DNA of 64,000 bases, from positions 1,983,141 to 2,047,140 of the forward strand of contig OX638324.1 of NCBI GenBank assembly GCA_951812825.1, given 5' to 3'. The translations under genes and the position numbers were made by a program. Shown one piece after another: positions 1-64,000 of this stretch. The stretch comes from an uncultured Dehalococcoidia bacterium (lineage in GTDB: Bacteria > Chloroflexota > Dehalococcoidia > Lucifugimonadales > GCA-2712585). How positions within the stretch are numbered: the stretch's first letter is position 1; every line of letters starts with the position of its first letter. Below the pieces are notes generated by a model that did not search any database, was not told the DNA's origin, and was given only the letters and a program-made list of their open reading frames with translations.

Positions 1-50
1 AACGTGCTCGTCAATTCTTGAAGTCGCCTGCGTCATTCACGTCTCCTGTT

Positions 51-1034
51 TTACGTTATGCGGTGGTCCCGGAACCACCGGACGGCCTTTTCCAAGGCTT
101 CTTCCACGGGGGTCTGGGGCAGTCCGAGTTGTTGGACTGCCTTGGCGCTGCTTACATACATGGGTTTTTTGGCGACCCGCATTCCTTCCAGGGGGATGCG
201 GGGTCTTCGCCTGAGGAGTTTTCCTTCCACCAGGTAGTCGATCATGCCCATCAGGATTATGAGGTTGATGGGGAGTTTTACCCTTGGGGCTTTGACGCCG
301 GTGAGGGCCTGGAGGGTGAGGAGGACTTCCAGGAGGGTCATGTTGCGGTTCCCAAGGATGTATCGCTGGCCGGGGACGCCCTTTTCCATGGCGAGGACGT
401 GGCCGACAGCTACGTCTTCCACGTCGACGACGTTCATGCCTGTGCCGACGTAGAAGGGGAGGTTGCCGCGGAGGAAGTCCAGGACTATGCCGCCGGTGGG
501 GGTGGGCTTGACGTCCCAGGGGCCGATGGGGGCGGCGGGGTTGACTACCACTACGGGCAGGCCGTTATTGGCGGCGGCGAGGGCTTGCTGCTCGCCAAGA
601 AATTTTGATTTTTTGTAGTGGCCGACGAGGTCCCGGGGGCGGACTTCGGTATCTTCGGTGCCGAGGCCCTTCTTGGGGAGGCCGATGGTGGAGACGGTGC
701 TGGTGTAGACGACCTTTTCCACGCCGGCGCGTTGGGCTTCTTCCAGGATGATTTTTGTGCCTTCCACGTTGACCTTGTAGACCTCTGCGGGGTCGCGGCT
801 CCAGAAGGTGTAGATGGCGGCGCAGTGGAAGAGGCCGTGGCAGCCCTGGAGGGCGTGGGCCAGGGACTCCCTGTCTCGCAGGTCGCCGGGGGCCTGCTGC
901 ACGTCGATGTCCTGGAGGGCAAGGGGATTGCTGTTCGGGCGCACGAGGACGCGTACGTCGTAGCCCCGGTCAACGAGGGTCCTGGCGAGGTTGCCACCGA
1001 TAAAGCCTGTCGCGCCTGTTACCAGGACTTTCAT
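51..1034 (-). CDS. hpnA: HpnA-like NAD-dependent sugar epimerase/dehydratase
   Basis: A 327-residue extended short-chain dehydrogenase. The Rossmann glycine motif GATGFIG is at residues 7-13, a TSTVST segment at 111-116 is followed by the YxxxK catalytic pair (Tyr140, Lys144). Length and N-terminus match the hopanoid-associated sugar epimerase family (HpnA). It is the last gene of a minus-strand run (prenyl synthase, radical SAM HpnH, nucleosidase-like HpnG, this gene) with gaps of only 12-27 bases, so one transcript is likely. The ATG start follows a GGGGA-type ribosome site. The exact substrate of HpnA is not well established; a nucleotide-sugar or side-chain role in hopanoid modification is inferred from the neighbours. 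A generic NAD-dependent epimerase remains possible. Confidence 0.8.
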   Translation of the reverse strand: MKVLVTGATGFIGGNLARTLVDRGYDVRVLVRPNSNPLALQDIDVQQAPGDLRDRESLAHALQGCHGLFHCAAIYTFWSRDPAEVYKVNVEGTKIILEEAQRAGVEKVVYTSTVSTIGLPKKGLGTEDTEVRPRDLVGHYKKSKFLGEQQALAAANNGLPVVVVNPAAPIGPWDVKPTPTGGIVLDFLRGNLPFYVGTGMNVVDVEDVAVGHVLAMEKGVPGQRYILGNRNMTLLEVLLTLQALTGVKAPRVKLPINLIILMGMIDYLVEGKLLRRRPRIPLEGMRVAKKPMYVSSAKAVQQLGLPQTPVEEALEKAVRWFRDHRIT

Positions 1035-1046
1035 AACCAGTCCCCG

Positions 1047-1763
1047 CTAGGCGGGGTTTGGGACTCCCCTGTGGATTGCCTGGGTGACGAAGGTCTTGGC
1101 GAATTTTTCCAGGCTCTTTTGGGCCTTCTTGGCGGCGCCTGCCAGGGACATGAGCTTGGGTAAACGGCCGGGCTTGGCGAGGGAGCCGAGGATGACGCGC
1201 ATACCCTGGCGCGCTTCGCGCTGGAGCATTATCTCTTCGACGTAGGGGGGGAGCTCCTGGGCTGTGGTGTCGGAGATGGCGCGGACGGAGACGAAGGGGA
1301 CGCCGGCCTGAGCGGCGGCGCTGCATACCCAGTAGTCCTCCAGGCTGACGGCCTGGGCGTGAAACTCCTGGCCGAGGCGTTCCCGCTCGCTACGGATGCG
1401 GACGAGGCGGCCGGCGGTGAGGGTATCGCGGCGGACGTAGGGGATGGCGTTTTCCAGGATGGCGTCTTCGGCCTGCTGAAAGAGACGTCGGTTGACATCG
1501 AGGGGCGGGGAGCCGTCGGTCGAGAGGAGGCGGCGGGCGAGGACGAGGTCGCCGATGCTGAGTTCGTCGGACAGGGAGCCGGCGAAACCGATGGACAGCA
1601 CGATGGAGGGGCGGGGGCACTCTTCGAGGAGGGAGGCGATGGCAGCAAGGGCCTTCTCCTTGCCCACGCCGGTGACGGTGACGGAGGCCTGGCCATTGGA
1701 GGAACGCTTGAGGCTTCCGAGCCTGCGAACCTCGTCTTTCATTGCTGCTACTATTGCAATCAA
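1047..1763 (-). CDS. hpnG: HpnG-like nucleosidase/phosphorylase (MTAN family)
   Basis: A 238-residue protein of the PNP/UDP phosphorylase superfamily. The N-terminus IAIVAAMKDEV is typical of the 5'-methylthioadenosine nucleosidase fold, a glycine-rich SIGFAGSL segment follows at about residue 57, and the VSLEDYW...VRAISD region carries the usual purine/ribose-binding Glu and the catalytic-type Asp. In hopanoid operons this family (HpnG) removes adenine from adenosylhopane to give ribosylhopane. The gene sits between hpnH and hpnA, which supports that role. The start is TTG, preceded by a purine-rich AGGAAG stretch. The alternative is a housekeeping MTA/SAH nucleosidase, but the gene context favours HpnG. 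Confidence 0.78.
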   Translation of the reverse strand: MIAIVAAMKDEVRRLGSLKRSSNGQASVTVTGVGKEKALAAIASLLEECPRPSIVLSIGFAGSLSDELSIGDLVLARRLLSTDGSPPLDVNRRLFQQAEDAILENAIPYVRRDTLTAGRLVRIRSERERLGQEFHAQAVSLEDYWVCSAAAQAGVPFVSVRAISDTTAQELPPYVEEIMLQREARQGMRVILGSLAKPGRLPKLMSLAGAAKKAQKSLEKFAKTFVTQAIHRGVPNPA

Positions 1764-1790
1764 GTTGTTCTACTTCCTGCAGGGGTCGGC

Positions 1791-2864
1791 CTAAGCGGCG
1801 GTAATGCCGCTCTTGCTTATGGCTCCGGAGCGGATGAGGGTGAACCAGTCCTTGGGTCTTGTGATGGCGTTGAAGATGGTGGCGGACTCGAAGCCGCAGT
1901 GCATCATGCAGTTGGCGCAACGGGGGTCCTTGCCGACGCCGTACTTGTCCCAGACCTCGGGCTGCATGACCTTGCTCATCTTGTCGACGTGCTCATCGGC
2001 GAGGGGGTAGCAGGGGAGGCGCCAGCCCATGATGGTGTAGGTGGGGTTGGACCAGGCGGTGCACTGGTAGTCGCGCTCGCCACGGAGGAAGTTGAGGTAT
2101 AGGGGGTTGTTGTAGAAGCGGATACCTTCGGAGCGGTCTGGGTCGAGGATTTCCTTGAAGACCTTTTCGGACTCTGCCCGGTGGAGGAACTGCTCGCGGT
2201 CGGCGACGGCCTCGTAGTCGAAGCCTGGGGAGACCATGCAGCCCTCGACGCCCATGTCTGTCATGGTGCGGAAGAGTTCGTGGAGGTCTTCCACGTCGCT
2301 GCCGCGGAAGATGGTGGTGTTGGTGCAGACGCGGTAGCCCTGGGCGAGGGCGCTGGCGATGGCGGCCTTGGCCTTCTTGAAGACGCCCTTGCGGTCTACG
2401 GACTCGTCGTGCTTCTCCTCCATACCGTCCATGTGGACGACCCAGCAGAAGTACTTGGAGGGTTTGATCTTCTTCATGACCCGGTCCATGAGGAGGCCGT
2501 TGGAGCAGCAGTAGACGAAATACTTGCGGCGGACGAGCTCGTTGATGATGTCGGCGATCTGGGGGTGGATGGTGGGTTCGCCGCCGGCGATGGAGACGAT
2601 GGGGGCGCCGGACTCTTCAACGGCTGCGATGGCCTCGTCGACGGGCATCATCTTACTCATCATGGCCTTATACTCGCGGATGCGTCCGCAGCCCACGCAG
2701 GAGAGGTTGCACATCTCCAGGGGTTCGAGCATGGTGACCATGGGGAAGCGTTTGCGGCCCTTGATCTTCTGGGTGAGCATGTACTTGGCGAGGCGCACGG
2801 ACATCTCAATGGGCCGTTTGGAGGGCTTGAGGATCTCTTGGGGTTTTTCGGTTGTGGTGGTCAA
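1791..2864 (-). CDS. hpnH: Adenosylhopene transferase HpnH (radical SAM)
   Basis: A 357-residue radical SAM enzyme. The cluster-binding CxxxCxxC is Cys52, Cys56, Cys59 (MCNLSCVGCGR) and a GGEP SAM motif is at residues 94-97. The C-terminal half has further Cys residues (KDPRCANCMMHCGFE) typical of the HpnH extension. HpnH couples the 5'-deoxyadenosyl radical to diploptene to form adenosylhopene, the first step of C35 hopanoid side-chain synthesis. The inferred start is TTG, with AAGGG about nine bases upstream. The upstream prenyl synthase ends 13 bases before it and hpnG follows after 27 bases. Length and motifs are full, with no sign of damage. Confidence 0.92.
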   Translation of the reverse strand: MTTTTEKPQEILKPSKRPIEMSVRLAKYMLTQKIKGRKRFPMVTMLEPLEMCNLSCVGCGRIREYKAMMSKMMPVDEAIAAVEESGAPIVSIAGGEPTIHPQIADIINELVRRKYFVYCCSNGLLMDRVMKKIKPSKYFCWVVHMDGMEEKHDESVDRKGVFKKAKAAIASALAQGYRVCTNTTIFRGSDVEDLHELFRTMTDMGVEGCMVSPGFDYEAVADREQFLHRAESEKVFKEILDPDRSEGIRFYNNPLYLNFLRGERDYQCTAWSNPTYTIMGWRLPCYPLADEHVDKMSKVMQPEVWDKYGVGKDPRCANCMMHCGFESATIFNAITRPKDWFTLIRSGAISKSGITAA

Positions 2865-2877
2865 AGGTTGTTCCCTT

Positions 2878-3996
2878 CTAGTGATCTCTGGATGCGAGGA
2901 AGTTCACCAAGCTTTGGGCCTCCTCCCGCGCCCAGTCGGAAAGGGGCACGGAGGCGAGGGCGTCCATGGCGAGGGTGGCTTCCCTGTTGATCATGTGTTG
3001 GGCGCTTTCCTGGGCGCCGACGGCTTCGAGGATTCCGAGGACGTCATCCACGTTCTGCTGGTCGAGGGTCTGCCTGGCGTAGATTTGCTCCAGGCGGCGG
3101 CGGTCGGATTGGTCGGCGTTCTGGAGGGCGAGGACGATGGGGAAGGATTTTTTCTTCCTTCGGATGTCGTTGTCGGAGGAGCGTCCGGCCTTGCCGGTGG
3201 TCTTTTCGTCGCCCCAGATGCCTAGAACGTCGTCGCGGATCTGAAACATTCTGCCGAGGCTGCGGCCGTAGTCGGTGAAGGCGTTGACGTGGGCAATATC
3301 GTCGGTGGCGAGGAGGGCGCCCATCTGGAGGGCGCAGGTGATGAGGGCACCGGTCTTGAGTCTTATCATGCCGAGGTAGGCGTCGATGCTGATGTCGAGG
3401 GAGTCTTCGAACCGGAGGTCCTGGACTTGGCCCTTGATCATGGAGAGGCTGCTTTCGACGAGGAGCTGGGAGCAGCGGAGGGCCTTCGGCTGGGAGACGC
3501 CTTTCTGTGTCAGGGCGAGGGCAGTTTGGTAGGCGGCGGCGTGCATGGAGTTGCCGACGGCGAGGGCTTTTGGCTGGCCACAGACGCACCAGACGGTGGG
3601 CTTGTGGCGGCGCATTTCGTCGCCGTCCTGGATGTCGTCGTGGATGAGGGAGAAGTTGTGGACGAGTTCGAGGGCGAGGGCGGCGGGCATGGCCTGTTCC
3701 CACGAGCCATCAAGGGCCTGACAGGCGAAGAGGCAGAGGGCGGGGCGGACGGCTTTGCCGGGGTCCTGGGGTGCGTCGAGGAAACGCCCCTGCTGGTCGG
3801 CCCAACCGAGGTGATAGCGGAAGGGGCCGGAAAGCCGCAGGCTGCCGTTGGGAAGAATTTCGCCCAAGGCCGACTGGATGCCGCCGCCGTAGTGGGTGAG
3901 CGGTCCTGGAGGCCTGGGGCGGTCCTTTGTGGAGTGAACGCTTTGGGGTGCAGACATAGGTTGAACGATAACCCCTGGCGCGCGCGAAGAATACAT
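2878..3996 (-). CDS. Polyprenyl (farnesyl/geranylgeranyl type) diphosphate synthase
   Basis: An all-alpha trans-prenyltransferase with both Asp-rich Mg2+ sites: DDIQDGD at residues 120-126 and DDVLG at 255-259. The region between them carries the usual KTG-type segment (214-216). It condenses isopentenyl diphosphate onto an allylic diphosphate. As first gene of the hopanoid operon it probably supplies farnesyl diphosphate for squalene, although chain length cannot be read with confidence. Two starts are possible: ATG at 3996, or ATG at 3957 (MSAPQSV). The segment before residue 14 looks unlike the family, and the promoter at 4015-4043 would leave only a very short leader for the first ATG, so 3957 is plausible. 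Neither has a clear ribosome site. Confidence 0.88.
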   Translation of the reverse strand: MYSSRAPGVIVQPMSAPQSVHSTKDRPRPPGPLTHYGGGIQSALGEILPNGSLRLSGPFRYHLGWADQQGRFLDAPQDPGKAVRPALCLFACQALDGSWEQAMPAALALELVHNFSLIHDDIQDGDEMRRHKPTVWCVCGQPKALAVGNSMHAAAYQTALALTQKGVSQPKALRCSQLLVESSLSMIKGQVQDLRFEDSLDISIDAYLGMIRLKTGALITCALQMGALLATDDIAHVNAFTDYGRSLGRMFQIRDDVLGIWGDEKTTGKAGRSSDNDIRRKKKSFPIVLALQNADQSDRRRLEQIYARQTLDQQNVDDVLGILEAVGAQESAQHMINREATLAMDALASVPLSDWAREEAQSLVNFLASRDH

Positions 3997-4014
3997 AGTT
4001 AGACGATGTACGGA

Positions 4015-4043
4015 ATGCTAGCAAAGGGTGTTGGCAGTGTCAA
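4015..4043 (-). promoter_or_regulatory. Promoter of the hopanoid operon
   Basis: On the minus strand a perfect TTGACA (4043-4038) is followed after 17 bases by TAGCAT (4020-4015), a good sigma70-type pair. It lies just upstream of the prenyl synthase and is the only strong promoter-like signal ahead of the four-gene operon. Confidence 0.65.
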
Positions 4044-4435
4044 TAGAAATGGTGGGGTTAGGGTGGGTGTGGGAGCTTCGGTTGCGTTTAGTGAGACAAG
4101 TTATCTAAAACGAGGGGAGTAAGGAGGGGTTCGTTTCAGGATTGTCAGGCGTGGAACTGGTGATTTTGGTGATCTATATTCGTTTCTCGCGATTTTGGGG
4201 GAATATTTGGAGGTGGGATGAAATAGGGTGTCAATTTGATTTCGTTGCGAGGAGGCAGGGTTGGGGTGGTGAGGGATGGGTTGTGTTTGGGAGAGTTGAG
4301 TTGTTCATATGGGCAGGTTAGCAGGGGAGTTGGGATTGTGGCAAGGGAATGTTGTCACTTTGGGGGTGGTGGGGGATGGTGTTAAACTACTTCGGACGTT
4401 GATTGTTGAGCGATTTTGTTTAAGGAGCAGGGTGG
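4044..4435. other. Non-coding interval with a 30-base palindromic motif
   Basis: About 390 bases between the divergent hopanoid operon and the HdrD-like gene contain no ORF with family-like features. The notable content is the repeated palindromic motif at 4336-4365 and an AGGAGC ribosome site just before the start at 4436. Confidence 0.6.
4336..4365. repeat. Palindromic 30-base motif, copy 1
   Basis: The core reads GTGGCAA-N7-TTGTCAC (4338-4358), an imperfect dyad with 6 of 7 arm positions paired, followed by CTTTGGGG. The same 30 bases recur at 10671-10700 with one mismatch. This copy is about 80 bases upstream of the HdrD-like gene. It could be an operator or a fragment of a dispersed repeat. 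Confidence 0.6.
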
Positions 4436-6481
4436 ATGGTCCCTCCGGATTCGATTTTTGGGGTTGTGCCGATTTGGGTGGGGGTGTATGTGGCTTTAGC
4501 GGCGACGCTGGGGGTTTCGGGGGCGTTGTTTTACACGCGGGTGGTGAGGCTGGTGCTGCTGGGGAGGTGGGAGGCGCGATTCGACAGGCCGTTGCGTCGA
4601 TTCGTCAACTTCCTGCTGGTTTTTGTGGGGCAGCGGAAGGTGGTGCAGAGGGTGTCGCTGAGGGACCTGGCGGGGATTGGGCACGTGCTCATCTTCTTCG
4701 GGTTTTTATCGTTCCTGCTCAGCTACGTGATTTTCATATTCGGGGACTCGGCGTGGGGGGCATTTTCGCAGACGCTGCTGACGGAGGCGGGGGCGCGGGC
4801 GTACGCGATGTACCTGGACATTGTGTCGCTGGTGATTTTGTCTGCGCTGGTTTGGGCGGTGGTCCGGCGGTGGCTGGTGAAGCCGCATCGACTGAGTTTC
4901 GATCTGACCAGAAGCAAGGACGCGATTGTCATCGTGTCGCTGATTGGGGCGTTGATGTTGAGTACGCTGATGACGGAGGCGTTCTACGTGGCCAAGGGGG
5001 GCGAGGGGCCGGAGTCGTCGGTGATTGTGGGCGGAGCGTTGGGCCGGCTGTTTTCGGACGCTGGATTGGGGATAGACGGGGCGAACCTGCTTCACGGGCT
5101 GTTCTGGTGGGCGCACCTGCTGTTGATTTTGGGGTTTGCGGTGTACATACCGTTCTCCAAGCACATGCACATGGTGGCGACGCCGTTTAACGCGTTCTTC
5201 CGGTCGTTGAAGCCTACGGGGGCTATGGAGGCTATCGACCTGGAGACGGCGGAGCATTTTGGGGCGGGGAGCGTGGAGCAGTTCAGCTGGAAGCAGCTAT
5301 TGGACGGGTACGCTTGTGCGGTGTGCGGCCGGTGCACGGACTCGTGTCCGGCGAATATAAGCGGGAAGATACTTTCGCCGATGCACGTGGTGGAGGATAT
5401 CAAGGACCATTTGCTGGAGGTGGGGGACGATATCAGGGCGGGTGGAGAAGCGTCCGATGGCAAGCCGCTGATTGGGGGCGTGGTGGCGGAGGAGGCTATC
5501 TGGGACTGCGTGTCTTGCGGGGCGTGCATGGAGGAGTGTCCGGTGGAGGTGGAGCACGTGCCGACGATTATGGACATGCGTCGACACCTGGTGCTTGAGG
5601 AATCCAAGATGCCGGAGTCGGCGATGGACGCGCTGTTGAGCATGGAGCAGCGGGGGCATCCGTGGCGTGGGAGCGAGTTTTCGCGGACGCAGTGGGCGGA
5701 GGGGCTGGGGGTGAAGACGCTTTCGGAGCACCCGGAGGCGGAGGTGCTGTTCTGGGTGGGGTGCACGTCGGCGCTGGAGGCGAAGAGTCAGCGGATTGCG
5801 CGGTCGATGGCGCGGGTGCTGAAGCGGGCGGGGGTGGACTTCGCCATTCTTGGCGAGGAGGAGCGGTGCACGGGGGACCCGGCGCGTCGGATGGGGAATG
5901 AGTACCTGTTCCAGATAATGGCGCAGCAGAACATCGAGACGCTGAACCGTTACCAGGTAAAGAAGGTGGTGGCGACGTGTCCGCACTGCTTCAACACCCT
6001 GCGGAACGAGTACCCGCAGTTGGGGGGCAGCTTTGAGGTGGTGCATTACAGCCAGATGGTGGATGAGCTAATCCGGGAGGGGCGGCTGCGTCCCGTGAAC
6101 CAGGTGGTGGGAGATGTGGCGTACCACGATTCGTGCTTCCTGGGGCGGCATAACGGGATCTATGACGAGCCGCGTCGGATCGCCAAGGCTATTCCCGGGC
6201 TGAAGCTGGTGGAGATGGAGCCGCGGTGTCGGGAGCGGGGGTTCTGCTGCGGGGCCGGCGGCGGGCATATGTGGATAGAGGAGAGCCGGGGGACGCGGAT
6301 CAACCACGTGAGGACGGACCATTTTCTGGAGACGGGGGCGGAGACGGTGGGGGTGTCGTGCCCCTTCTGCCTGCAGATGCTGGAGGAGGGGGTTGAGGCG
6401 AAGGGTGAGGCGTCGGAGAAGAAGGTGAAGGACCTGCTGGAGATTCTGGCGGAGAGTGTGGGGGAGGGGGACAATGGTTGA
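4436..6481 (+). CDS. HdrD-like membrane (Fe-S) oxidoreductase with cytochrome-b-like N-terminus
   Basis: A 681-residue three-part protein. Residues 1 to about 260 hold four to six hydrophobic helices resembling the nitrate reductase gamma / HdrE heme-b membrane domain. Two [4Fe-4S] motifs follow: CAVCGRCTDSCP (about 293-304) and CVSCGACMEECPV (about 358-370). The C-terminal half carries two cysteine-rich CCG-type domains, ending in the GFCCGAGGGHMW and SCPFCLQML segments. This layout is seen in fused HdrDE-like and GlpC/LldE-like electron-transfer proteins that exchange electrons between the quinone pool and a soluble partner. The start has AGGAGC at good spacing. No heterodisulfide system or ETF gene is adjacent, so the partner is unknown. 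Confidence 0.85.
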   Translation: MVPPDSIFGVVPIWVGVYVALAATLGVSGALFYTRVVRLVLLGRWEARFDRPLRRFVNFLLVFVGQRKVVQRVSLRDLAGIGHVLIFFGFLSFLLSYVIFIFGDSAWGAFSQTLLTEAGARAYAMYLDIVSLVILSALVWAVVRRWLVKPHRLSFDLTRSKDAIVIVSLIGALMLSTLMTEAFYVAKGGEGPESSVIVGGALGRLFSDAGLGIDGANLLHGLFWWAHLLLILGFAVYIPFSKHMHMVATPFNAFFRSLKPTGAMEAIDLETAEHFGAGSVEQFSWKQLLDGYACAVCGRCTDSCPANISGKILSPMHVVEDIKDHLLEVGDDIRAGGEASDGKPLIGGVVAEEAIWDCVSCGACMEECPVEVEHVPTIMDMRRHLVLEESKMPESAMDALLSMEQRGHPWRGSEFSRTQWAEGLGVKTLSEHPEAEVLFWVGCTSALEAKSQRIARSMARVLKRAGVDFAILGEEERCTGDPARRMGNEYLFQIMAQQNIETLNRYQVKKVVATCPHCFNTLRNEYPQLGGSFEVVHYSQMVDELIREGRLRPVNQVVGDVAYHDSCFLGRHNGIYDEPRRIAKAIPGLKLVEMEPRCRERGFCCGAGGGHMWIEESRGTRINHVRTDHFLETGAETVGVSCPFCLQMLEEGVEAKGEASEKKVKDLLEILAESVGEGDNG

Positions 6482-6506
6482 GGCGATTATCGATTAGGAG
6501 GATGAA

Positions 6507-6869
6507 TTGATTGCAGGCGCTGTGGTTGTATTGGGGATATTTGCGATTGCCGGTTATGGGTTGAGCCGGTTCTTTCCAAAGGGAGGGCATTCGTTGTGGG
6601 GGTTGGCGCTGTGCTTCCCGACAGCATACGCTCTGTACCTGCTGGAATTTGCTTTCTGGCCTGAAGTATTGCTTATGACGGGGATTGGGTCGTCGCTATT
6701 TTCGACGAGTTGGGCTATCTGCGACATGGGAAAGGGAGATGGCCTGCCTGTGGCGAGGAAGGAAGGGGCGCCGGAGTTCGTGGGGCATCTGGAGAAGCCG
6801 GGTTTTCGTGTTGTCCTGGGCGTGATTGGGATGGCGGGGTTTTCGGTTACGCTTGCCATTATTGGGTAG
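6507..6869 (+). CDS. Small membrane protein, function unknown
   Basis: A 120-residue protein with about four hydrophobic segments (near residues 1-20, 30-50, 52-70 and 100-120) and a short charged loop between the third and fourth. The start is TTG at 6507: AGGAGG (6496-6501) lies five bases upstream, while the nearer ATG at 6502 opens a frame that stops at once. It begins 25 bases after the HdrD-like gene on the same strand, so co-transcription is likely, but I recognise no family. Confidence 0.7.
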   Translation: MIAGAVVVLGIFAIAGYGLSRFFPKGGHSLWGLALCFPTAYALYLLEFAFWPEVLLMTGIGSSLFSTSWAICDMGKGDGLPVARKEGAPEFVGHLEKPGFRVVLGVIGMAGFSVTLAIIG

Positions 6870-6896
6870 CGTTAGGCTTGGAGGAGTGCATGGCGG

Positions 6897-8981
6897 TTAA
6901 GGGGTGGGGGTGTAGAGTTGGGTGGTGGGGTTGAAGGCGAGCCAGGCGAACCAGAAGAGGTCGACGTGGAGGAGGGGATCAAGTCGTTGACCGACCAGAG
7001 GGCCTTTGATGGCTTGGCCGAGAAGATTCCAGTTGCTTCCCGTCTGCTCGTCTGCAATCGCGCCATTGGTGTACTTGAAGGTGAGTTTTCGGCCGTCCAG
7101 GTGGGGTGAGAAGACTCCAGCAGCGCCCACCGACCTGTAGTCCGCTCCGGCGTCGGTATTCTTAAAGGGAGAGAAGGTTTCCGGCTCGTAGAAGACGACC
7201 ACGTCTGTCTCTCCAACGGTGTGGTTGACTACGCGCTTGTGAGCCAGGGTGTTGTAGTCAAAGGCGATGCTGACGTCGTCAACTGTTACGCCAACGACCC
7301 TTTCCGTGACGGGGAGGCTGATGCCGCCGGGGCCTTCCTCGTGGGGAGTTTTGGGTTCAATTTGGTCGAAGGCGGGGTAGAGGCCTTCTTCGTATGGTCT
7401 GCCAAAGCCGGTATTTTGCGAAAGAACCTTGCCGTTTGGGTAGGCATTCTTGAATTCCCTCCAGGGACCGATGGCCGTGGGCAGGAATTCCAATTGTTTG
7501 CCGGTGAGCTCTCCGACGATGGCATCTCCCGTGACCTGCTGCCACCAGGACTCAGTCTGCCTGTCCCACATTATGAGGTCCAGGTGGCGCAGGTAGCCGG
7601 TGGTGCCGAAATCGTAGACGGTGCCGTCCAGGGTCCTCAGGAGGGCGACGGCGGAGTTGCAGAGGGGGCAGTAGGTAACGGCCACAGGCGCATCCGCCAC
7701 AACGTCGTTGACTATCTCGTGCCAGATGAGGATCTGCAGCGGGTAGGCGCGGACGTCGCCGTTGAGTTCCAGGATTAGAACAGGTTCTTTGTCATTGAGC
7801 CAGGCGTCGGCTTCTGAAGCGGTCTCGAATCTGGGTTTATCCAGGGGTGGGATTTCGTCCCGTCCAGGGCCGCCGGGCCCTATTTCGTCATAGGGAACGG
7901 AATGAATTGAGAAGTCTGTATACCAGGGGTGAATGTCGTGGTTGGGGTCGATGCCCGCCTTGGCGAGGGCTCTGGGAAAGGCGGGGTCTCGCTCCACCGG
8001 TGGCGTATAAGCAGCTTCTACGGGAGGTTCGTGAGGGAGGCCGTGGGCGCTCAACCGGGTGACGGTATTATCGGTTCTGTTGACCGCCCACAGGTTGTCT
8101 CCATCGAAGGCCAGGGACCGGGGCTCGATGCCGGCGTGGTAGGCTCCCTGGGACAGGCCGTCCGGGGAAGTTCTGGATAGGTTTGTGCCGGTGACGTTGA
8201 AGTCGCTGAGGGCGTTGGCCACCCAGATGGAACCGGCGGCGTAGAGGATGTCGCTGGGGTTAGAGTCGGTGGGGAAGACGCCGAGCTGCCGGCCATTGGT
8301 GTCGAACTTTGTCATCGTGGAACCGGGGATGACGGGGAAACCGGTGTTGGTTGCCCAGATGTTTTCGCCATCGAAGGCAATTGCGCCGGGCTGGGAGACG
8401 GAAGTGGTGAGGAGGACGCGGCCATTGTCGTCGAGTTTCACCAGGGTATCGTTTCCGAGGTTGGCCACCCAGATATGCTTTCCGTCGTAGAGCATGTCTA
8501 CGGGCTTAACGCCCACTTCGTAGACGCCCTCGACTCCATCCGTGGGATGAATTCTGGTCACATCGCCGCTGATGGTGTTGGCCACCCATAGGAATTGTCC
8601 GTCGAACACGGCGGAGGTGAGAATGCCGCCAACTTCGATGCTGCTCAGAATTTCGCCGTCCGTGGAGAATCTGAGGACCTCGCCGATGGCCGTGGTCACC
8701 CAGAGGTCTTGTCCGTCGAAGGCTAGGGCTTGTGGGAGGGTGCCAGCGGGATATTCTCCCAGAGTCCGGCCGTCGAGGGCGAGTTTGGAAACGGTGTCTG
8801 AGCCCATGTTGGCCACCCAGACGTGTTGGCCGTCGTAGAGGATGTCCCTGGGAAGGCGGCCGACGGGGAAGGACTCGACAACGGTGGGAGAGGTGGGATC
8901 CTCCTGGGTACAGGCAGGAGCGGGCCACAAAACAAGGGCCGCGGCCAAGGGAAGAAGAAGGAGACTCAGCCGATACTTCAT
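6897..8981 (-). CDS. DUF3179 protein with N-terminal seven-bladed beta-propeller, exported
   Basis: A 694-residue protein. Residues 1-24 form a signal sequence ending in PAPAC, possibly a lipobox. Seven repeats of about 40 residues follow, each with a [IA]xFDGxxxWVxN-like core, as in NHL/YVTN seven-bladed propellers. The C-terminal half is a DUF3179 domain: the ILIWHEIVND segment, a YCPLCNSA Cys pair and the WQQVTGDAIVG region. DUF3179 has no firmly assigned reaction; the conserved Cys/His residues suggest metal binding. The gene is divergent from the amidohydrolase and convergent with the small membrane gene on its other side. It appears intact. Confidence 0.85.
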   Translation of the reverse strand: MKYRLSLLLLPLAAALVLWPAPACTQEDPTSPTVVESFPVGRLPRDILYDGQHVWVANMGSDTVSKLALDGRTLGEYPAGTLPQALAFDGQDLWVTTAIGEVLRFSTDGEILSSIEVGGILTSAVFDGQFLWVANTISGDVTRIHPTDGVEGVYEVGVKPVDMLYDGKHIWVANLGNDTLVKLDDNGRVLLTTSVSQPGAIAFDGENIWATNTGFPVIPGSTMTKFDTNGRQLGVFPTDSNPSDILYAAGSIWVANALSDFNVTGTNLSRTSPDGLSQGAYHAGIEPRSLAFDGDNLWAVNRTDNTVTRLSAHGLPHEPPVEAAYTPPVERDPAFPRALAKAGIDPNHDIHPWYTDFSIHSVPYDEIGPGGPGRDEIPPLDKPRFETASEADAWLNDKEPVLILELNGDVRAYPLQILIWHEIVNDVVADAPVAVTYCPLCNSAVALLRTLDGTVYDFGTTGYLRHLDLIMWDRQTESWWQQVTGDAIVGELTGKQLEFLPTAIGPWREFKNAYPNGKVLSQNTGFGRPYEEGLYPAFDQIEPKTPHEEGPGGISLPVTERVVGVTVDDVSIAFDYNTLAHKRVVNHTVGETDVVVFYEPETFSPFKNTDAGADYRSVGAAGVFSPHLDGRKLTFKYTNGAIADEQTGSNWNLLGQAIKGPLVGQRLDPLLHVDLFWFAWLAFNPTTQLYTPTP

Positions 8982-9048
8982 GGGATCTTTTCCGGCGCCG
9001 GTGGGGACGGGATTTGGCGGTGTGACCTGGAGACGCTATGGGGGAAGT

Positions 9049-9077
9049 TTGACGCTCATTCTTGCCCAATCTATAAT
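9049..9077 (+). promoter_or_regulatory. Promoter of the 9109 amidohydrolase
   Basis: TTGACG (9049-9054), a 17-base spacer and a perfect TATAAT (9072-9077) place transcription start near 9084, about 25 bases before the ATG at 9109. This also argues against translation starting further upstream. Confidence 0.8.
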
Positions 9078-9108
9078 TCCAGTCAAATCTACCAGGGAGG
9101 CGTCGCCA

Positions 9109-10263
9109 ATGATTAACGGTTTTAAGGTGATTGACGCAGATGCCCATATGCAGGAACCCCTTGACGTGTGGGACAAGTACGTGGAGCCGGAGTTTTACGA
9201 TCGCAGGCCCATCATCAAAGAGCATCGATACCGGTTGATGTTCGACTATGAAGACAGCGAGTTGTATCCGGCACAGCCCGAGGGGAAGGACCAGATGGGT
9301 CGATTGCGCCCGACGGAGATTCTGGAGAGGCAGCCTATCAAGTACGGCGAGGCCTACGAAGAGTGGTGGAGTCCGGAGAGCCGCCTGAGGGACATGGAGC
9401 GGTACGGATGGGACAGGATGGTGTGCATTCCGGGAACGGGGGCGCAGCCGCTGAAGCTGGAGGGCAAGGACCCAGCGTTGATGTGGGCGTTGACTCGCGC
9501 CTACCACAACTGGTCGCACGACTTCTGCGCCGCCGACCCGGACAAGCTGAAGATGGTGGCGACGGTGCCGCCTTACGACATGGAGAACACGCTGATTGAG
9601 TTTCGCAGGGCCGTGGAGGAGCTGGGGGCGGTGACGGTGATGATGCCCAAGCCGAAGGACGGCGTATTCTGGCACCACGACGAGTTCACGCCCTTCTGGG
9701 AGCTGGCGGTGGAGCTGGACGTTCCGATCTCCTTCCACGGGGTGCAGAGCGGTTCGCCGCACACGGGGATGCGCTACCATGGCGTACCCGGTACGCTGAT
9801 TGCGCTTGAGCATGCCATTGGATTTCCCTTTGAGAATATGATTTCTCTGGGCCACCTGATTTACACGGGCGTGCTGGAGAGGTATCCGATGCTTCGGGTG
9901 TCGATGCTGGAGGGGAACGCCGGTTGGGTGCCCTTCTGGCTGGGACGGTTGAACGACCACGCCGAGGGGCGGCAGGCGGTGTTCGTAGCGCCGAGCGAGA
10001 ATCCGATGACGATGCCGCCGAGCGAATACTTCAAGCGGCAGGTGTTCGTGGCGTGCGACGGGGACGAGTTCGGCCTGCCGGGGGTTGTGAGCCTGGTTGG
10101 GGCGGACAATCTGTTGTGGAACACGGACTATCCGCACCCGGACGCACCGGACCCGGACAGGGCACTGCCCGATTTTCTGAATCAGCCGATTCCGGAGGAG
10201 AGCAAGCGGAAGATTCTGTGGGACAATCCGGCGCGGTTGTACGGTGAGAGGGTGGCTGCCTAG
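9109..10263 (+). CDS. Amidohydrolase-2 family metal-dependent hydrolase
   Basis: A 384-residue TIM-barrel hydrolase of the amidohydrolase 2 (PF04909-type) family, cytosolic. The N-terminal metal motif is IDADAHM, a barrel His is in ISFHGVQSG, and the C-terminal metal Asp is in NTDYPHPDAP. I chose ATG at 9109 because GGGAGG lies just upstream and a strong promoter ends at 9077; the frame stays open upstream to 8842 but that region is low-quality coding. It resembles the enzyme at 42949: both start with NGFKVIDADAH and share the NTDYPHPDAP block. Family members include decarboxylases and hydrolases of aromatic or beta-keto acids; the substrate here is unknown. Confidence 0.88.
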   Translation: MINGFKVIDADAHMQEPLDVWDKYVEPEFYDRRPIIKEHRYRLMFDYEDSELYPAQPEGKDQMGRLRPTEILERQPIKYGEAYEEWWSPESRLRDMERYGWDRMVCIPGTGAQPLKLEGKDPALMWALTRAYHNWSHDFCAADPDKLKMVATVPPYDMENTLIEFRRAVEELGAVTVMMPKPKDGVFWHHDEFTPFWELAVELDVPISFHGVQSGSPHTGMRYHGVPGTLIALEHAIGFPFENMISLGHLIYTGVLERYPMLRVSMLEGNAGWVPFWLGRLNDHAEGRQAVFVAPSENPMTMPPSEYFKRQVFVACDGDEFGLPGVVSLVGADNLLWNTDYPHPDAPDPDRALPDFLNQPIPEESKRKILWDNPARLYGERVAA

Positions 10264-10295
10264 AAACCGTTCCGGTTTATCTTTGCAGTTGGAGG

Positions 10296-10328
10296 AGGAT
10301 CCTCGCTTAGGCGGGGATCCTTCGCTTT
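10296..10328 (+). terminator. Hairpin terminator after the amidohydrolase
   Basis: An 11-base stem (AGGATCCTCGC with GCGGGGATCCT, one G-U pair) with the loop TTAG, followed by TCGCTTTT, 32 bases after the stop codon. The stem also resembles the hairpin repeats elsewhere in the window, so it may be a repeat used as a terminator. Confidence 0.6.
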
Positions 10329-10371
10329 TGGGGGTGTGGGTATATGGCTGAGAGAGGGCATTGAGGGGAGC

Positions 10372-10404
10372 GGGGACCACAAGGGTAGTCCCTACGGAAG
10401 AGGG
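10372..10404. repeat. Dispersed repeat, ACCACAAGGG...GTCCCTA family, copy 1
   Basis: The string ACCACAAGGG, a short variable centre, GTCCCTA and a purine tail ending in GAGGG recur at 22388-22423. The AAGGG/CCCTA arms can pair weakly. Confidence 0.5.
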
Positions 10405-10670
10405 CCGGTTGTTGTTGTAAGGTTTATTCGTTTTTGGGCATTCGTTATTTTCTGTGGTGGAAACGAAGGGTATTTTCCTTCGTAATCGGGGATTCGTAAA
10501 TTGCTGTGGTGAAAACGAATGGGGCATTAACAGTAGGGGTAGGGACGCTGGATGGCCATGGGTTCGATAAGGCGATGGATAGGGCGGAGGAGGAGTTCAG
10601 TGGAGCCTCCGGTGGCCTTATGATTCCGTCTATATGTTCCATACGAAGGATATTAGCATGGGGCGCGGGT

Positions 10671-10700
10671 TTGTGGCAAGGGAAAGTTGTCACTTTGGGG
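10671..10700. repeat. Palindromic 30-base motif, copy 2
   Basis: Identical to 4336-4365 except for one central base. The core GTGGCAA-N7-TTGTCAC is at 10673-10693. This copy lies about 200 bases upstream of the FmdB-like gene and immediately before an AGATTC-type repeat. Confidence 0.6.
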
Positions 10701-10703
10701 AAG

Positions 10704-10742
10704 GCGAGATTCTTCGTTGCGGGGTCTCCTAAGAATGACATG
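10704..10742. repeat. Dispersed repeat, GAGATTCTTCG...AGAATGACA family, copy 1
   Basis: GCGAGATTCTTCG, a variable centre and AAGAATGACATG. AGATTCTT and AAGAATGA can pair. Related copies are at 44213-44257 and 49685-49713. Confidence 0.55.
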
Positions 10743-10790
10743 TGGGTGGAGGGGAAGGCGATGCCAGCTGGGTAGGGTGTGGGTAGGGTA

Positions 10791-10816
10791 TCGGTTCCTG
10801 CCTTAGCAGGAACCGA
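10791..10816. repeat. GTTCCTGC hairpin repeat, copy 1
   Basis: Perfect 11-base arms (TCGGTTCCTGC and GCAGGAACCGA) with the loop CTTA. Related GTTCCTGC/GCAGGAAC hairpins are at 15821, 17796, 44159 and 49653. Confidence 0.65.
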
Positions 10817-10829
10817 AGGGGTGGTGGTC

Positions 10830-10859
10830 TTGACGCGAAAAATGCGGCTGTGCTACAAG
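10830..10859 (+). promoter_or_regulatory. Promoter of the FmdB-like gene
   Basis: TTGACG (10830-10835) is followed after 18 bases by TACAAG (10854-10859), preceded by an extended -10 TG. The start codon at 10893 is about 35 bases downstream. Confidence 0.5.
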
Positions 10860-10892
10860 TTTAGTACAACAAAGTGGATTTGGAAGGTCGTC

Positions 10893-11231
10893 ATGCCTCT
10901 GATTGAATACGGCTGTTACGATTGCAAGAAAATCAGCGAGTCGCTGATTCGGGACAGGTACAACATCCCTGAGTCGGCGCGGTGCGAGCACTGCAAGGGC
11001 GAGAATACGGTGCGCCTGATATCTCGCGTGAACTATAAGATGCAGAAGAAGGCGAAGTACGATGACGAATTTCTCGGGAAGGCGATGCCGGCGATGATGA
11101 AGAAGAAGGAGACGGCGGAGTACTTTGCCGAGGGGCCCGGCGGTTCCGACGAGTCGAAGATGTTTGAGATGGGGGAGCAGATAGGGGAGCGGATCGACCG
11201 GATGATAGAGTCGAGTTTCCCGAAGAAGTAG
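10893..11231 (+). CDS. FmdB-family zinc-ribbon protein
   Basis: A 112-residue protein. The N-terminal MPLIEYGCYDCKK and the following CEHCKGE give two CxxC knuckles, as in the FmdB/CxxC_CXXC_SSSS regulatory family. The C-terminal half is charged and Met/Lys-rich with no recognised fold. I start at ATG 10893 because family members begin with MP.YEY.C and because GGAAGG precedes it; the frame is open upstream into repeat sequence. FmdB proteins are proposed regulators or metal-binding adaptors; no partner is evident here. It is convergent with the ABC permease, ten bases away. Confidence 0.8.
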   Translation: MPLIEYGCYDCKKISESLIRDRYNIPESARCEHCKGENTVRLISRVNYKMQKKAKYDDEFLGKAMPAMMKKKETAEYFAEGPGGSDESKMFEMGEQIGERIDRMIESSFPKK

Positions 11232-11240
11232 GGGAGGGGG

Positions 11241-14200
11241 TTATTCGTAGCGGAGGGCTTCTGCGGGGTGGATGCGGCCGGCTTGGCGGGCGGGCAGGTA
11301 GGTTGTGATCATGGCGAATATGTAGGCGATGGCTATGATGATGCCTATTTGCAGCCAGGGCATGGAGAATTTAAGGCCTGGAATCTGGTCCTGGAAGCCC
11401 TCCACCAGGTTGAAGGATAGGATAGCCCCAAGGGCCACCCCAATGCCCACACCAAGCAGGGAGACGAAGGATGCTTCCACCAGGAAGCTAAGCTGGATCA
11501 TTCCCTGGCGGTAGCCGAGGGCGCGGAGCATCCCGATGTGCTGCCGGCGTTCCACCACTGCCCGCAGGCTGATGACACCGAGGGCGGCGACGCCGACTAT
11601 TAGGCCCATTCCCATGAAGCCGACGAGCAGGTTGTTGAAGGCGTTGTTTACCGCAACCTCTTCGTCGATGACCTCTTTGAGGGTCACGGTTTCCGCTCCG
11701 TGCTCCAGGAAGGAGGACTCCAAAGTTCTGGAGGTTTGCTTTACGTCCACTTCCGGAGCTGTCCTGAACCGGTAGGTGGTGACAGGCACGGGGAAGGGAA
11801 GGGCTTCGTCCACGCTTTGCTTGTTGACAATCATGCTTGCTTCGCTGTCCGCGACAAGATTCAGGACGCCGATGACGGTGTAGTTGACCTGGGTGTTGGT
11901 CTGGGTTTCGAGGACCTGGACGTCAATGGGGGAGATGGTTTCGTCTTCAATGGACACGCCTTCAAGTCTGAAGGAGGAGGAGGAGGCGCCGAATTCCTCC
12001 TGACCGCTGTCCCCAACGGCAAAATATCGCACCACGGCGAGGTTGGGATTGTCACGGAGGGCCTGCCAGACATCCTCTTCGGTTGGGCCGTAGCCTTCAG
12101 CGATGAGATGCAGGTCGTACTCGGTGGCGTCGAGGTAGGCCGCATCGACCGCCTGAATGGAGAAGTTCTTCCAGCGGGGGCTGTCGGCGTCTGCCTGTCG
12201 CGCGGCCACCGGGGCGGTGACGAACCCGCCGACGGCGTCGAAGGTGGAGGGGGGAAGCTGGGTCACGTCGGCCAGGGAGCTTTCGATATCGTGGATGGGG
12301 TTGCTGGGATTCACCTGCATCTCCACGTCCCAGTGCCCGGTTACGGAGTCCGTGTCGGCGAGGGTGTTGCCGAAGGCGTCGGTGAGGACGGACATGACGA
12401 TGAGGGTGAAGATTACCAGGCCGAACATTGCGAGGGTCAGGCCGGTACGGAATTTGGCGCTCATGGGATAGGCAACGGCGATGACGAGGACGGGGCGAAG
12501 CTTGCCAATGCCGGAGGTGAGGAAGGTGAGCGCTTTTAGAAGCAGATCGGCGTTATACATAAGGGACCAGACGGCGGCGGCGACCATGGCGACGCCTGAA
12601 ACGAAGAACATTTCGATATCGGAATCCAGAGTGCCAATGACGGGTTCCAAGGTGTCGAAAGGAAGCACCCACCATGCCAGGTTGAGGATGCCGATGAACG
12701 TGAAGGCCAGCCTATCTATGAATTCCGGGCGCAGGTTTCCGCTATTGCTCCAGCCGGTAAGAAACATTGCCGCGCCGATGGCGATGAGGACTGGGCCGAT
12801 CAGGACATCAGTTAATGAGCCGATGGCGATGCCGTAGATGAGGAGGACACCGCCGCCTGTCAGAGTCAGGAGTCCGGGCAGCGTTGCCAGGGACGACCAC
12901 CGGAAGATTGCGTGACGGAGCAAAAGTCCAGCGCCGATGATGACAAAGGTTGCGCCGATTACGAAGGGAGCGGCCTGATTCCAGGGGCCGGCTCCGCCAA
13001 GGATGAGAAGCATTCCCAGGATAATAGTGAGCCAGCCACGCAGGACGTAGGGCCAGGCGAATCTGACCAGGGCCACGGCTACGTCTGCCAACCAGGGGAG
13101 GATGAGCAGCCAGATAGCAGCGCCGGCGAGGTATCGCAGGGTGCCAAGGAACCTTCCGCCGAGCAGGTCTTTTATGGCGGCGAACAAGAAGAGGATGGGG
13201 CGGACGGCGGCCTTGACGACACCCAGAAGCCGTTCGGAGAGGGTACCTTCGCTGGTGGCGGTGACGGTTTCCGGCAGGCCTCTGACAGCCTCCACGATGT
13301 TCATGCGGCTGACGCGATAGGCGGAAACGGCGACGGTGGCGAAGGTGATAATCATGCCGAGGCAGTAGGCCACGATGGCGCTTCGAAGCTCGAAGGTGAA
13401 GGCGAATTCGAACTCGTCGCTGGTTCCGCCGAGAATCTGATTGGTGGCGGCAACTATCAGGTATCCGACCCCGAGGCCGACGGTGACGCCCAAGGCCGCA
13501 GACACGAGGTTATAGGCGGTGCCTTCGAAGATAAACATCTGGACCAGGTGACTGCGCTTTGCGCCGACGGCGCGGGCCATGCCCATCTCCGTTCGCCGAG
13601 CGGCGGCGAGCATGACAAAAATGAGGAATACGAGAAGGACTCCCACGCCGACGGAGAAGAGGCCAAGGAGGATGAACAGGGCGGTTACGCCGCTGGCGGC
13701 CTGGTCGGAGAGGTCCAGGAAGAAGCGCTTGGCCTCGAAGACGTTCATTTCCGACAGGTTGCGGAAGAGGGTGTCGGCTTCATCTTCGGCTTGGGTGAGG
13801 CCGCCGTCTGCGAGGGCGTCCATGACCCCACTGCGGACGTCTTCGTCGGAAATGACTCGAATGAGCTCGTTGGAGACTTCAGGGCGGACAAGCTCCTGGC
13901 GTAGGATGCCCAATTCTTCCTTTTGATCCCCGGTTAGACCGGCTTCCTGACCTTCTATGAGGGTCAGGATTTCCGGCGTGCTCAGGAGGAGCTTGAGTTC
14001 TTCAACTACCTGAGGGTCTGCGAAGTGGATGCGGAGCGTGGTAGCAACGTCGTGAGAAAGGTCTACGCCGCTTACATTGCCGCCTCGGTTGGAGATGGCA
14101 ATGGTGTTTATACGGCCTTCTTTGCCGTAGATACTCTGGGCGGCTCCAAGGGGCATCAGGATGGTGGGGTTTACGCCGGCGAGTCCGCCGTTTTGCACAA

Positions 14201-14858
14201 CGCCTTCCACACGGAGGTCTACGAACCCTTCCTGAAGGAACAGGCGCAGGGTGTCGCCGACTTGGGCGTCGAGATCGTCTACGGTCTCCTCGTTTACCAG
14301 CACGCCGCCCGGCGGCAGGCTGTCAAGGGGGTAGGCCTGGCCGGAGAGGAGGGTGAACTGGCCGAAGCCTTGAAGGGTGTCAGGGTCGGGCGCGACGATG
14401 CGGGCCTGACCCTCGGAGAGGGATGCGCGGAGGTTCAGCGTGGGGGCTGTTTCGGAAATATAGGGAGTCATGCCGTCGATGTCGTCGAAGCCGGCGAGCT
14501 CCTGTTGGAGCCGGTCGAACCGGCTACTGTCTATGTAGGCGGAGCGGAAGTCTTCGGCGCCGCGAGCGGGGGTGAGGATTTCGTCGACGGTGCCGAGGCC
14601 CTCCACGCTGGCGTTGCGGATGGATGAGCTTATGGTGTCGCCGGTGGCGAAGGAGGCGGTAATGATGACGGCGCTGAGCATGGAGCCGACGACGATGAGG
14701 ACGGTCTGGGCGGGACGGCGGGGGATGTTACGGAGGCCAAGCCTGAGCATTATGCGGTGACGCCAGGCAAGGAAGCCCACGACGGCCATGATGCCAAGGA
14801 AGATGGCCAACAGGATGGCCATCAATAGGGTCATGGAGAGGCCGAAGAGTTCTTGCAC
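11241..14858 (-). CDS. ABC transporter permease with two FtsX domains (MacB/LolC-like)
   Basis: A 1205-residue membrane protein. An N-terminal helix and a MacB-like periplasmic domain (from about residue 50, GNIPRRPAQT-type entry) are followed by a first FtsX block at about 395-490. A central group of hydrophobic segments spans about 580-790. A second extracytoplasmic domain follows, and a second FtsX block lies at about 1090-1200, ending in YLPARQAGRIHPAEALRYE. This is the permease of a type VII-like ABC system that uses ATP-driven mechanical motion on lipoproteins, peptides or lipids. It follows the ATPase gene after six bases on the same strand. The central hydrophobic insert is unusual for the family. 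The substrate cannot be read from the sequence. Confidence 0.88.
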   Translation of the reverse strand: MQELFGLSMTLLMAILLAIFLGIMAVVGFLAWRHRIMLRLGLRNIPRRPAQTVLIVVGSMLSAVIITASFATGDTISSSIRNASVEGLGTVDEILTPARGAEDFRSAYIDSSRFDRLQQELAGFDDIDGMTPYISETAPTLNLRASLSEGQARIVAPDPDTLQGFGQFTLLSGQAYPLDSLPPGGVLVNEETVDDLDAQVGDTLRLFLQEGFVDLRVEGVVQNGGLAGVNPTILMPLGAAQSIYGKEGRINTIAISNRGGNVSGVDLSHDVATTLRIHFADPQVVEELKLLLSTPEILTLIEGQEAGLTGDQKEELGILRQELVRPEVSNELIRVISDEDVRSGVMDALADGGLTQAEDEADTLFRNLSEMNVFEAKRFFLDLSDQAASGVTALFILLGLFSVGVGVLLVFLIFVMLAAARRTEMGMARAVGAKRSHLVQMFIFEGTAYNLVSAALGVTVGLGVGYLIVAATNQILGGTSDEFEFAFTFELRSAIVAYCLGMIITFATVAVSAYRVSRMNIVEAVRGLPETVTATSEGTLSERLLGVVKAAVRPILFLFAAIKDLLGGRFLGTLRYLAGAAIWLLILPWLADVAVALVRFAWPYVLRGWLTIILGMLLILGGAGPWNQAAPFVIGATFVIIGAGLLLRHAIFRWSSLATLPGLLTLTGGGVLLIYGIAIGSLTDVLIGPVLIAIGAAMFLTGWSNSGNLRPEFIDRLAFTFIGILNLAWWVLPFDTLEPVIGTLDSDIEMFFVSGVAMVAAAVWSLMYNADLLLKALTFLTSGIGKLRPVLVIAVAYPMSAKFRTGLTLAMFGLVIFTLIVMSVLTDAFGNTLADTDSVTGHWDVEMQVNPSNPIHDIESSLADVTQLPPSTFDAVGGFVTAPVAARQADADSPRWKNFSIQAVDAAYLDATEYDLHLIAEGYGPTEEDVWQALRDNPNLAVVRYFAVGDSGQEEFGASSSSFRLEGVSIEDETISPIDVQVLETQTNTQVNYTVIGVLNLVADSEASMIVNKQSVDEALPFPVPVTTYRFRTAPEVDVKQTSRTLESSFLEHGAETVTLKEVIDEEVAVNNAFNNLLVGFMGMGLIVGVAALGVISLRAVVERRQHIGMLRALGYRQGMIQLSFLVEASFVSLLGVGIGVALGAILSFNLVEGFQDQIPGLKFSMPWLQIGIIIAIAYIFAMITTYLPARQAGRIHPAEALRYE

Positions 14859-14864
14859 TTGGCT

Positions 14865-15590
14865 CTATGGCCTCATGGGTCCGGTTCTACGAACTGATCC
14901 CAAGCCGTCGTCAACGACCTGACCGTCCCTCATTCGCACGATGCGGTGGGCCATTTCGCCCACCTCCTGGGAGTGGGTGACGAGGACGAAGGTCTGGCTG
15001 TTCTCCCGGTTCAGGGAGAGGAGCAGGTCCATGATATCCTGGGTGCTCTCGCTGTCCAGGTCGCCGGTTGGCTCGTCGGCCCAGATGATTGCGGGATCGT
15101 TGACCAGGGCGCGGGCGATGGTGACGCGCTGGCGCTGGCCGCCGGAAAGTTCGGCGGGGAGATGCTGGGCCCAATCGGCGAGGCCCACCTGGGCGAGCAT
15201 CTCGAGGGAACGCTGACGGGCTTCCTGGCTGCCGACCCCGGATACGAGGAGGGGCATCTCCACGTTTTCCACGGAGGTCAGGACGGGTAGCAGGTTGTAA
15301 AGCTGGAAGATGAAGCCCATGCGTTGGGCGCGGTAGTCGCTCCGCTCGTCGTCGGGCAGCTGATGAAGCTGCATACTTTCGACGAATATTTCGCCGGAGT
15401 CGGTGGAGTCGAGGCCCGAGAGACAGTTTAGCAGGGTGGTCTTGCCGCAGCCGCTGGGCCCCATGATGGCGACCATTTCGCCCTTTTGGACGTGGAGGTC
15501 GATTCCACGCAGGGCCTGCACGTGGACGCGACCGGTGGTGTAGGTCTTGAATACCTGGTTGGCGGAGATAATGTAGTCGTTGCCGTTCAT
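14865..15590 (-). CDS. ABC transporter ATP-binding protein (LolD/MacB type)
   Basis: A 241-residue nucleotide-binding subunit. Walker A is GPSGCGKTT (near residue 44), the signature is [15 protein letters not shown], Walker B is [13 protein letters not shown], and the switch His is in LVTHSQEV. The DEPTGDLD form is characteristic of LolD/MacB/FtsE ATPases. It energises the adjacent two-FtsX permease, whose gene begins six bases after this stop codon. The ATG start is at 15590. No periplasmic adaptor (MacA-like) gene is present beside it, so the system may be a two-component exporter or lipoprotein mover. Confidence 0.92.
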
Positions 15591-15891
15591 TGGTGAGTCA
15601 TCCTATTTGGGGTTCAGAGGCGGGCAATTTTCGCGGGACGATATTATCATAATGTGACAGTGCTGGCTATGCCATAAGCAATCCTGAACTATACACTCAG
15701 AGCAGTTTATTGGGCCGGTTCTATTAGGCGTGATTGTGTTTCGGTTTCAGGATATCGTATAGGCTAGGGGTGAATAATGGGGATTCAGGCAGTTGACCGC
15801 CATCCCTGCCCAACCGCAGGCTCCTGCTATCGCAGGAGTGACGAAAAGAGAGAAAAGACGTGTTAAACTCGGGCGGCTGGAGGGTTTGACC
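15591..15891. other. Non-coding interval with hairpin repeat
   Basis: About 300 bases between the divergent ABC ATPase and the PaREP1-like gene. A GTTCCTGC-family hairpin (15821-15838) is the only structured element I see; an AT-rich stretch near 15640-15655 may hold the ABC operon promoter. Confidence 0.45.
15821..15838. repeat. CTCCTGC hairpin repeat, copy 2
   Basis: CTCCTGC, loop TATC, GCAGGAG, followed by TGACGAAAA. Same class as 10791-10816. Confidence 0.6.
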
Positions 15892-16230
15892 ATGTTTGCG
15901 GAACGAGAGACCGGCGTAGAGGAATGCGTGGCGCAGGCTTGGGCGTTTCTGGCGCGGTCCGACGAGGAATTTGCGTCTGGGGATACGAGGCAGGGCGCCG
16001 AGAATCTGTGTGGGGCGGTTTCGCAGGTGGTAATTGCCGCCGCGAAGCAGCGCGGTTGGGAGTATCGGACACACCGGGCCAACAAGAACGCGGTCACGCG
16101 GCTGTCGGATGAGTATGACGACCCGTTCATAGCAGCCGGATTTGGGCTCGCCGATAAATTCCACGTGCATTTCTTCCATGGGAACCTGGAGGACTATGAG
16201 ATTGAAGCTGATCGGCCTATCGCTCATTGA
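15892..16230 (+). CDS. PaREP1/HEPN-like small helical protein
   Basis: A 112-residue mainly helical protein. The segment AWAFLARSDEEFASGDTRQGAENLCGAVSQVVIAA (described as consecutive short blocks: a GD turn, then an A-N-L-C-G-A helix) resembles the PaREP1 family, which has a HEPN-like fold. I use ATG 15892 because GGAGGG is about eight bases upstream and because the open frame before it (from 15793) runs through a hairpin repeat. HEPN proteins include RNases and nucleotide-binding toxins, but I see no RxxxxH catalytic motif that I would rely on and no paired nucleotidyltransferase gene. Function is unassigned. Confidence 0.65.
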   Translation: MFAERETGVEECVAQAWAFLARSDEEFASGDTRQGAENLCGAVSQVVIAAAKQRGWEYRTHRANKNAVTRLSDEYDDPFIAAGFGLADKFHVHFFHGNLEDYEIEADRPIAH

Positions 16231-16256
16231 TACGTGGAGCGAATGGCAGGCTTAAT
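16227..16256 (+). promoter_or_regulatory. Possible promoter of the TcuA-like gene
   Basis: TTGATA (16227-16232), an 18-base spacer and CTTAAT (16251-16256). It overlaps the stop codon of the preceding gene and is 35 bases before the next ATG. Moderate match only. Confidence 0.35.
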
Positions 16257-16290
16257 CAGAGAATACGAATCTGAGGGATAGGGGCAGCAT

Positions 16291-17763
16291 ATGGCTGAAG
16301 ATTCCGGGCTTTACTTTGACGTTATCGTGGTGGGGGGAGGCAATGCGGCGATGTGCGCCGCGCTCTCGGCCAGGGAGATGGGGGCGCGGGTGTTGCTGAT
16401 GGAGAAGGCGGCGCCGGAGGAGAGGGGCGGGAACTGTCCGTACACGGGCGGGGGGTTTCGGTTCACGCACAACGGGGCGGATGACCTGAGGCCGCTGCTG
16501 GCGGACCCGTCTGTGCTGGAGGGGTTGGAGGACGCTATCAGCCCGTACACGGAGTCGGACTACCGTCGGGAGATGTTGGAAAAGACGGCGGGTCGGACGA
16601 ATCCGAAACTGCTGGCCACGCTGATTGCAGAGTCGTATCCCACGGTGCTGTGGATGCGGGGACAGGGGATTGAATTCGAGCTGAGCGGACGGGGAGCGAG
16701 GGTGGTGCCGGGGGTGCGGGTGGGGGCGAGTGCGGTGGGGTCGGGGCCTGGATTGATTGCGATGCATTACACGGCGGCGCGTCGTCACGGGGTGGAGGTG
16801 GTCTATGAGACGAAGATGCTGCGGCTGCTGACGGATGATTCGGGGGCTGTGACTGGGGTGGTGGCGGAGGACGCCGATGGTGTGCAGGAGATTGGCGCCG
16901 GAGGGGTGGTGCTGGCGTGTGGGGGTTTCGAGGCGAGCTCGGAGATGCGTGCGGAGCACTTGGGGGGGCACTGGGGAGGGGCGAAGGTGCGAGGTTCGAG
17001 GCACAACACGGGGGACGGCCACCGGGCAGCGTCGGAGATTGGGGCAAGTACGGCTGGGCAGTGGACGGGGTATCACGGCACTCCCATCGACGCGGACGCA
17101 CCGGACACGGGGTCCCCGGACTCGGTGGACAGACTGCCGCGTCGGTCCTACCCGTTCGGGGTGATGCTGAACATGGACGGGGAGAGGTTTGTGGACGAGG
17201 GGTCGGACTTCGCGTTGAACAACTTCGTGGAGATGGGAGCGTTGATTCTGAAGCAGCCGGAGGGCATTGCGTACCAGGTTTTCGACGCAAAGGCGGAGTC
17301 GCTGTTAGAGGAGAGGTACGGGAGCGCGTGCGCGGTGAGGGGGTCAACTATAGGGGAGCTTGCGGAGATGATGGGGCTGGATAGGTCGAAGGTGGAGGGG
17401 ACGATTGGGAAGTTCAACGCGGCAGTGCAGCAGGGAGAGTTCGACCCATCCAGGATGGATGGGAAGGGGACGGAGGGGATAGAGCCGCCGAAGAGCAACT
17501 GGGCGCGGGCTATCGACAAGCCGCCGTTTTCCGCGTACCGGGTGATGGGGGGAATTACGTACACCTTTGGCGGGTTGAAGATAGACACGCGGGCGCAGGT
17601 GTTGGACGGAGAGGACCGGCCTATCCCGGGTCTGTTCGCCGCGGGGGAGATTGTGGGCGGGTTCTTCTACTTCGACAGCCTGCGGGCTTCGGGGTTGATG
17701 CACGGGGCGGTGTTCGGGAGAATTGGAGGGGCGAACGCCGCCGGGAGGATGAGAGGGGGGTGA
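16291..17763 (+). CDS. FAD-dependent fumarate reductase/TcuA-like dehydrogenase
   Basis: A 490-residue flavoprotein. The dinucleotide-binding motif VIVVGGGNAA is at about residues 9-18, followed by an LLMEKA segment with the ribose-binding Glu. The GGNCPYTGGGFRF block matches tricarballylate dehydrogenase (TcuA) and 3-ketosteroid dehydrogenase-like members of the fumarate reductase flavoprotein family. The C-terminal GLFAAGEIVGGFFYF...GLMHGAVFGR completes the FAD site. It would oxidise or reduce a carboxylate or steroid-like substrate in the cytosol. No tcuB-like membrane electron acceptor gene is beside it, so the TcuA role is only a resemblance. The gene is complete. Confidence 0.82.
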   Translation: MAEDSGLYFDVIVVGGGNAAMCAALSAREMGARVLLMEKAAPEERGGNCPYTGGGFRFTHNGADDLRPLLADPSVLEGLEDAISPYTESDYRREMLEKTAGRTNPKLLATLIAESYPTVLWMRGQGIEFELSGRGARVVPGVRVGASAVGSGPGLIAMHYTAARRHGVEVVYETKMLRLLTDDSGAVTGVVAEDADGVQEIGAGGVVLACGGFEASSEMRAEHLGGHWGGAKVRGSRHNTGDGHRAASEIGASTAGQWTGYHGTPIDADAPDTGSPDSVDRLPRRSYPFGVMLNMDGERFVDEGSDFALNNFVEMGALILKQPEGIAYQVFDAKAESLLEERYGSACAVRGSTIGELAEMMGLDRSKVEGTIGKFNAAVQQGEFDPSRMDGKGTEGIEPPKSNWARAIDKPPFSAYRVMGGITYTFGGLKIDTRAQVLDGEDRPIPGLFAAGEIVGGFFYFDSLRASGLMHGAVFGRIGGANAAGRMRGG

Positions 17764-17795
17764 TGTGATTGGGATGGAGCGCGGGTAGAGAGTGG

Positions 17796-17821
17796 GTTCC
17801 TGCGTTTGAAGGAGCAGGAAC
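17796..17821. terminator. GTTCCTGC hairpin between convergent genes (repeat copy 3)
   Basis: GTTCCTGC (17796-17803) pairs with GCAGGAAC (17814-17821) across a 10-base loop. It lies between two convergent stop codons (17763 and 17840), so it may act as a bidirectional terminator, and it belongs to the same hairpin family as 10791-10816. Confidence 0.5.
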
Positions 17822-17839
17822 AAGAAAAGAGGGTGGGGG

Positions 17840-19390
17840 TTAGTCTACTTCCTCTATTACACGGCCCCGGATGAGGGAGAGGACGGCCACGGCGAGTTGG
17901 AGGGTGGCCATCATCAGGAAGACGCGCCGGAGGCCGGAGGTAAAAGCGTTACCAACCTCAAGGCTGACGCCTTCGTCGAAGCCTTCGAGGGTTGCCTCCA
18001 GGCCGGCGGAAGTCATGGCTGCGGTGATGAGAAGGGTAGCGATGGCGATGCCGGTTACGGTGGAGCCGGTGCGTATGAGTTGGACGAAGCCCGAAACGAC
18101 GCCGTAGGCACGGCGAGGTGCGCCGCTGAGGATGCTGCTGGCGTTGGGGGCGGTGAAGGCGCCCATGCCGCTGCTCTGGAGCATGATGGCCAGCATAATC
18201 AGGAGCAGCGGGGTGTTACCGTCGACCTGGGAGAGGATGAGCAGTCCTGTCATGGAGGTGAGGGCGCCGCCGACGGTGAAGGGTCGGGGTCCGAAGCGGT
18301 CGGAGAGTCGGCCGGCGATGGGGCCCATGACGACCATGCCGACGGCAATGGTCATCATAATGAGGCCTGTCTGTCCGGCGGAGTAGCCCTGAACGCCCTG
18401 GAGGAAGAAGGGCATTAGGAAGAGGACGGGGGCGGCGACGACGAAGGAGAGGCAGCGGGCGGAGACTCCTAAGGAAAAGATGCTGATCTTGAAGAGGGTC
18501 AGATCCAGCATGGGGGTGGTGGCCCTTTTTTCCCAGAGGACGAAGGCGCCCAGAAAGACGGCGCAGGCCATAAGAAGCAGGCTAGCGGCTTGGAGGGGAA
18601 GGCCACTCGCTGTCAGGTAGGGGAGGCTGAAGGGATTGGCGAGGCCCATGACCATGAGGACGAGGACGGCGGAGGAGAGGAAGGAGCCGACGAAGTCGAA
18701 GTCGCCAAACCTGGCCTTGATGCGGGACTGGGTGATGGCGTTTTCGTCGAGGATGAGGAAGGGGGCGAGGGTGCACAGGACGCCCAGGGGGAGGTTAAGG
18801 AAGAAGATAGAACGCCAGCCGAAGGCGTCAATCATCATGCCGCCGATGGCGGGGCCGATGATGAGGGCGCTGCCGACGAGGGTCATGTGCATGCCGAGGG
18901 CTTTGCCGCGTTCTTCGGCGGGGAAGATGGAGGTCATGATGGCCATCTGGTTGCCGTGGACGAGGCCGACGCCCATGCCCTGGAGGATTCTGCAAAGAAT
19001 CAGTAACGAGAGGTTGGGAGCGAAGGCGGCGAGGAGGGAGCCGAGGGTGAAGATCATGAGACCCCAGAGATAGACGCGCTTGCGTCCGATCATGTCGGAG
19101 AGGCGGCCCATGGGCATGAGGAGGGCGCTGGTGGCGACGAGGTGGCCGGTGGCGAGCCATTGGACGGTGGAGAGGTTGCTGCCGAATTCGTCGGCGATGG
19201 TGGGCATGGCGACGTTGACCTCGCCCATGTCGGCGACGGTTACGAGGGTGCCGGTTGCGACGCTGGCCAGGGCCCACCATTTGAAATTGCGGCCAGACCA
19301 GAACCGGGACGGCTTCTGTGGTGGGGTTTCAGGCTGCTGGAGGCCCGGTTCGGGTGGTTGGGCTTCCCTAGTTTTCGAGATGTCTGCCAA
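17840..19390 (-). CDS. MFS transporter, DHA2 (EmrB/QacA) type
   Basis: A 516-residue major facilitator protein with about 14 hydrophobic segments. The loop 2-3 motif GRLSDMIGRKRVYLWG and an antiporter-like motif C region (GPAIGGMMID) mark the 14-helix drug:H+ antiporter family. The chosen start is TTG at 19390, five bases after GGAG; the frame is open to a GTG at 19498, but that would overlap the divergent threonine-synthase-like start and add a Pro-rich stretch not seen in the family. It probably exports hydrophobic compounds, though DHA2 members vary. No regulator gene is adjacent. Confidence 0.85.
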   Translation of the reverse strand: MADISKTREAQPPEPGLQQPETPPQKPSRFWSGRNFKWWALASVATGTLVTVADMGEVNVAMPTIADEFGSNLSTVQWLATGHLVATSALLMPMGRLSDMIGRKRVYLWGLMIFTLGSLLAAFAPNLSLLILCRILQGMGVGLVHGNQMAIMTSIFPAEERGKALGMHMTLVGSALIIGPAIGGMMIDAFGWRSIFFLNLPLGVLCTLAPFLILDENAITQSRIKARFGDFDFVGSFLSSAVLVLMVMGLANPFSLPYLTASGLPLQAASLLLMACAVFLGAFVLWEKRATTPMLDLTLFKISIFSLGVSARCLSFVVAAPVLFLMPFFLQGVQGYSAGQTGLIMMTIAVGMVVMGPIAGRLSDRFGPRPFTVGGALTSMTGLLILSQVDGNTPLLLIMLAIMLQSSGMGAFTAPNASSILSGAPRRAYGVVSGFVQLIRTGSTVTGIAIATLLITAAMTSAGLEATLEGFDEGVSLEVGNAFTSGLRRVFLMMATLQLAVAVLSLIRGRVIEEVD

Positions 19391-19491
19391 AGGGTCTCCA
19401 GGATAGGGTTGAGGGATAGTGCAGTTTATCACCAAGTGGGGAATAACTGAAATACCGGGCTTGTTGCGCTGATGCGTCGGAGGGGGATATA

Positions 19492-20550
19492 TTGCCACCT
19501 ATGCATATGGAAGTTGTTTGCAGCCGCGGTTGTGGGTACAGGGACGAGTTTTCTTTTTCGGTCCTAGCGTGTCGTGATTGTCGGGGGCCGCTGGACGTGG
19601 CGGAGGGGACGTATGAGTGGCCTGCAAACCCTGTGAGTTTGGGGGAAGGGAATACGCCGGTGGTTCGTCTCGTGAACGTTGGACGGATGTTGGGCATGGA
19701 GAAGTTGTATGCCAAGCTGGAGTTTCTGAATCCGACGGGCTCGTTCAAGGACCGGGGTTCGGCGGTGATGGTTTCGACGCTGCGGAGCGCGGGAATACGG
19801 AGCGCAGCGGAGGACTCGTCGGGGAACGCGGGGGCATCGGTGGCGGCGTATTGCGCGAAGGCGGGGATAGAGGCGACGATTCTTGCGCCGGAGTCTGCGC
19901 CTCCGATGAAGCTGCAGCAGATAAGTTTCTACGGGGCGCGGGTGGTGAAGGTTGGGGGAGGTCGGTCGGCGGTGGCGGCGGCGTGCCGGCAGTACTGCCT
20001 GGACGAAGGGGTAGTGTACGCATCCCACAATCTGAGTCCGCTGTTCATCGAGGGTACGAAGAGCTTCGCTACGGAGGTTGCGTCGCAGATGGAAGAGCCG
20101 CCGGAGCACGTGCTTTTTCCGGTGGGGAACGGGTCGCTGCTGATAGGGGCGTGGAAGGGGTTCAGGGGGCTGGGGACGATGCCCAGGCTGCACTGCATAC
20201 AGTCGGAAGCGTGCATGCCAATTGCGGCGGCGTTTGCGGGGCAGGACTGGATGCCGCCGGAAGGTGGGGTTGCGACGGTTGCGGGGGGCATTGCGGTGGA
20301 GCGTCCGCCGCGGCTGAGACAGGTGTTGGGGGCGCTGTCGGACAGCGGCGGGGAGGCGGTGGCCGTTGCGGAGGAGGAGATTGTCCGGTGGCAGCGTCGG
20401 ATGAGCGTTGACGAGGGGTTGTTCGTAGAGCCGACGTCGGCGTCGGCTCTGGCGGGGTTGGAGGCGCTGCTGGAGAGCGGGAGAATTGGGCGGGAGGAAG
20501 CGACGCTTGTGGCGTTGACGGGGTTTGGGTTTAAGGACCGGATACCGTAA
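19492..20550 (+). CDS. Threonine synthase-like PLP enzyme (fold type II)
   Basis: A 352-residue PLP enzyme. An N-terminal zinc-ribbon-like region has Cys10, Cys14, Cys27 and Cys30. The Schiff-base Lys is Lys86 in PTGSFKDRG, and the phosphate-binding SSGNAGAS loop follows. These features match threonine synthase, which converts O-phosphohomoserine to threonine. The start is TTG 19492, about six bases after a GGAGGGGG site; ATG at 19501 or 19507 are alternatives. A second threonine-synthase-like gene is at 24158-25324, so one of the two may act on another phospho- or carboxy-substrate, as diaminopropionate, cysteate or similar synthases do. Confidence 0.8.
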   Translation: MPPMHMEVVCSRGCGYRDEFSFSVLACRDCRGPLDVAEGTYEWPANPVSLGEGNTPVVRLVNVGRMLGMEKLYAKLEFLNPTGSFKDRGSAVMVSTLRSAGIRSAAEDSSGNAGASVAAYCAKAGIEATILAPESAPPMKLQQISFYGARVVKVGGGRSAVAAACRQYCLDEGVVYASHNLSPLFIEGTKSFATEVASQMEEPPEHVLFPVGNGSLLIGAWKGFRGLGTMPRLHCIQSEACMPIAAAFAGQDWMPPEGGVATVAGGIAVERPPRLRQVLGALSDSGGEAVAVAEEEIVRWQRRMSVDEGLFVEPTSASALAGLEALLESGRIGREEATLVALTGFGFKDRIP

Positions 20551-20596
20551 GGTCAGATGTTATGAAGGTCCGTGGAAACTAAAGAGACCAACGTAT

Positions 20597-21117
20597 ATGA
20601 GTATAGAGCATTACCGTTAACCTAACTTACTTTTCTCCAAAAACCGAAAAGCGCAACAGCGAAATCGAAGGGCGAGGTCTTTTTGCCCGCGAGACCATTT
20701 CCAAGGGTGAAATTGTTGTCGTCAAGGGAGGCTACGTCATGTCTCGTAGTATGCGGGACGACGTGGAGGTTCTTCTGGGGCCCCTCGGAGATTCAGGTTA
20801 CGCAAGACCTATTTATTGGGCCGACCACGATGATGGAGCGCGAGGGTGGCATGACGCATCTCAATCACTCGTGCGACCCTAATGTCGGAATCCAGGGTCA
20901 GATAGTCTTCGTGGCTTTGCGGGATATCGGAACGGACGAGGAACTTACAATTGATTATGCCATGATTGACGATGAGCCTGGTGCGATTGAGTGCAATTGC
21001 GGGACTGAAACCTGCCGGAAGATCATCACAGGGAATGACTGGATGAAGAAGGAGTTGCAACGTAAGTACAATGGATACTTCTCCTGGTTCATCCAGAGGA
21101 GATTGGATACTCTGTAG
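20597..21117 (+). pseudogene. Frameshifted SET-domain protein gene
   Basis: The coding signal is split over frames. From 20607 one frame reads SPKTEKRNSEIEGRGLFA and SKGEIVVVKGGYVMS, the usual N-terminal SET block. Near 20780-20786 (a GGGGCCCC run) the similarity moves to another frame, which reads SEIQVTQDLFIGPT, then HLNHSCDPNVG, ELTIDYA and the post-SET CNCGTETCRK, ending at 21117. Removing one C from the run joins the two parts. The first frame has no ATG/GTG/TTG start; MSIEHYR from ATG 20597 would need a second shift near 20617. It is either a decaying gene or an assembly error. Intact relatives are small stand-alone SET methyltransferases. Confidence 0.7.
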
Positions 21118-21276
21118 AGTCAGGAGGGTGGGGCCTGTGGTGGATTCGACGTTATTGAAGCTAGACGACTGGGCTGGGAGGTTGGTGGTGGGAGATATCC
21201 CATCCTGAACATTTCCCCATCAAAGGCCAACGGAAAAGATGTATACCGGTTTCCGTAGACCAAAGAATGTCGACCC

Positions 21277-22353
21277 TCAGAAGTCCTTGGCGATGTCCAG
21301 TTCGTCGCAGATCCCGTTGAACCAGTCTACGACTTCGCGGTGGAGGGGGATGCCGTTTTGTCGGCGTTCCTGCTCGGCTTCCCATGCGAGTTGGCCGGCG
21401 ACCAGGACTCGGTCGTGACCCGGGGCCGGGGGAGTGGCTTTCAGGGTTCGCATGTAATCGTCCATCATGGCCTTGAATTCGCTGGCGTCGGCGAAGGCCT
21501 TCACGTCGAAGGCGACGACGAAGTGGGCGAAGGCGCCGCGTCCGCGTCCGGCGCCGAAGCCGCTGAGGGAGAGGACGCCGCAGAGGATGTCGACGATGCA
21601 GGCGAGGCTGTAGCCCTTGTGGGAGCCGGTCTCTCGGACGCTGCCGAGGGGGAGGAGGCGGTGGGGCGAGGGAGCGGGGGTGGGTTCCATGACGGGACGA
21701 CCGTCGTCGTCGGCGAGCCAGCCGGGGAGAAGGTCTACGCCGAGTCGACGGGCGATGTGGACCTTGTTATCGGGGATGACGCTGGTGGCGGCGTCGAAGA
21801 CAAAGGGGGGCTCCTTGTCGGCGGGAGCGGCGAGGGCGATGGGGTTGGTGCCGAGGCGGGGGATGCTGCCGAAGGTGGGGACGACGGTGGGCGGGCAGCT
21901 GGTCATGCAGACGCCGATCATGTCCTGCCGGAGGGGGATCATGGCGTGGTAGGCGGCCATGCCGAGGTGCTTGTCGTTGGTGATGGTGACCATGCCGACG
22001 CCGGTGTTGTGGGCCTTGGCTATGGCGATTTCCATGGCTTTGGGGGTGGTGATGATGCCGAGACCGTTGTCGGAGTCGACGGTGGTGGCGGAGGGGGACT
22101 CGCGGAGGACGCGGATATTGGGGTTGGGGTTTAGCGCGCCCTCGCGGTAGCGCTGGACGTACTGGCGGAGGAGGTTGGAGACGCCGTGGGTGTCGACGCC
22201 GCGGAGGTCGGCGGAGACGAGGACGTCGGCGGCGATGCGGGCGTCATCGTCGGGGACGGAGACTTTGCGGAAGATGGCCTCAACGGTGGGGCGCAGGGCG
22301 GCTTCTTCGACGCGGACGGTGTCCTGTTGCTTTATTTTGAAGCGGTCTAGCAT
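21277..22353 (-). CDS. Ldh2-family malate/lactate-type dehydrogenase
   Basis: A 358-residue NAD(P)-dependent oxidoreductase of the Ldh2/YlbC (malate/L-lactate/ureidoglycolate/sulfolactate dehydrogenase) family. The GVDTHGV motif (near residue 53), the GxGxxxxxxAM region (GLGIITTPKAME), the NDKHLGMAAYH segment with the likely catalytic His, and RLGTNPIALAAP are all present. Full family length, cytosolic. The substrate within the 2-hydroxyacid range cannot be decided from sequence. It stands alone: the next gene upstream is an SDR separated by a repeat-bearing gap. Confidence 0.88.
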   Translation of the reverse strand: MLDRFKIKQQDTVRVEEAALRPTVEAIFRKVSVPDDDARIAADVLVSADLRGVDTHGVSNLLRQYVQRYREGALNPNPNIRVLRESPSATTVDSDNGLGIITTPKAMEIAIAKAHNTGVGMVTITNDKHLGMAAYHAMIPLRQDMIGVCMTSCPPTVVPTFGSIPRLGTNPIALAAPADKEPPFVFDAATSVIPDNKVHIARRLGVDLLPGWLADDDGRPVMEPTPAPSPHRLLPLGSVRETGSHKGYSLACIVDILCGVLSLSGFGAGRGRGAFAHFVVAFDVKAFADASEFKAMMDDYMRTLKATPPAPGHDRVLVAGQLAWEAEQERRQNGIPLHREVVDWFNGICDELDIAKDF

Positions 22354-22387
22354 GGTTCCTCCGAGGGGGATTTAGGGGGTGGGGGAC

Positions 22388-22423
22388 GGGCAACCACAAG
22401 GGATTGTCCCTATGGAGAGAGGG
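22388..22423. repeat. Dispersed repeat, ACCACAAGGG...GTCCCTA family, copy 2
   Basis: Reads CAACCACAAGGG, ATT, GTCCCTA and a purine tail; compare 10372-10404. Confidence 0.5.
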
Positions 22424-22439
22424 ATGTGGGCAGCGAATC

Positions 22440-22463
22440 GGGCGGTTCGCGAACCGCCCCTAC
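22440..22463. repeat. REP-like palindrome (GAACCGCCCCTAC type)
   Basis: A perfect 20-base palindrome (arms GGGCGGTTCG/CGAACCGCCC) followed by CTAC. A second member of this type, with a GAAACCTGCCCCTAC end, is at 36148-36173. Confidence 0.65.
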
Positions 22464-22519
22464 CAGATGGGGAAGGGGTCGTTGTTCGATTTTCGTAGCA
22501 ATTGCATTCAAGGGAAAAA

Positions 22520-23302
22520 TTAACGGCGGGGGGAGTCGATGGTTACGCCGCCGTCGACTGGGAGGGCGACGGCGGTGACCCAGCGGGCTTCGTCGCTGGC
22601 GAGGTAGAGGGCGGCGTAGGCGATGTCCCAGGAGTTGCCTTCGACCTTCAGGGGGGAGGCTTGGCGGCGGACTTCGCGCATGTCTGTCGACATTCCACCG
22701 GCGACCATTGATGTGTAGGCGGGGCCGGGGAGGATGCAGTTGACGCGGATGCCGTCGGGGGCGTGGTCGATGGCCATGGCCTGGGTGAGGGGGATGATGG
22801 CGCCCTTGGAGACGGTGTAGGGGGTCATGCCGCGGGGTCGGATAGCGGAGATGGAGGAGACGTTGACGATGGCGCCGCCGCCGGAGTCGATCATGGCGGG
22901 GATGGCGTATTTGCTGGTGAGGATCATGCTGGTGAGGTTGATGGACATTATTCTGTTCCATTCGGATTGAGGGACTTCGGTGACGCGACCGGGGCCGTTG
23001 ATGCCGACGTTGTTGTGGAGGATGTGGAGGCTGCCGTAGCGGTCGAGGGCGGCCTGGACCAGGTTGCGGCATTGTGCTTCGTCAGTAACGTCGGCGACGA
23101 AGACGCTGGCAACGCCGCCTTCGGCTTCGATGGCCTCGAGGGTCTTCGTGGCGCGCTCTTCGACGTTGTCGACGAGGAGGACTTTCGCGCCTTCGCGGGC
23201 GAAGAGGATGCTTGCGGCTTTGCCGTTGCCCATGACGTCGGCGCGGGCTCCGGCGCCGGTGACGATGGCGACTTTGTTTTGGAGGCGGGGTTGTCGGGTC
23301 AT
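22520..23302 (-). CDS. Short-chain dehydrogenase/reductase (SDR)
   Basis: A 260-residue classical SDR. The cofactor motif is VTGAGAR...GNGKA (near residues 14-26), the NNVG segment marks the structural motif, and the catalytic Ser and YxxxK are in NVSSIS and PYTVSKGA. The Rossmann strand end is LLVDN, where the Asp suggests NAD over NADP. I start at ATG 23302 because the 38 residues before it are Arg/Pro-rich, come from repeat-like DNA and precede the normal SDR N-terminus MTRQPRLQNKVAIVTG. The ribosome site AGGGA is weak. The substrate is unknown; the gene is not in an evident operon. Confidence 0.87.
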   Translation of the reverse strand: MTRQPRLQNKVAIVTGAGARADVMGNGKAASILFAREGAKVLLVDNVEERATKTLEAIEAEGGVASVFVADVTDEAQCRNLVQAALDRYGSLHILHNNVGINGPGRVTEVPQSEWNRIMSINLTSMILTSKYAIPAMIDSGGGAIVNVSSISAIRPRGMTPYTVSKGAIIPLTQAMAIDHAPDGIRVNCILPGPAYTSMVAGGMSTDMREVRRQASPLKVEGNSWDIAYAALYLASDEARWVTAVALPVDGGVTIDSPRR

Positions 23303-23436
23303 TTTTGTTTTCCCTTGGTAGGCTAGGATGGGCGTTATTGTAACTGCTCGTGCAACTCTTCGCCTGACGTTAGGGGCAAGAGGGGAGAAGATGGGTCCCC
23401 GCATGCGCGAGGACACGGAATGGAGGGGGTGTTTTG

Positions 23437-24144
23437 TTAGGTGGACACAATGAGGTCAAAGGAATTTCTGGGTCTAATCTGGGAGAAATAGAAATCTTCG
23501 ACGGCATCCCAGCGGGCGTGCCATTGAGCGAGGAACGTCGCCTCCTCCCTTCTGACTAACCGAGCACGGCGTTGCTGTTCCGGCGCCTCCACGAGAATTG
23601 CCAGGTTGACCAGGTCGGCAAGCTGAGGGCCGGCGGAGTAGACGCCGTCGAGAATTATGATTGGTGCCGATGGAAGTACGGTAGGGTTGGTTTCTTTGCC
23701 ATAAGTGCCATCATTGCGTGGTCCTGCGGCAAAGTCGAGCGAATACCAGCGCCCAGGTTTACCGGAGAGCATTGGTTCAATGGCATCTGAGCGGAGGCTT
23801 TGCCAGCAGAATACGTTTGCCCACCGCTCCTTGGGGGTCATGCGATTCCACGCAGCATCGGGGATGGCCACTGCGTAGAAGTCGTCTACCGGCACGACCG
23901 TCGCGCAGGTTGCATTGGCTACAAGGGAGGCGAAGGTGGTTTTGCCTGCGCCACTGCGTCCGTCGACACTTACTACCAGAGGAGAATTGCCAACCTCTGC
24001 AGCTCTCTTGATGGCGTTGACGACTTTGTGCAGTGGTGGGCCGTTCTCGAACGGCCCATACAGAGGAGATTGTTCTCGGCTGCGGGCATCACCCCCATCC
24101 CAACCTTCCCCCATCGAGGGGGAAGGGGTTAAGAGGTGGGACAT
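23437..24144 (-). CDS. Uridine kinase-like P-loop kinase, start uncertain
   Basis: A 235-residue P-loop protein. Walker A is DGRSGAGKTT at about residue 62, DDFY follows the second strand as in uridine kinase/phosphoribulokinase-like proteins, and an ILDGVYSAGPQL block with a later RR-x-RLVRRE lid-like segment is present. It probably phosphorylates a nucleoside or small metabolite in the cytosol. The first 20 residues (LLTPSPSMGEGWDGG) are translated from a dispersed repeat (24090-24132), so the ATG at 24144 may not be the ancestral start; no better ATG/GTG/TTG is seen before the P-loop. It ends before the SDR leader and begins 13 bases after the threonine-synthase stop. Confidence 0.65.
   Translation of the reverse strand: MSHLLTPSPSMGEGWDGGDARSREQSPLYGPFENGPPLHKVVNAIKRAAEVGNSPLVVSVDGRSGAGKTTFASLVANATCATVVPVDDFYAVAIPDAAWNRMTPKERWANVFCWQSLRSDAIEPMLSGKPGRWYSLDFAAGPRNDGTYGKETNPTVLPSAPIIILDGVYSAGPQLADLVNLAILVEAPEQQRRARLVRREEATFLAQWHARWDAVEDFYFSQIRPRNSFDLIVST
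24090..24132. repeat. CACCCCCATCC...TCGAGGG repeat, copy 1
   Basis: CACCCCCATCCCAACC followed by the hairpin CTTCCCCC-atcga-GGGGGAAG. It overlaps the 5' end of the kinase gene. Copies at 25436-25475 and 57967-58031. Confidence 0.65.
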
Positions 24145-24157
24145 GATGTATCCATTC

Positions 24158-25324
24158 TTAGAGGAGGTCCATGTATTTGTAGCCGGAGCCGGTGTTCATG
24201 AGGATTACGTTTTCGGAGCCGGTTAGGAAATTTTGGTCGAGGAGCTTTTTGAGGCCGACGAGGGTGGCGGCGCCTTCCGGGGCGGGGAAGACGCCTTCTG
24301 CAGACCCCATTTCGGTCATGGCGTCGACCATTTCCTTGTCGGAGACGGCGATGGCTGTACCGCCGGTCTCGCGAAGGACTTTGAGGATGATGTAGTCGGC
24401 GAAGACGGCGGGGACGCGGAGGCCTGCGGCGTTGGTGCTGGCGTTGGGGTATTCTTCGGCGGAGTCTTCGCCATCGTGGAAGGCTTTGACGAGGGGTTGG
24501 CAGCCTTCGGCTTGAATGCATATGAACTTGGGCTGGGGTGTGTCTATCCATCCAAGCTGTTGGAGTTCCTGGAAGGCTTTGTGCATGCCGACGATGCCGG
24601 TGCCGCCGCCGGTAGGATAGACGATAACGTCTGGAGCGCGCCAACCGAGGTCCATGGCGAGTTCGAGGGCCATGGTCTTCTTGCCTTCGGCGCGGTAGGG
24701 CTCGCGGAGGGTGGAGAGGTCGAAGAGACCTTCTTTGGCTGCCATTTCCTGGGACATGCGGCCAGCGTCGTTAATGAGGCCTTCGATGAGGATGAGTCGT
24801 GCGCCGAGGGCGCGGCATTCGAGCTGGTTGGCGAGTGGAGCGTCCTGGGGCATGAAGACGGTGGCTTCCATTCCGGCACTGGCGGCGTAGGCGGCAAGGG
24901 CGCCGCCGGCGTTTCCGGCGGTGGGCATGGTTACCCGCATTTCGCCGACCTCTTTGGCCTTTGATACGGCGGCGGAGAGGCCGCGGGCCTTGAAGGAGCC
25001 GGTGGGATTGAGGCCTTCGTCCTTGATGTAGAGATTCTCCAGCCCAAGGGTCGCGCCGAGGTTCTTGGCGCGCATGAGAGGGGTGGCGCCTTCGCCGAGG
25101 GTGACGAGGTTTTCGAGGTCGATGACGGGCATCATTTCGAAGAAGCGCCACATGTTGCTGGCGCGGTCCTTGAAAACGTCGCGGGAGGTGTTCTTGCCGA
25201 TGGCGTCCAGGTTGTAGCGGGCGAAGAGTACTTTTCCGCAGTCAGGGCAGGTGCGGATGGGCTTTTCGTGGGGGAATTCGTTTCCACACCAGGTGCACTG
25301 GAGATGGGTGAAGTAGCTCTTCAT
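24158..25324 (-). CDS. thrC: Threonine synthase
   Basis: A 388-residue fold-type II PLP enzyme. An N-terminal zinc ribbon has CTWC (Cys10, Cys13) and CPDC (Cys26, Cys29). The PLP Lys is Lys112 in LNPTGSFKARG, followed by the TAGNAGGALAAY phosphate loop. It converts O-phosphohomoserine to threonine and phosphate in the cytosol. The ATG at 25324 has AAGGAG at eight bases, and an extended -10-like TGATACAAT is at 25363-25355 on the same strand. The length is typical. It and the gene at 19492 are related; this one is the closer match to canonical ThrC. Confidence 0.85.
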   Translation of the reverse strand: MKSYFTHLQCTWCGNEFPHEKPIRTCPDCGKVLFARYNLDAIGKNTSRDVFKDRASNMWRFFEMMPVIDLENLVTLGEGATPLMRAKNLGATLGLENLYIKDEGLNPTGSFKARGLSAAVSKAKEVGEMRVTMPTAGNAGGALAAYAASAGMEATVFMPQDAPLANQLECRALGARLILIEGLINDAGRMSQEMAAKEGLFDLSTLREPYRAEGKKTMALELAMDLGWRAPDVIVYPTGGGTGIVGMHKAFQELQQLGWIDTPQPKFICIQAEGCQPLVKAFHDGEDSAEEYPNASTNAAGLRVPAVFADYIILKVLRETGGTAIAVSDKEMVDAMTEMGSAEGVFPAPEGAATLVGLKKLLDQNFLTGSENVILMNTGSGYKYMDLL

Positions 25325-25435
25325 TTACGCGCTCCTTGAGGGCAAGATGCCGATATTGTATCATTGCGCCCTGTTGTTCCCCAGGCTTGAGACTTTCCTT
25401 TCAGGATTGGACGACGTCATTGGTTGTGGGGAATT

Positions 25436-25475
25436 CACCCCCATCCTAGCCTTCCCTCATCGAGGGGAAGAGAGG
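25436..25475. repeat. CACCCCCATCC...TCGAGGG repeat, copy 2
   Basis: CACCCCCATCCTAGC followed by CTTCCCTC-atcga-GGGGAAG-type pairing. It lies just upstream of the aminotransferase start and provides the purine-rich sequence ahead of it. Confidence 0.6.
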
Positions 25476-25492
25476 GAGCGAGAGGTATCGTT

Positions 25493-26827
25493 ATGAGCGT
25501 CATCGACGAGAGATATATTCTGAAGCACCCCAAGTCGGCGGAGGCGTTTCGTCAAGCGGCGGACGTGTTTGCGGACGGGGTTACGCACGATACCCGGTAC
25601 GTGATGCCGTTCCCGGTGGTGATGACGCACGGGCAGGGGCCGCTGAAGTGGGACGTGGACGGGAACGAGTACGTGGACTACGTTTGTGGGCACGGTTCGT
25701 TGATTCTGGGACATTCGCATCCGGCGATAACGCTAGCGGTGTCGGAGCAGGTTAGCCGTGGGACGCATCTGGGCGGGAACACGGAGCTGGAGCTGCGGTG
25801 GGCGAAGGCCATCAGGGAGCTGGTGCCATCGGTGGAGAAGCTGCGGTTTCACAGCTCCGGCACGGAGGCCACGATGATGGCGATGCGTCTGGCGAGGGCG
25901 TACACGGGCCGGAACAAGATTGTGAAGTTTCAGGACCATTTCCACGGCTGGAGCGATTACGCCAGCGCGGGTTCGGACGGCGGAACGGGCGGGATTCCGG
26001 CTTCCACGTGGGAGTCGATGATCGTTGTGCCCTCCGGGGACATCAGCGCGGTGGAGGAGACGTTGGGTTCGGACGGGGACGTGGCGGCGGTGATTACGGA
26101 GCCGACGGGGGCGCACATGGGCCAGTATCCCCTTCGCTTGCCCCATTTCCTTCATGATTTGAGGGAAGTGACGGAGCGGTACGGGGTGTTGATGATTCTG
26201 GACGAAGTGGTGACGGGATTCCGGGTGTCGAGAGGCGGCGCGCAGGCGCGATATGGGGTGAAGCCGGACTTGACGACGATGGCGAAGATTGTGGCGGGCG
26301 GGCTGCCGGGAGGTGTGGTTGGAGGACGGGCGGACGTGATCGACATGATTGCCCATACGGGAGACGCGGAGTGGGACAACAACCGTCGGGTGGCGCATCC
26401 GGGTACGTTCAACGCCAATCCGCTATCGGCGGCGGCGGGGGCGACCTGCCTGGAGATGCTGGCTCGTGAGCCGATCAACGAGCGGGCGGATGAGATGGCG
26501 GACAGGCTGCGACGAGGGCTGAACGAGGTGATGGGGAAGATGGAGGTGGCGGGAGTGGCCCATGGAGTCAGTTCGCTGGTGATGGTGGCCTTCGGGGTGG
26601 AGTGCGAGCCGGAGGAGATGTGGAAGCTATCTTCGCATGACGTTCACGCGGCGGCCAAGCCGGGCGCGGCCCAGGGTTTCAAGCGGGGGATGCTGAACGC
26701 AGGGGTGGACGTCATGGGTGGTCGGGGGTTCATCGTTTCGGCGTCGCACACGGACGCGGAGGTGGACAAGACGCTGGCTGCTTTCGAGGAGTGTTTGGCG
26801 GCGATGCGGGAGGACAACCTGGTTTAG
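25493..26827 (+). CDS. Class III aminotransferase, glutamate-1-semialdehyde aminomutase-like
   Basis: A 444-residue PLP enzyme of fold type I. The N-terminal DGNEYVDYVCGHGSLILGHSHP block, the SGTEATMMAMRLAR cofactor segment, FHGWSDYA, the LDEVVTGFR Asp motif and the PLP Lys in TMAKIVAGGLPGG (about residue 265) match the GSA aminomutase (HemL) group. HemL-like paralogs acting on other amines are common, and no other tetrapyrrole gene is near, so a heme role is not assured. I use ATG 25493: the open frame before it (from 25424) is dispersed-repeat sequence. GAGAGG lies upstream at good spacing. Confidence 0.83.
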   Translation: MSVIDERYILKHPKSAEAFRQAADVFADGVTHDTRYVMPFPVVMTHGQGPLKWDVDGNEYVDYVCGHGSLILGHSHPAITLAVSEQVSRGTHLGGNTELELRWAKAIRELVPSVEKLRFHSSGTEATMMAMRLARAYTGRNKIVKFQDHFHGWSDYASAGSDGGTGGIPASTWESMIVVPSGDISAVEETLGSDGDVAAVITEPTGAHMGQYPLRLPHFLHDLREVTERYGVLMILDEVVTGFRVSRGGAQARYGVKPDLTTMAKIVAGGLPGGVVGGRADVIDMIAHTGDAEWDNNRRVAHPGTFNANPLSAAAGATCLEMLAREPINERADEMADRLRRGLNEVMGKMEVAGVAHGVSSLVMVAFGVECEPEEMWKLSSHDVHAAAKPGAAQGFKRGMLNAGVDVMGGRGFIVSASHTDAEVDKTLAAFEECLAAMREDNLV

Positions 26828-26855
26828 GGCAACGCCTGCAGGGAGTCTGTCGTTG

Positions 26856-26884
26856 TTGACAATGGAGAAGCGTGTCCATAATAT
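26856..26884 (+). promoter_or_regulatory. Promoter of the 26974 SBP lipoprotein
   Basis: Perfect TTGACA (26856-26861), 17-base spacer, TAATAT (26879-26884). It sits between the aminotransferase stop and the SBP gene. Confidence 0.7.
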
Positions 26885-26973
26885 ACCGCTCAAGCTAACA
26901 CGGGGGTAAACGCGTGGAGTTTTCCTATGGGGATTAGCCACGCCAAGAAGTTAGGGAAGAAAAGGAGATGCTC

Positions 26974-28938
26974 ATGAGAATCCTAAGACAACGCTCGAGA
27001 TGGTTGCCGGTAGGCCTGCTAGCGCTGGCCGCCCTGCTGACCGTCTTCATTGTTGCGTGCGGAGGAGATGACGAGGAGCCGGAGGCACCGGCAGCGCCGA
27101 CGGCAGCGCCTGCCCCCGCGCCAACGATGGCTGCTACGCCGCCGCCAACGATGGCGCCAACGGCCGCGCCCGCCCCGACGATGGCGCCAACAGCAGCGCC
27201 CGCCCCGACGCCAACGATGGCGCCAACGGCAGCCCCGGCACCAACGGCGCCACCAACGCCGACGCGACAGAGATTTATTCCCGAGGTGACAGAGACACCC
27301 ACACCAGAGCCGACGATGGCTCCAGAACCGGTAGAGTCACGGCTGAAGGTGGCGATTCCCACGCCGAGCTACCAGTTCACCATGCAGCACGCGGCCAACC
27401 AGATTGACGCAAGAATTATGCCGATCTACTCGCACATGGTAGGGCATCATCCGAAGACCAACGTGCAGGAGCCTCAGCTGGCAACCAGTTGGGAGATGGA
27501 GGCGGATGGGAAGACGTACACTTGGAACCTTCGGGAAGGCGTACCGTTCTACAAGAACGCCGAACCCGTAGGCATTGAGTTCAGCGCCAAGGACACGGTG
27601 CATTCCTTCGGCATTTTCGCAGGAGATGTCAGCGAGAGGGTAAGGACCGGACGGCCCGAGTTCGGGATACCGGTTGACGCCGACATTGTGAATGACTACC
27701 AGGTAGTGGTCCGCCTAGCCCAGGTTTCGCTGGACTTGCCATTCCTGCTTTCTGACGAATGGTCAACAGGCGTCAGCAGCAAGGACTGGTGGGATGAGAA
27801 GGGCGAAGACGGCTACTTCGAGGACCCCATCGGCACGGGACCCTGGAGCTATATCGAGCTCAAGACCAATGAGCACGTTATCCACGAGCGGGTGCCGAAC
27901 CACTGGAGAATCACCCCCGAGTTCCCGGAGATCCAGTTCATCTTTGTACCTGAGTCGGCCACTCGGCTGGCAATGCTTATTGGTGGAGAGTCCCACATCT
28001 CTGCCATTCCGAGGGACTTGCATAACCAGGCAGAAGAGCGGGGAATGTTGATATCCAAGAGCACCCTGCCCGCCGTGCACACGCACATCCGCTACTCGTT
28101 CTTCAAGCCGGACAACTACGTGAATCCGGAGACGGGCGAAAGTGCGCCGGGCCAGGTTGCTCACGGGCCGACAGTTGGGTACGATCCCAACGACCCGCTG
28201 CGGAATCCGAAGGCTCGCGGCGCACTAAACCACGCTATCAACTACAACGAGATCAACGATACCTTCTTTGAAGGGGAAGGGTACCCACTGGTGGACTACT
28301 TCCCGCCTTGGCGGAATGACTTCAAGGACGAGTGGGCTCCGGTACCCGGGATCGATGGCAAGACCGGTCGCGACGGCGGTTGGCCCTATGCTTACGACCC
28401 GGACAGGGCGAAGGAACTGCTGGTGGAGGCGGGATACCCAGACGGTTTCGAGACTACGCTGGTAGCCGCCAGCGGACAGTCCGTCATTCAGGAGCAGGGC
28501 GAGATCGGCGAGGTGATCAGAGGTTACTGGGAAGCCATTGGAGTCAGGACCAAGCTGGTGACGGTGCCTGTGGGAGACGTGCTGGGCATGTGGGCGGCCC
28601 GAGATCAGTCCAACACTTCCTACCTGGTGTCGCCGTCCCTAGACCCCATCTGCGTGGCCATGAGCTTCTCGTACTACGAGCGCGGACGGACGATTTGGGA
28701 CCACCAGGAGATCTCCGATTACTACGCGGCGTGCACCCAGTCGACGGACCTGGACGAGCGGCTTCAGCTGGCCCAGGGTCTGGGCGACTGGTGGGTTGAA
28801 AACCACGTAAGCGCGCCCATCACCTGGATCTTCGCCTTCGCCGCGATTAACCCAAACGTGGTGCAGGAATACCAGGTGAACATGCTGCACATGGGACCGA
28901 TCCGATACCACGAGTACACGATACCTGTGTACCAATAG
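26974..28938 (+). CDS. ABC transporter substrate-binding lipoprotein (peptide/nickel family 5)
   Basis: A 654-residue family 5 extracellular solute-binding protein. An N-terminal signal ends in the lipobox IVAC (Cys29), so it is membrane-anchored outside the cell. Residues 31 to about 115 are a low-complexity Ala/Pro/Thr/Met linker with repeated PTMAPTAAPAP units. The SBP domain follows from LKVAIPTP, with the family's GTGPWSYIELKTNEHV block. ATG 26974 is preferred over 26968 because AAGGAG then lies six bases upstream. No permease or ATPase gene is beside it, so it is an orphan binding protein, likely for oligopeptides or a similar large solute. Confidence 0.88.
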   Translation: MRILRQRSRWLPVGLLALAALLTVFIVACGGDDEEPEAPAAPTAAPAPAPTMAATPPPTMAPTAAPAPTMAPTAAPAPTPTMAPTAAPAPTAPPTPTRQRFIPEVTETPTPEPTMAPEPVESRLKVAIPTPSYQFTMQHAANQIDARIMPIYSHMVGHHPKTNVQEPQLATSWEMEADGKTYTWNLREGVPFYKNAEPVGIEFSAKDTVHSFGIFAGDVSERVRTGRPEFGIPVDADIVNDYQVVVRLAQVSLDLPFLLSDEWSTGVSSKDWWDEKGEDGYFEDPIGTGPWSYIELKTNEHVIHERVPNHWRITPEFPEIQFIFVPESATRLAMLIGGESHISAIPRDLHNQAEERGMLISKSTLPAVHTHIRYSFFKPDNYVNPETGESAPGQVAHGPTVGYDPNDPLRNPKARGALNHAINYNEINDTFFEGEGYPLVDYFPPWRNDFKDEWAPVPGIDGKTGRDGGWPYAYDPDRAKELLVEAGYPDGFETTLVAASGQSVIQEQGEIGEVIRGYWEAIGVRTKLVTVPVGDVLGMWAARDQSNTSYLVSPSLDPICVAMSFSYYERGRTIWDHQEISDYYAACTQSTDLDERLQLAQGLGDWWVENHVSAPITWIFAFAAINPNVVQEYQVNMLHMGPIRYHEYTIPVYQ

Positions 28939-28973
28939 GGAGTTTTCCCGGCACAGTAGATTCAGCGATGTTC

Positions 28974-29004
28974 AGAAGAGGCCCGCAGCCAGCGGGCCTC
29001 TTCT
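28974..29004 (+). terminator. Rho-independent-type terminator after the SBP gene
   Basis: Perfect 13-base arms (AGAAGAGGCCCGC and its complement) around the loop AGCCA, followed by a pyrimidine-rich stretch with few T's. It is 35 bases after the SBP stop codon. Confidence 0.75.
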
Positions 29005-29125
29005 CTCTATTTGGTAAGTTTGGAAACCTGTCCGGGGAGTCCGTTGGGCCGTAATGACGGTACGAGGATGAAGGCGGGTGGTTGACGGTGTATCCTGCAA
29101 AAAATGCGAAGGGTTAGTTGACGAA

Positions 29126-30811
29126 ATGAAGATGAGCGGCGGAGAAGCCTTGGCAAAATCCTTGGTCCAAGAGGGCGTTGACGTTATCTTCGGCATCACC
29201 GGGATTGAGATCTACGGTCTGGCGGCCGGACTGCGAGATGAGTCCGGCGTGGGGATGATAACCACCCGCCACGAACAGGCGGCAGCCCATATGGCCGACG
29301 GCTACGCCCGGGCTTCCGGAAGGCCCGGCGTGGCCATGGTGGTCCCAGGCTGCGGCCTGCTCAACGCCGCCTCCGGTCTTGCCACCGCCTATTCCCGCTC
29401 ATCCCCCGTTCTGCTCATTGCGGGACAGATTCCGAGAGGACTGATCGGGAAGAATATAGGCGTGCCTCACGAAATATCCAACCAGGGCGAGGTCGTCCGT
29501 CCCGTCACCAAGTGGCAGCGCATGGTCACGCAGCCCCGGGAGGTCCCCGCCGCGGTCAACGAAGCCTTCCGCCAGATGCGGACCGGCCGGCCTCGTCCCG
29601 TGCTCATCGAAATTCCCCCGGAGGTGGCGGTGGAACGGGAGGAAGTGGAACTGCTGGAACCGGCGCCGGTGTCGCCCATCGTCCCTGGCTCGTCGCTGCT
29701 GCGCCGAGCCGCTGCCGCGATAGCCGAGTCGAAGCTTCCCATCATCTACGCTGGCGGTGGGGTCTCCCGTGCCAACGCGGAAGCCGCCCTTCTTCGTTTT
29801 GCGGAAGCCACCAACATCCCGGTGATCACCTCCAACGGCGGCAAGGGGGTCATGTCGGATAGTCATCCCCTCTGCTACGGCTCCTGCTTCAGTCCCCGCG
29901 GCGAGATACAGGAGATGAACCAGCTGTTCGACGTGATGCAATCCGCCGACCTGGTCATCGGCGTTGGCGCGCGCTTCTCCCTAGGCAACCCCGCCGGGAA
30001 CGATTCCACCCTCGTAAACATCAACATAGACCATAATGAACTTACCAAGGTTCAGACCAACGCCATTCCCCTTCACGGCGACGCTCACGCAACGTTGGAG
30101 GCCCTTCTGCCCGCGGTTTTGGAGGAGAGCGAATCGCCCCGACCATCCCCTGCAGAAGCCGTGGCCGCCGCGCGACGCCTTATCCAGTACCACAACATCC
30201 GGCTTATAGAGCCGCAGTACCGCATCATGGAAACCGTAAAGAAGAGTACGCCGGACGATACCCTCATCGCGTGGGACGTGACCCAGCTAGGATTCTATGC
30301 CCGCACCCACTACCAGGTGAACCATCCCAAGACCTTCATCGACCCTGGCTACGTCTATAACCTGGGCTACGCTCTCCCTACAGCCCTGGGCGCCAAGGTA
30401 GCGCAACCCGATCGTGCCGTTCTCTGCATGGCGGGTGACGGCGGCTTTATGTTCAACGCCTCCGAGCTTTCCACGGCGGTTAAATATGGCATAAACGTGG
30501 TCACCGTGATCTTCCGCAACGACTCCTACGGCAACGTGTCTCAGGACATGAACGAGGTGTTTGGAGGCACTTACGAGACGGATCTGAGCAATCCGGACTT
30601 TGTGAAGTTCGCCGAATCTTTCGGAGCTGTAGGCGTTCGCGCCCGCAATCCGCTGGAATTGGAGACGCTGATTCCGGAAGCGCTGGCGCGGGAGGCCCCG
30701 GTTGTAATCGATGTGCCTATAGAGGATATTCCCATCCCCAAGGCACCGCAGATAGCGCCCTTCTACGCGCTGCCGTGGACGATGCCACAGGAGGGGCTCA
30801 TTCAGTCGTAG
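29126..30811 (+). CDS. ThDP-dependent enzyme, acetolactate synthase-like
   Basis: A 561-residue enzyme of the acetolactate synthase/benzoylformate decarboxylase family. The N-terminal Pyr domain has the catalytic-type Glu in TTRHEQAAAHMADGYAR. The central domain is followed by the PP domain with GDGGFMFNASEL and a NDSYGN Mg2+/ThDP motif at about residues 436-470. I place the start at ATG 29126 or 29132 (MSGGEAL); a GTG at 29078 would add 16 residues. No regulatory small subunit gene is near, so a catabolic decarboxylase or carboligase is as likely as IlvB. The coding strand here is C-rich, unlike its neighbours, which hints at transfer or inversion. Confidence 0.82.
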   Translation: MKMSGGEALAKSLVQEGVDVIFGITGIEIYGLAAGLRDESGVGMITTRHEQAAAHMADGYARASGRPGVAMVVPGCGLLNAASGLATAYSRSSPVLLIAGQIPRGLIGKNIGVPHEISNQGEVVRPVTKWQRMVTQPREVPAAVNEAFRQMRTGRPRPVLIEIPPEVAVEREEVELLEPAPVSPIVPGSSLLRRAAAAIAESKLPIIYAGGGVSRANAEAALLRFAEATNIPVITSNGGKGVMSDSHPLCYGSCFSPRGEIQEMNQLFDVMQSADLVIGVGARFSLGNPAGNDSTLVNINIDHNELTKVQTNAIPLHGDAHATLEALLPAVLEESESPRPSPAEAVAAARRLIQYHNIRLIEPQYRIMETVKKSTPDDTLIAWDVTQLGFYARTHYQVNHPKTFIDPGYVYNLGYALPTALGAKVAQPDRAVLCMAGDGGFMFNASELSTAVKYGINVVTVIFRNDSYGNVSQDMNEVFGGTYETDLSNPDFVKFAESFGAVGVRARNPLELETLIPEALAREAPVVIDVPIEDIPIPKAPQIAPFYALPWTMPQEGLIQS

Positions 30812-30913
30812 TTGTGGTCGGGACGCCGGACTGAGTTTCGGATAAGCAGGGAGTGATTGAAGAACCGGGGGACTGGAGCTTTCAATATTCTCAAAGGCTG
30901 TCTTCACATAACG

Positions 30914-30942
30914 TTGTAAGGAATTTCAATCAACTGTAGAAT
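30914..30942 (+). promoter_or_regulatory. Promoter of the CDF transporter gene
   Basis: TTGTAA (30914-30919), 17-base spacer, TAGAAT (30937-30942), about 52 bases before the ATG at 30995. Confidence 0.6.
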
Positions 30943-30994
30943 GCGAGGGTGTGAAAATACATTGCTGCTGCTACTTCTTGGGGGGGGATGAGCT

Positions 30995-32098
30995 ATGGCA
31001 AGGGCCTCCGGAACTCCTGAACACGATGATCACGGCCATGATGGGCATGACCATAGTGCTCATGACGAGCACGGGGGTGACGCCCACGGGCATGATGACC
31101 ACGAGGGGCATGGGCATGACGATCACGGCGACCACGGGCATGAGGGACATGACCACTCTGCGCATCTGAGGGAAACCAGCAGGCGCAGCTTAGTAATAGC
31201 CCTGGTGCTAATCGGCGGCTTCATGATAGTCGAGGTCATTGGCGGGATATTGTCCGGCAGCCTGGCCCTTATTGCTGACGCCGGCCATATGATCACGGAC
31301 GCCGCGGCCATTGCCCTGGCCCTGTTTGCTCTCTGGGTGTCCGGGCGGCCTGCCTCCGTGGAACGGACCTTTGGGTATCACCGCGCCGAAGTCCTGGCGG
31401 CGATGCTAAACGCCCTCAGCCTTTGGGTGATAGCCGCCTACATCTTCTTCGAGGCCTATCACCGCATCTTTGAGGACACGCCGCATATCGAGGGTGGTCT
31501 CATGCTGGTGGTGGGGACTATCGGGCTGGTAGTGAACATTGTTGCAGCATTCGTCCTCCACCGATCAGCCGGAGAGAGTCTGAACGTGGAGGGCGCGTTC
31601 CTGCACGTCATAGCGGACCTCATAGGTTCCGTTGGAGTTGTAATTTCCGGCATCATTATCGTCACCACGGGCTGGGTGATAGTTGATCCAATCCTCAGCA
31701 TACTGCTTGGCATTCTTATTATCGTCAGCACCTGGCGGCTGGTAGTGAAGGTGTTCAACGTGCTGCTGGAGGCTGTGCCGGAACACATTGACGTTTACGC
31801 CCTCTGCGGCGACATGGAGGATCAGGAGGGGGTGACGGTGATTCACGACGTCCACGTTTGGACTATTTCTTCAGGGTACGACGCTTTGACCTGTCACATT
31901 CTGCTGGACCCTGAACTCTCCACAGAAGAGGTGGATCCCCTGCTTCGGCGGCTGAGGGAGATTGCGATGAAGAAGCACGGCATCAGCCACGTTACGATTC
32001 AGGTGGAGCAGAACGTGGAAGGCTGCACGGAGTTTGATCATGCGGACCATCTGGTAGCAATGAAGCGAAGTCCCGTGAGGAAGCTTCTTCCCTTCTGA
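30995..32098 (+). CDS. Cation diffusion facilitator metal exporter (CzcD/ZnT-like)
   Basis: A 367-residue CDF transporter. Residues 9-57 are a His/Asp loop with 18 His, cytoplasmic in this family. Six hydrophobic helices follow. The metal site of helix 2 is HMITD (His98, Asp102) in ALIADAGHMITDAAA, and the helix 5 pair is in FLHVIADLIGS. The C-terminal domain contains HDVHVWTISSG, the ferredoxin-like metal-sensing fold of CzcD. It exchanges cytosolic Zn2+ (or Co2+, Cd2+, Ni2+) for protons. GGGGGG lies seven bases before ATG 30995. It is convergent with the His/Cys repeat gene, and two strong hairpins separate them. Confidence 0.93.
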   Translation: MARASGTPEHDDHGHDGHDHSAHDEHGGDAHGHDDHEGHGHDDHGDHGHEGHDHSAHLRETSRRSLVIALVLIGGFMIVEVIGGILSGSLALIADAGHMITDAAAIALALFALWVSGRPASVERTFGYHRAEVLAAMLNALSLWVIAAYIFFEAYHRIFEDTPHIEGGLMLVVGTIGLVVNIVAAFVLHRSAGESLNVEGAFLHVIADLIGSVGVVISGIIIVTTGWVIVDPILSILLGILIIVSTWRLVVKVFNVLLEAVPEHIDVYALCGDMEDQEGVTVIHDVHVWTISSGYDALTCHILLDPELSTEEVDPLLRRLREIAMKKHGISHVTIQVEQNVEGCTEFDHADHLVAMKRSPVRKLLPF

Positions 32099-32136
32099 CG
32101 AGACGAACAATCCAGCCCTAAGGCGGAGGAACCAAA

Positions 32137-32170
32137 GGGCGCGGGACATATGTCCCGCGCCCTGCTTTTT
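32137..32170 (+). terminator. Terminator after the CDF gene
   Basis: A perfect 26-base palindrome (32137-32162; arms GGGCGCGGGACAT and complement) followed by TGCTTTTT. It lies 38 bases past the CDF stop codon. Confidence 0.8.
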
Positions 32171-32210
32171 GTCAAGCTAAAGTCCCACAAGGGCGATTGC
32201 GAGAAACGGC

Positions 32211-32244
32211 AAAGGCAGAGGGCATTTTGCCCTCTGCCTTTTGG
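32211..32244 (-). terminator. Bidirectional hairpin terminator
   Basis: Perfect 14-base arms (AAAGGCAGAGGGCA and complement) with the loop TTT and T or A tracts on both flanks. It lies 75 bases downstream of the His/Cys repeat gene on the minus strand and is well placed to stop transcripts from either side. Confidence 0.75.
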
Positions 32245-32318
32245 ATGTTCGTCCTCAGTAAGCGCCGTTCGTCAGGAAGACCAACGACGCCCTAGAGATT
32301 AGCCGAGTCCAGGGGCCC

Positions 32319-32822
32319 TTAAGCGTGGTGCTCGTGGTCGTCACACTCGTGGGGGTCGTGGACGTGGGCGTGATGCTCATGCTCGTCGCACTCGTGGATA
32401 TCGTGGACGTGGGCGTGATGCTCATGCTCGTCGCATTCGTGGATGTTGTGGACGTGGCCCGGCTTATCGGCGTGGTGCTCATGCTCGTCGCACTCATGGA
32501 TATCGTGGACGTGGGCATGGTGTTCATGCTCGTCGCATTCGTGGATATCGTGGACGTGAGCGTGGTGCTCATGCCCGTCGCACTCGTGGACGTTGTGGAG
32601 GTGGCCTGATTCGCCTCCATGGTGCTCGTGCTCGTCGCACTCGTGGACATCATGGACGTGAGCGTGGTGCTCGTGGTCGTCGCACTCGTGGATGTTGTGG
32701 ACGTGGCCCGGCTTATCGGCGTGGTGCTCATGCTCATCGCACTCGTGGATGTCGTGGACGTGGGCGTGATGCTCGTGTCTGTCACACTCGTGGGTATCAT
32801 GCACGTGGTCGGTAGTTACCAT
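32319..32822 (-). CDS. His/Cys-rich repeat protein, probable metal-buffering protein
   Basis: A 167-residue protein made of a five-residue lead (MVTTD) and ten 15-residue repeats of consensus HVHDIHECDEHEHHA. Four-residue spacers (DKPG, GESG, DKPG) follow repeats 2, 4 and 7, and the repeat after each spacer carries Asn at position 4. By my count it has 60 His and 10 Cys, about 36% His. No signal peptide or membrane segment is visible, so it is probably cytosolic. AAAGGGGGG lies close to ATG 32822. The facing CDF exporter suggests Zn2+, Ni2+ or Co2+ buffering or delivery. I do not recognise a named family; Hpn-like and metallothionein-like proteins are functional analogues only. Confidence 0.82.
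   Translation of the reverse strand: MVTTDHVHDTHECDRHEHHAHVHDIHECDEHEHHADKPGHVHNIHECDDHEHHAHVHDVHECDEHEHHGGESGHLHNVHECDGHEHHAHVHDIHECDEHEHHAHVHDIHECDEHEHHADKPGHVHNIHECDEHEHHAHVHDIHECDEHEHHAHVHDPHECDDHEHHA
32322..32807. repeat. Tandem 45-base coding repeats (ten units)
   Basis: The DNA of the His/Cys repeat protein consists of ten 45-base units, three of them followed by 12-base spacers. The units are very similar at DNA level, so expansion and contraction by recombination or slippage is likely. Confidence 0.85.
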
Positions 32823-32934
32823 ATTCCCCCCTTTAATATAGTATTTCGCCGACGCTTAGTTTACGAAGTCCGCCATTGCAGCGATTCGGCGCACCACAAG
32901 TTGCCATAAACCGACGAAAAGGTCAAGCAAAATA

Positions 32935-32961
32935 GATACAATGTATCGAATGAGATATAAT
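32935..32961. promoter_or_regulatory. Operator-like dyad and -10 box between the repeat protein and fhs
   Basis: GATACA-A-TGTATC (32935-32947) is a perfect 13-base dyad. Nine bases further right is TATAAT (32956-32961), oriented for fhs; the dyad then covers the -35 position, where no good -35 hexamer is seen. It could be a repressor or activator site for fhs or for the divergent repeat gene. Confidence 0.5.
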
Positions 32962-33066
32962 ATCAACGAATTCCGTCGCTATGTGCTAGCTGTAGTCCGG
33001 CGTGCTATGATGGGCGGGCGCACACGCGCGTTTTTGCCAATAGCACGAGTGGAGCGATGACTTGAG

Positions 33067-34686
33067 ATGCAGCCGATAGCTGAAATTGGGGAGCGGATGG
33101 GGCTGGATCCGACCCACGTCATACCATACGGCAGGTTCAAGGCCAAGATATCTCTGGAGGCGATAAGGGCGGAGGGTTCCAGAGGCGCGCTTGTGGTGGT
33201 CACGGGGATTACGCCGACGCCGGCGGGGGAGGGAAAGACGACAACGACGGTGGGCCTCACCCAGGGGCTTGGTCTTTTGGGGAAGCGGGTGGTTGCAACG
33301 CTGCGCGAGCCCTCGCTGGGACCGATCTTCGGGATCAAGGGGGGCGGGACGGGGGGCGGCGCTTCGCTGGTGGAGCCGGAGGACGAGGTAAACATCCACT
33401 TCACGGGCGACGCCCACGCCGTCGGGTCGGCCCACAACCTGGTTGCAGCGATGACGGACAACGCCGTCCAGCGGGGACAGATTCCCGGGTTTCACCCTTA
33501 CGGCATTACGTGGAGGCGGGTTCTGGAGATGGAAGACCGGGCCCTCAGAAGCGTGGTTACAGGCATAGGAGGTCAGGTAAACGCTCCGCTGAGGGAAACG
33601 GGCTTCGACATTGTGACGGCATCGGAGATAATGGCTATTCTGGCGCTTTCCAGCAGTCTGGAGGACTTACGCGCCCGGCTCAGCCGAATGGTGGTGGGGT
33701 TCAACTCGGTTAACAAGCCGATCACGGCGCAGGACGTGGGGGCGGTCGGCTCGATGATGTCCTTGTTGCGCTTTGCCATACAGCCCAACCTGGTGCAGAC
33801 GACGGAGGGACAGCCGGTAATCGTGCACACGGGGCCGTTCGGGAACATTGCCCACGGGTGCAATTCCGTCATCGCGGACCGATTGGCGCTGGGCTATACG
33901 GACTACGTGATTACGGAAGCGGGATTCGGGTCTGACCTGGGTTTTGAGAAGTTCATGCACATCAAGGCGCGATTCAACGACCTGGAGCCCCAGGCCGCCG
34001 TGCTGGTGGCCTCGGCGCGTGCGCTGAAGTCGCACGGCGGGGTGCGGTTGCGGGACCTTTCGATTCCCAATGAAGAGGCGGTCATTGCCGGCATGGCAAA
34101 CCTGGAACACCACGTGGAGCTGGTCAAGTCCTTCGGGCTGCCTGTGGTGGTGGCGGTGAACGTGTTCCCGCCAGACACGCCGGAGGAGATTGCGCTGGTT
34201 AAGCGGGCGGCGATGGACGCGGGAGCATTTGCCGCCCCGGAAAGCAGGGTGTTTGAGCAAGGGGGCGAGGGAGGCGTGGAGCTTGCCGAGGCCGTGGTGG
34301 AGGCGACAAGGCAGGAAAGTGAGGTAACGTATCTCTATCCCAGGGCCGCGAGCCTGAGGGAGAAAACGTTTGCGCTCGCGCAGAAGGTCTACAATGCCGC
34401 GGACGTGGCGTGGGACCCGGCGGCGCGCCGGCAGTTGAACGCCTACGAGGCGTTGGGTTGGGGGAATCTGCCGGTGTGCATGGCAAAGACGCACCGGTCC
34501 ATATCGCACCTCGCCCGGCTGAAGGGACGTCCTTCCGGCTACACCTTCCAGATTGGGAGCGTGAGGGCTTCGGTGGGAGCGGGATTCATCTATCCCGTTG
34601 CGGGTAACATCGTCACTATGCCGGGACTGCCCCGATCGCCTCGGACGCTCGACGTGGACGAACAGGGGCGGGTCCTCGATCTATAG
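33067..34686 (+). CDS. fhs: Formate--tetrahydrofolate ligase
   Basis: A 539-residue Fhs. The P-loop is TPTPAGEGKTTT at residues 50-60, followed by the REPSLGPIFGIKGG block, the GDAHAVGSAHN segment and the DIVTASEIMAILAL motif, all characteristic. The C-terminus has the GFIYPVAGNIVTMPGLP signature. It makes 10-formyl-tetrahydrofolate from formate, ATP and THF in the cytosol. The length is slightly below the roughly 555-residue norm but all blocks are present. No folD or metF gene is adjacent. A leader of about 100 bases follows the TATAAT at 32956. Confidence 0.96.
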   Translation: MQPIAEIGERMGLDPTHVIPYGRFKAKISLEAIRAEGSRGALVVVTGITPTPAGEGKTTTTVGLTQGLGLLGKRVVATLREPSLGPIFGIKGGGTGGGASLVEPEDEVNIHFTGDAHAVGSAHNLVAAMTDNAVQRGQIPGFHPYGITWRRVLEMEDRALRSVVTGIGGQVNAPLRETGFDIVTASEIMAILALSSSLEDLRARLSRMVVGFNSVNKPITAQDVGAVGSMMSLLRFAIQPNLVQTTEGQPVIVHTGPFGNIAHGCNSVIADRLALGYTDYVITEAGFGSDLGFEKFMHIKARFNDLEPQAAVLVASARALKSHGGVRLRDLSIPNEEAVIAGMANLEHHVELVKSFGLPVVVAVNVFPPDTPEEIALVKRAAMDAGAFAAPESRVFEQGGEGGVELAEAVVEATRQESEVTYLYPRAASLREKTFALAQKVYNAADVAWDPAARRQLNAYEALGWGNLPVCMAKTHRSISHLARLKGRPSGYTFQIGSVRASVGAGFIYPVAGNIVTMPGLPRSPRTLDVDEQGRVLDL

Positions 34687-34863
34687 GGCTTCAAAGGGAG
34701 GGGGTTGGGGTTGTCCGTTTCGGCATTGATGAAACCTGGTGGAGGGCAGACGGAGGGTTGGAAGGGTTGTTACCGCAATGCCGAGCCCAAGTTTACGTTG
34801 ATTTGATACGGAGTATATGGTTACATAACCCGATAGGCCCAGATTACAGAACGGGGAGTGAAC

Positions 34864-36108
34864 ATGAGCAGATTCGTAAGATTTGGTCTAGCCCTCACAA
34901 TTCTTTCTGTGGTTTTTATTCTAGCCGCTACGGGGTGTCAGGCGGAGAGTGAGGAGGAGTCGCCGTTAATCATTGGAAACCTGAACGCCTTCACCGGCTC
35001 GCTGGCGGAGTTCGGGCCGCCGCTGCGTAATGCGGTGGAGCTGGCATCGGAGCACGTGAACCGCGCCGGAGGCGTGAACGGTCAGTCGGTGCTGATCGTA
35101 AGCCGGGACACGGGCGTGAACCCGGTGCAGGGGGTCGACGCGGCCGGCGCGCTTGTCGACGTGGAAAGAGTCGTGGCCATTGTGGGCGCCCTTTCCAGCG
35201 GCGTGACCATTGCAGCTGCCAACGCGGTTACCATACCGAAGGAGACGCTTCTGATTTCCGGCGCGTCTACGGCTCCCAGCATCACCGTGTTGGAGGACGG
35301 GGACTTTGTGTTCAGGACCACGCCTTCCGATGCTTCGCAGGGGGTGGTATTGGCGCGTCTCGCCCGGGAGCAGGGATTCAACCGGATCGGCGTGATGTAC
35401 CTGAACAATGCCTACGGCGAGGGGCTTGCCGACCAGTTAGAAGAGAGCTTCACCGCCCTTGGGGGCACGGTGACGGCGAAGGTGCCTCACGAAGACGTGC
35501 AGCCCACATACGCTTCTGAGCTTGCCAAGGCTACTGCCGGCGGCATCGATGGTCTCGCCGCTCTCAGTTATACGGGCCAAGCCGCCGTCTACGTGCAGGA
35601 AGCGTTGGAGGGCGGCTATGCCAGTCGCTTCCTGCTGGCCGACGGAACAAAGGGCTCCGAGTGGATTGACGATATCGATGCCTGGGCTGCGTTGGAGGGC
35701 ACGATGGGCACTGTCCAGGGCAGTCCCGGCAGCCCGGCAAAGGACGCCTTTGAAACGTCTTACCTGGAGACCTATGGAGTGGAGGTTAGCCATCCCTTCA
35801 TGGCGGAGCACTACGACGCCACGATTCTCGTCGCCCTTGCAGCGGCGAAGGCTGGGACGAACACCGACTCCGGGGCCATCCGCGACGCGTTCCGGGACGT
35901 GGCGAATTCTCCCGGCGAGGTTATCGGCCCCGGCCGGGCTGAAATTGCGCGAGCGTTGGAGCTGATTGCCGAGGGGGAGGACATCAACTACAACGGAGCC
36001 GGCGGAGACATCGAGTTCGACGAGAACGGAGACGTTGTTGGCACCATCGAGATCTGGACCATTTCCGGCGGGGAGATTAAGTCCACTGGGCGGTTTGAGC
36101 TGCCCTAA
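34864..36108 (+). CDS. Branched-chain amino acid-type ABC substrate-binding lipoprotein (LivJ-like)
   Basis: A 414-residue type I periplasmic-binding protein. The signal ends in the lipobox AATGC (Cys25). The mature part begins IIGNLNAFTGSLAEFGPPLRNA, the usual Leu/Ile/Val-binding-protein opening, and contains a VGALSSGVT ligand loop and the GFNRIGVMYLNNAYG second-lobe entry. ATG 34864 is chosen over GTG 34858 because GGGGAG then has five-base spacing. It faces the livM gene tail to tail, and with the four liv genes it completes an importer. The ligand may be amino acids, amides or other small polar compounds. Confidence 0.9.
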   Translation: MSRFVRFGLALTILSVVFILAATGCQAESEEESPLIIGNLNAFTGSLAEFGPPLRNAVELASEHVNRAGGVNGQSVLIVSRDTGVNPVQGVDAAGALVDVERVVAIVGALSSGVTIAAANAVTIPKETLLISGASTAPSITVLEDGDFVFRTTPSDASQGVVLARLAREQGFNRIGVMYLNNAYGEGLADQLEESFTALGGTVTAKVPHEDVQPTYASELAKATAGGIDGLAALSYTGQAAVYVQEALEGGYASRFLLADGTKGSEWIDDIDAWAALEGTMGTVQGSPGSPAKDAFETSYLETYGVEVSHPFMAEHYDATILVALAAAKAGTNTDSGAIRDAFRDVANSPGEVIGPGRAEIARALELIAEGEDINYNGAGGDIEFDENGDVVGTIEIWTISGGEIKSTGRFELP

Positions 36109-36147
36109 TCCATTTGTGCGTCCACCCTAATCCTAACCGCAACTACC

Positions 36148-36173
36148 GGGGCAGGTTTGAAACCTGCCCCTAC
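36148..36173. repeat. REP-like palindrome overlapping the livM stop codon
   Basis: Arms GGGGCAGGTTT and AAACCTGCCCC with one central base (36148-36170), followed by TAC. The last base of the palindrome and the next two supply the TAG stop of livM on the minus strand. It may also terminate both convergent genes. Confidence 0.65.
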
Positions 36174-37195
36174 TCCTTCGGATTCCCACCTTCCTTGACA
36201 GGCGTATGGGACGACGCCCCAACCACCCTCGATACCCTTCGGGTCTCGCCCAGGATTCCACCGGGCCTTATGAGAATCACCCCGACTATCAGGACACCTA
36301 TCATGAAGAAGCGGAAGTTGGGGTCGGCGAAGAACCAGGGGAGGAACTGGGTGCCGGACCAGATGCCCCACACGACGAAGGCGCCGAGAAGGGCTCCACG
36401 GTTGTTTCCTGAGCCGCCGACCATGAGCATGGCCCAGATCACGAAGGTGGCCAGGAGCGGGTCGAAGGTGATGGGGGAGATGAAGCGCACGTGATGGGCG
36501 TACAGCGCGCCGCCGATGCCCATGATTATCCCGCCGAGGATGAAGGCTTGGAGCTTGAAAGAGTAGACGTCTTTCCCGCTGGACTGAGCCGCCACTTCGT
36601 CTTCCCGGATGGCCCTCAGTACGCGTCCCCAGGGGGAATTGACCACGCGCTGCACGGCGAGATAGAGCAGCGCGAGTACGACCAGTACCACGACCAGGAA
36701 GAGGTAGTCGTAGTTGGCGGGGGAAACCAGGTCTCCGAGGAACTCGGGTATCCGGTAGAGGCCCTTTGAGCCGTTGGCGATCCACTTTTCGTTGAGGAAC
36801 ATCAGCCGCACGGCTTCGGCGATTCCGAGGGTGGCGATGGCGAGGTAGTCGCCACTGAGTCGCAGCGTCAGACGGCCGACGGCGTAAGCGACGATTCCGC
36901 AAACCAACGCGACGGCAGCGAGGGAAAGAATGAACCAAAAGTCGATTCCCCAGTCCAGGTAGGGCAGGCCGGCGAGATTGCCCCCGAAGATGAAATCCTC
37001 CACCTGAGCGGCGTCGGGCGCGGGGGTTGTCAGGAGGGCGGTGGTGTAGGCTCCGAGGGCGAAGAAACCGGCGATGCCGGCGTTGAATAGGCCGGTGAAT
37101 CCCCACTGGACGTTCAGGCCCAGAGAGAAGATGCCGTAGATTCCAACCATGATGAAGAAGCCGACCAGGTAGTTGAGAACGCCGGCTAGCTCCAC
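36170..37195 (-). CDS. livM: ABC transporter permease LivM
   Basis: A 341-residue inner-membrane permease with about eight to ten helices. The cytoplasmic-loop block SGDYLAIATLGIAEAVRL and the later NSPWGRVLRAIREDEVAAQSSG are the LivM coupling signature. It pairs with LivH to move the LivJ-like ligand. It is the last gene of livG-livF-livH-livM on the minus strand, starting 16 bases after livH. Its stop codon overlaps a REP-like palindrome, so the C-terminal residues (PVKEGGNPKE) may be repeat-derived. Confidence 0.92.
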   Translation of the reverse strand: MELAGVLNYLVGFFIMVGIYGIFSLGLNVQWGFTGLFNAGIAGFFALGAYTTALLTTPAPDAAQVEDFIFGGNLAGLPYLDWGIDFWFILSLAAVALVCGIVAYAVGRLTLRLSGDYLAIATLGIAEAVRLMFLNEKWIANGSKGLYRIPEFLGDLVSPANYDYLFLVVVLVVLALLYLAVQRVVNSPWGRVLRAIREDEVAAQSSGKDVYSFKLQAFILGGIIMGIGGALYAHHVRFISPITFDPLLATFVIWAMLMVGGSGNNRGALLGAFVVWGIWSGTQFLPWFFADPNFRFFMIGVLIVGVILIRPGGILGETRRVSRVVGASSHTPVKEGGNPKE

Positions 37196-37211
37196 TTCGT
37201 CACCTCCCTTC

Positions 37212-38267
37212 TCAACGTCCTGAGCCCGCCATTGTGAAGAGGCCTTTGGGCCTGATCAGCAGGACGGCGATCATCATGGCGAAGGCAACCGCGGGCTTGT
37301 AGCTGGGGTTCATCCACTGGGTGGAGACCTCCGACGTTACGCCGATGGCGAAGGCCGCCGCCAGCGCTCCGTAGGGGTTGCCGATGCCACCGAGAATGAC
37401 AGCGGAAAACACGGGTATGAGGAATTTCCAGCCCATGATGGGGAGCAGTTGGCCCTGGAACACGGCGAGGAGGACGCCCGCCGTGGCTGCCAGAGCCGCG
37501 CCGATGCCCCATGTCCACCAGGTGACGCCGCGGGTGCCTATGCCGCTGACCAGGGCCAGTTCCGGGTTGTCCGCCGTGGCCCGCATAGCTTTGCCGATTC
37601 TGGTGCGGGTCAGGACCAGGTAGACTGTCACCACCAGGGCTACGGCCATCAGGGCAATGAAGATGGCGTCTGGGGGTATGCGAACGTCCATGGGGAGATG
37701 AAAGACCTGCTTGGACTCACGAGGGTATGTCTCAATGTCGCCGCCCCATATCATCTGAACCAAGCCTCTGAGAGCGATGGCCACGCCCATGGAGGACATG
37801 CTCATGAAGAGGTCGCTGACCCCCCTGTCTCTTAGTCGACGGTAGACGAACCTGTCCAGGAGGATGGCGCCTGCAATTACCACAATGGCTGCCACGGGAA
37901 GGGCGATGAGGAGGGTGAAGCCGAAGGTGAAGGGGCCGAAACCATCACTGGTGACGCCCAGCCAGGGAAAGAAGCTGGCCGTGAGGAAGAGGGCCACGTA
38001 GGCGCCCATGGTCATGTAGTCACCGTGGGCGAAGTTGGCGAAGTGGAGGATGCCGTAGATGAGGGTGAGGCCCACGGCCCCAAGGGCTATGATGGCGCCG
38101 AGGAAGACGCCGTTTACGACGAGGCCCATGTGGACGAAGGGCAGCAGCCCGATTGCCAACGCCGCGAGGACTATGGCCACGGTGGTGTGGCCGGGAGACC
38201 ATTGGCGTCGAATAGGGCCGGCGAGCCTGCTTAGGGGGGACAGCCTGGTTTCGAGCGGGCGGGTCAC
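37212..38267 (-). CDS. livH: ABC transporter permease LivH
   Basis: A 351-residue permease. An unusually long N-terminal stretch (about 60 residues, one extra hydrophobic segment at 28-46) precedes the standard LivH start VNGVFLGAIIALGAVGLTLIYGILHFANFAHGDYM, cited here in short blocks. The coupling block GKAMRATADNPELALVSGI is intact. It forms the translocation channel with LivM. Three bases separate its start from the livF stop. The long N-terminus may be an extra helix or an upstream-placed start. Confidence 0.92.
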   Translation of the reverse strand: MTRPLETRLSPLSRLAGPIRRQWSPGHTTVAIVLAALAIGLLPFVHMGLVVNGVFLGAIIALGAVGLTLIYGILHFANFAHGDYMTMGAYVALFLTASFFPWLGVTSDGFGPFTFGFTLLIALPVAAIVVIAGAILLDRFVYRRLRDRGVSDLFMSMSSMGVAIALRGLVQMIWGGDIETYPRESKQVFHLPMDVRIPPDAIFIALMAVALVVTVYLVLTRTRIGKAMRATADNPELALVSGIGTRGVTWWTWGIGAALAATAGVLLAVFQGQLLPIMGWKFLIPVFSAVILGGIGNPYGALAAAFAIGVTSEVSTQWMNPSYKPAVAFAMMIAVLLIRPKGLFTMAGSGR

Positions 38268-38270
38268 GTT

Positions 38271-38975
38271 TCAGCCGCCCAGATAGAGACGGGATACTTC
38301 CGGGTTGTCCAGCAGGGCGCTGCCCTTGTCTTCCAGGCGGTTTTCGCCGGAGACGAGGACGTAGCCCCTGTTGGATACGGAGAGGGCTTGGCGGGCGTTC
38401 TGCTCCACGAGGAGCACGGAAACGCCGCTGCGGTTGATTTCCAGGACTCGGTCCAGGACGAGGTAGACCATTGCGGGGGCTAGGCCTGCGAAAGGCTCGT
38501 CCAGCAGGATCAGGGTTGGGTCCAGCATCAACGCGCGGGCAATGGCGAGCATCTGCCGCTGCCCGCCGGAGAGGCTGCCTGCCCTGCGGCCCGGGTCAAG
38601 GGCGAGGTCAGGGAAGAAGCGGTACATTTCCTCGATGCGCCAGGTAAAGTCGTCCTTTCGCAGAAAAGCGCCCATTTCCAGGTTCTCGCGGATGCTGAGG
38701 GTGGGAAAGACGTTTCTGGTCTGGGGGACGAAGCATAGACCGGTTCGAGCTATCTGCTCAGGAGGCGTTGAGGATATGTCCTTACCACGGAAGTTGACGG
38801 TCCCATCCCAGACGTTCACCAGGCCAGCGACGGTCTTCATTAGGGTGGACTTGCCGCAGCCGTTGGGGCCGATAATGGTCACGATTTCTCCGTCATCGAT
38901 GGTCAGGGACACGCCGTGGAGTATCTCCGTTTGGCCGTATCCGGAGACCACCGCGGAGACTTCAAGGAGAGCCAC
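38271..38975 (-). CDS. livF: ABC transporter ATP-binding protein LivF
   Basis: A 234-residue ATPase. Walker A GPNGCGKST, signature LSGGQRQMLAIARAL, Walker B LILLDEPFAGLAP and the C-terminal LLVEQNARQAL block are all present and match LivF. It powers branched-chain amino acid-type uptake with LivG. Its start overlaps the livG end by 14 bases, which suggests translational coupling. Confidence 0.94.
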   Translation of the reverse strand: MALLEVSAVVSGYGQTEILHGVSLTIDDGEIVTIIGPNGCGKSTLMKTVAGLVNVWDGTVNFRGKDISSTPPEQIARTGLCFVPQTRNVFPTLSIRENLEMGAFLRKDDFTWRIEEMYRFFPDLALDPGRRAGSLSGGQRQMLAIARALMLDPTLILLDEPFAGLAPAMVYLVLDRVLEINRSGVSVLLVEQNARQALSVSNRGYVLVSGENRLEDKGSALLDNPEVSRLYLGG

Positions 38976-39750
38976 GGTTCAATCCTCCCAGGTAGGCTTC
39001 CATGACCAGAGGGTTGTTCTGGATTTCCGTGGGGGTCCCCTTGGCGATGACTGCGCCGTTAGCCATGACAATGATTTGGTCGCACATTGCCATGACGAAG
39101 CCCATGTCGTGCTCAATGATGGCGAAGGTGACGTTTCGTTCGGCGCTGGCCAGGAGGATGCTTTTGGAGATGTTTCGCAGCAGGGTGCGGTTCACACCGG
39201 CGCCGGGTTCATCGAGGAGGACCATCCTGGGTTCGGCCATGAGGGTGCGTCCGAGCTCCAACAGCTTCTTCTGACCGCCGGAGAGATTGCCTGCGTATTC
39301 GTCGGCGAGGTGGGACAGGGTGAGCATTTCCAGGACGTCACGGGCCTGGGTAGATATGCGGTCCTCATCCTGGGCTACCCTGCCGGGCCGGAACCAGGAG
39401 GCCCAGAGCTTTTCGCCCATCTGCTGAGCCGGAACCAGCATGAGGTTTTCCATGACGGTCATTCGCTGCATCTCGCGGGGGATCTGGAAGGTGCGGACCA
39501 AGCCCAGGCCGAAGGTCCGGTGCATACCCCAACCTTCGATGCGACGCCCGTAGAAGGCTATGCTGCCGCCGGTGGGGCGCATGGCGCCGGATACGACGTT
39601 GAAGAGGGTGGTCTTACCGGCGCCGTTGGGACCGATGATGCCCGTGATGTGGCCGGGTTCGATGTCTAGGGTGCAATGGTCCAGCGCACGAACGCCGCCG
39701 AAGTCCTTCACCAGGTCACGTACTTCCAGGATGGGCGTTGGGACTGCCAA
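38962..39750 (-). CDS. livG: ABC transporter ATP-binding protein LivG
   Basis: A 262-residue ATPase, first gene of the liv operon. Walker A GPNGAGKTT, the LivG-specific insert around GLVRTFQIPREMQRMTVMENL, the signature LSGGQKKLLELGRTL and Walker B MVLLDEPGAGVNR are present, with the switch His in IIEHDMGFV. It works with LivF. The ATG at 39750 is the start. Confidence 0.94.
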   Translation of the reverse strand: MAVPTPILEVRDLVKDFGGVRALDHCTLDIEPGHITGIIGPNGAGKTTLFNVVSGAMRPTGGSIAFYGRRIEGWGMHRTFGLGLVRTFQIPREMQRMTVMENLMLVPAQQMGEKLWASWFRPGRVAQDEDRISTQARDVLEMLTLSHLADEYAGNLSGGQKKLLELGRTLMAEPRMVLLDEPGAGVNRTLLRNISKSILLASAERNVTFAIIEHDMGFVMAMCDQIIVMANGAVIAKGTPTEIQNNPLVMEAYLGGLNRGSP

Positions 39751-39845
39751 AGCGTTGCCGTCCTACTTTCCGGTTGGAGTTACGCCAACTCTAACATACG
39801 GGGTATCAATTCAGTAGATTGTGACCTGGAATTGTGGAGTTCGGC

Positions 39846-39875
39846 TTGACCTCGCTTGTGTTAAGGACACATAAT
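39846..39875 (+). promoter_or_regulatory. Promoter of the PanE-like gene
   Basis: TTGACC (39846-39851), an 18-base spacer and CATAAT (39870-39875), about 60 bases before ATG 39937. Confidence 0.55.
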
Positions 39876-39936
39876 CCAATCCTGATTCGGACAAGATTGC
39901 ACTGTAGGACGCCGTTCAAAAAGGAAAGGAGTTCCC

Positions 39937-40947
39937 ATGAACATCACCGTATACGGGGCGGGAGCCATTGGAGGAATTACCGGAGCGAAAGTGGCCATGG
40001 CCGGCCATGACGTGACCTTCGTTGACAAGGTCCCGGAGCACGTGGACCTAATCAACCGGGAGGGGCTACTTGTGACGGGAGTGAGCGAGGAGCGGGTGCG
40101 TGCGCCGGCGCTGCTGCCCGAGGAGATGGAGGGGCATCTGGAGACTGTGTTTCTGTGCACGAAAGCGCAGGATACGGCGGCGTCCATGGAAACTCTTATG
40201 CCTCACATAGGCCCTGAGACGACGGTGGTTTCGTTGCAGAACGGTCTGAACGAGGAGCTTATTGCGAGCCTGATCGGCGCGCAGCGGACAGTGGGGTGCC
40301 TGGTGAATTGGGGAGGGGACTACATCGAGCCGGGGCATATTCTGTACGGTGGGGACGGGCCGATGCGCATCGGCGAGTTGGACGGTTCCATGACGGAGAG
40401 GATAGTGGAGCTTCAGAAAGTGCTGGACAACGTGGCCGAGACGACAATCACGCCCAACATCTTTGGACATCTGTGGTCGAAGGTAATCTGGGGGTGCTTC
40501 TATATCGGCAACGCACTGGGGACCTCGACCGTCGTAGAGTTGTTGAGAACGGAAAGGAATCGACCGATTCTGCTGGGGTTGTTCAAGGAGGGAGTGGAGG
40601 TGGCGGAGGCCGACGGGGTGAAGCTGGAGGCGTTGAATGAGCACCATTTCAATCCGCCGGAGTTGGTGAGGGCCGACCCTGAGGTGGCGCTGCCCCTGTT
40701 TGGCAAGATGGCAGCCGCCTTCGAGGGGCACGTAAAGGTGTACTCGGGTCCGTGGAGGGACGTGGCGGTTCGGAAGCGTCCGACGGAGGTGGACTACATC
40801 ATCGGGCCGATCGTTCAGAAGGGTGCGGAGCACGGGGTGGCAACGCCAATGAACGATAAGCTGGTGGAGCTGATCAAGGAGATTGAGCGGGGCGAACGGG
40901 TGCAGGATAACGCCAACTTGTGGGAGTTGGAGCCGCTGTTGGCATAA
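39937..40947 (+). CDS. Ketopantoate reductase family protein (PanE/ApbA-like)
   Basis: A 336-residue NADP-dependent dehydrogenase. The cofactor motif GAGAIGG is at residues 7-13, the CTKAQDTAAS block and SLQNGLNE (with the conserved Asn) are typical, and a helical C-terminal domain holds KVIWGCFYIGNALG with the catalytic-type Lys. The family reduces 2-dehydropantoate to pantoate for coenzyme A synthesis; many paralogs act on other 2-keto acids. No panB or panC gene is near. The start follows AAAGGAAAGGAG at good spacing. The next gene begins five bases after its stop. Confidence 0.83.
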   Translation: MNITVYGAGAIGGITGAKVAMAGHDVTFVDKVPEHVDLINREGLLVTGVSEERVRAPALLPEEMEGHLETVFLCTKAQDTAASMETLMPHIGPETTVVSLQNGLNEELIASLIGAQRTVGCLVNWGGDYIEPGHILYGGDGPMRIGELDGSMTERIVELQKVLDNVAETTITPNIFGHLWSKVIWGCFYIGNALGTSTVVELLRTERNRPILLGLFKEGVEVAEADGVKLEALNEHHFNPPELVRADPEVALPLFGKMAAAFEGHVKVYSGPWRDVAVRKRPTEVDYIIGPIVQKGAEHGVATPMNDKLVELIKEIERGERVQDNANLWELEPLLA

Positions 40948-40952
40948 GGCTG

Positions 40953-41573
40953 ATGGACAGGAATAGCGTTTTTCAGGCACTGGTGTGGGCCGCCTCGTTC
41001 GTTGGGCTACTGGTCGGCTACATCATGGTGAGCATGTGGTTGACTGGAGACACCTTTGGAGAGTCCGTCAGGACTTTCCAGGCGATCGTCACGGCGGTAG
41101 CCATAGCGATAGCGGCCGCGTTTGCGGTCTTCAAGCTGCAGATTTTCCGAGTATTTGCGCCTCATCTGACCATCACGCAGAAGGTTTCGCACAGGCGGAT
41201 TGGGGAGAGCTATGTGCATATTGACGTGTCCGTGAGTCTACACAATAGGTCAAAGGTCAAGGTAGATCTGATTGAAGGTCTTTTCCTCCTCCAGAAGATT
41301 GCGCCCATGGAAGACCAGGATGTGGCGGCTCTCCATGCACAGGTTTTCGTAGACCGGACTTATGAGGACATACTGTGGCCAGTCATTGACGAGGTGCATC
41401 GGTCTTGGAGAGATCACACGTTGGTCATAGAACCCGGCGAGTCATATCAAGAAGCTTGCGAATTCATTGTAGATGCGACTGTAAAGTCCGTTCTGGTCTA
41501 TACTTACTTTTACAATCCCTTTTCGTCGGCGTCTAAGGGTTGGGGCGCCACTACAATCCATGACATCGCGTGA
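40953..41573 (+). CDS. Hypothetical membrane protein with two N-terminal helices
   Basis: A 206-residue protein. Two hydrophobic segments (about residues 10-31 and 43-66) are followed by a soluble, beta-rich-looking domain of about 140 residues with no motif I recognise. ATG 40953 is chosen because it comes just after the PanE-like stop and has AAGG upstream; an earlier in-frame start at 40920 overlaps that gene. It may be co-transcribed with the reductase, but no functional link is evident. Confidence 0.7.
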   Translation: MDRNSVFQALVWAASFVGLLVGYIMVSMWLTGDTFGESVRTFQAIVTAVAIAIAAAFAVFKLQIFRVFAPHLTITQKVSHRRIGESYVHIDVSVSLHNRSKVKVDLIEGLFLLQKIAPMEDQDVAALHAQVFVDRTYEDILWPVIDEVHRSWRDHTLVIEPGESYQEACEFIVDATVKSVLVYTYFYNPFSSASKGWGATTIHDIA

Positions 41574-41579
41574 TATAAT
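41571..41579 (+). promoter_or_regulatory. Extended -10 promoter of the small ORF/amidohydrolase run
   Basis: TGATATAAT is a perfect extended -10 (TGn plus TATAAT), 25 bases before the small ORF start at 41604. No clear -35 is seen, as is common for extended -10 promoters. Confidence 0.6.
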
Positions 41580-41603
41580 CAAATCGCACAGGAGAGTCGT
41601 ATC

Positions 41604-41777
41604 ATGTCAAACAAAAACAACCTCGGCAACGACGATGCGAAGTCTCGTACGGGACCTGAGGTGAGACGCGCAGTTGAGATGCCACCAGTAAAGTACGGAG
41701 TCCCGCCGAAGCAAATTCCCGTCAGAACCCCGCAATCAGGGAAGTCGCCGGGGCCACCGCCAGTCAAGAAAACATAG
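41604..41777 (+). CDS. Small Pro/Lys-rich protein (57 residues), unknown
   Basis: The ORF from ATG 41604 to TAG 41777 encodes 57 residues with a polar N-terminus (MSNKNNLGNDDAKSR) and a Pro/Lys-rich tail (PGPPPVKKT). GGAGAG lies seven bases upstream and an extended -10 promoter a little further. It ends 15 bases before the amidohydrolase at 41793, which has its own AAAGGAG site. No cysteine, signal or helix pattern is visible; it is probably unstructured. The initiation signals are good, but coding is not proved. Confidence 0.55.
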   Translation: MSNKNNLGNDDAKSRTGPEVRRAVEMPPVKYGVPPKQIPVRTPQSGKSPGPPPVKKT

Positions 41778-41792
41778 GCAAAGGAGAAGGGC

Positions 41793-42920
41793 ATGCCTGA
41801 TTATAAGCTGATATCCGCGGACTCTCATGTTTTTGAGCCACGGGATATGTGGGTTGACTACATAGATCCGCAGTTCCGGGATCGCGCCCCACGAATTGTC
41901 ACAAATCCTGATGGTCTGGAAGGCGATTTCTTCGTCATGCCCGGCCAGGAGCCGGAGAAGGTTGGGGGCGGCTTCACTGCCGGGGCGACCCCGGAGGAAC
42001 TGAAGAAGTTTCTGGAGACGGCCTCGGTGGAGGAAAGTTGTCCGCTGGGAGCCTATATTCCTGAGGAGCGGCTCAAGGAGTTGGAGGTGGACGGTGTTGA
42101 GGCCGAGATTCTCTACACCACGCTGGGATTCCGCCTCTTTCGGCTCACGGACGCTCCGTTCCAGCAGGCCCTGTTCCGCGCCTACAACACATGGATTTCC
42201 GAGTATTGCTCGTATGACCCCAAGACGATGATTGGCTTGGGGATGATTTCATTGCTCGACATCAGCGAGGGAGTGAAGGAGCTTTACCGTTGCTCCGAGC
42301 TTGGCCTTCGGGGCGCGCTCATCATGGCGTCGCCGCCGGACCCCATCACCTACGCCGATCCCGAATTCGAACCCTTCTGGGCCGCCGCCGCCGAGCTAGA
42401 CATGCCCATCAGCCTGCACATCCTGACAGGCCACGGTCCGGAGAGTCGGGTGGTAGGTAGATTCAAGAAGAACCACTACCTTCGCGCCATCAGCATCATC
42501 CACGAGGTGCAGCGATCCTTCGCTGAAATCATGTTCTCGGGAGCCCTCGAGCGCCATCCGAATCTACGATTGGTGTCGGCTGAGAACGACATCGGCTGGG
42601 TGCCCCACTTCCTGTACCGGGCCAACCACTTCTATACGAAGCACGCCTACAGCAACCCGACGGACCTGATAATGCCGCCCAGCGAGTATGCGAAGCGACA
42701 GCTTTTCGTCACTTACATGGACGATCCGACCGGCCTGCGCATGACGGACTTCTACGGCGAGGATAACTTCGCGTGGGCCAGCGACTATCCCCACGCCCTC
42801 TCGACGTTCCCGAACTCCCACAAGATTGTGGACGAGAACTTTGCCGGGGTGTCGGAGGACATCAAGAAGAAAATTACCCGCGATAACGTCATCAAGCTCT
42901 ACAACATGGAGCTCAGCTAA
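41793..42920 (+). CDS. Amidohydrolase-2 family hydrolase
   Basis: A 375-residue TIM-barrel hydrolase. The metal motif is ISADSHVFEP at the N-terminus, a barrel His is in ISLHILTGHG, and the C-terminal Asp is in WASDYPHALSTFP. AAAGGAG precedes the ATG. It is followed after 28 bases by a second amidohydrolase, so the pair probably belongs to one catabolic route. The sequence differs clearly from the 9109 and 42949 enzymes, which are closer to each other. Confidence 0.87.
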   Translation: MPDYKLISADSHVFEPRDMWVDYIDPQFRDRAPRIVTNPDGLEGDFFVMPGQEPEKVGGGFTAGATPEELKKFLETASVEESCPLGAYIPEERLKELEVDGVEAEILYTTLGFRLFRLTDAPFQQALFRAYNTWISEYCSYDPKTMIGLGMISLLDISEGVKELYRCSELGLRGALIMASPPDPITYADPEFEPFWAAAAELDMPISLHILTGHGPESRVVGRFKKNHYLRAISIIHEVQRSFAEIMFSGALERHPNLRLVSAENDIGWVPHFLYRANHFYTKHAYSNPTDLIMPPSEYAKRQLFVTYMDDPTGLRMTDFYGEDNFAWASDYPHALSTFPNSHKIVDENFAGVSEDIKKKITRDNVIKLYNMELS

Positions 42921-42948
42921 ACCCATTACCAGTTAGGGAGGCGCCACC

Positions 42949-44079
42949 ATGAGAAACGGATTTAAGGTTATCGACGCAGATGCCCATTTCTACGAGCCCG
43001 GGGATATCTGGGATAACTACGTAGAACCTGCCTTTCAGGAACGTCGTCCGCGGGTTGTGCAGGTGCACGGCAAGACGATCCTGGAATACGAGGGCGAGCA
43101 GACGATGAACGCCCTCAAGTCCAAGGCTCTTTTCTCCATGATGGACGACAAGTTCGGCCACGCCTTCAGGGATAGCTGGAGTTTGGAGAGCCGCCTGAAG
43201 GACATGGACTCGGAGGGTTGGGACATTCAGGTATGCCTGCCCACCAACGGCGCAGCCGCTCCTTCCTACAAGGAGCCGGACCTGTCCGATGCGCTCTGCC
43301 GAGCCTACAATAACTGGGCCTACGACTTTTGCACCGGCGACCCCGGGCGAATCAAGTTTGCGGCCGTCGTCACGGGTCAGGACCCTCAGCTGATGCTGAA
43401 CGAGACCCGCCGCGCCGTGGCAGAACTTGGGGCGGTGTCCATTTTCCTGCCGACCGCCATACCGGAGAAGATGTGGCATCACCCGGACTACGCGCCCGTC
43501 TGGGAGGCGGCCCAGGACATGGAGGTGCCGCTGGCCGTGCACGGTGAAAGCAGTTCCAGCGGGGCTCCGGCGGCTAACGCGCGCTACCAGCCACTGGACG
43601 GAGCGTTCATTGCCCTCAGTGAGACCATCGGCTTCCCCTTCGAGAACATGATCAACCTGGGCCACTTCATGTACAGCGGCATTCTGGACAGGTTCCCCAA
43701 GCTGAAACTGCTCATCCTGGAGGCGAACTCCGGCTGGGTGCCCTTCTGGCTAAACCGGCTGGAGAAGTATTGCGAGGGTCGTCAGTCGGTGTTCTTCGAC
43801 GAGCATCCGCTGGGCCTGACGCCCCAGGAGTACTTCCTGCGACAGTGCGCCGTGGCCGCCGACGCCGACGAACCTTCCATCAAGTACGTGGTGGACTACA
43901 TTGGGGACGACAACATCGTGTTCAACACGGACTATCCGCACCCTGACGCGCCGGCGACGGATGAACCGCTGGCTAACATGATGGAGCAGCCGCTATCTGA
44001 TGAAACGAAGCGGAAGATTCTGTGGGACAACTCGGTGAAGATATATGGCGAGCGGCTGATTCAGGGGGCGGCTGTGTAG
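42949..44079 (+). CDS. Amidohydrolase-2 family hydrolase, paralog of the 9109 enzyme
   Basis: A 376-residue TIM-barrel hydrolase. It opens NGFKVIDADAHFYEP, has the barrel His in LAVHGESSSS, and ends with FNTDYPHPDAPATDE and KRKILWDNSVKIYGERL, all closely matching the gene at 9109. GGGAGG precedes the ATG. It is the last gene of the 41.6-44.1 kb run, followed by a strong terminator. The substrate is unknown; decarboxylase and C-C hydrolase activities are known in the family. Confidence 0.88.
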   Translation: MRNGFKVIDADAHFYEPGDIWDNYVEPAFQERRPRVVQVHGKTILEYEGEQTMNALKSKALFSMMDDKFGHAFRDSWSLESRLKDMDSEGWDIQVCLPTNGAAAPSYKEPDLSDALCRAYNNWAYDFCTGDPGRIKFAAVVTGQDPQLMLNETRRAVAELGAVSIFLPTAIPEKMWHHPDYAPVWEAAQDMEVPLAVHGESSSSGAPAANARYQPLDGAFIALSETIGFPFENMINLGHFMYSGILDRFPKLKLLILEANSGWVPFWLNRLEKYCEGRQSVFFDEHPLGLTPQEYFLRQCAVAADADEPSIKYVVDYIGDDNIVFNTDYPHPDAPATDEPLANMMEQPLSDETKRKILWDNSVKIYGERLIQGAAV

Positions 44080-44109
44080 GGCCTCAACGGATACGGGAAA
44101 TGGTTCGGG

Positions 44110-44141
44110 AAGGACGCCCATCGAGGGCGTCCTTCTTTTTT
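44110..44141 (+). terminator. Rho-independent terminator after the amidohydrolase pair
   Basis: Perfect 10-base arms (AAGGACGCCC and GGGCGTCCTT), loop ATCGA, then CTTTTTT. It lies 30 bases past the stop codon. Confidence 0.9.
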
Positions 44142-44158
44142 GAGTTGGTTGCAAGCGC

Positions 44159-44178
44159 GTTCCTGCCTTCGCGGGAAC
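44159..44178. repeat. GTTCCTGC hairpin repeat, copy 4
   Basis: GTTCCTGC, loop CTTC, GCGGGAAC (one G-U pair). Followed within 40 bases by an AGATTC-type repeat, the same order as at 49653-49713. Confidence 0.6.
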
Positions 44179-44212
44179 AAGGGAGGTGTGGGGGAGAGAG
44201 TTGATTCTAAGG

Positions 44213-44257
44213 GCGAGATTCTTGACTTCGCATCGCTGTGTTCAGAATGGCATGTGG
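44213..44257. repeat. GAGATTCTT...AGAATGGCA repeat, copy 2
   Basis: GCGAGATTCTTGACTTCG, then CGCTGTGTTCAGAATGGCATG. Related to 10704-10742 and 49685-49713. Confidence 0.55.
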
Positions 44258-44291
44258 GAGTGAGAGGGGGAAGGGGTTCAGCGTTGGGGGG

Positions 44292-45464
44292 TTAGGTGGC
44301 CTGCATGAGGATGCCGTGGAGGTGGAGGAAGAGCTTGCTGAGCTCTCTGGTGGTGTCCAGAGGGCCGAGGCGTATCTCCGGCGTGACGTGATCGAAGAGG
44401 CCAAATTCGGTATAGCGAACGTTGTCACGGTCGGCGAGGGCGTCGCTGAGACGCCTGGATTCAAAGGATGGGACCAGATCGTCCTCGCGGTCGTGCATGA
44501 TGAGGAGTTGGGCCTTCAGATCGTGGATGTACTGGCTGGGGGAGATTCTATCGCCCCGCTCCAGGGTTTCGGCAGGCATTCGGGCGCGGTAGGCTTCGAC
44601 TTGCTCCCGGGGAAGGCCTTTGAGCAGAGCGTATACGGCGGCGCCTTCGTCTGAGAGGTTTTTAGTGATGTCGTCAGGGATGGGTGCGCCTACGTTGAAG
44701 GCCTGCTGGAGAAGAAGACGTTCGTCATCAGGCAGGTCTTCGGTCATGTGGGTCACGAAGACCTCGCGGGTGAGCTTGTCGGGCTGCCAGGGCTGGACAA
44801 GATTGCCGTAGCTTCGGGTCTGGGAGGCGATGGAGGTGAGGAGGTCGGGCATGTTGAAGTAGGGGCCGAAGGCGTTGACGAAAACAACCTTGTCGCGGAT
44901 GGGTTCCTGGGCGGCGGCCATGATGCTGTAGCTGGCGCCCACGCAGAAACCGCCGATGCCGACCCGGTTGGGGTCTACGAAGTCCTGACTGGAGAGGTAT
45001 TCAAAGGCGGCGACAAGGTTTTGTATATCCTCGGGGACCATGCGTCCATCGGCCATGATGGGGGACCAGTAGAACATTGTGGCCATGTTTGAGCGGGCGA
45101 GGGCTTCGCCGAGGCGGATGACACGAGCATCGTCAGCGCCGGCGGGATTGACGCCCAGGAAGAGGACAACGGCGGCGAAGGGGCCTTCTCCCGGGGGACG
45201 GTAGACGTCGCCGATGGCGGCGCCTGTGGGAATGGGGAAGGAGACGCGCTCCCGGATAGGTGACGGGGTGAACCACTCCAGGGGTTTGATGGGCGCATCG
45301 AAGACGTGGGGGATGAACATGGCGGCTTTGACGGAGGCCCTGCCCTGGTGAGTCGCGCCGAGGAAGATGATGAAGAGGACGAGCAGGAGGAGCTTGACCT
45401 GGCCGCCCCGCTTGATTATTAGGGCGATACGGCTTCTGGTTGTAGGGCCGGATGGGTCATTCAT
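44292..45464 (-). CDS. Dienelactone hydrolase-like alpha/beta hydrolase, membrane-anchored
   Basis: A 390-residue protein. A hydrophobic segment at about residues 23-41 is a signal anchor. The alpha/beta hydrolase domain has the nucleophile elbow GGFCVGAS, with Cys as in dienelactone hydrolase, an Asp in IMHDREDDLVP and a His in GLFDHVTPE. It would hydrolyse an ester or lactone at the outer face of the membrane. Its ATG overlaps the ccmG stop region by eight bases, so it is translationally coupled to the cytochrome maturation operon, but I know of no function for this family there. Confidence 0.8.
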   Translation of the reverse strand: MNDPSGPTTRSRIALIIKRGGQVKLLLLVLFIIFLGATHQGRASVKAAMFIPHVFDAPIKPLEWFTPSPIRERVSFPIPTGAAIGDVYRPPGEGPFAAVVLFLGVNPAGADDARVIRLGEALARSNMATMFYWSPIMADGRMVPEDIQNLVAAFEYLSSQDFVDPNRVGIGGFCVGASYSIMAAAQEPIRDKVVFVNAFGPYFNMPDLLTSIASQTRSYGNLVQPWQPDKLTREVFVTHMTEDLPDDERLLLQQAFNVGAPIPDDITKNLSDEGAAVYALLKGLPREQVEAYRARMPAETLERGDRISPSQYIHDLKAQLLIMHDREDDLVPSFESRRLSDALADRDNVRYTEFGLFDHVTPEIRLGPLDTTRELSKLFLHLHGILMQAT

Positions 45465-46023
45465 GATCTAGCATCTCGTTGAGGATGTTGCGCAACGCCT
45501 CCGGACTCATGGGGCCGACAAAACTGCGCTGGAGGGCGCCGGTTTCGTCGATGAAGAATTTCTCGGGGATGCCGGATACGCCGTAGTCTAGGGCAACGCG
45601 GCCTTTGGCGTCTACAACAAGGGGATAGGGGACGGCAAACTCGTTGGCGAAGGAGCCGATGGCCTGCGCGTCGTCCCATATTGCGATGCCAATGAACTCT
45701 ACGGGATAGCCGTCGTACTCGCGGTAGACCTGGGAGAGGATAGGGGCCTCGACGCGACAGGGTGGGCACCAGGAGCTCCAGAAATCCAGCATGACGACTT
45801 TGCCGCGGTAGTCCTCCAGGTTTAGCGTTGATGTGCCGTCGAGGGATAGGAGGGAGAAGGAGATGGCTTGTCTGGTATCGGTGGGTATCTCCCCGAGCTC
45901 GGCGTTGACGCCGAGGCCGCCGGGGGTGCCGCCAGTGCGGACGAGGGCCCATCCGAGCAGGGCAAAGAGGGCGACGGCGGGAGTCGCGGCGAGGAGGAGT
46001 ATCCACTTTTGGCGGGTGCTCAG
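45457..46023 (-). CDS. ccmG: CcmG/ResA-type thioredoxin, cytochrome c maturation
   Basis: A membrane-anchored TlpA-like thioredoxin. The thioredoxin motif WCPPC has Cys86 and Cys89 in the 188-residue form. The frame extends 77 residues upstream of the first ATG (45792) through a typical anchor helix (WILLLAATPAVALFALLGWAL) and the LNLEDYRGKVVMLDFW lead of the family. The upstream part has no ATG, GTG or TTG; CTG at 46023 has AGGAG seven bases before it, and ATT is nearer. I therefore propose a CTG start. It keeps apocytochrome CxxCH cysteines reduced outside the membrane. It begins 10 bases after the upstream stop. Confidence 0.85.
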   Translation of the reverse strand: MSTRQKWILLLAATPAVALFALLGWALVRTGGTPGGLGVNAELGEIPTDTRQAISFSLLSLDGTSTLNLEDYRGKVVMLDFWSSWCPPCRVEAPILSQVYREYDGYPVEFIGIAIWDDAQAIGSFANEFAVPYPLVVDAKGRVALDYGVSGIPEKFFIDETGALQRSFVGPMSPEALRNILNEMLDHE

Positions 46024-46033
46024 GGAAATTCTC

Positions 46034-47203
46034 CTAAGGCGCGGGTTCTTCGTATTCTATCGCAGTACGCAAGCGATGCTTGAGTTCCGTGCGTTTTCGG
46101 CGGTATTCGGACTCGTGCAGGTGACCGTCTGCGTGGAGATTGTCGAGCCGGGCAATCTCGTTGATCAGGAGTTGAGTGTCGGAGTTTGAGAGAGACGCCT
46201 GCGCTCTGTGGCGAAGGCTGTACAGGAGAATGAGGCAGAGGACTATGGCGACAAGGGCTGGGATTCCTATGACGAGGAGACGGTTGTCTTCCACGGCGTT
46301 CGACGTGCGTTGCCAGAGGGAGGGTTGGGGAAGGCCGGATAGTTGGATGTCCAGGGAAGCGCGCTGGGAGAGGTTGGGGACGCTCCAAACCCGGTAGGTG
46401 GTCTCGCCGATATTGGTGGGCTGGGCTTCCGTCATGCTTGATCCACTGGCCTCGCCCAGACCTTCCGGGATGAGGATGCGGAAGATGGAGGCCCCTTGCA
46501 GAAAAGTGGGAGAGAAGGAGGCGCGACCGTCTTTGTAGGGGAAGGTGTAGTTGAAGGAGACCTGATGGGTGCCGGGGGGCACGGCGGCGGTGAGACCAAA
46601 GCCAGTGCCCACGTCCATAACGTCGCCCTGGGGCAGGTCGGACTGGACCTGAAGGGCTGCCGAGCCGGGGGGGACGGTAAACCTTAGAAAGTTCATGGCG
46701 GAGGCCGGCTGGAGGATGGGCTGGAAGGCGCGGTCTTGTGGGTTGGAAATAAGGACAACTTCGGCAGCGAAAACCAGATTTTCGGTGGGGTCGGCTTCAC
46801 GGATTATGAGGATATGGGAGTCGACGTTCAGGGTTGCAAGGTCGCTGGTGGTCTCGTAGACGCCCAGGACCACGGGGGATTGAAGGCTTTCTGGTTCCAG
46901 GCCGTAGGTGATGGTTCTATAGACGGCGGTGAGGGCGTAGCGTACGTTTGGGGCGGAAGGGATGTTGGGGAAGGTGAAGGCGCCTTCGGGGTCGGTGACA
47001 GTGGTGTGGGTGTCGACGCCGCCGGAGGGGGTGAAGACGTGGAGGATGACCTCAAGGCCGTCGGGGGTTTGTCCGCCGGCGGAGAGGTTGACCACCCGTC
47101 CGTTGAGCTGGGTGGTTTCCTGGGCGGTGGTGGAAGGGGAGGGCAGGATGACAGTCGCCGTAATGGCAAGAAGCAGGGACAGGGGAAGAAAAAGCTTGTT
47201 CAC
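46034..47203 (-). CDS. Membrane protein with carboxypeptidase-regulatory-like domain, unknown
   Basis: A 389-residue exported protein in the cytochrome maturation operon. It has an N-terminal signal (LFLPLSLLLAITATVIL), then an Ig-like/carboxypeptidase regulatory-like region with the VVNLSAGGQTPDGLEVILHVF block, a central beta-rich part, one transmembrane helix at about 308-330, and a cytoplasmic coiled tail with LINEIARLDNLHADGHLHESEY, quoted in pieces. The GTG start overlaps the ccmI-like stop as GTGA. Its role is unknown; position between ccmI-like and ccmG suggests a part in heme delivery or assembly. Confidence 0.75.
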   Translation of the reverse strand: MNKLFLPLSLLLAITATVILPSPSTTAQETTQLNGRVVNLSAGGQTPDGLEVILHVFTPSGGVDTHTTVTDPEGAFTFPNIPSAPNVRYALTAVYRTITYGLEPESLQSPVVLGVYETTSDLATLNVDSHILIIREADPTENLVFAAEVVLISNPQDRAFQPILQPASAMNFLRFTVPPGSAALQVQSDLPQGDVMDVGTGFGLTAAVPPGTHQVSFNYTFPYKDGRASFSPTFLQGASIFRILIPEGLGEASGSSMTEAQPTNIGETTYRVWSVPNLSQRASLDIQLSGLPQPSLWQRTSNAVEDNRLLVIGIPALVAIVLCLILLYSLRHRAQASLSNSDTQLLINEIARLDNLHADGHLHESEYRRKRTELKHRLRTAIEYEEPAP

Positions 47204-47583
47204 GGGGACTCGCCGTTGTTGTTTCGCAGGGTTCGTCGGCGGAGACGAATGCGTTCTTCGAGCAGGTCGTCGAGGTTTTCAGGGGTGGGAGCGTCTTTTG
47301 TTGTGCCGAAGGTCTCCATTTCATAGGCGCGCAGGGTTTCCGCGGCGGCGCGGCGGAGTTCGTCCATCTGGCGTTGGTAGTCCTGAGGCTCGATGGTCCC
47401 CAGTTCGAACTCCATCTGGAGCTGGTCAATTTCATCGAAGACGGATTCGATGTTTCTGCTCAATTGGTGCGGGGTATCCGATGGTTCAGGAGGAATGGTC
47501 TCGCGCTGTCGTGCTTTCAGCAGGGGATAGGAGACGACGAGGATGCTCAGGAGGGCGAGCAGCAGGGCTATCAGGTAGTGCAC
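47200..47583 (-). CDS. CcmI-like small membrane-anchored protein
   Basis: A 127-residue protein: one N-terminal helix (HYLIALLLALLSILVVSYPLL) and a charged helical tail with an ELGTIEPQDYQRQMDELRR-like segment, as at the N-terminus of CcmI/CycH, which helps present apocytochrome to the heme lyase. It lacks the TPR domain of full CcmI. It lies 43 bases after ccmF and overlaps the next gene by four bases. The start is GTG 47583. Confidence 0.68.
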   Translation of the reverse strand: MHYLIALLLALLSILVVSYPLLKARQRETIPPEPSDTPHQLSRNIESVFDEIDQLQMEFELGTIEPQDYQRQMDELRRAAAETLRAYEMETFGTTKDAPTPENLDDLLEERIRLRRRTLRNNNGESP

Positions 47584-47626
47584 TGTTTCGACCTCTTTGG
47601 GTGTGATTGCAAGTCGTTGGTTGGCT

Positions 47627-49624
47627 TCATCGGACGGGCGCCTTGGCGCGATGAGCGGAGGAACGGACAGGGGGCGCTGGTGGTGGGGTGGAGCTGCGGG
47701 AGGGCCAGAGGGCTATGGCGGTGCCGAGAATCATTATGGGGCCGGCCAGCCACATCCACCAGACGAGGGGGTTGACGAAGATGCGGAAGCCGATGCTGGG
47801 GTCGCCTTCGCGGGCTTCGCTGGGGACGACATAGAGGTCTTCCACGGGGGTTGAGCGGATGCCGGCGCGGGTGGCGCTAATGTTGAATTCGGGGTAGAAG
47901 GTGCGCTCGGCTTCCAGGGTGGTCAGGGGTTGGCCGTTTCGTGACACGTCCAGGGTGAAGAAGGACTCACGACGGTCCGCCTGCTGGACGGTGCGGGATT
48001 CGACGTAGGTGAGTTCGTAGCCTTCCACGGTGACGGACTGGCTTGGGGAGAGGAGAACGTCGCGCTGGGTGCCATAGAAGGAGGAGCCGACGATGCCTAC
48101 GCCGAGGACGATTACGGCGAGATGGACCACGTAGCCACCGTAGCGGGGGCGGTTGGAGGCCATCAGCCTGAGGAAGGCGAGGGGGTATGTTTCGCCGCGT
48201 CTGTGTCGGACTCTCGCGCCGCGGAACCACTCCTGGAGGATGCCAGCGGTCACCAGGGCGAACAGGGTGAAGGCTGCGAGGGCGTAGGGGTTTCGGATGC
48301 CGGCGATGGCGAGAATTGCCAGGGTTGCAAGGGCGGCTATGGCGGGATAGAGGAGGGTACGTTTGAAGGCGCCACCCGCGGCGCGTCGCCAGGGGAGGAG
48401 GGGGCCGACGCCCATGAGGAAGATGAGGCCGAGGAAGAGATGGCCGTTGACCTGGTTGTAGAAGGGTTCGCCAACGGTGACGGTGAAGCCGGAGAAGACT
48501 TCCGAGACGAGGGGGTAGACGACGCCCCATAGGGTGACGAATGCAACGCCGAGAAGCAGGAGGTTGTTGACGAGGAAGGCGGCTTCTCGGGAGAGGCTGG
48601 ATTCCAGGGGGCGGGCGCTCTTGATGAGGTTGTAGCGGATGAAGAATAGGGCGAAGGGGGCGATGGTGCCGACAATCATGAAGGTGAGGAATACCCAGCC
48701 GAGGGAGGAGGCGGCGAAGGAGTGGACGGAGGGGACGGGGCCGCCGCGGTTGATGAACATGCCGAATAGGGAGAGGCCGAAGGTTAGGTTGATGAGGGCG
48801 AGGTTCCACATGCGGAACATGCCCTGTCGCTTCTGGACCATGATGGAGTGGATGAAGGCGGTGAGGCCGAGCCAGGGCATGAGGCCGGCGTTTTCGACGG
48901 GGTCCCAGGCCCAATAGCCGCCCCAGCCGAGGATGGTGTAGGCCCACCAGGAGCCGAGGAGGAGGCCTGTGCCGAGGGTGGCCCAGGCGATGATGCCCCA
49001 TACGCGGGCAACGTCCACCCACTGGTCGGCGACCTGTTTGGATAGGAGGGCGCCGACGGCGAAGGAGAAGGGGATGCTGACCATGACGAGGCCCGTCATG
49101 AGCATGGGCGGGTGGGCGAACATGCCTGGGTGCACCAGGAGGGGGTTGATGCCGCGTCCATCGGCGGGGGTGAAGTCGAGGGTGATGAAGGGGTTGGCGA
49201 GGGAGGCCAGGACGGAGAGGAAGAAGACGAGGATGAGCATGAGGACGGCGTTGGAGTAGGGGAGGCTGGGGAGGAATCGTCGGGGGGCGAAGGCAACGGC
49301 GGCAGCGGCGAGGATGCCGAAGACTGTGGCGATGAAGAGGAGGGAACCTTCGTTGCCGGCGTAGATAGCGACCCAGGTGTAGATGCGGGGCATTGCGAGG
49401 TTGCTGTGCTCGAAGACGTAGCGGACCTGGAAGTCGTTGGAGAGGAAGGCGGATACGAGGCTGAAGGAGGAGATGATCAGGGCGAGGGCCACGAGATAGG
49501 TGGCGTTGCGACCGCTCTGGACGAGGGCGGGAAGGCCGCGCATCTGGCCGATGACGGAGGCGAGCATCCCGTAGACGGCGAGGGCCAGGGCCAGGAGGAT
49601 GGTTATGAGGCCAAGCTCAGCCAT
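47627..49624 (-). CDS. ccmF: Cytochrome c heme lyase CcmF
   Basis: A 665-residue polytopic membrane protein. The tryptophan-rich heme-handling motif is WGGYWAWDPVENAG, flanked by many hydrophobic helices and His residues in loops; a large soluble C-terminal loop (about residues 530-630) precedes the last helix. CcmF transfers heme to apocytochrome CxxCH motifs. It overlaps the ccmH stop by eight bases. ccmA, ccmB, ccmC and ccmE are not in the window. Confidence 0.93.
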   Translation of the reverse strand: MAELGLITILLALALAVYGMLASVIGQMRGLPALVQSGRNATYLVALALIISSFSLVSAFLSNDFQVRYVFEHSNLAMPRIYTWVAIYAGNEGSLLFIATVFGILAAAAVAFAPRRFLPSLPYSNAVLMLILVFFLSVLASLANPFITLDFTPADGRGINPLLVHPGMFAHPPMLMTGLVMVSIPFSFAVGALLSKQVADQWVDVARVWGIIAWATLGTGLLLGSWWAYTILGWGGYWAWDPVENAGLMPWLGLTAFIHSIMVQKRQGMFRMWNLALINLTFGLSLFGMFINRGGPVPSVHSFAASSLGWVFLTFMIVGTIAPFALFFIRYNLIKSARPLESSLSREAAFLVNNLLLLGVAFVTLWGVVYPLVSEVFSGFTVTVGEPFYNQVNGHLFLGLIFLMGVGPLLPWRRAAGGAFKRTLLYPAIAALATLAILAIAGIRNPYALAAFTLFALVTAGILQEWFRGARVRHRRGETYPLAFLRLMASNRPRYGGYVVHLAVIVLGVGIVGSSFYGTQRDVLLSPSQSVTVEGYELTYVESRTVQQADRRESFFTLDVSRNGQPLTTLEAERTFYPEFNISATRAGIRSTPVEDLYVVPSEAREGDPSIGFRIFVNPLVWWMWLAGPIMILGTAIALWPSRSSTPPPAPPVRSSAHRAKAPVR

Positions 49625-50273
49625 TTTTCTTGCCCTTGGCGGGAGAGGGTGGGTTCTCGCCTTCGCGGGAACGATGGACGGAGGGAGATTCTTCGCTGTG
49701 CTCAGAATGACATTGGGGTTGCGTGTTGGGGCTTTGAACCTGGTGCAGGATAGAGCCGGTTCGGGCGGCTATTTCGGCGTCGACTCGTTCGAGATATTTG
49801 GTCATCTCGTTGGCGCTGCCCGGTGGCTGGCCTGCAGGAGGGCCGTCCGATGCTGAAGAATCGCCTCGCTTCATGGAGCGGAGGACGAAGAACAGGGTGG
49901 CTCCCGCCAAAAGGAATGCAGCGGGGGGCAGCAACCAGATTGTAAGGGTTGAGCCGGACTTGGGCGGCTCAGCGAGTACACGAAGGCCGTAGCGCTCCGG
50001 GGCAGAGAAGTAGTCCAGGATCTGCTGCTCCGTCCAGCCTTCGGCGAGCTTCTCACGGACGAAGGCGCGCATTTCTCTGGCTTGGGGGACCTGGGCCTGG
50101 TCGATGGTCTCGGCGGGGCAGTAGGGACATATGAGGCGTTGGTCGACGCTCTGGGCGCGTTCTTCCAGGGTTGGGGGACGTTCTTCGGCGCAGGAGGGGA
50201 GGAAGGCGATGAGAAGAACGATGGAAACCAAGGCCAGGAGAAGACTGGGGAGGCCGATAGGCTGAGGGTGCAT
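49617..50273 (-). CDS. ccmH: CcmH-type cytochrome c maturation protein with repeat-encoded tail
   Basis: A 218-residue protein. An N-terminal signal/lipobox-like segment (IAFLPSC) precedes the CcmH domain with the redox pair LICPYC (Cys49, Cys52), the QAREMRAFVREKLAEGWTEQQIL block, and one transmembrane helix at about 110-130. CcmH reduces or holds apocytochrome cysteines for CcmF. The last 35 or so residues (CHSEHSEES, VHRSREGE) are translated from two dispersed repeats (49653-49713). The tail is unlikely to be functional and the original stop was probably upstream. Confidence 0.87.
   Translation of the reverse strand: MHPQPIGLPSLLLALVSIVLLIAFLPSCAEERPPTLEERAQSVDQRLICPYCPAETIDQAQVPQAREMRAFVREKLAEGWTEQQILDYFSAPERYGLRVLAEPPKSGSTLTIWLLPPAAFLLAGATLFFVLRSMKRGDSSASDGPPAGQPPGSANEMTKYLERVDAEIAARTGSILHQVQSPNTQPQCHSEHSEESPSVHRSREGENPPSPAKGKKNG
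49653..49713. repeat. Two dispersed repeats inside the 3' end of ccmH
   Basis: A GTTCTCGC-cttc-GCGGGAAC hairpin (49653-49672) and an AGATTCTTCGCTGTGCTCAG-AATGACA repeat (49685-49713). Both families recur in intergenic DNA elsewhere; here they are read in frame. Confidence 0.7.
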
Positions 50274-50300
50274 GAGAGGCCCAGCCGGCTGGGGAGTCCC

Positions 50301-50924
50301 TTAGGGCCCTCCCAGGGTGTTGAGATAGTTGACCAGCATCCACCGCTCTTCGGCGGTGAGCAGCTTTTCGAATTGAGGCATGACGACACTGTCACCGGGG
50401 GCGAGGGAGGCTATCTCCGGTCGGACGTCGCGGTTGGTTATGGTGGTGTAGAGGAGACCGTCGGAGTAGCCGAGGACGTTGACGAGGGTGAGGTTGACGT
50501 TGAGCTTGGGGGTGTAGCCGTAGGTTTCGATCATTGTTGTGAGGACCTGACCGTCGCCCAGAGCATCCATTCCGTGGCACATGGCGCAGTTGATGGCGTA
50601 GAGCTTTGCGCCTTTTTCGATGCCCTGCTCCGGCATGGGGTTCTCGATGGTGTTTATTTCGTCGGGATGCACCTGGGCGAAGAGGGGTACGTCCTTGCCA
50701 GTGATGGGAACGGCGCCGGCGGGGGGCATGAGACGGGGTGGCTGCTGGGAGTGATGGGAGGGCTGGTAATGCATCTCGTAGAAGATGTCCACGGGGTAGC
50801 TGCCCTGGGCGCAGCCAATGCCTACAAGGCTGGCAATTACGACCAGCAGGCCGAATCTCACCGGTGTCGAGAGTAGACGACGGCGGAGGCGATCTCTAAT
50901 GCCCTGGAGGGGTCTCAACATCAT
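50301..50924 (-). CDS. actE: ActE, mono-heme cytochrome c of alternative complex III
   Basis: A 207-residue cytochrome c. An N-terminal helix and Cys (GIGCAQG) suggest a lipoprotein anchor. One heme site, CAMCH, sits near residue 133, and VVMPQF downstream offers a Met axial ligand. The TNRDVRPEIASLAPGDSVV block resembles ActE. ActE receives electrons from the ActA/B side of ACIII. Its ATG overlaps the actD stop (ATGA). Confidence 0.87.
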   Translation of the reverse strand: MMLRPLQGIRDRLRRRLLSTPVRFGLLVVIASLVGIGCAQGSYPVDIFYEMHYQPSHHSQQPPRLMPPAGAVPITGKDVPLFAQVHPDEINTIENPMPEQGIEKGAKLYAINCAMCHGMDALGDGQVLTTMIETYGYTPKLNVNLTLVNVLGYSDGLLYTTITNRDVRPEIASLAPGDSVVMPQFEKLLTAEERWMLVNYLNTLGGP

Positions 50925-51433
50925 GCTGCTTCCCGTCGTACCTCTTCCGCTCCGGCCTGGGTGAGGATCTGCTCGGCCCGGTCTACGGTATTGTCATCGC
51001 AGTCGACTACGACGCCGATGAGGCCTTCGGTTATGCGGTCATCGTAGATATGCTTCTTGGTGGTGGGGAGTCTGGACTCGAAGATGATGCCGATTACGGT
51101 GAAGAGGATGGCGCCAAGCATTGTGCCTTCGTAGGTGATGATGGCCATGGGAGGGATGGATAGGATGGGCTTGCCGCCGGTGACGAGGGGGTAGGCAAGC
51201 TGGGTGCCGGAGGTGAGCAGAATGGCGGCGGTGAGGCCGATGAGGGCGCCGACGAAGGGGAAGACGTAGAGGCGGTGGCTGCTGTGACGCTCGCCAAGGG
51301 CGCCTTCAGGGTAGGGGGTATCGGTGAGGAACTCGTAGTCCTCCTTGGAGAATCCGGCATTGTCCAGCGCCTCGCCGGCTTCGGCGGCGTATTCGGCGTT
51401 GGAGTAGAGAGCCAGGACGGAATGCGTAGCCAT
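50921..51433 (-). CDS. actD: ActD, DUF3341 membrane subunit of alternative complex III
   Basis: A 170-residue DUF3341 protein. A soluble N-terminal part (SNAEYAAEAGEALDNAGFSKEDYEFLTDTPYP, in pieces) is followed by two helices (about 55-78 and 100-120) and a short cytoplasmic tail. Size, two helices and context fit ActD. GAGGTG precedes the ATG. It lies 19 bases after the ActF-like gene. Confidence 0.9.
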   Translation of the reverse strand: MATHSVLALYSNAEYAAEAGEALDNAGFSKEDYEFLTDTPYPEGALGERHSSHRLYVFPFVGALIGLTAAILLTSGTQLAYPLVTGGKPILSIPPMAIITYEGTMLGAILFTVIGIIFESRLPTTKKHIYDDRITEGLIGVVVDCDDNTVDRAEQILTQAGAEEVRREAA

Positions 51434-51452
51434 TACTGCACCTCGGGCGATT

Positions 51453-52829
51453 CTACTCTTCTCTGATTACGGCGGGGACGCGTCTGCGTCCGACCTTGAT
51501 TTCGTCGGTTAATATCTGACCTTCCTTGATGTCAAATATGGGTATGAGCGGGAATACCTTGGCGAACAAGAGGAATAACATGAGGACAAGGGCAAAGGTG
51601 CCCGCAACTATCATTATTTCGATGGGGCTTGGGGCGTAGGTGTACCAGGACTGGGTGAATATCTGTTTGCGGGCGAGGCCGGGCACGATGATGATGAACC
51701 GCTCAAGCCACATGCCGACGTTTACGGATATGGTGGTGATGGTCATCCAGAGGAAGCTGCGTCGCACATTTCGGAACAGCCAGAGAGGTACGGGGAAGAA
51801 GAAGGCGGTGATGATGAAGGTGAGGAATAGCCAGCCCCAGGGATGGCCGAAGATCTGCAGGCTTCTGGTGGCTAGTTCGTCGCCCTCCTGGCCGTAGATG
51901 CCGAAGAGGAATTCCATGGCGAAGAAGTAGAACCAGGCGATGGCGATGACTATGAGCAGGCGACCTAGAGCGTCGATGTGCTCCCTGCGGACGTACTCCT
52001 CCCAGCCGAAGAGCCAGCGCATGAAGATCATGACGGTCACGACGCCGGAGACGCCGGAATGGACGGCGCCGATGACGAAGTAGGGGGCGAAGATGGTGGA
52101 GTGCCAGCTGTTGACGGACACGGCCATGCCGAAGTCCCATGACACTATGCTGTGGACGGAGACGAATACGGGGAGGATCAGGGCCGAAAGCAGGATGCCG
52201 GCGATGGCCTGGAGCTTCCACTGGCGGGGGGTGCCGCGCCAGCCCAACGACAGGACTGAGTAGGCTATGCGCCGGATGCCGGAGCTCCGGTCTCTGATGA
52301 CGGCGAGGTCCGGGACGAGGGCTATGAAGACGAAGAGGATGCTGGAAAGCAGGTAGGTGTTGACGGCGGAGGGGTCCCATACCAGCGGGGAGCGGATATC
52401 GGGCCAGATTCCGCGGGAGAAGTCGTAGGGGAAGACCCAGTACATGAGCCGCCAAGGCCGGCCCGTGTGGATGAAGGGCATGAGGACGGCGGTCATGAGG
52501 GAGAATATTGTGAGGACCTCTGCGGCGCGGGTGGCGGGTCGACGCCATTCGGCCTTGGAGAGGCGAAGGATGGCGGAGAGCATGACACCGGCGTGGCTTA
52601 TGCCTATCCAGAAGACGAAGTTGGTAATGAGGAAGCCCCAGAATACGGGACGGTTGAGGCCAGTTACGCCGATGCCGCGGTTGACCATGAACCCGGCGGC
52701 GCCGACGGCGAAGAGGACGACGAGTCCCAGGAATAGGACGATTGCCCAGTACTTGACCGGGTTCTCGAAGACGCCCCGGAGCAGGTCCCGGTTTATTCGC
52801 CTGTAGCCTAGGATTTTACCTTCTTGCAA
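51453..52829 (-). CDS. actF: NrfD-family quinol-binding subunit (ActF- or ActC-like)
   Basis: A 458-residue NrfD-like membrane protein with eight to ten helices (for example FWGFLITNFVFWIGISHAGVM and WLFLTFIITAFFFPVPLWLF). ACIII has two NrfD-like subunits, ActC and ActF. This is the second in gene order and lies before actD, whereas actF often comes after actE. The start is TTG 52829 with AGGAG five bases upstream. Assignment as ActF rather than ActC rests on gene order alone. Confidence 0.78.
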   Translation of the reverse strand: MQEGKILGYRRINRDLLRGVFENPVKYWAIVLFLGLVVLFAVGAAGFMVNRGIGVTGLNRPVFWGFLITNFVFWIGISHAGVMLSAILRLSKAEWRRPATRAAEVLTIFSLMTAVLMPFIHTGRPWRLMYWVFPYDFSRGIWPDIRSPLVWDPSAVNTYLLSSILFVFIALVPDLAVIRDRSSGIRRIAYSVLSLGWRGTPRQWKLQAIAGILLSALILPVFVSVHSIVSWDFGMAVSVNSWHSTIFAPYFVIGAVHSGVSGVVTVMIFMRWLFGWEEYVRREHIDALGRLLIVIAIAWFYFFAMEFLFGIYGQEGDELATRSLQIFGHPWGWLFLTFIITAFFFPVPLWLFRNVRRSFLWMTITTISVNVGMWLERFIIIVPGLARKQIFTQSWYTYAPSPIEIMIVAGTFALVLMLFLLFAKVFPLIPIFDIKEGQILTDEIKVGRRRVPAVIREE

Positions 52830-52844
52830 CTCGGCTCCTAATTC

Positions 52845-54248
52845 CTAATCTGGCTTGCCCAGCACCAGGAATTTACTTCGCAGGAGGGGCCGCACTCGCT
52901 GGTAGAGCAGGCCCTCCTTCACTTCCCAGATGGAGAGGATGGGGAATATTCTGGAGGCCAGCAGGTATATCAGGGCGGCACCCGCCAGTCCGCCAAGGAT
53001 TATGAATATGTCCAGAACGTCGGGCAGGATGGCCGGCTGAACCGCCTTGAGGGTGTGGCCCGTTACGTCTTCGATGCCAAATGCCGGCACGTAGAGTCTG
53101 ATGGTCATGAAGAAGGCGCCGATGAGGACGGAGGCTCCGGCCAGGGTTGGGCCAAGGACGCTCTTTCGCACTGGGTTCCAGATGAGTATGAGGAAGGGTA
53201 TGAGGAAACTGAAGAAGAAGTTCAGCAGGAAGGGTATGCGGTAGGACTCGAACATGAAGGTTGACAGCACGTTCAGCTCGGTGGGGGTGCGTCCGTACCA
53301 GAAGGTGATAAGGGCGGCAAACCAGAAGTAGGCCCACAGCAGGCACAGCGCGAGCAGAATCTTGCTGAAGGACCAGAAAGACTCCATGGGGATGAAGTCC
53401 TTGTATCGTCCGGTGGCCCGCAAGATGAAGGTGGTCACGAGAACCAGGCCGATGGCCGTTTGAAGGCCTGTGAGGGCCTGGTGGGCGGGCATGATGGAGT
53501 CTTTCCAACCCGGCACCAGCGACATAACGAAGTCAACGTTGATCATGGTCTGGACCATGATCAGCAGCATGAAATAGAAGGCTCCGAGGGCGGTCAGGCC
53601 GATGCGGTGATAGTTCCACTGGGACTGGGAGCCGCGCCAGAAGCCGGAGATGCTTCGGAGAAGACGGGCGCGGGGTCCATCGTCGCCGTGGCGGGCGAGG
53701 ACGGCCATGTCGGGGATGGCGGAGAGGACGAGAAGGGTCAGGCCGCAGACGACGAGTCCGAGGACGGCGAAGAAGTCCCACCAGAGGGGCACGCCTATGA
53801 ATTCGTCGGAGACCCAGAGGCTTCTTCGGCCCTCAAGGGGCGGGAGCAGGGCCATTAGTGGGAGGAACCAGAGGATGGTCAGCAGTCCCACGGCGGCGTA
53901 GAGTTCCGAGACTCTGGAGAAGGGACGACGCCAGTGGTTTTTTGTCCAGCGGAGGCCAACGGCGACGAGGGGAGCGGAGCCGGCGGTTATGAGCAGGAAG
54001 GCGAACATGGCGGAGTAGTAGCCCCACTGGGCCCGCTCGCTAACACCGAAACCGTCGAGGAAGCGCAGGATTAGGGCGATGATGCCGATGACGAACACGG
54101 AACCGAGAATGGCGACGAGCCACCTGTAATTCCTGGTCACGTTGAAGAAGTCCCGGGACACCTGCTCGGTGACCATGCGGGAGTTGAGCTCAGGCCCGTC
54201 TACGGTGATCTGGACCCGGTCCCGGTTGTTATCGGCGGTGGTGGTCAA
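52845..54248 (-). CDS. actC: NrfD-family quinol-binding subunit (ActC-like)
   Basis: A 467-residue NrfD-like protein with about ten helices (for example YRWLVAILGSVFVIGIIALIL and the GFGVSERAQWGYYSAMFAFL region). It directly follows the Fe-S gene, the usual place of actC. The chosen start is TTG 54248, overlapping the actB2 stop as TTGA; the frame is open further upstream but that would run deep into actB2. ATG at 54176 is the alternative. It provides quinol oxidation in ACIII together with the other NrfD subunit. Confidence 0.82.
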   Translation of the reverse strand: MTTTADNNRDRVQITVDGPELNSRMVTEQVSRDFFNVTRNYRWLVAILGSVFVIGIIALILRFLDGFGVSERAQWGYYSAMFAFLLITAGSAPLVAVGLRWTKNHWRRPFSRVSELYAAVGLLTILWFLPLMALLPPLEGRRSLWVSDEFIGVPLWWDFFAVLGLVVCGLTLLVLSAIPDMAVLARHGDDGPRARLLRSISGFWRGSQSQWNYHRIGLTALGAFYFMLLIMVQTMINVDFVMSLVPGWKDSIMPAHQALTGLQTAIGLVLVTTFILRATGRYKDFIPMESFWSFSKILLALCLLWAYFWFAALITFWYGRTPTELNVLSTFMFESYRIPFLLNFFFSFLIPFLILIWNPVRKSVLGPTLAGASVLIGAFFMTIRLYVPAFGIEDVTGHTLKAVQPAILPDVLDIFIILGGLAGAALIYLLASRIFPILSIWEVKEGLLYQRVRPLLRSKFLVLGKPD

Positions 54249-54982
54249 TGGGCCTCTTCCTCGGGTGCGTTCGGGTCGACTTTCTTGAGGTAGATGACGC
54301 TGGGGGACGTTCCGATGTGATCGAGGAGCTTGTAGTGGCGGGGGTCCCGGGCGCGGCGTGAAACGTCGCTGTTGGGATCGTTGATGTCGCCGAAGGTCAG
54401 GGTGTTGGTGGGGCATGCGTTAACGCAGGCGGGCATGTAGTTGCCGGCCTTGAGGGATTGGTCGTTGACCTTTCCGCCGTCCCGTCCCTCGATGGTGCGT
54501 TCGGCCCTGCGGATGCGCTGGATGCAGAAGGTGCACTTTTCCATGATGCCGCGGCTGCGGACGGTAACGTCCGGGTTGAGCTGGTTCCAGAAGGTGTCGG
54601 GCCATTCCGGGTCGTGGAAGTTGAAGAAGCGTACCTGGTAGGGGCAGTTGTTGGCGCAGTAGCGGGTGCCGACGCAGCGGTTGTAGACCTGGACGTTGAG
54701 GCCCTGGCTGTTGTGGTAGGTGGCATAGACGGGGCATACAGGTTCACAGGGGGCGTTTTCGCAGTGCTGACACAGCACGGGGATGAACCGGGCCTTGACG
54801 TTTGGCCAGGTGCCCTCCCATACCCTGTCGATGCGAATCCACTGCTTGGCGCGGCGGGAGAGGAAGTCCTTCTCCTCGTTGATGGGGATGTTGTTCTCCG
54901 CCTGGCACGCCACCACGCAGGCCTGGCAACCGGTGCACCGGTCCAGGTCTATTACCATTGCCCATTTCTTTGTTTCGGCCAT
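54245..54982 (-). CDS. ActB2, Fe-S cluster subunit of alternative complex III
   Basis: A 245-residue ferredoxin-type protein with four cysteine groups: CTGCQACVVAC, CQHCENAPCEPVC, CVGTRYCANNC and a final set made of CTFC with CVNAC. This is the DmsB/NrfC/ActB C-terminal fold. In many organisms this domain is fused to the MopB part as one ActB; here it is a separate gene. Four clusters would pass electrons between the NrfD subunit and the heme proteins. AAGAG precedes ATG 54982. Confidence 0.9.
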   Translation of the reverse strand: MAETKKWAMVIDLDRCTGCQACVVACQAENNIPINEEKDFLSRRAKQWIRIDRVWEGTWPNVKARFIPVLCQHCENAPCEPVCPVYATYHNSQGLNVQVYNRCVGTRYCANNCPYQVRFFNFHDPEWPDTFWNQLNPDVTVRSRGIMEKCTFCIQRIRRAERTIEGRDGGKVNDQSLKAGNYMPACVNACPTNTLTFGDINDPNSDVSRRARDPRHYKLLDHIGTSPSVIYLKKVDPNAPEEEAH

Positions 54983-55010
54983 CTCTTAGCGCATTTCCCT
55001 TAGTGTGCTT

Positions 55011-57293
55011 CTATCCTCTAGTTACCTTGACTATAGCTTCTTCCTGATTGGGAACGAAGGCGGGAACAATGCCTTCGAACTTCGGTATGGGGGAGCTTTC
55101 TCCCGTGGGGACTATTCTAACGCGGGTGCCGGCCCATGCCAGGGATTGGGTCTGTTCCTCCAGGGGCAGTCCGAGGAGGTGGAGGGGGTTTTCGCCCCTT
55201 CCCTTGGAGTATCGGAGGGAGGCAGTGTGGCCCTGGCCAACGGGGATGCCGATGACGTTGGGCGGCACGGCGGGATGATGATATATCTGGGCGACGAAAG
55301 AGCGTCCGTTGGCGCCTTCCACGCGGACGAAGTCGCCTTCCTTGAGGCCGATGGCGTCGGCGACGAGGGTGCTAATCTCGACCCAGGTGGTCCAGGCGAC
55401 GGTGGTGAGGGGGTCGGAGCTGGACTGGAGCCAGGGGAGGTTGGCGCCGCTGCCATCGGCGAGGGAGACGGTCTGGAAGGGTATGAGATTGAAGGTGTTG
55501 CCATCCGTACGCCCGGTGATTATGGGTTGGCTGGCGCGGCTTGCTATTTCCGCCAGGTTGGGCATGGAGGGGTCGGAGTCGGCGGTGGCGTCCCTGTCCC
55601 ACCAGCCGCCCTGTTGGAGAAGGCTGTTCCAGAAGGAGTTGAAGTTCGCATTCTGGACGGAGCCGCGTTCCAGCGCCTGTATCTTGCGGGCCTGGTCCTG
55701 GAGCAGGTGGTGGTAGGTGGGCATGTTGAGGGGAGTAGCGCCATCGAGGCCGATTTCCCGGGAGAGCTGTAGCAGAATGTCGGCGAAGCCCATGGGGTTC
55801 ATGCCGGGGAGGGGGTTGACCACGGGCTGCTGCATTCCGATGACTTCAAAGCCGGGGCCGGGAGAGGGAACATCGTCGCCCCAATCTTCCATGGGGGTTC
55901 TTTCGGGGAGGATCAGGTCGGCCATCTCGGCGGTTTCGTCCATGAAGGAGGAGAAGGTGGCGACGAAGATATCGTCACGGTTCAGGGTCTGTTGGAGGCC
56001 GATGTCTCCGGGGAGGTCGTTGACGGGGTTGACGCCGCGCAGCATAACCACGCCGGTACGTCCATTGGAGATGTCGGCGACGGTGCGATGCCATTCGCCG
56101 GTGGAGGCCGCCGAAATGGTCTTGGCCAGTTCCGGCACCGGCGCGGGCGGGTTCAAGACGACGCCGCCCTCCGCGCCGACGCTGCCGACGAGGAAGTTGA
56201 GGGCGAAGATGGCGGCGAGGTTGAATGCGCCGTTGGTGTGGGCGGATGCGCCGGAGCCGCCGATGGCGATGCTGCGGGAGCCGCTGCGGGCAAAGCCTCG
56301 TGCCATTTCACGGATGACCTCGTGGGGTTCCGTGCCGTGGAGGGGCGGAACGCCCAACTGCTGGGCAATGATGTTGGGGGCGTAGGCGTCGAGGGCTGAC
56401 GAGCCCTGACCGCCGGTGAGTTGGTTGATTCGATCCTGGGGCGCCAGCCCCTCGGAGATGATGACCTGGGCGATGCTGAGGGCGAGCATGCCTTCCATGC
56501 CGGGGTTGATGGGCACCCATGTGTCGGCGTTGGCGGCGGTGAGGGAGAACCAGGAGTCCACCTGGACGAGGGTGCCGCGGTTTCGGCGGCCAAGGCCCTG
56601 GCGGAATTCGCCATAGCCCTTGGAGAACTGGACTGGGGCCTTCCAGGTGCCGAGGAAATCGGCGCCGAAGGAGAGGACGTAGTTGGCGTTCTTGAAGTCG
56701 AAGGTGGGGCTTGTCTGCTGGCCCAGCACGTCCTGCATCACCTGGTCGTAGGCGGCGTCCTCCATGGGCTGGAAGGCCATGTGGCGGGCGCCGTAAGCGT
56801 CTGTGAAGGCGCTGGTGAGGTGGGCCATGCTGCCGCGGAGGGGGCCTGTGACGGTGAGGACACGGCTGCGGTCGGTCTGGGCCTGGAGATGGCCGCGGAG
56901 GAGGTCGAGGGCCTGGTCCCAGGAGATTGGACTGTAAAGGCCTGTGCCGCGGGCTCCCTGTCTGAGCAGCGGGCCGGAGATTCTGTCGGGGTGGTAGAGG
57001 TTCTGGAGTCCGGCCTCGCAACGGATGCTGTGGCCGCCGAGATTGGTGGGGTATTGGGGGTTGCCCTGGACCTTCTTGGCACGGCCTTCCATGATCCGGA
57101 CGACCAAGCCTTCGGCTTCGGAGCACTGGCGGCAGAGGGTTGCGTACCAGTTGTCCCTGCCGGTAACCAGGTCTTCAGGCAGCTGAACGGGGCTCTGGGA
57201 GATGAACTCACGCTCGTCAAAGAAGTTGCACGCCACCGCCCCCAGCGTGGAGAAGCTGGCCAGCCTCAGGAAGTTTCTTCTGCTAATTTTCAT
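55011..57293 (-). CDS. actB: ActB1, MopB-like subunit of alternative complex III (Tat signal)
   Basis: A 760-residue molybdopterin-oxidoreductase-like protein. The Tat motif SRRNFLRLAS starts at residue 4. The N-terminal domain has CRQCSEAEG and a later single Cys rather than a full cluster motif, and blocks such as GGVVLNPPAP and LPERTPMEDWGDDV follow the fold. ACIII ActB proteins have this fold but solved structures lack a molybdenum cofactor, so enzymatic activity is not expected. It is read in line with actA (13 bases upstream) and actB2 (28 bases downstream). Confidence 0.9.
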   Translation of the reverse strand: MKISRRNFLRLASFSTLGAVACNFFDEREFISQSPVQLPEDLVTGRDNWYATLCRQCSEAEGLVVRIMEGRAKKVQGNPQYPTNLGGHSIRCEAGLQNLYHPDRISGPLLRQGARGTGLYSPISWDQALDLLRGHLQAQTDRSRVLTVTGPLRGSMAHLTSAFTDAYGARHMAFQPMEDAAYDQVMQDVLGQQTSPTFDFKNANYVLSFGADFLGTWKAPVQFSKGYGEFRQGLGRRNRGTLVQVDSWFSLTAANADTWVPINPGMEGMLALSIAQVIISEGLAPQDRINQLTGGQGSSALDAYAPNIIAQQLGVPPLHGTEPHEVIREMARGFARSGSRSIAIGGSGASAHTNGAFNLAAIFALNFLVGSVGAEGGVVLNPPAPVPELAKTISAASTGEWHRTVADISNGRTGVVMLRGVNPVNDLPGDIGLQQTLNRDDIFVATFSSFMDETAEMADLILPERTPMEDWGDDVPSPGPGFEVIGMQQPVVNPLPGMNPMGFADILLQLSREIGLDGATPLNMPTYHHLLQDQARKIQALERGSVQNANFNSFWNSLLQQGGWWDRDATADSDPSMPNLAEIASRASQPIITGRTDGNTFNLIPFQTVSLADGSGANLPWLQSSSDPLTTVAWTTWVEISTLVADAIGLKEGDFVRVEGANGRSFVAQIYHHPAVPPNVIGIPVGQGHTASLRYSKGRGENPLHLLGLPLEEQTQSLAWAGTRVRIVPTGESSPIPKFEGIVPAFVPNQEEAIVKVTRG

Positions 57294-57306
57294 TCGCTGG
57301 CTGTTC

Positions 57307-57927
57307 CTAGTAGTGGCAGGTGGTGCAATCTGTGATATCGGGGTTGTCGGTCAAGACTTCGTTGTCCCTGTGGCAGTCCACGCAGTCGCCCATCTTGAGG
57401 CTTCGGACCTGTTCAACTTCCACCATGTCGCGCACGTCACCGTGGCAGGTGGCGCAGGCGGCCTCCAATTCGAGGCCCTGCACTTCGGTCAGGAAGCGCA
57501 CGTGGGGTTCGTGGGAGAATTGGACGTGGTCGGGCAAGCGATGAACTCGCTTCCAGTCGATGGGACGATTGTTGTTGTAGTGCTCGATGACTTTGGCCAC
57601 TTCCGGGGGAGCGTTCTCTCCCTGGACGGTGGAGTGGCAGAGAAGGCAGCCTTCCACGGGCAGGATTGTTGCGGCGTCTCCCTTGGTGACGTTGCGATGG
57701 CAGAAGGCGCAGTTGATGCCTTCGATGTCTACGTGGGCGGTGTGGGGGAAGGCGATGGGCTGCTCGGGGGGGCCGGGGAATCCGAAGATCTGAATAGGGG
57801 TGGAGAACCAGGCGCGGAGGAGGAAGATAGCCACCAGGATGACGACGGCGGTGGTGAGAAGTCCACCCAGGGCGATGGGGATGATGAGCATCTTGGGGGT
57901 GATGAACTTGGGGATCATTGCCCGCAC
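57307..57927 (-). CDS. actA: ActA, pentaheme cytochrome c of alternative complex III
   Basis: A 206-residue membrane-anchored cytochrome. One helix at about 14-38 is followed by five heme motifs: CAFCH, CLLCH, CATCH, CVDCH and CTTCH, the last two residues before the stop. His-rich PHTAHV and SHEPHV segments offer distal ligands. The five-heme count and one anchor are the ActA pattern. The start is GTG 57927 or ATG 57918; neither has a strong ribosome site. It heads the ACIII genes proper, after a repeat-filled gap. Confidence 0.92.
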   Translation of the reverse strand: MRAMIPKFITPKMLIIPIALGGLLTTAVVILVAIFLLRAWFSTPIQIFGFPGPPEQPIAFPHTAHVDIEGINCAFCHRNVTKGDAATILPVEGCLLCHSTVQGENAPPEVAKVIEHYNNNRPIDWKRVHRLPDHVQFSHEPHVRFLTEVQGLELEAACATCHGDVRDMVEVEQVRSLKMGDCVDCHRDNEVLTDNPDITDCTTCHY

Positions 57928-57966
57928 TCTGTGGTCAGTACGGAGGGGTTACGGGAGTTGTAGAGG

Positions 57967-58061
57967 CACCCCCATCCCTTCGAGAAGCTCAGGCTGTGCT
58001 CCAGCCTTCTCCCATTGAGGGGGGAGGGAAAAGATGGATTCCGGCTTGCGCCGGAATGACG
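57967..58061. repeat. Two dispersed repeats upstream of actA
   Basis: Copy 3 of the CACCCCCATCC repeat (57967-58031, with an extra insert and a CTTCTCCC...GGGGGGAG pairing) followed by an ATTCCGGC-ttgc-GCCGGAAT hairpin with TGACGGG (58037-58061). They separate actA from the small membrane gene. Confidence 0.65.
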
Positions 58062-58089
58062 GGATGGCGTGAGGGGGAGGCGGTTCATG

Positions 58090-58386
58090 CTATATCCAGA
58101 ACCGGTCATAGATGACCTCAAGGACGTAGGCCAGGTTGACGGCCAGGGAGAGCACGGTAAGGGCAAAGGCCAGGATTATAAGGGCGGCCACGGTAAGGGA
58201 GAAGCGGAGGAGTCCCACGCTTCTGGGCAGATGGCCGGTGGATATGAGGGATGGAATGATGGCGTGGGCAGTGAGCATGGTCACGGCAAAAGATACTATC
58301 AGTAGGAGATAGAACCAGAGATTGTGAAGCAATAGGCCAAGTTCTCTCCATTCAAGAGAGCCGATGGCTATGGGATCCGGGAGCAT
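58090..58386 (-). CDS. Small two/three-helix membrane protein ahead of actA
   Basis: A 98-residue membrane protein with hydrophobic segments at about residues 22-45 and 60-90 and the short acidic N-terminus MLPDPIAIGSLEWRE. I do not recognise a family. It lies 62 bases downstream of a strong minus-strand promoter and is the first gene before actA, from which repeats separate it by about 160 bases. It may be an accessory subunit or assembly factor of ACIII, or unrelated. Confidence 0.72.
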   Translation of the reverse strand: MLPDPIAIGSLEWRELGLLLHNLWFYLLLIVSFAVTMLTAHAIIPSLISTGHLPRSVGLLRFSLTVAALIILAFALTVLSLAVNLAYVLEVIYDRFWI

Positions 58387-58447
58387 TGCACCGCCTAATC
58401 ACTCACCTGTAAGAGTCCCGTTTAGGCCCCTGTAATGGGCACGTGAA

Positions 58448-58476
58448 AACTATCACACAAGCTTTCGAGGTGTCAA
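58448..58476 (-). promoter_or_regulatory. Promoter of the small membrane gene and probably the ACIII operon
   Basis: Perfect TTGACA (58476-58471), 17-base spacer, ATAGTT (58453-58448) on the minus strand, overlapping the stop of the LLM gene and about 60 bases before ATG 58386. Confidence 0.65.
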
Positions 58477-59471
58477 GGGTAATCAGGCTTATGCGAGGCC
58501 GTGGAGGGGTTGGGATTGGAGGAGTTGAGAGGCGTGTTATGGAAGCCGGGAAGCACGTGGCGACCAAAGAGTTCCAACTGCTCCTGAGCCTCGTTTGCGG
58601 CGCACATGGGGCGGGCGACGAATTTGCTGGCGCCGGCGTTCACGTAGTCCTGTATGAGCTTGGCGACGGTTTCGGGTGGGCCCAGAGCGCAGTATTGGCG
58701 GAAGGGTACGTTGGGCCTTTGGGCGAAAACGTGCTCGCTGGCAACCTCGGCGGCTTTTTGGGTATCGGAGGTGATGTAGAAGCCCAACATGGTCCCGATA
58801 TGGTCTTCGTCTACCACGCGGTTGTTCGCCGCCGCGGTCTGGAAGATGAGCTTTCGGCCTTCGTTGACTTCGGCGGGGGTGGCTTGGGAAACGAGCCAGC
58901 CGTCGCCGAGCCGTCCGGTGCGCCGCTGGGCGGCCTTGCTTCTGCCGCCGATCCAGATGGGCGGCGAGGGTTCCTGGACGGGCTTGGGTACGATGGAAAC
59001 TTGGTTGAGGGTGAAGAAATTGCCGTGGTGAGTGACGCTTTCCTCCTCCCACAGGCGGCGGATTACGTGGATAGCTTCGTCGGCCCTTTTGCCCCGTCCG
59101 GCTTTGTCGACGCCGCAGGCCTCATATTCCACGGGATCTTCCTGGCCGAGGCCGACGGCGGGCAGGAGCCTTCCCTTGGAGAGGTAGTCGAGGGTGGCAA
59201 GCTCCTTGGCGAGGAGTACGGGGTTGCGGAGGGGTAGGGCAATGACGCTGGTGCCGAACTTGAGGGTGTCGGAGTAGGCGGCGATCATTGAGAGGGCGAC
59301 GACGGGTTCCAGGGGGAAGCGGCCTCCGACGACGCGATCGCTCAGCCAGATGGAGTCATAGCCGTGCTCTTCACCAAGGCAAACGAGGTTACGGAGGAGA
59401 TCATGACCGTCGGATTCCGGCGGGAAGGGACCGGGGGCGAAGCCGATTCTAACTTTCAGGTGATTTGACAT
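58473..59471 (-). CDS. LLM-class (luciferase-like, F420- or FMN-dependent) oxidoreductase
   Basis: A 332-residue TIM-barrel flavin/F420 enzyme. The N-terminus VRIGFAPGPFPP, the GYDSIWLSDR segment, GTSVIALPLRNPVLLAKELATLD (in pieces) and PPIWIGGRSKAAQRRTGRLGDGW match the LLM family, F420-dependent members in particular. I start at ATG 59471 (MSNHLKVRIG), the family-like beginning. An ATG at 59507 would leave only about eight bases after the likely transcription start set by TATACT (59527-59522). Such enzymes are abundant in SAR202 genomes. The substrate is unknown. Confidence 0.83.
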   Translation of the reverse strand: MSNHLKVRIGFAPGPFPPESDGHDLLRNLVCLGEEHGYDSIWLSDRVVGGRFPLEPVVALSMIAAYSDTLKFGTSVIALPLRNPVLLAKELATLDYLSKGRLLPAVGLGQEDPVEYEACGVDKAGRGKRADEAIHVIRRLWEEESVTHHGNFFTLNQVSIVPKPVQEPSPPIWIGGRSKAAQRRTGRLGDGWLVSQATPAEVNEGRKLIFQTAAANNRVVDEDHIGTMLGFYITSDTQKAAEVASEHVFAQRPNVPFRQYCALGPPETVAKLIQDYVNAGASKFVARPMCAANEAQEQLELFGRHVLPGFHNTPLNSSNPNPSTASHKPDYP

Positions 59472-59583
59472 AATTAGACCACAGTAGCCGGGGCGTTTTC
59501 CGGTCATTTTGGGGTGGCCTTAGTATAGCAGTGGGCAGGGAAAAGGGAAGGGATGGGGGTCGGGAGGGCAAGCCAGGCGGGGC

Positions 59584-62070
59584 TTAACCGGGTTTGAGGA
59601 AGAGAAGCCTGCGGAGGGCCAGCCGGACTAAGGGCCAACGGAGGACTCGCCAGGACCAGCGTAGATCGTCGTAGGCGTTTTGGTCGAGGCGTTTGTTTGG
59701 CCCGTAGGTGGTTCTTTCGTAGGCGGAGACCACAGCCTCGATGGGTCCGGAAAAACGAGGCACGCGGTCGGACAGTCTGGCGGCGTACTCGGTGGGGGTT
59801 TCGCCGTGGCTGCGGGGATGTCCTGCCAGTCCAGCGAGGAATGTGATGCCGGCGAAGGCGAAAACGGGGAGTCCCAGCCGGTTGGTGAGAAATCGCAGAT
59901 AGAGGTTGGCAGCGAGATAGACGAGGGCTACGAGGAGAAGGCCGAGGAGGGGCCACAGGACGTAGGGACGGAACAGTACGTCCAGGGGGCTGCTGCCCGC
60001 GGAGGGTGGGGTGTTGAGGTCGCGGGGGATGAAGTCGATGTCGTCCAGGCGGAAGTCATCGTCGCCGGCGGTGGGGTCGAGTTCTTCTTCGCAGAGGAAG
60101 ATGTCTCCGAAACATTCGTCGATCAGGCCAGCGTTGGCGGATCCTACGGCGGTGGACTGGAAGCCCAGGTTTTCCAGGCTGGGCTGGACGCCAGAGGGGG
60201 TGGGTTCGAACTCGACCCAGCCGTATTCGGGAAAGTAGACCTCGGGCCAGGCGTGGTAGTGCTTAGTCTGGACCGTCCAGGCATCTCGGTCTTTGTCCCA
60301 TTCACCGGGGGCGAACCCCACGACCAGGCGGGCGGGGATATCCAGGGAGCGGAGCATGGTAATCATGGAGGAGGCGAAGTAGCTGCAGAAGCCGACGCGC
60401 TGATTAGTGAGGAACCACTCCACAGCGTCGACGCCCGGGGGCGGCGGTACGATCTGCTCATCGTATTTGAGCACGTGAAGGTATTCCTGGATGCTCATGG
60501 CGACGTCGTAGACGTTGTCGTGGTCCTGGGCAAGCTGTTGGGCCAGGTCTCGGACGGGTTGGGGGAAGTTGGTAGGCAGTTGGAGGTAGCGGTCGGAAAT
60601 CCAGTTGGGGTAGACGATGCCTCCCTCGCCGAAGCCGCGGCTGGCGTCCCGAAGCTGGAGGGGGGTGGCGGTTGATACGGAACCGATGGAAGCGTAGCTT
60701 CGGGGCGGGTTTTGCCTGCGAGAAAACGTGAGGGCGGTGGTGGGGAAGCTTTCTGCGTCCAAGCGGTGAAGGACGAGGTTGTTTTCCTGAAGGGGCGTGT
60801 CTGCCCGGGGCGGGAAGGTGAAGGTGAGTTCGTCGTCCACCATGTTGAGCCGGAGGTCGGATAGGGTGGGGATAGAATTGTCGAGGATGCGTTCTCTCAA
60901 CGGGGCAATGTCGGGCGGGAGGTAGAAGGGGTCGGGTTCGTTCAGGTACAGGTTGAAGGCGGGTTGGGGGGAGAGTTCCCGGAGGCCGGACACGGTGGAG
61001 CGGACGGGGAGGCCGGCGGTGGCCACGTGGGTGTTGGAGGAGAAGATGCGGACTTCGGTGCGGAGCTCCTGCCGCGAGGCCTGGGTTGCAGGGGCGGGGA
61101 ATTTGGAGGGGATGTCCTCGGGAGTGCGGGGAGGGTCGGGAACGCTGATCCAGCCCTGGGGAGTGTAAGTTTCGTAGACGCGTACGCGCCACCGGTGGGC
61201 TTCCGGGGAGGAGACGCGCATGACGAGGGTGTCGCTCAGTTCCAGGGGACTTGTGAAGGGCAGGACGGGTTGGAGGTCGAACCGCAGCCAGTTCCTGCGG
61301 CTGGGGATGTTCTCGAATAGGCCGGAGCCGGATTCCAGAAGTTCGAGGACAGGCTCTTCCAGGGTAGTAACCTGGGCAGGTCGAACGGGGGTTGATGGGG
61401 AGGGAGTTGGCCAGGTGAAGGCCAAGGTCGCAAGGGAAAGCACCATGCCAGCAGCCACGGCGGCTGGGAGGAGAATCTTGCGACCGATTGCGGGCCGTCT
61501 TTGAAGGTGGAAGAATGCTACGGCGGGGGTGGAGGCGATGAAGAATAGGGGGAGGTGGAAGAAGTAGGTGTTGTGCAGGAATGCGAGGGCGATGACGACG
61601 AGGAGGAGGCCGGGGAGGGGAATGAGGATGGGCAACGCTGTTCGGGAAAGATGGAGGGCCAGGTGGGTCGTGAGCCAGGCGATGGTGAGGAAGAGTAGGC
61701 CGAAGACTGTGTGTGCGCCGCCATCGAGGAAGGGAAGGCCGAGGCTGAAGGTGACGACGGCTCCGGCGGCGAGGACAACCGTGTAGCCTATAGGGCGGCT
61801 CTTGCCGGCGACGAATCGTCCGACGGCGAGGGCGGCGAGGATGGGGACAATCAGCGGCGGGAGGCCGCGCACCCAGTTGGCGTTTTCGATGGTGCTGAAG
61901 GCGGCGTAGAGGGATAGGGCGAGGAGGACCAGTCCGAGGGTTTCCTTGGGGTTGGGGAGAGGTCTTTTTTCAGGGTGAGGATTCTCCACTGGCTGGGAAC
62001 GCCAGGAGGACGTAGGAGGCCCGTAGGGCAGGTTGAGGGATTGTGTCGGATTTGGCAGAGGGTTTTGCAT
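59584..62070 (-). CDS. TgpA-like transglutaminase-domain membrane protein
   Basis: An 828-residue protein. Five to six N-terminal helices, a long extracytoplasmic region, a transglutaminase core with Cys in GFCSYFAS (near residue 560), His in KHYHAW (near 604) and Asp/Glu-type residues in EYGWVEFEP, then one helix near 700 and a DUF4129-like C-terminal tail. It may form isopeptide cross-links or hydrolyse them outside the cell. It is the third gene of a moxR / DUF58 / transglutaminase run on the minus strand, starting six bases after the DUF58 stop. Confidence 0.87.
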   Translation of the reverse strand: MQNPLPNPTQSLNLPYGPPTSSWRSQPVENPHPEKRPLPNPKETLGLVLLALSLYAAFSTIENANWVRGLPPLIVPILAALAVGRFVAGKSRPIGYTVVLAAGAVVTFSLGLPFLDGGAHTVFGLLFLTIAWLTTHLALHLSRTALPILIPLPGLLLVVIALAFLHNTYFFHLPLFFIASTPAVAFFHLQRRPAIGRKILLPAAVAAGMVLSLATLAFTWPTPSPSTPVRPAQVTTLEEPVLELLESGSGLFENIPSRRNWLRFDLQPVLPFTSPLELSDTLVMRVSSPEAHRWRVRVYETYTPQGWISVPDPPRTPEDIPSKFPAPATQASRQELRTEVRIFSSNTHVATAGLPVRSTVSGLRELSPQPAFNLYLNEPDPFYLPPDIAPLRERILDNSIPTLSDLRLNMVDDELTFTFPPRADTPLQENNLVLHRLDAESFPTTALTFSRRQNPPRSYASIGSVSTATPLQLRDASRGFGEGGIVYPNWISDRYLQLPTNFPQPVRDLAQQLAQDHDNVYDVAMSIQEYLHVLKYDEQIVPPPPGVDAVEWFLTNQRVGFCSYFASSMITMLRSLDIPARLVVGFAPGEWDKDRDAWTVQTKHYHAWPEVYFPEYGWVEFEPTPSGVQPSLENLGFQSTAVGSANAGLIDECFGDIFLCEEELDPTAGDDDFRLDDIDFIPRDLNTPPSAGSSPLDVLFRPYVLWPLLGLLLVALVYLAANLYLRFLTNRLGLPVFAFAGITFLAGLAGHPRSHGETPTEYAARLSDRVPRFSGPIEAVVSAYERTTYGPNKRLDQNAYDDLRWSWRVLRWPLVRLALRRLLFLKPG

Positions 62071-62076
62071 TTTGGG

Positions 62077-63294
62077 CTAGTAGACGAGGCGGTCCATGAC
62101 GTTGGCGAGGGAGTGGGAGAGATGGTCGCCGCGTCGGATGACGTAGCCGTCGTAGGAGGTGGTTGCGGTGGTGGAGGTGAGGGAATCGCCGTTGGCCGAG
62201 ACGTGGAAACTGCCGGAATCTAGGAGGACGGGCAGGACGGTGACGCCGCGGCGGTACATGTGCTGAAAGGCGCCCGGGCTGCCGGGAATGGGGCCGGGGG
62301 CAATGACGACGGCAAGGCTGCCCTGGGGGAGTTCGCGACCCGCTTTGATGAGGAGATTGGAGAGGGAAACGTCGCCCTTGGCTTCAATTCGGGAGAGGGT
62401 GCCCAGAATTGTCCAGAGTTGGGAGGTGTCCCGCTGGGGAACGATGGAGTGGAGGGATTCCCCGTGGACCATGAGGCCGACGTTCTGGTGGGACTCGATG
62501 AGGCTGACGGCCAGGGAGGCGGCGATGGTTACGGCGTATTCTTCCGTGCTTTCGAGACCTTCGCCAATCTGTCGGGAGGCCTGGAGGTCAAGGATGAGCC
62601 AGACGGCGGTGTGGCCGCCGCTGTCGAACTCCTTGCTCATGAGACGATTGGTCCTGGCGGTGGTGGGCCAGTGGATGCGGTTGAGGCTGTCGCTGGGGCG
62701 GTATTCCCGTACGCGGGAGGCGGAGGCGCTGGCGCCCGGCATGAGACTGGCGCGGCCCACGTCGCCAAAAGCGGCGGCGCCCACGGAGAGTCCGGCGACC
62801 AGGGGAACCACTTGGGGGTAGACGGTGATAGTCTGCGGCTCCCCAACCAAGCGGCTAATGGTGGTCAAGCCAAAGGGGTCGGAAGCGGCTATTTCAGCGG
62901 CGCCGATGGTTTTGAGTCCACGCCGGTCCTGATGGGCCATGAGGGTATGTTGGGAAATGGACCTGGGCTTCAGATTCAGGGTGAGGTTATCTTCTCTGGT
63001 GGACAGGTCCAACATCCTTAGTCGCAGACCCAGGCGTGGAATACCCAGTTTCTCCCGTATGGTAACGCGCAGGTGCAAGGGGTGGCCCACCTGGGGCCGG
63101 GCGCTGAGGGTCTCCACGATGACTTCGAGGCCGCGGGTCTGAATCCAGGACCAGAGGTAGCTCAGGCCTGTCAGCAGCAAGCCGAAGTAGAGGAGGAAGT
63201 ACAGGGGCCGGTAAGCGGTGACGAGGGCCAGGGCAAGCAGAAGCACGGCTAGCGGTAGGACTATCGCCAACGTTAGAAGGGAGGGTCGGTTCAT
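62077..63294 (-). CDS. DUF58 domain protein
   Basis: A 405-residue protein. Two N-terminal helices (about 8-40) precede a beta-rich domain, and the DUF58 signature is VREYRPSDSLNRIHWPTTART with the W-x-x-T-A-R core, followed by a VWA-like fold (LILDLQAS). DUF58 proteins act with MoxR ATPases; together they are thought to help assemble or activate metal- or von Willebrand-type complexes at the membrane. It lies 53 bases downstream of the moxR end. Confidence 0.88.
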   Translation of the reverse strand: MNRPSLLTLAIVLPLAVLLLALALVTAYRPLYFLLYFGLLLTGLSYLWSWIQTRGLEVIVETLSARPQVGHPLHLRVTIREKLGIPRLGLRLRMLDLSTREDNLTLNLKPRSISQHTLMAHQDRRGLKTIGAAEIAASDPFGLTTISRLVGEPQTITVYPQVVPLVAGLSVGAAAFGDVGRASLMPGASASASRVREYRPSDSLNRIHWPTTARTNRLMSKEFDSGGHTAVWLILDLQASRQIGEGLESTEEYAVTIAASLAVSLIESHQNVGLMVHGESLHSIVPQRDTSQLWTILGTLSRIEAKGDVSLSNLLIKAGRELPQGSLAVVIAPGPIPGSPGAFQHMYRRGVTVLPVLLDSGSFHVSANGDSLTSTTATTSYDGYVIRRGDHLSHSLANVMDRLVY

Positions 63295-63347
63295 TCGAGG
63301 GCCAATGCTCGTAACTTTGGGGGCGGGTTGATAGTCGGGCTCAAGCT

Positions 63348-64000
63348 TCAGCCAGACTGGCTGCGAACGGTGGGGAAGGGGAATCGCTGCATCCGGCCGG
63401 CACGTTCCACCGGTGTGGATGCGAGGATTTTCTCGACAATCTGCTCTTCGGTGGCCTCGGCGCGGCCCTCGGCGGTGAGCACGAGGCGGTGGCTGAGGGC
63501 GGCGACGGCAACGGCTTTGACGTCGTCGGGGAGGGTGAAGTCGCGTCCATCCAGGAGGGCGTGGGCCTGGGCTAGCCCGACCAGACTCAGGGAGGCGCGG
63601 GGCGATGCGCCGAGATGAATGGCGGGGCTGTTGCGGGTGGCGTTCACCAGGTCCACCACGTAGTCGGTAACGAGGCGGTCTACGAAGACGGTTCGGGCGG
63701 CTTTCTGCGAGAGGACCATCTCTTCGAGGGTTACCACCCGGGTGAGGCTTTCGATGGGGTGGGCGGGCATCTGGCGCTCAATGATGTCCGCTTCCTCCTC
63801 GACGGTGGGGTAGCCCAGGCGGAGACGCAGAATGAAGCGGTCGAGTTCCGTTTCGGGCAGGGGGAAGGTTCCTCCGTGCTCTGCCGGGTTTCGGGTGGCC
63901 AGGAGGAGGAAGGGCTGGGGGACTTGCTGGGTCACGCCATCCACGGTGACCTGTCGCTCCTCCATAGCTTCCAGGAAGGCTGACTGGGTCCTGGGGGAGG
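63348..64000 (-). CDS. moxR: MoxR-family AAA+ ATPase, cut by the window edge
   Basis: The C-terminal 217 residues of a MoxR ATPase; the frame runs off the right edge. Reading from the edge: PRTQSAFLEAMEERQVTVDG (the MoxR segment after Walker B), then ATRNPAEHGGTFPLPETELDRF (sensor 1 and arginine-finger region, cited in parts), and the lid domain ending in PTVRSQSG. An ATG at 63965 lies inside the domain and is not the true start. MoxR works with DUF58 proteins as a chaperone-like ATPase. Confidence 0.9.
   Translation of the reverse strand, partial: SPRTQSAFLEAMEERQVTVDGVTQQVPQPFLLLATRNPAEHGGTFPLPETELDRFILRLRLGYPTVEEEADIIERQMPAHPIESLTRVVTLEEMVLSQKAARTVFVDRLVTDYVVDLVNATRNSPAIHLGASPRASLSLVGLAQAHALLDGRDFTLPDDVKAVAVAALSHRLVLTAEGRAEATEEQIVEKILASTPVERAGRMQRFPFPTVRSQSG

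Follow-up and report, generated by a model that had tools for sequence, protein, structure and literature searches.

HECD-repeat genes: a His/Cys repeat family associated with zinc transporter genes in sponge-symbiont-type bacteria of two phyla, with a predicted role in cytosolic zinc buffering

The window, i.e. the whole 64,000-nucleotide stretch of DNA analysed here, contains a gene coding for a protein of His/Cys-rich repeats, referred to as the HECD-repeat gene, which converges on a gene coding for a CDF exporter. The units and spacers listed below were read from the translation, the gene itself being further identified by purifying selection and family membership, and the exporter by profile matches and by HxxxD in TM2 and TM5; the remaining features were read from the sequence.

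32319-32822, minus strand: HECD-repeat gene, coding for a predicted cytosolic His/Cys metal-buffer protein of 167 aa
32763-32807, minus strand: unit 1, HVHDTHECDRHEHHA
32718-32762, minus strand: unit 2, HVHDIHECDEHEHHA
32706-32717, minus strand: spacer DKPG behind unit 2
32661-32705, minus strand: unit 3, HVHNIHECDDHEHHA
32616-32660, minus strand: unit 4, HVHDVHECDEHEHHG
32604-32615, minus strand: spacer GESG behind unit 4
32559-32603, minus strand: unit 5, HLHNVHECDGHEHHA
32514-32558, minus strand: unit 6, HVHDIHECDEHEHHA
32469-32513, minus strand: unit 7, HVHDIHECDEHEHHA
32457-32468, minus strand: spacer DKPG behind unit 7
32412-32456, minus strand: unit 8, HVHNIHECDEHEHHA
32367-32411, minus strand: unit 9, HVHDIHECDEHEHHA
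32322-32366, minus strand: unit 10, HVHDPHECDDHEHHA
32826-32834, minus strand: Shine-Dalgarno sequence AAAGGGGGG
32935-32947, no strand assigned: dyad GATAC-ATT-GTATC (GATACATTGTATC), about 125 bp upstream of the HECD-repeat gene, weak candidate for an operator
32211-32241, no strand assigned: GC-rich hairpin between the convergent genes, possible two-way terminator, with a short T tract
32136-32163, plus strand: textbook intrinsic terminator serving the CDF gene
30995-32098, plus strand: CDF exporter gene, ZitB-like Zn-CDF, convergent with the HECD-repeat gene
31019-31168, plus strand: His-rich cytosolic N-terminal segment of the CDF exporter, 18 His

Translation of the gene reproduced the layout given by the sequence-only reading, namely five residues followed by ten 15-mers and three 4-residue spacers, and its counts of 60 His and 10 Cys, to which 27 Glu and 22 Asp can be added. 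The spacers lie behind units 2, 4 and 7, and Asn occupies position 4 of units 3, 5 and 8, as had been noted. This Asn-after-spacer pattern is confined to the window protein, its relatives having Asp behind long linkers, and the 15-residue period is equally particular to the window member. Tandem Repeats Finder returned periods of 45, 102 and 147 bp for the array, which correspond to a single unit and to two or three units plus a spacer. When the ten units were compared with each other, the variable columns fell at codon positions 1, 2 and 3 in a ratio of 3/3/12, and pS (0.55) largely exceeded pN (0.07), thereby indicating that the His/Cys frame is the selected frame. The gene is present in a single copy in the 2.47-Mb single-contig genome to which the window belongs.

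The ribosome-binding site reported earlier for the gene is indeed a good one, and relatives carry AAGGAG-type sites before the start codon nearest to the first unit. The terminator attributed to the gene was upheld in part: the hairpin is strong (about −26 kcal/mol on either strand), but only three T residues follow it on the minus strand. A search of the whole window against Rfam gave no match. The motif TGATAC/GTATCA of the upstream dyad was found in 13 of 38 upstream regions of the family compared to 21 of 206 for other genes (P = 4×10−4, Fisher's test, for a motif chosen post hoc), and in 2 of 31 regions upstream of CDF genes, i.e. without enrichment. We make no claim for the dyad as an operator, the evidence being too weak and post hoc. 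A GATAC-n3-GTATC dyad also occurs upstream of the related locus L061.

The statement that the repeat unit belongs to no named family was confirmed by the lack of any match in Pfam, NCBIfam or the PDB, the latter searched with both sequences and profiles. Against Pfam-A and NCBIfam, the window protein gave sub-threshold chance matches only (JTB, 12.8 bits for a cut-off of 22.1; spore protein H, 16.5 bits for a cut-off of 106), and the acidimicrobial member L037 gave none at all. The search with the whole protein, proposed at the outset, returned no described metallothionein or Hpn-type family.

Relatives were nevertheless readily found among genomes. When 84,980 species genomes were scanned for exact HECD[D/E/R]HEH peptides, at least 45 loci emerged, and 49 distinct relatives were collected from Dehalococcoidia/SAR202 (Chloroflexota) and Acidimicrobiia (Actinomycetota), the groups to which all relatives with a named organism belong. 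They are present in 14 of 294 genomes of the window's class and in 15 of 296 genomes of Acidimicrobiia, while among 400 genomes sampled evenly across the phylum the window genome alone was positive. Among their sources, MPND (bin90), MPNN (bin127) and MPNA (bin76) are genome bins obtained from the sponge Aplysina aerophoba (Table 2 of PMC5649159), and judging by their names alone, bins APA, RHO, IRC and COS fit a study of sponge metagenome-assembled genomes (PMC8163846). The hosts of the family appear to be sponge-symbiont-type bacteria of two phyla. Profile and exact-pattern searches of viral contigs detected no relatives, nor did tblastn against plasmids, where the low-complexity filter of BLAST may hide matches. 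We found no literature on His-rich proteins in sponge SAR202.

The core of the unit, H-x-x-H-E-C-D-x-H-E-H-H, is nearly constant. In 229 units, the His at −3, H-E-C and H-E-H-H are all invariant and Asp follows Cys in 228, although only the His at −3 (229/229) and the lack of further Cys do not depend on the pattern used in the search. Each of the 49 distinct stand-alone proteins has as many Cys as units (227 for 227) and no Cys or HEHH outside them, and dN/dS between orthologues ranges from 0.02 to 0.19. Intact multi-unit genes code for two (2 proteins), four (34), six (6), eight (5) or ten (1) units, never an odd number; with ten units of the form H-x-x-HECD-x-HEHH and one Cys in each, the window protein belongs to this family. 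The three-unit cases are frame-broken, with a broken start (L054), or masked by N (L103). A 17-aa single-unit ORF, read by eye at 1400-1560 of L092 (genome G654), faces the remnant of a CDF C-terminus and belongs to a second cassette copy that has decayed.

The proteins consist of 35% His, 5.7% Cys and 33% Asp/Glu, with a single aromatic residue in 4001. His runs do not exceed two residues, successive Cys are 15 to 26 residues apart, and CC, CxC and CxxC are absent from all 49 proteins. Since none contains a hydrophobic run of more than five residues, they lack a signal peptide. AlphaFold predicted only disorder for the window protein (28 alignment rows) and a four-unit member (22 rows), with pLDDT of about 45, which is what would be expected of a metal-free disordered protein and is not counted here as support.

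The CDF exporter that the gene had been said to face is encoded at 30995-32098 in convergent orientation. Its 18 His were correctly counted, but they lie in an N-terminal extension rather than in an internal loop. The exporter combines a Cation_efflux domain, HxxxD in TM2 and TM5 and a His-rich terminus, as expected of the Zn-CDF group, for which HxxxD in TM2 and TM5 is the signature (PMC1868760); this motif is present in 33 of 33 CDFs compared. Its best NCBIfam equivalog is ZitB, at 258 bits, below the cut-off of 408, followed far behind by DmeF at 108 bits.

The association with the exporter is not restricted to the window. A His-rich Zn-type CDF gene lies directly downstream in 35 of the 45 stand-alone loci, window included, and in both phyla (19 co-directional and 16 convergent). 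Genes of the ZnuA/ZnuB uptake type occur near the HECD-repeat gene in 15 loci, several of these ZnuA proteins having His-rich stretches. In five loci devoid of a CDF gene (L021, L028, L041, L054 and L059), they lie upstream on the same strand, a relation that was computed for all of these but L054. In six others, ZnuABC, HECD-repeat, CDF and FUR genes form one cluster; in L045, the order on one strand is HECD-repeat gene, CDF, FUR and znuA/C/B. FUR-family genes are found in 7 of the 45 loci, and five loci have no zinc transporter or FUR gene within the fetched flank of about 5 kb. Among the neighbours that we examined, none was identified as a urease gene. When the 294 class genomes were compared, a close CDF (E ≤ 1e-110) was detected in 11 of the 14 that carry an HECD-repeat gene, always adjacent to it, compared to 8 of the 280 that do not (P = 9×10−13, Fisher's test), counts and P values that overstate independence because loci and genomes share kinship. 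Moreover, a pair of HECD units is fused to the N-terminus of the CDF in one locus of Acidimicrobiia (L048) and one of Chloroflexota (L038), so that in both the units come to lie on the cytosolic face of the exporter. In a CDF tree built without an outgroup, Acidimicrobiia form one group (94/87) inside Chloroflexota (99/97), beside the window CDF, a topology that fits a possible transfer of the cassette between phyla.

As a control, we inspected eight genomes of the class that have the close CDF and lack the HECD-repeat gene. In three (G185, G245 and G288), a different repeat protein of 85-87 aa is encoded just upstream of the CDF gene and co-directionally with it (L114:1321-1578, L115:867-1130 and L116:3239-3502, from genomes of the same order). 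This protein resembles the HECD protein in its His/Cys-rich composition and its position beside the orthologous exporter, but its unit is HCHEHGxx, with about one Cys per eight residues, and it matches no Pfam or NCBIfam family. G227 encodes an HCHEHG protein on a small separate contig, the CDF contig stopping at the CDF gene, and a marginal match in G270 (E = 8e-4) was left out of the count. In G079, G109, G200 and G211, a gene coding for a ZnuA-like protein (ZnuA by resemblance) adjoins the CDF gene. HCHEHG and HECD proteins did not co-occur, the former being undetected in the window genome. The CDF partner slot seems to be filled by differing His/Cys proteins, which suggests that a small metal-binding partner of the exporter is itself under selection. 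At L118:2712-2900, a 62-aa Cys/His-rich ORF containing HCCCCEDSNC and matching no family lies close behind a CDF gene of the same type.

Several known proteins invite comparison. Like Hpn and Hpn-2 of Helicobacter pylori, HECD proteins are small and His-rich with some Cys, are predicted to be cytosolic and to sequester metal, and are found in one ecological group. However, Hpn contains two pairs of Cys and is linked to urease and nickel (PMC4671568), whereas HECD proteins have isolated Cys within HECD instead of the paired Cys of Hpn and Hpn-like proteins, short His runs, one-third acidic residues, and a coupling to Zn-type CDF and ZnuABC. Bacterial metallothioneins of the SmtA type are likewise small Cys-containing cytosolic metal buffers, as predicted here, but they are defined by clusters of CxC or CxxC, while HECD proteins have widely spaced Cys, no Pfam match and His as the probable main ligand. 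SilE, a silver-binding 'molecular sponge' encoded in the sil efflux operon, acts in the periplasm, where it binds Ag+ (PMC5008109); the HECD protein would share with it intrinsic disorder, metal binding and a gene located beside an efflux system, but has no signal peptide and neighbours a CDF gene rather than sil genes. Finally, AtMTP1 and ZnT exporters carry a cytosolic His/Asp-rich zinc-binding segment (PMC1868760), and it is to such a segment that HECD pairs are fused in L038 and L048; in contrast, the HECD protein stands alone and has an ordered, Cys-containing unit conserved in sequence and not in composition alone. The working may resemble that of Hpn, metallothioneins or SilE, yet the defining features of each are lacking. 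We class the HECD proteins as a new family whose functional kind is known.

The gene being nearly always beside zinc transporter genes, its product is probably a zinc buffer or hand-over protein. Judging from the sequences and their neighbourhoods, we favour, with a probability of roughly 0.68, a cytosolic and disordered zinc buffer of high capacity, which would load the CDF exporter or cooperate with it. Each unit would offer one thiolate and several imidazoles as Zn(II) ligands, and if one Zn were bound per unit, the window protein might, at a guess, hold ten. By taking up surplus cytosolic zinc, the protein would lower free zinc, and could release its load to the adjacent CDF, whose cytosolic N-terminus is His/Asp-rich, thereby feeding or protecting the exporter. 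At loci where ZnuABC uptake genes precede the gene, the zinc may be kept as a reserve.

This last role might even be the main one, in place of a partnership in export, the protein being filled by ZnuABC and emptied on demand under zinc scarcity. The five CDF-less loci, in which the gene lies directly behind znuB, and the six combined clusters speak for such a store, but the exporter is the commonest and most constant neighbour and the fusions are to the exporter, so that we regard a reserve as possible though doubtful.

The strict evenness of unit numbers suggests working pairs, with the reservation that many members share their parity by descent. A bolder form of the buffer reading, in which each pair builds a defined Cys2/His-rich, possibly multinuclear zinc site and passes zinc directly to the CDF N-terminus, is put forward tentatively, as a fairly unlikely option. 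If correct, the HECD protein would serve a CDF as its dedicated zinc metallochaperone, common to two phyla of sponge symbionts; we know of no description of such a partner in bacteria.

The same buffering and export task could be performed with another metal, such as Ni or Co, in the manner of Hpn or DmeF, or Cu or Cd. The metal is not fixed by the type of exporter, since the Zn-CDF group also includes DmeF-like Co/Ni exporters (PMC1868760), and in vitro, Hpn and other proteins rich in His bind Ni, Cu, Zn and Bi (PMC4671568). The far better match of the window CDF to ZitB than to DmeF and the clustering with ZnuA/ZnuB-type genes, however, make a metal other than zinc unlikely.

To our knowledge, stand-alone zinc buffers are few in bacteria and mostly Cys-based metallothioneins. 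A His/Cys repeat family without a name, constrained in sequence and linked to zinc transporters in abundant uncultured symbionts of the sponge type, in two phyla, provides a test case for zinc buffering and hand-over to a CDF exporter. Its members with two or four units (36-72 aa), such as the two-unit L061 (42 aa) and the four-unit L037 (72 aa), have a size that allows direct synthesis and spectroscopy.

A RecQ helicase encoded in the window's genus (L063:4506-7118, G004/G650) contains a 34-residue HECD pair between helicase motifs II (DEAH) and III; its genome has neither a stand-alone HECD-repeat gene nor a CDF match, and no such insert is present in the RecQ of the window genome. The insert is exactly as long as the 102-bp period seen in the window array and is identical to it at 75 of 102 bases, as would be expected of a mobile in-frame repeat spreading without any role in metal handling, the stand-alone genes being incidental. 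We consider this very improbable, as the insert is the sole such case found, whereas the stand-alone genes have their own Shine-Dalgarno sequences, strong purifying selection and constant transporter neighbours. That the array is a chance low-complexity ORF on the strand opposite another gene or a DNA repeat can practically be dismissed: further open frames do run across it, but this reading is already contradicted by the predominance of third-position substitutions in the His/Cys frame and by the maintenance of that frame in 49 distinct relatives. Elsewhere in the window, the gene at 26968-28938 codes for a solute-binding-like protein with an Ala/Pro/Thr-rich repeat region near its N-terminus, which corresponds to tandem repeats of about 30 bp at 27114-27258.
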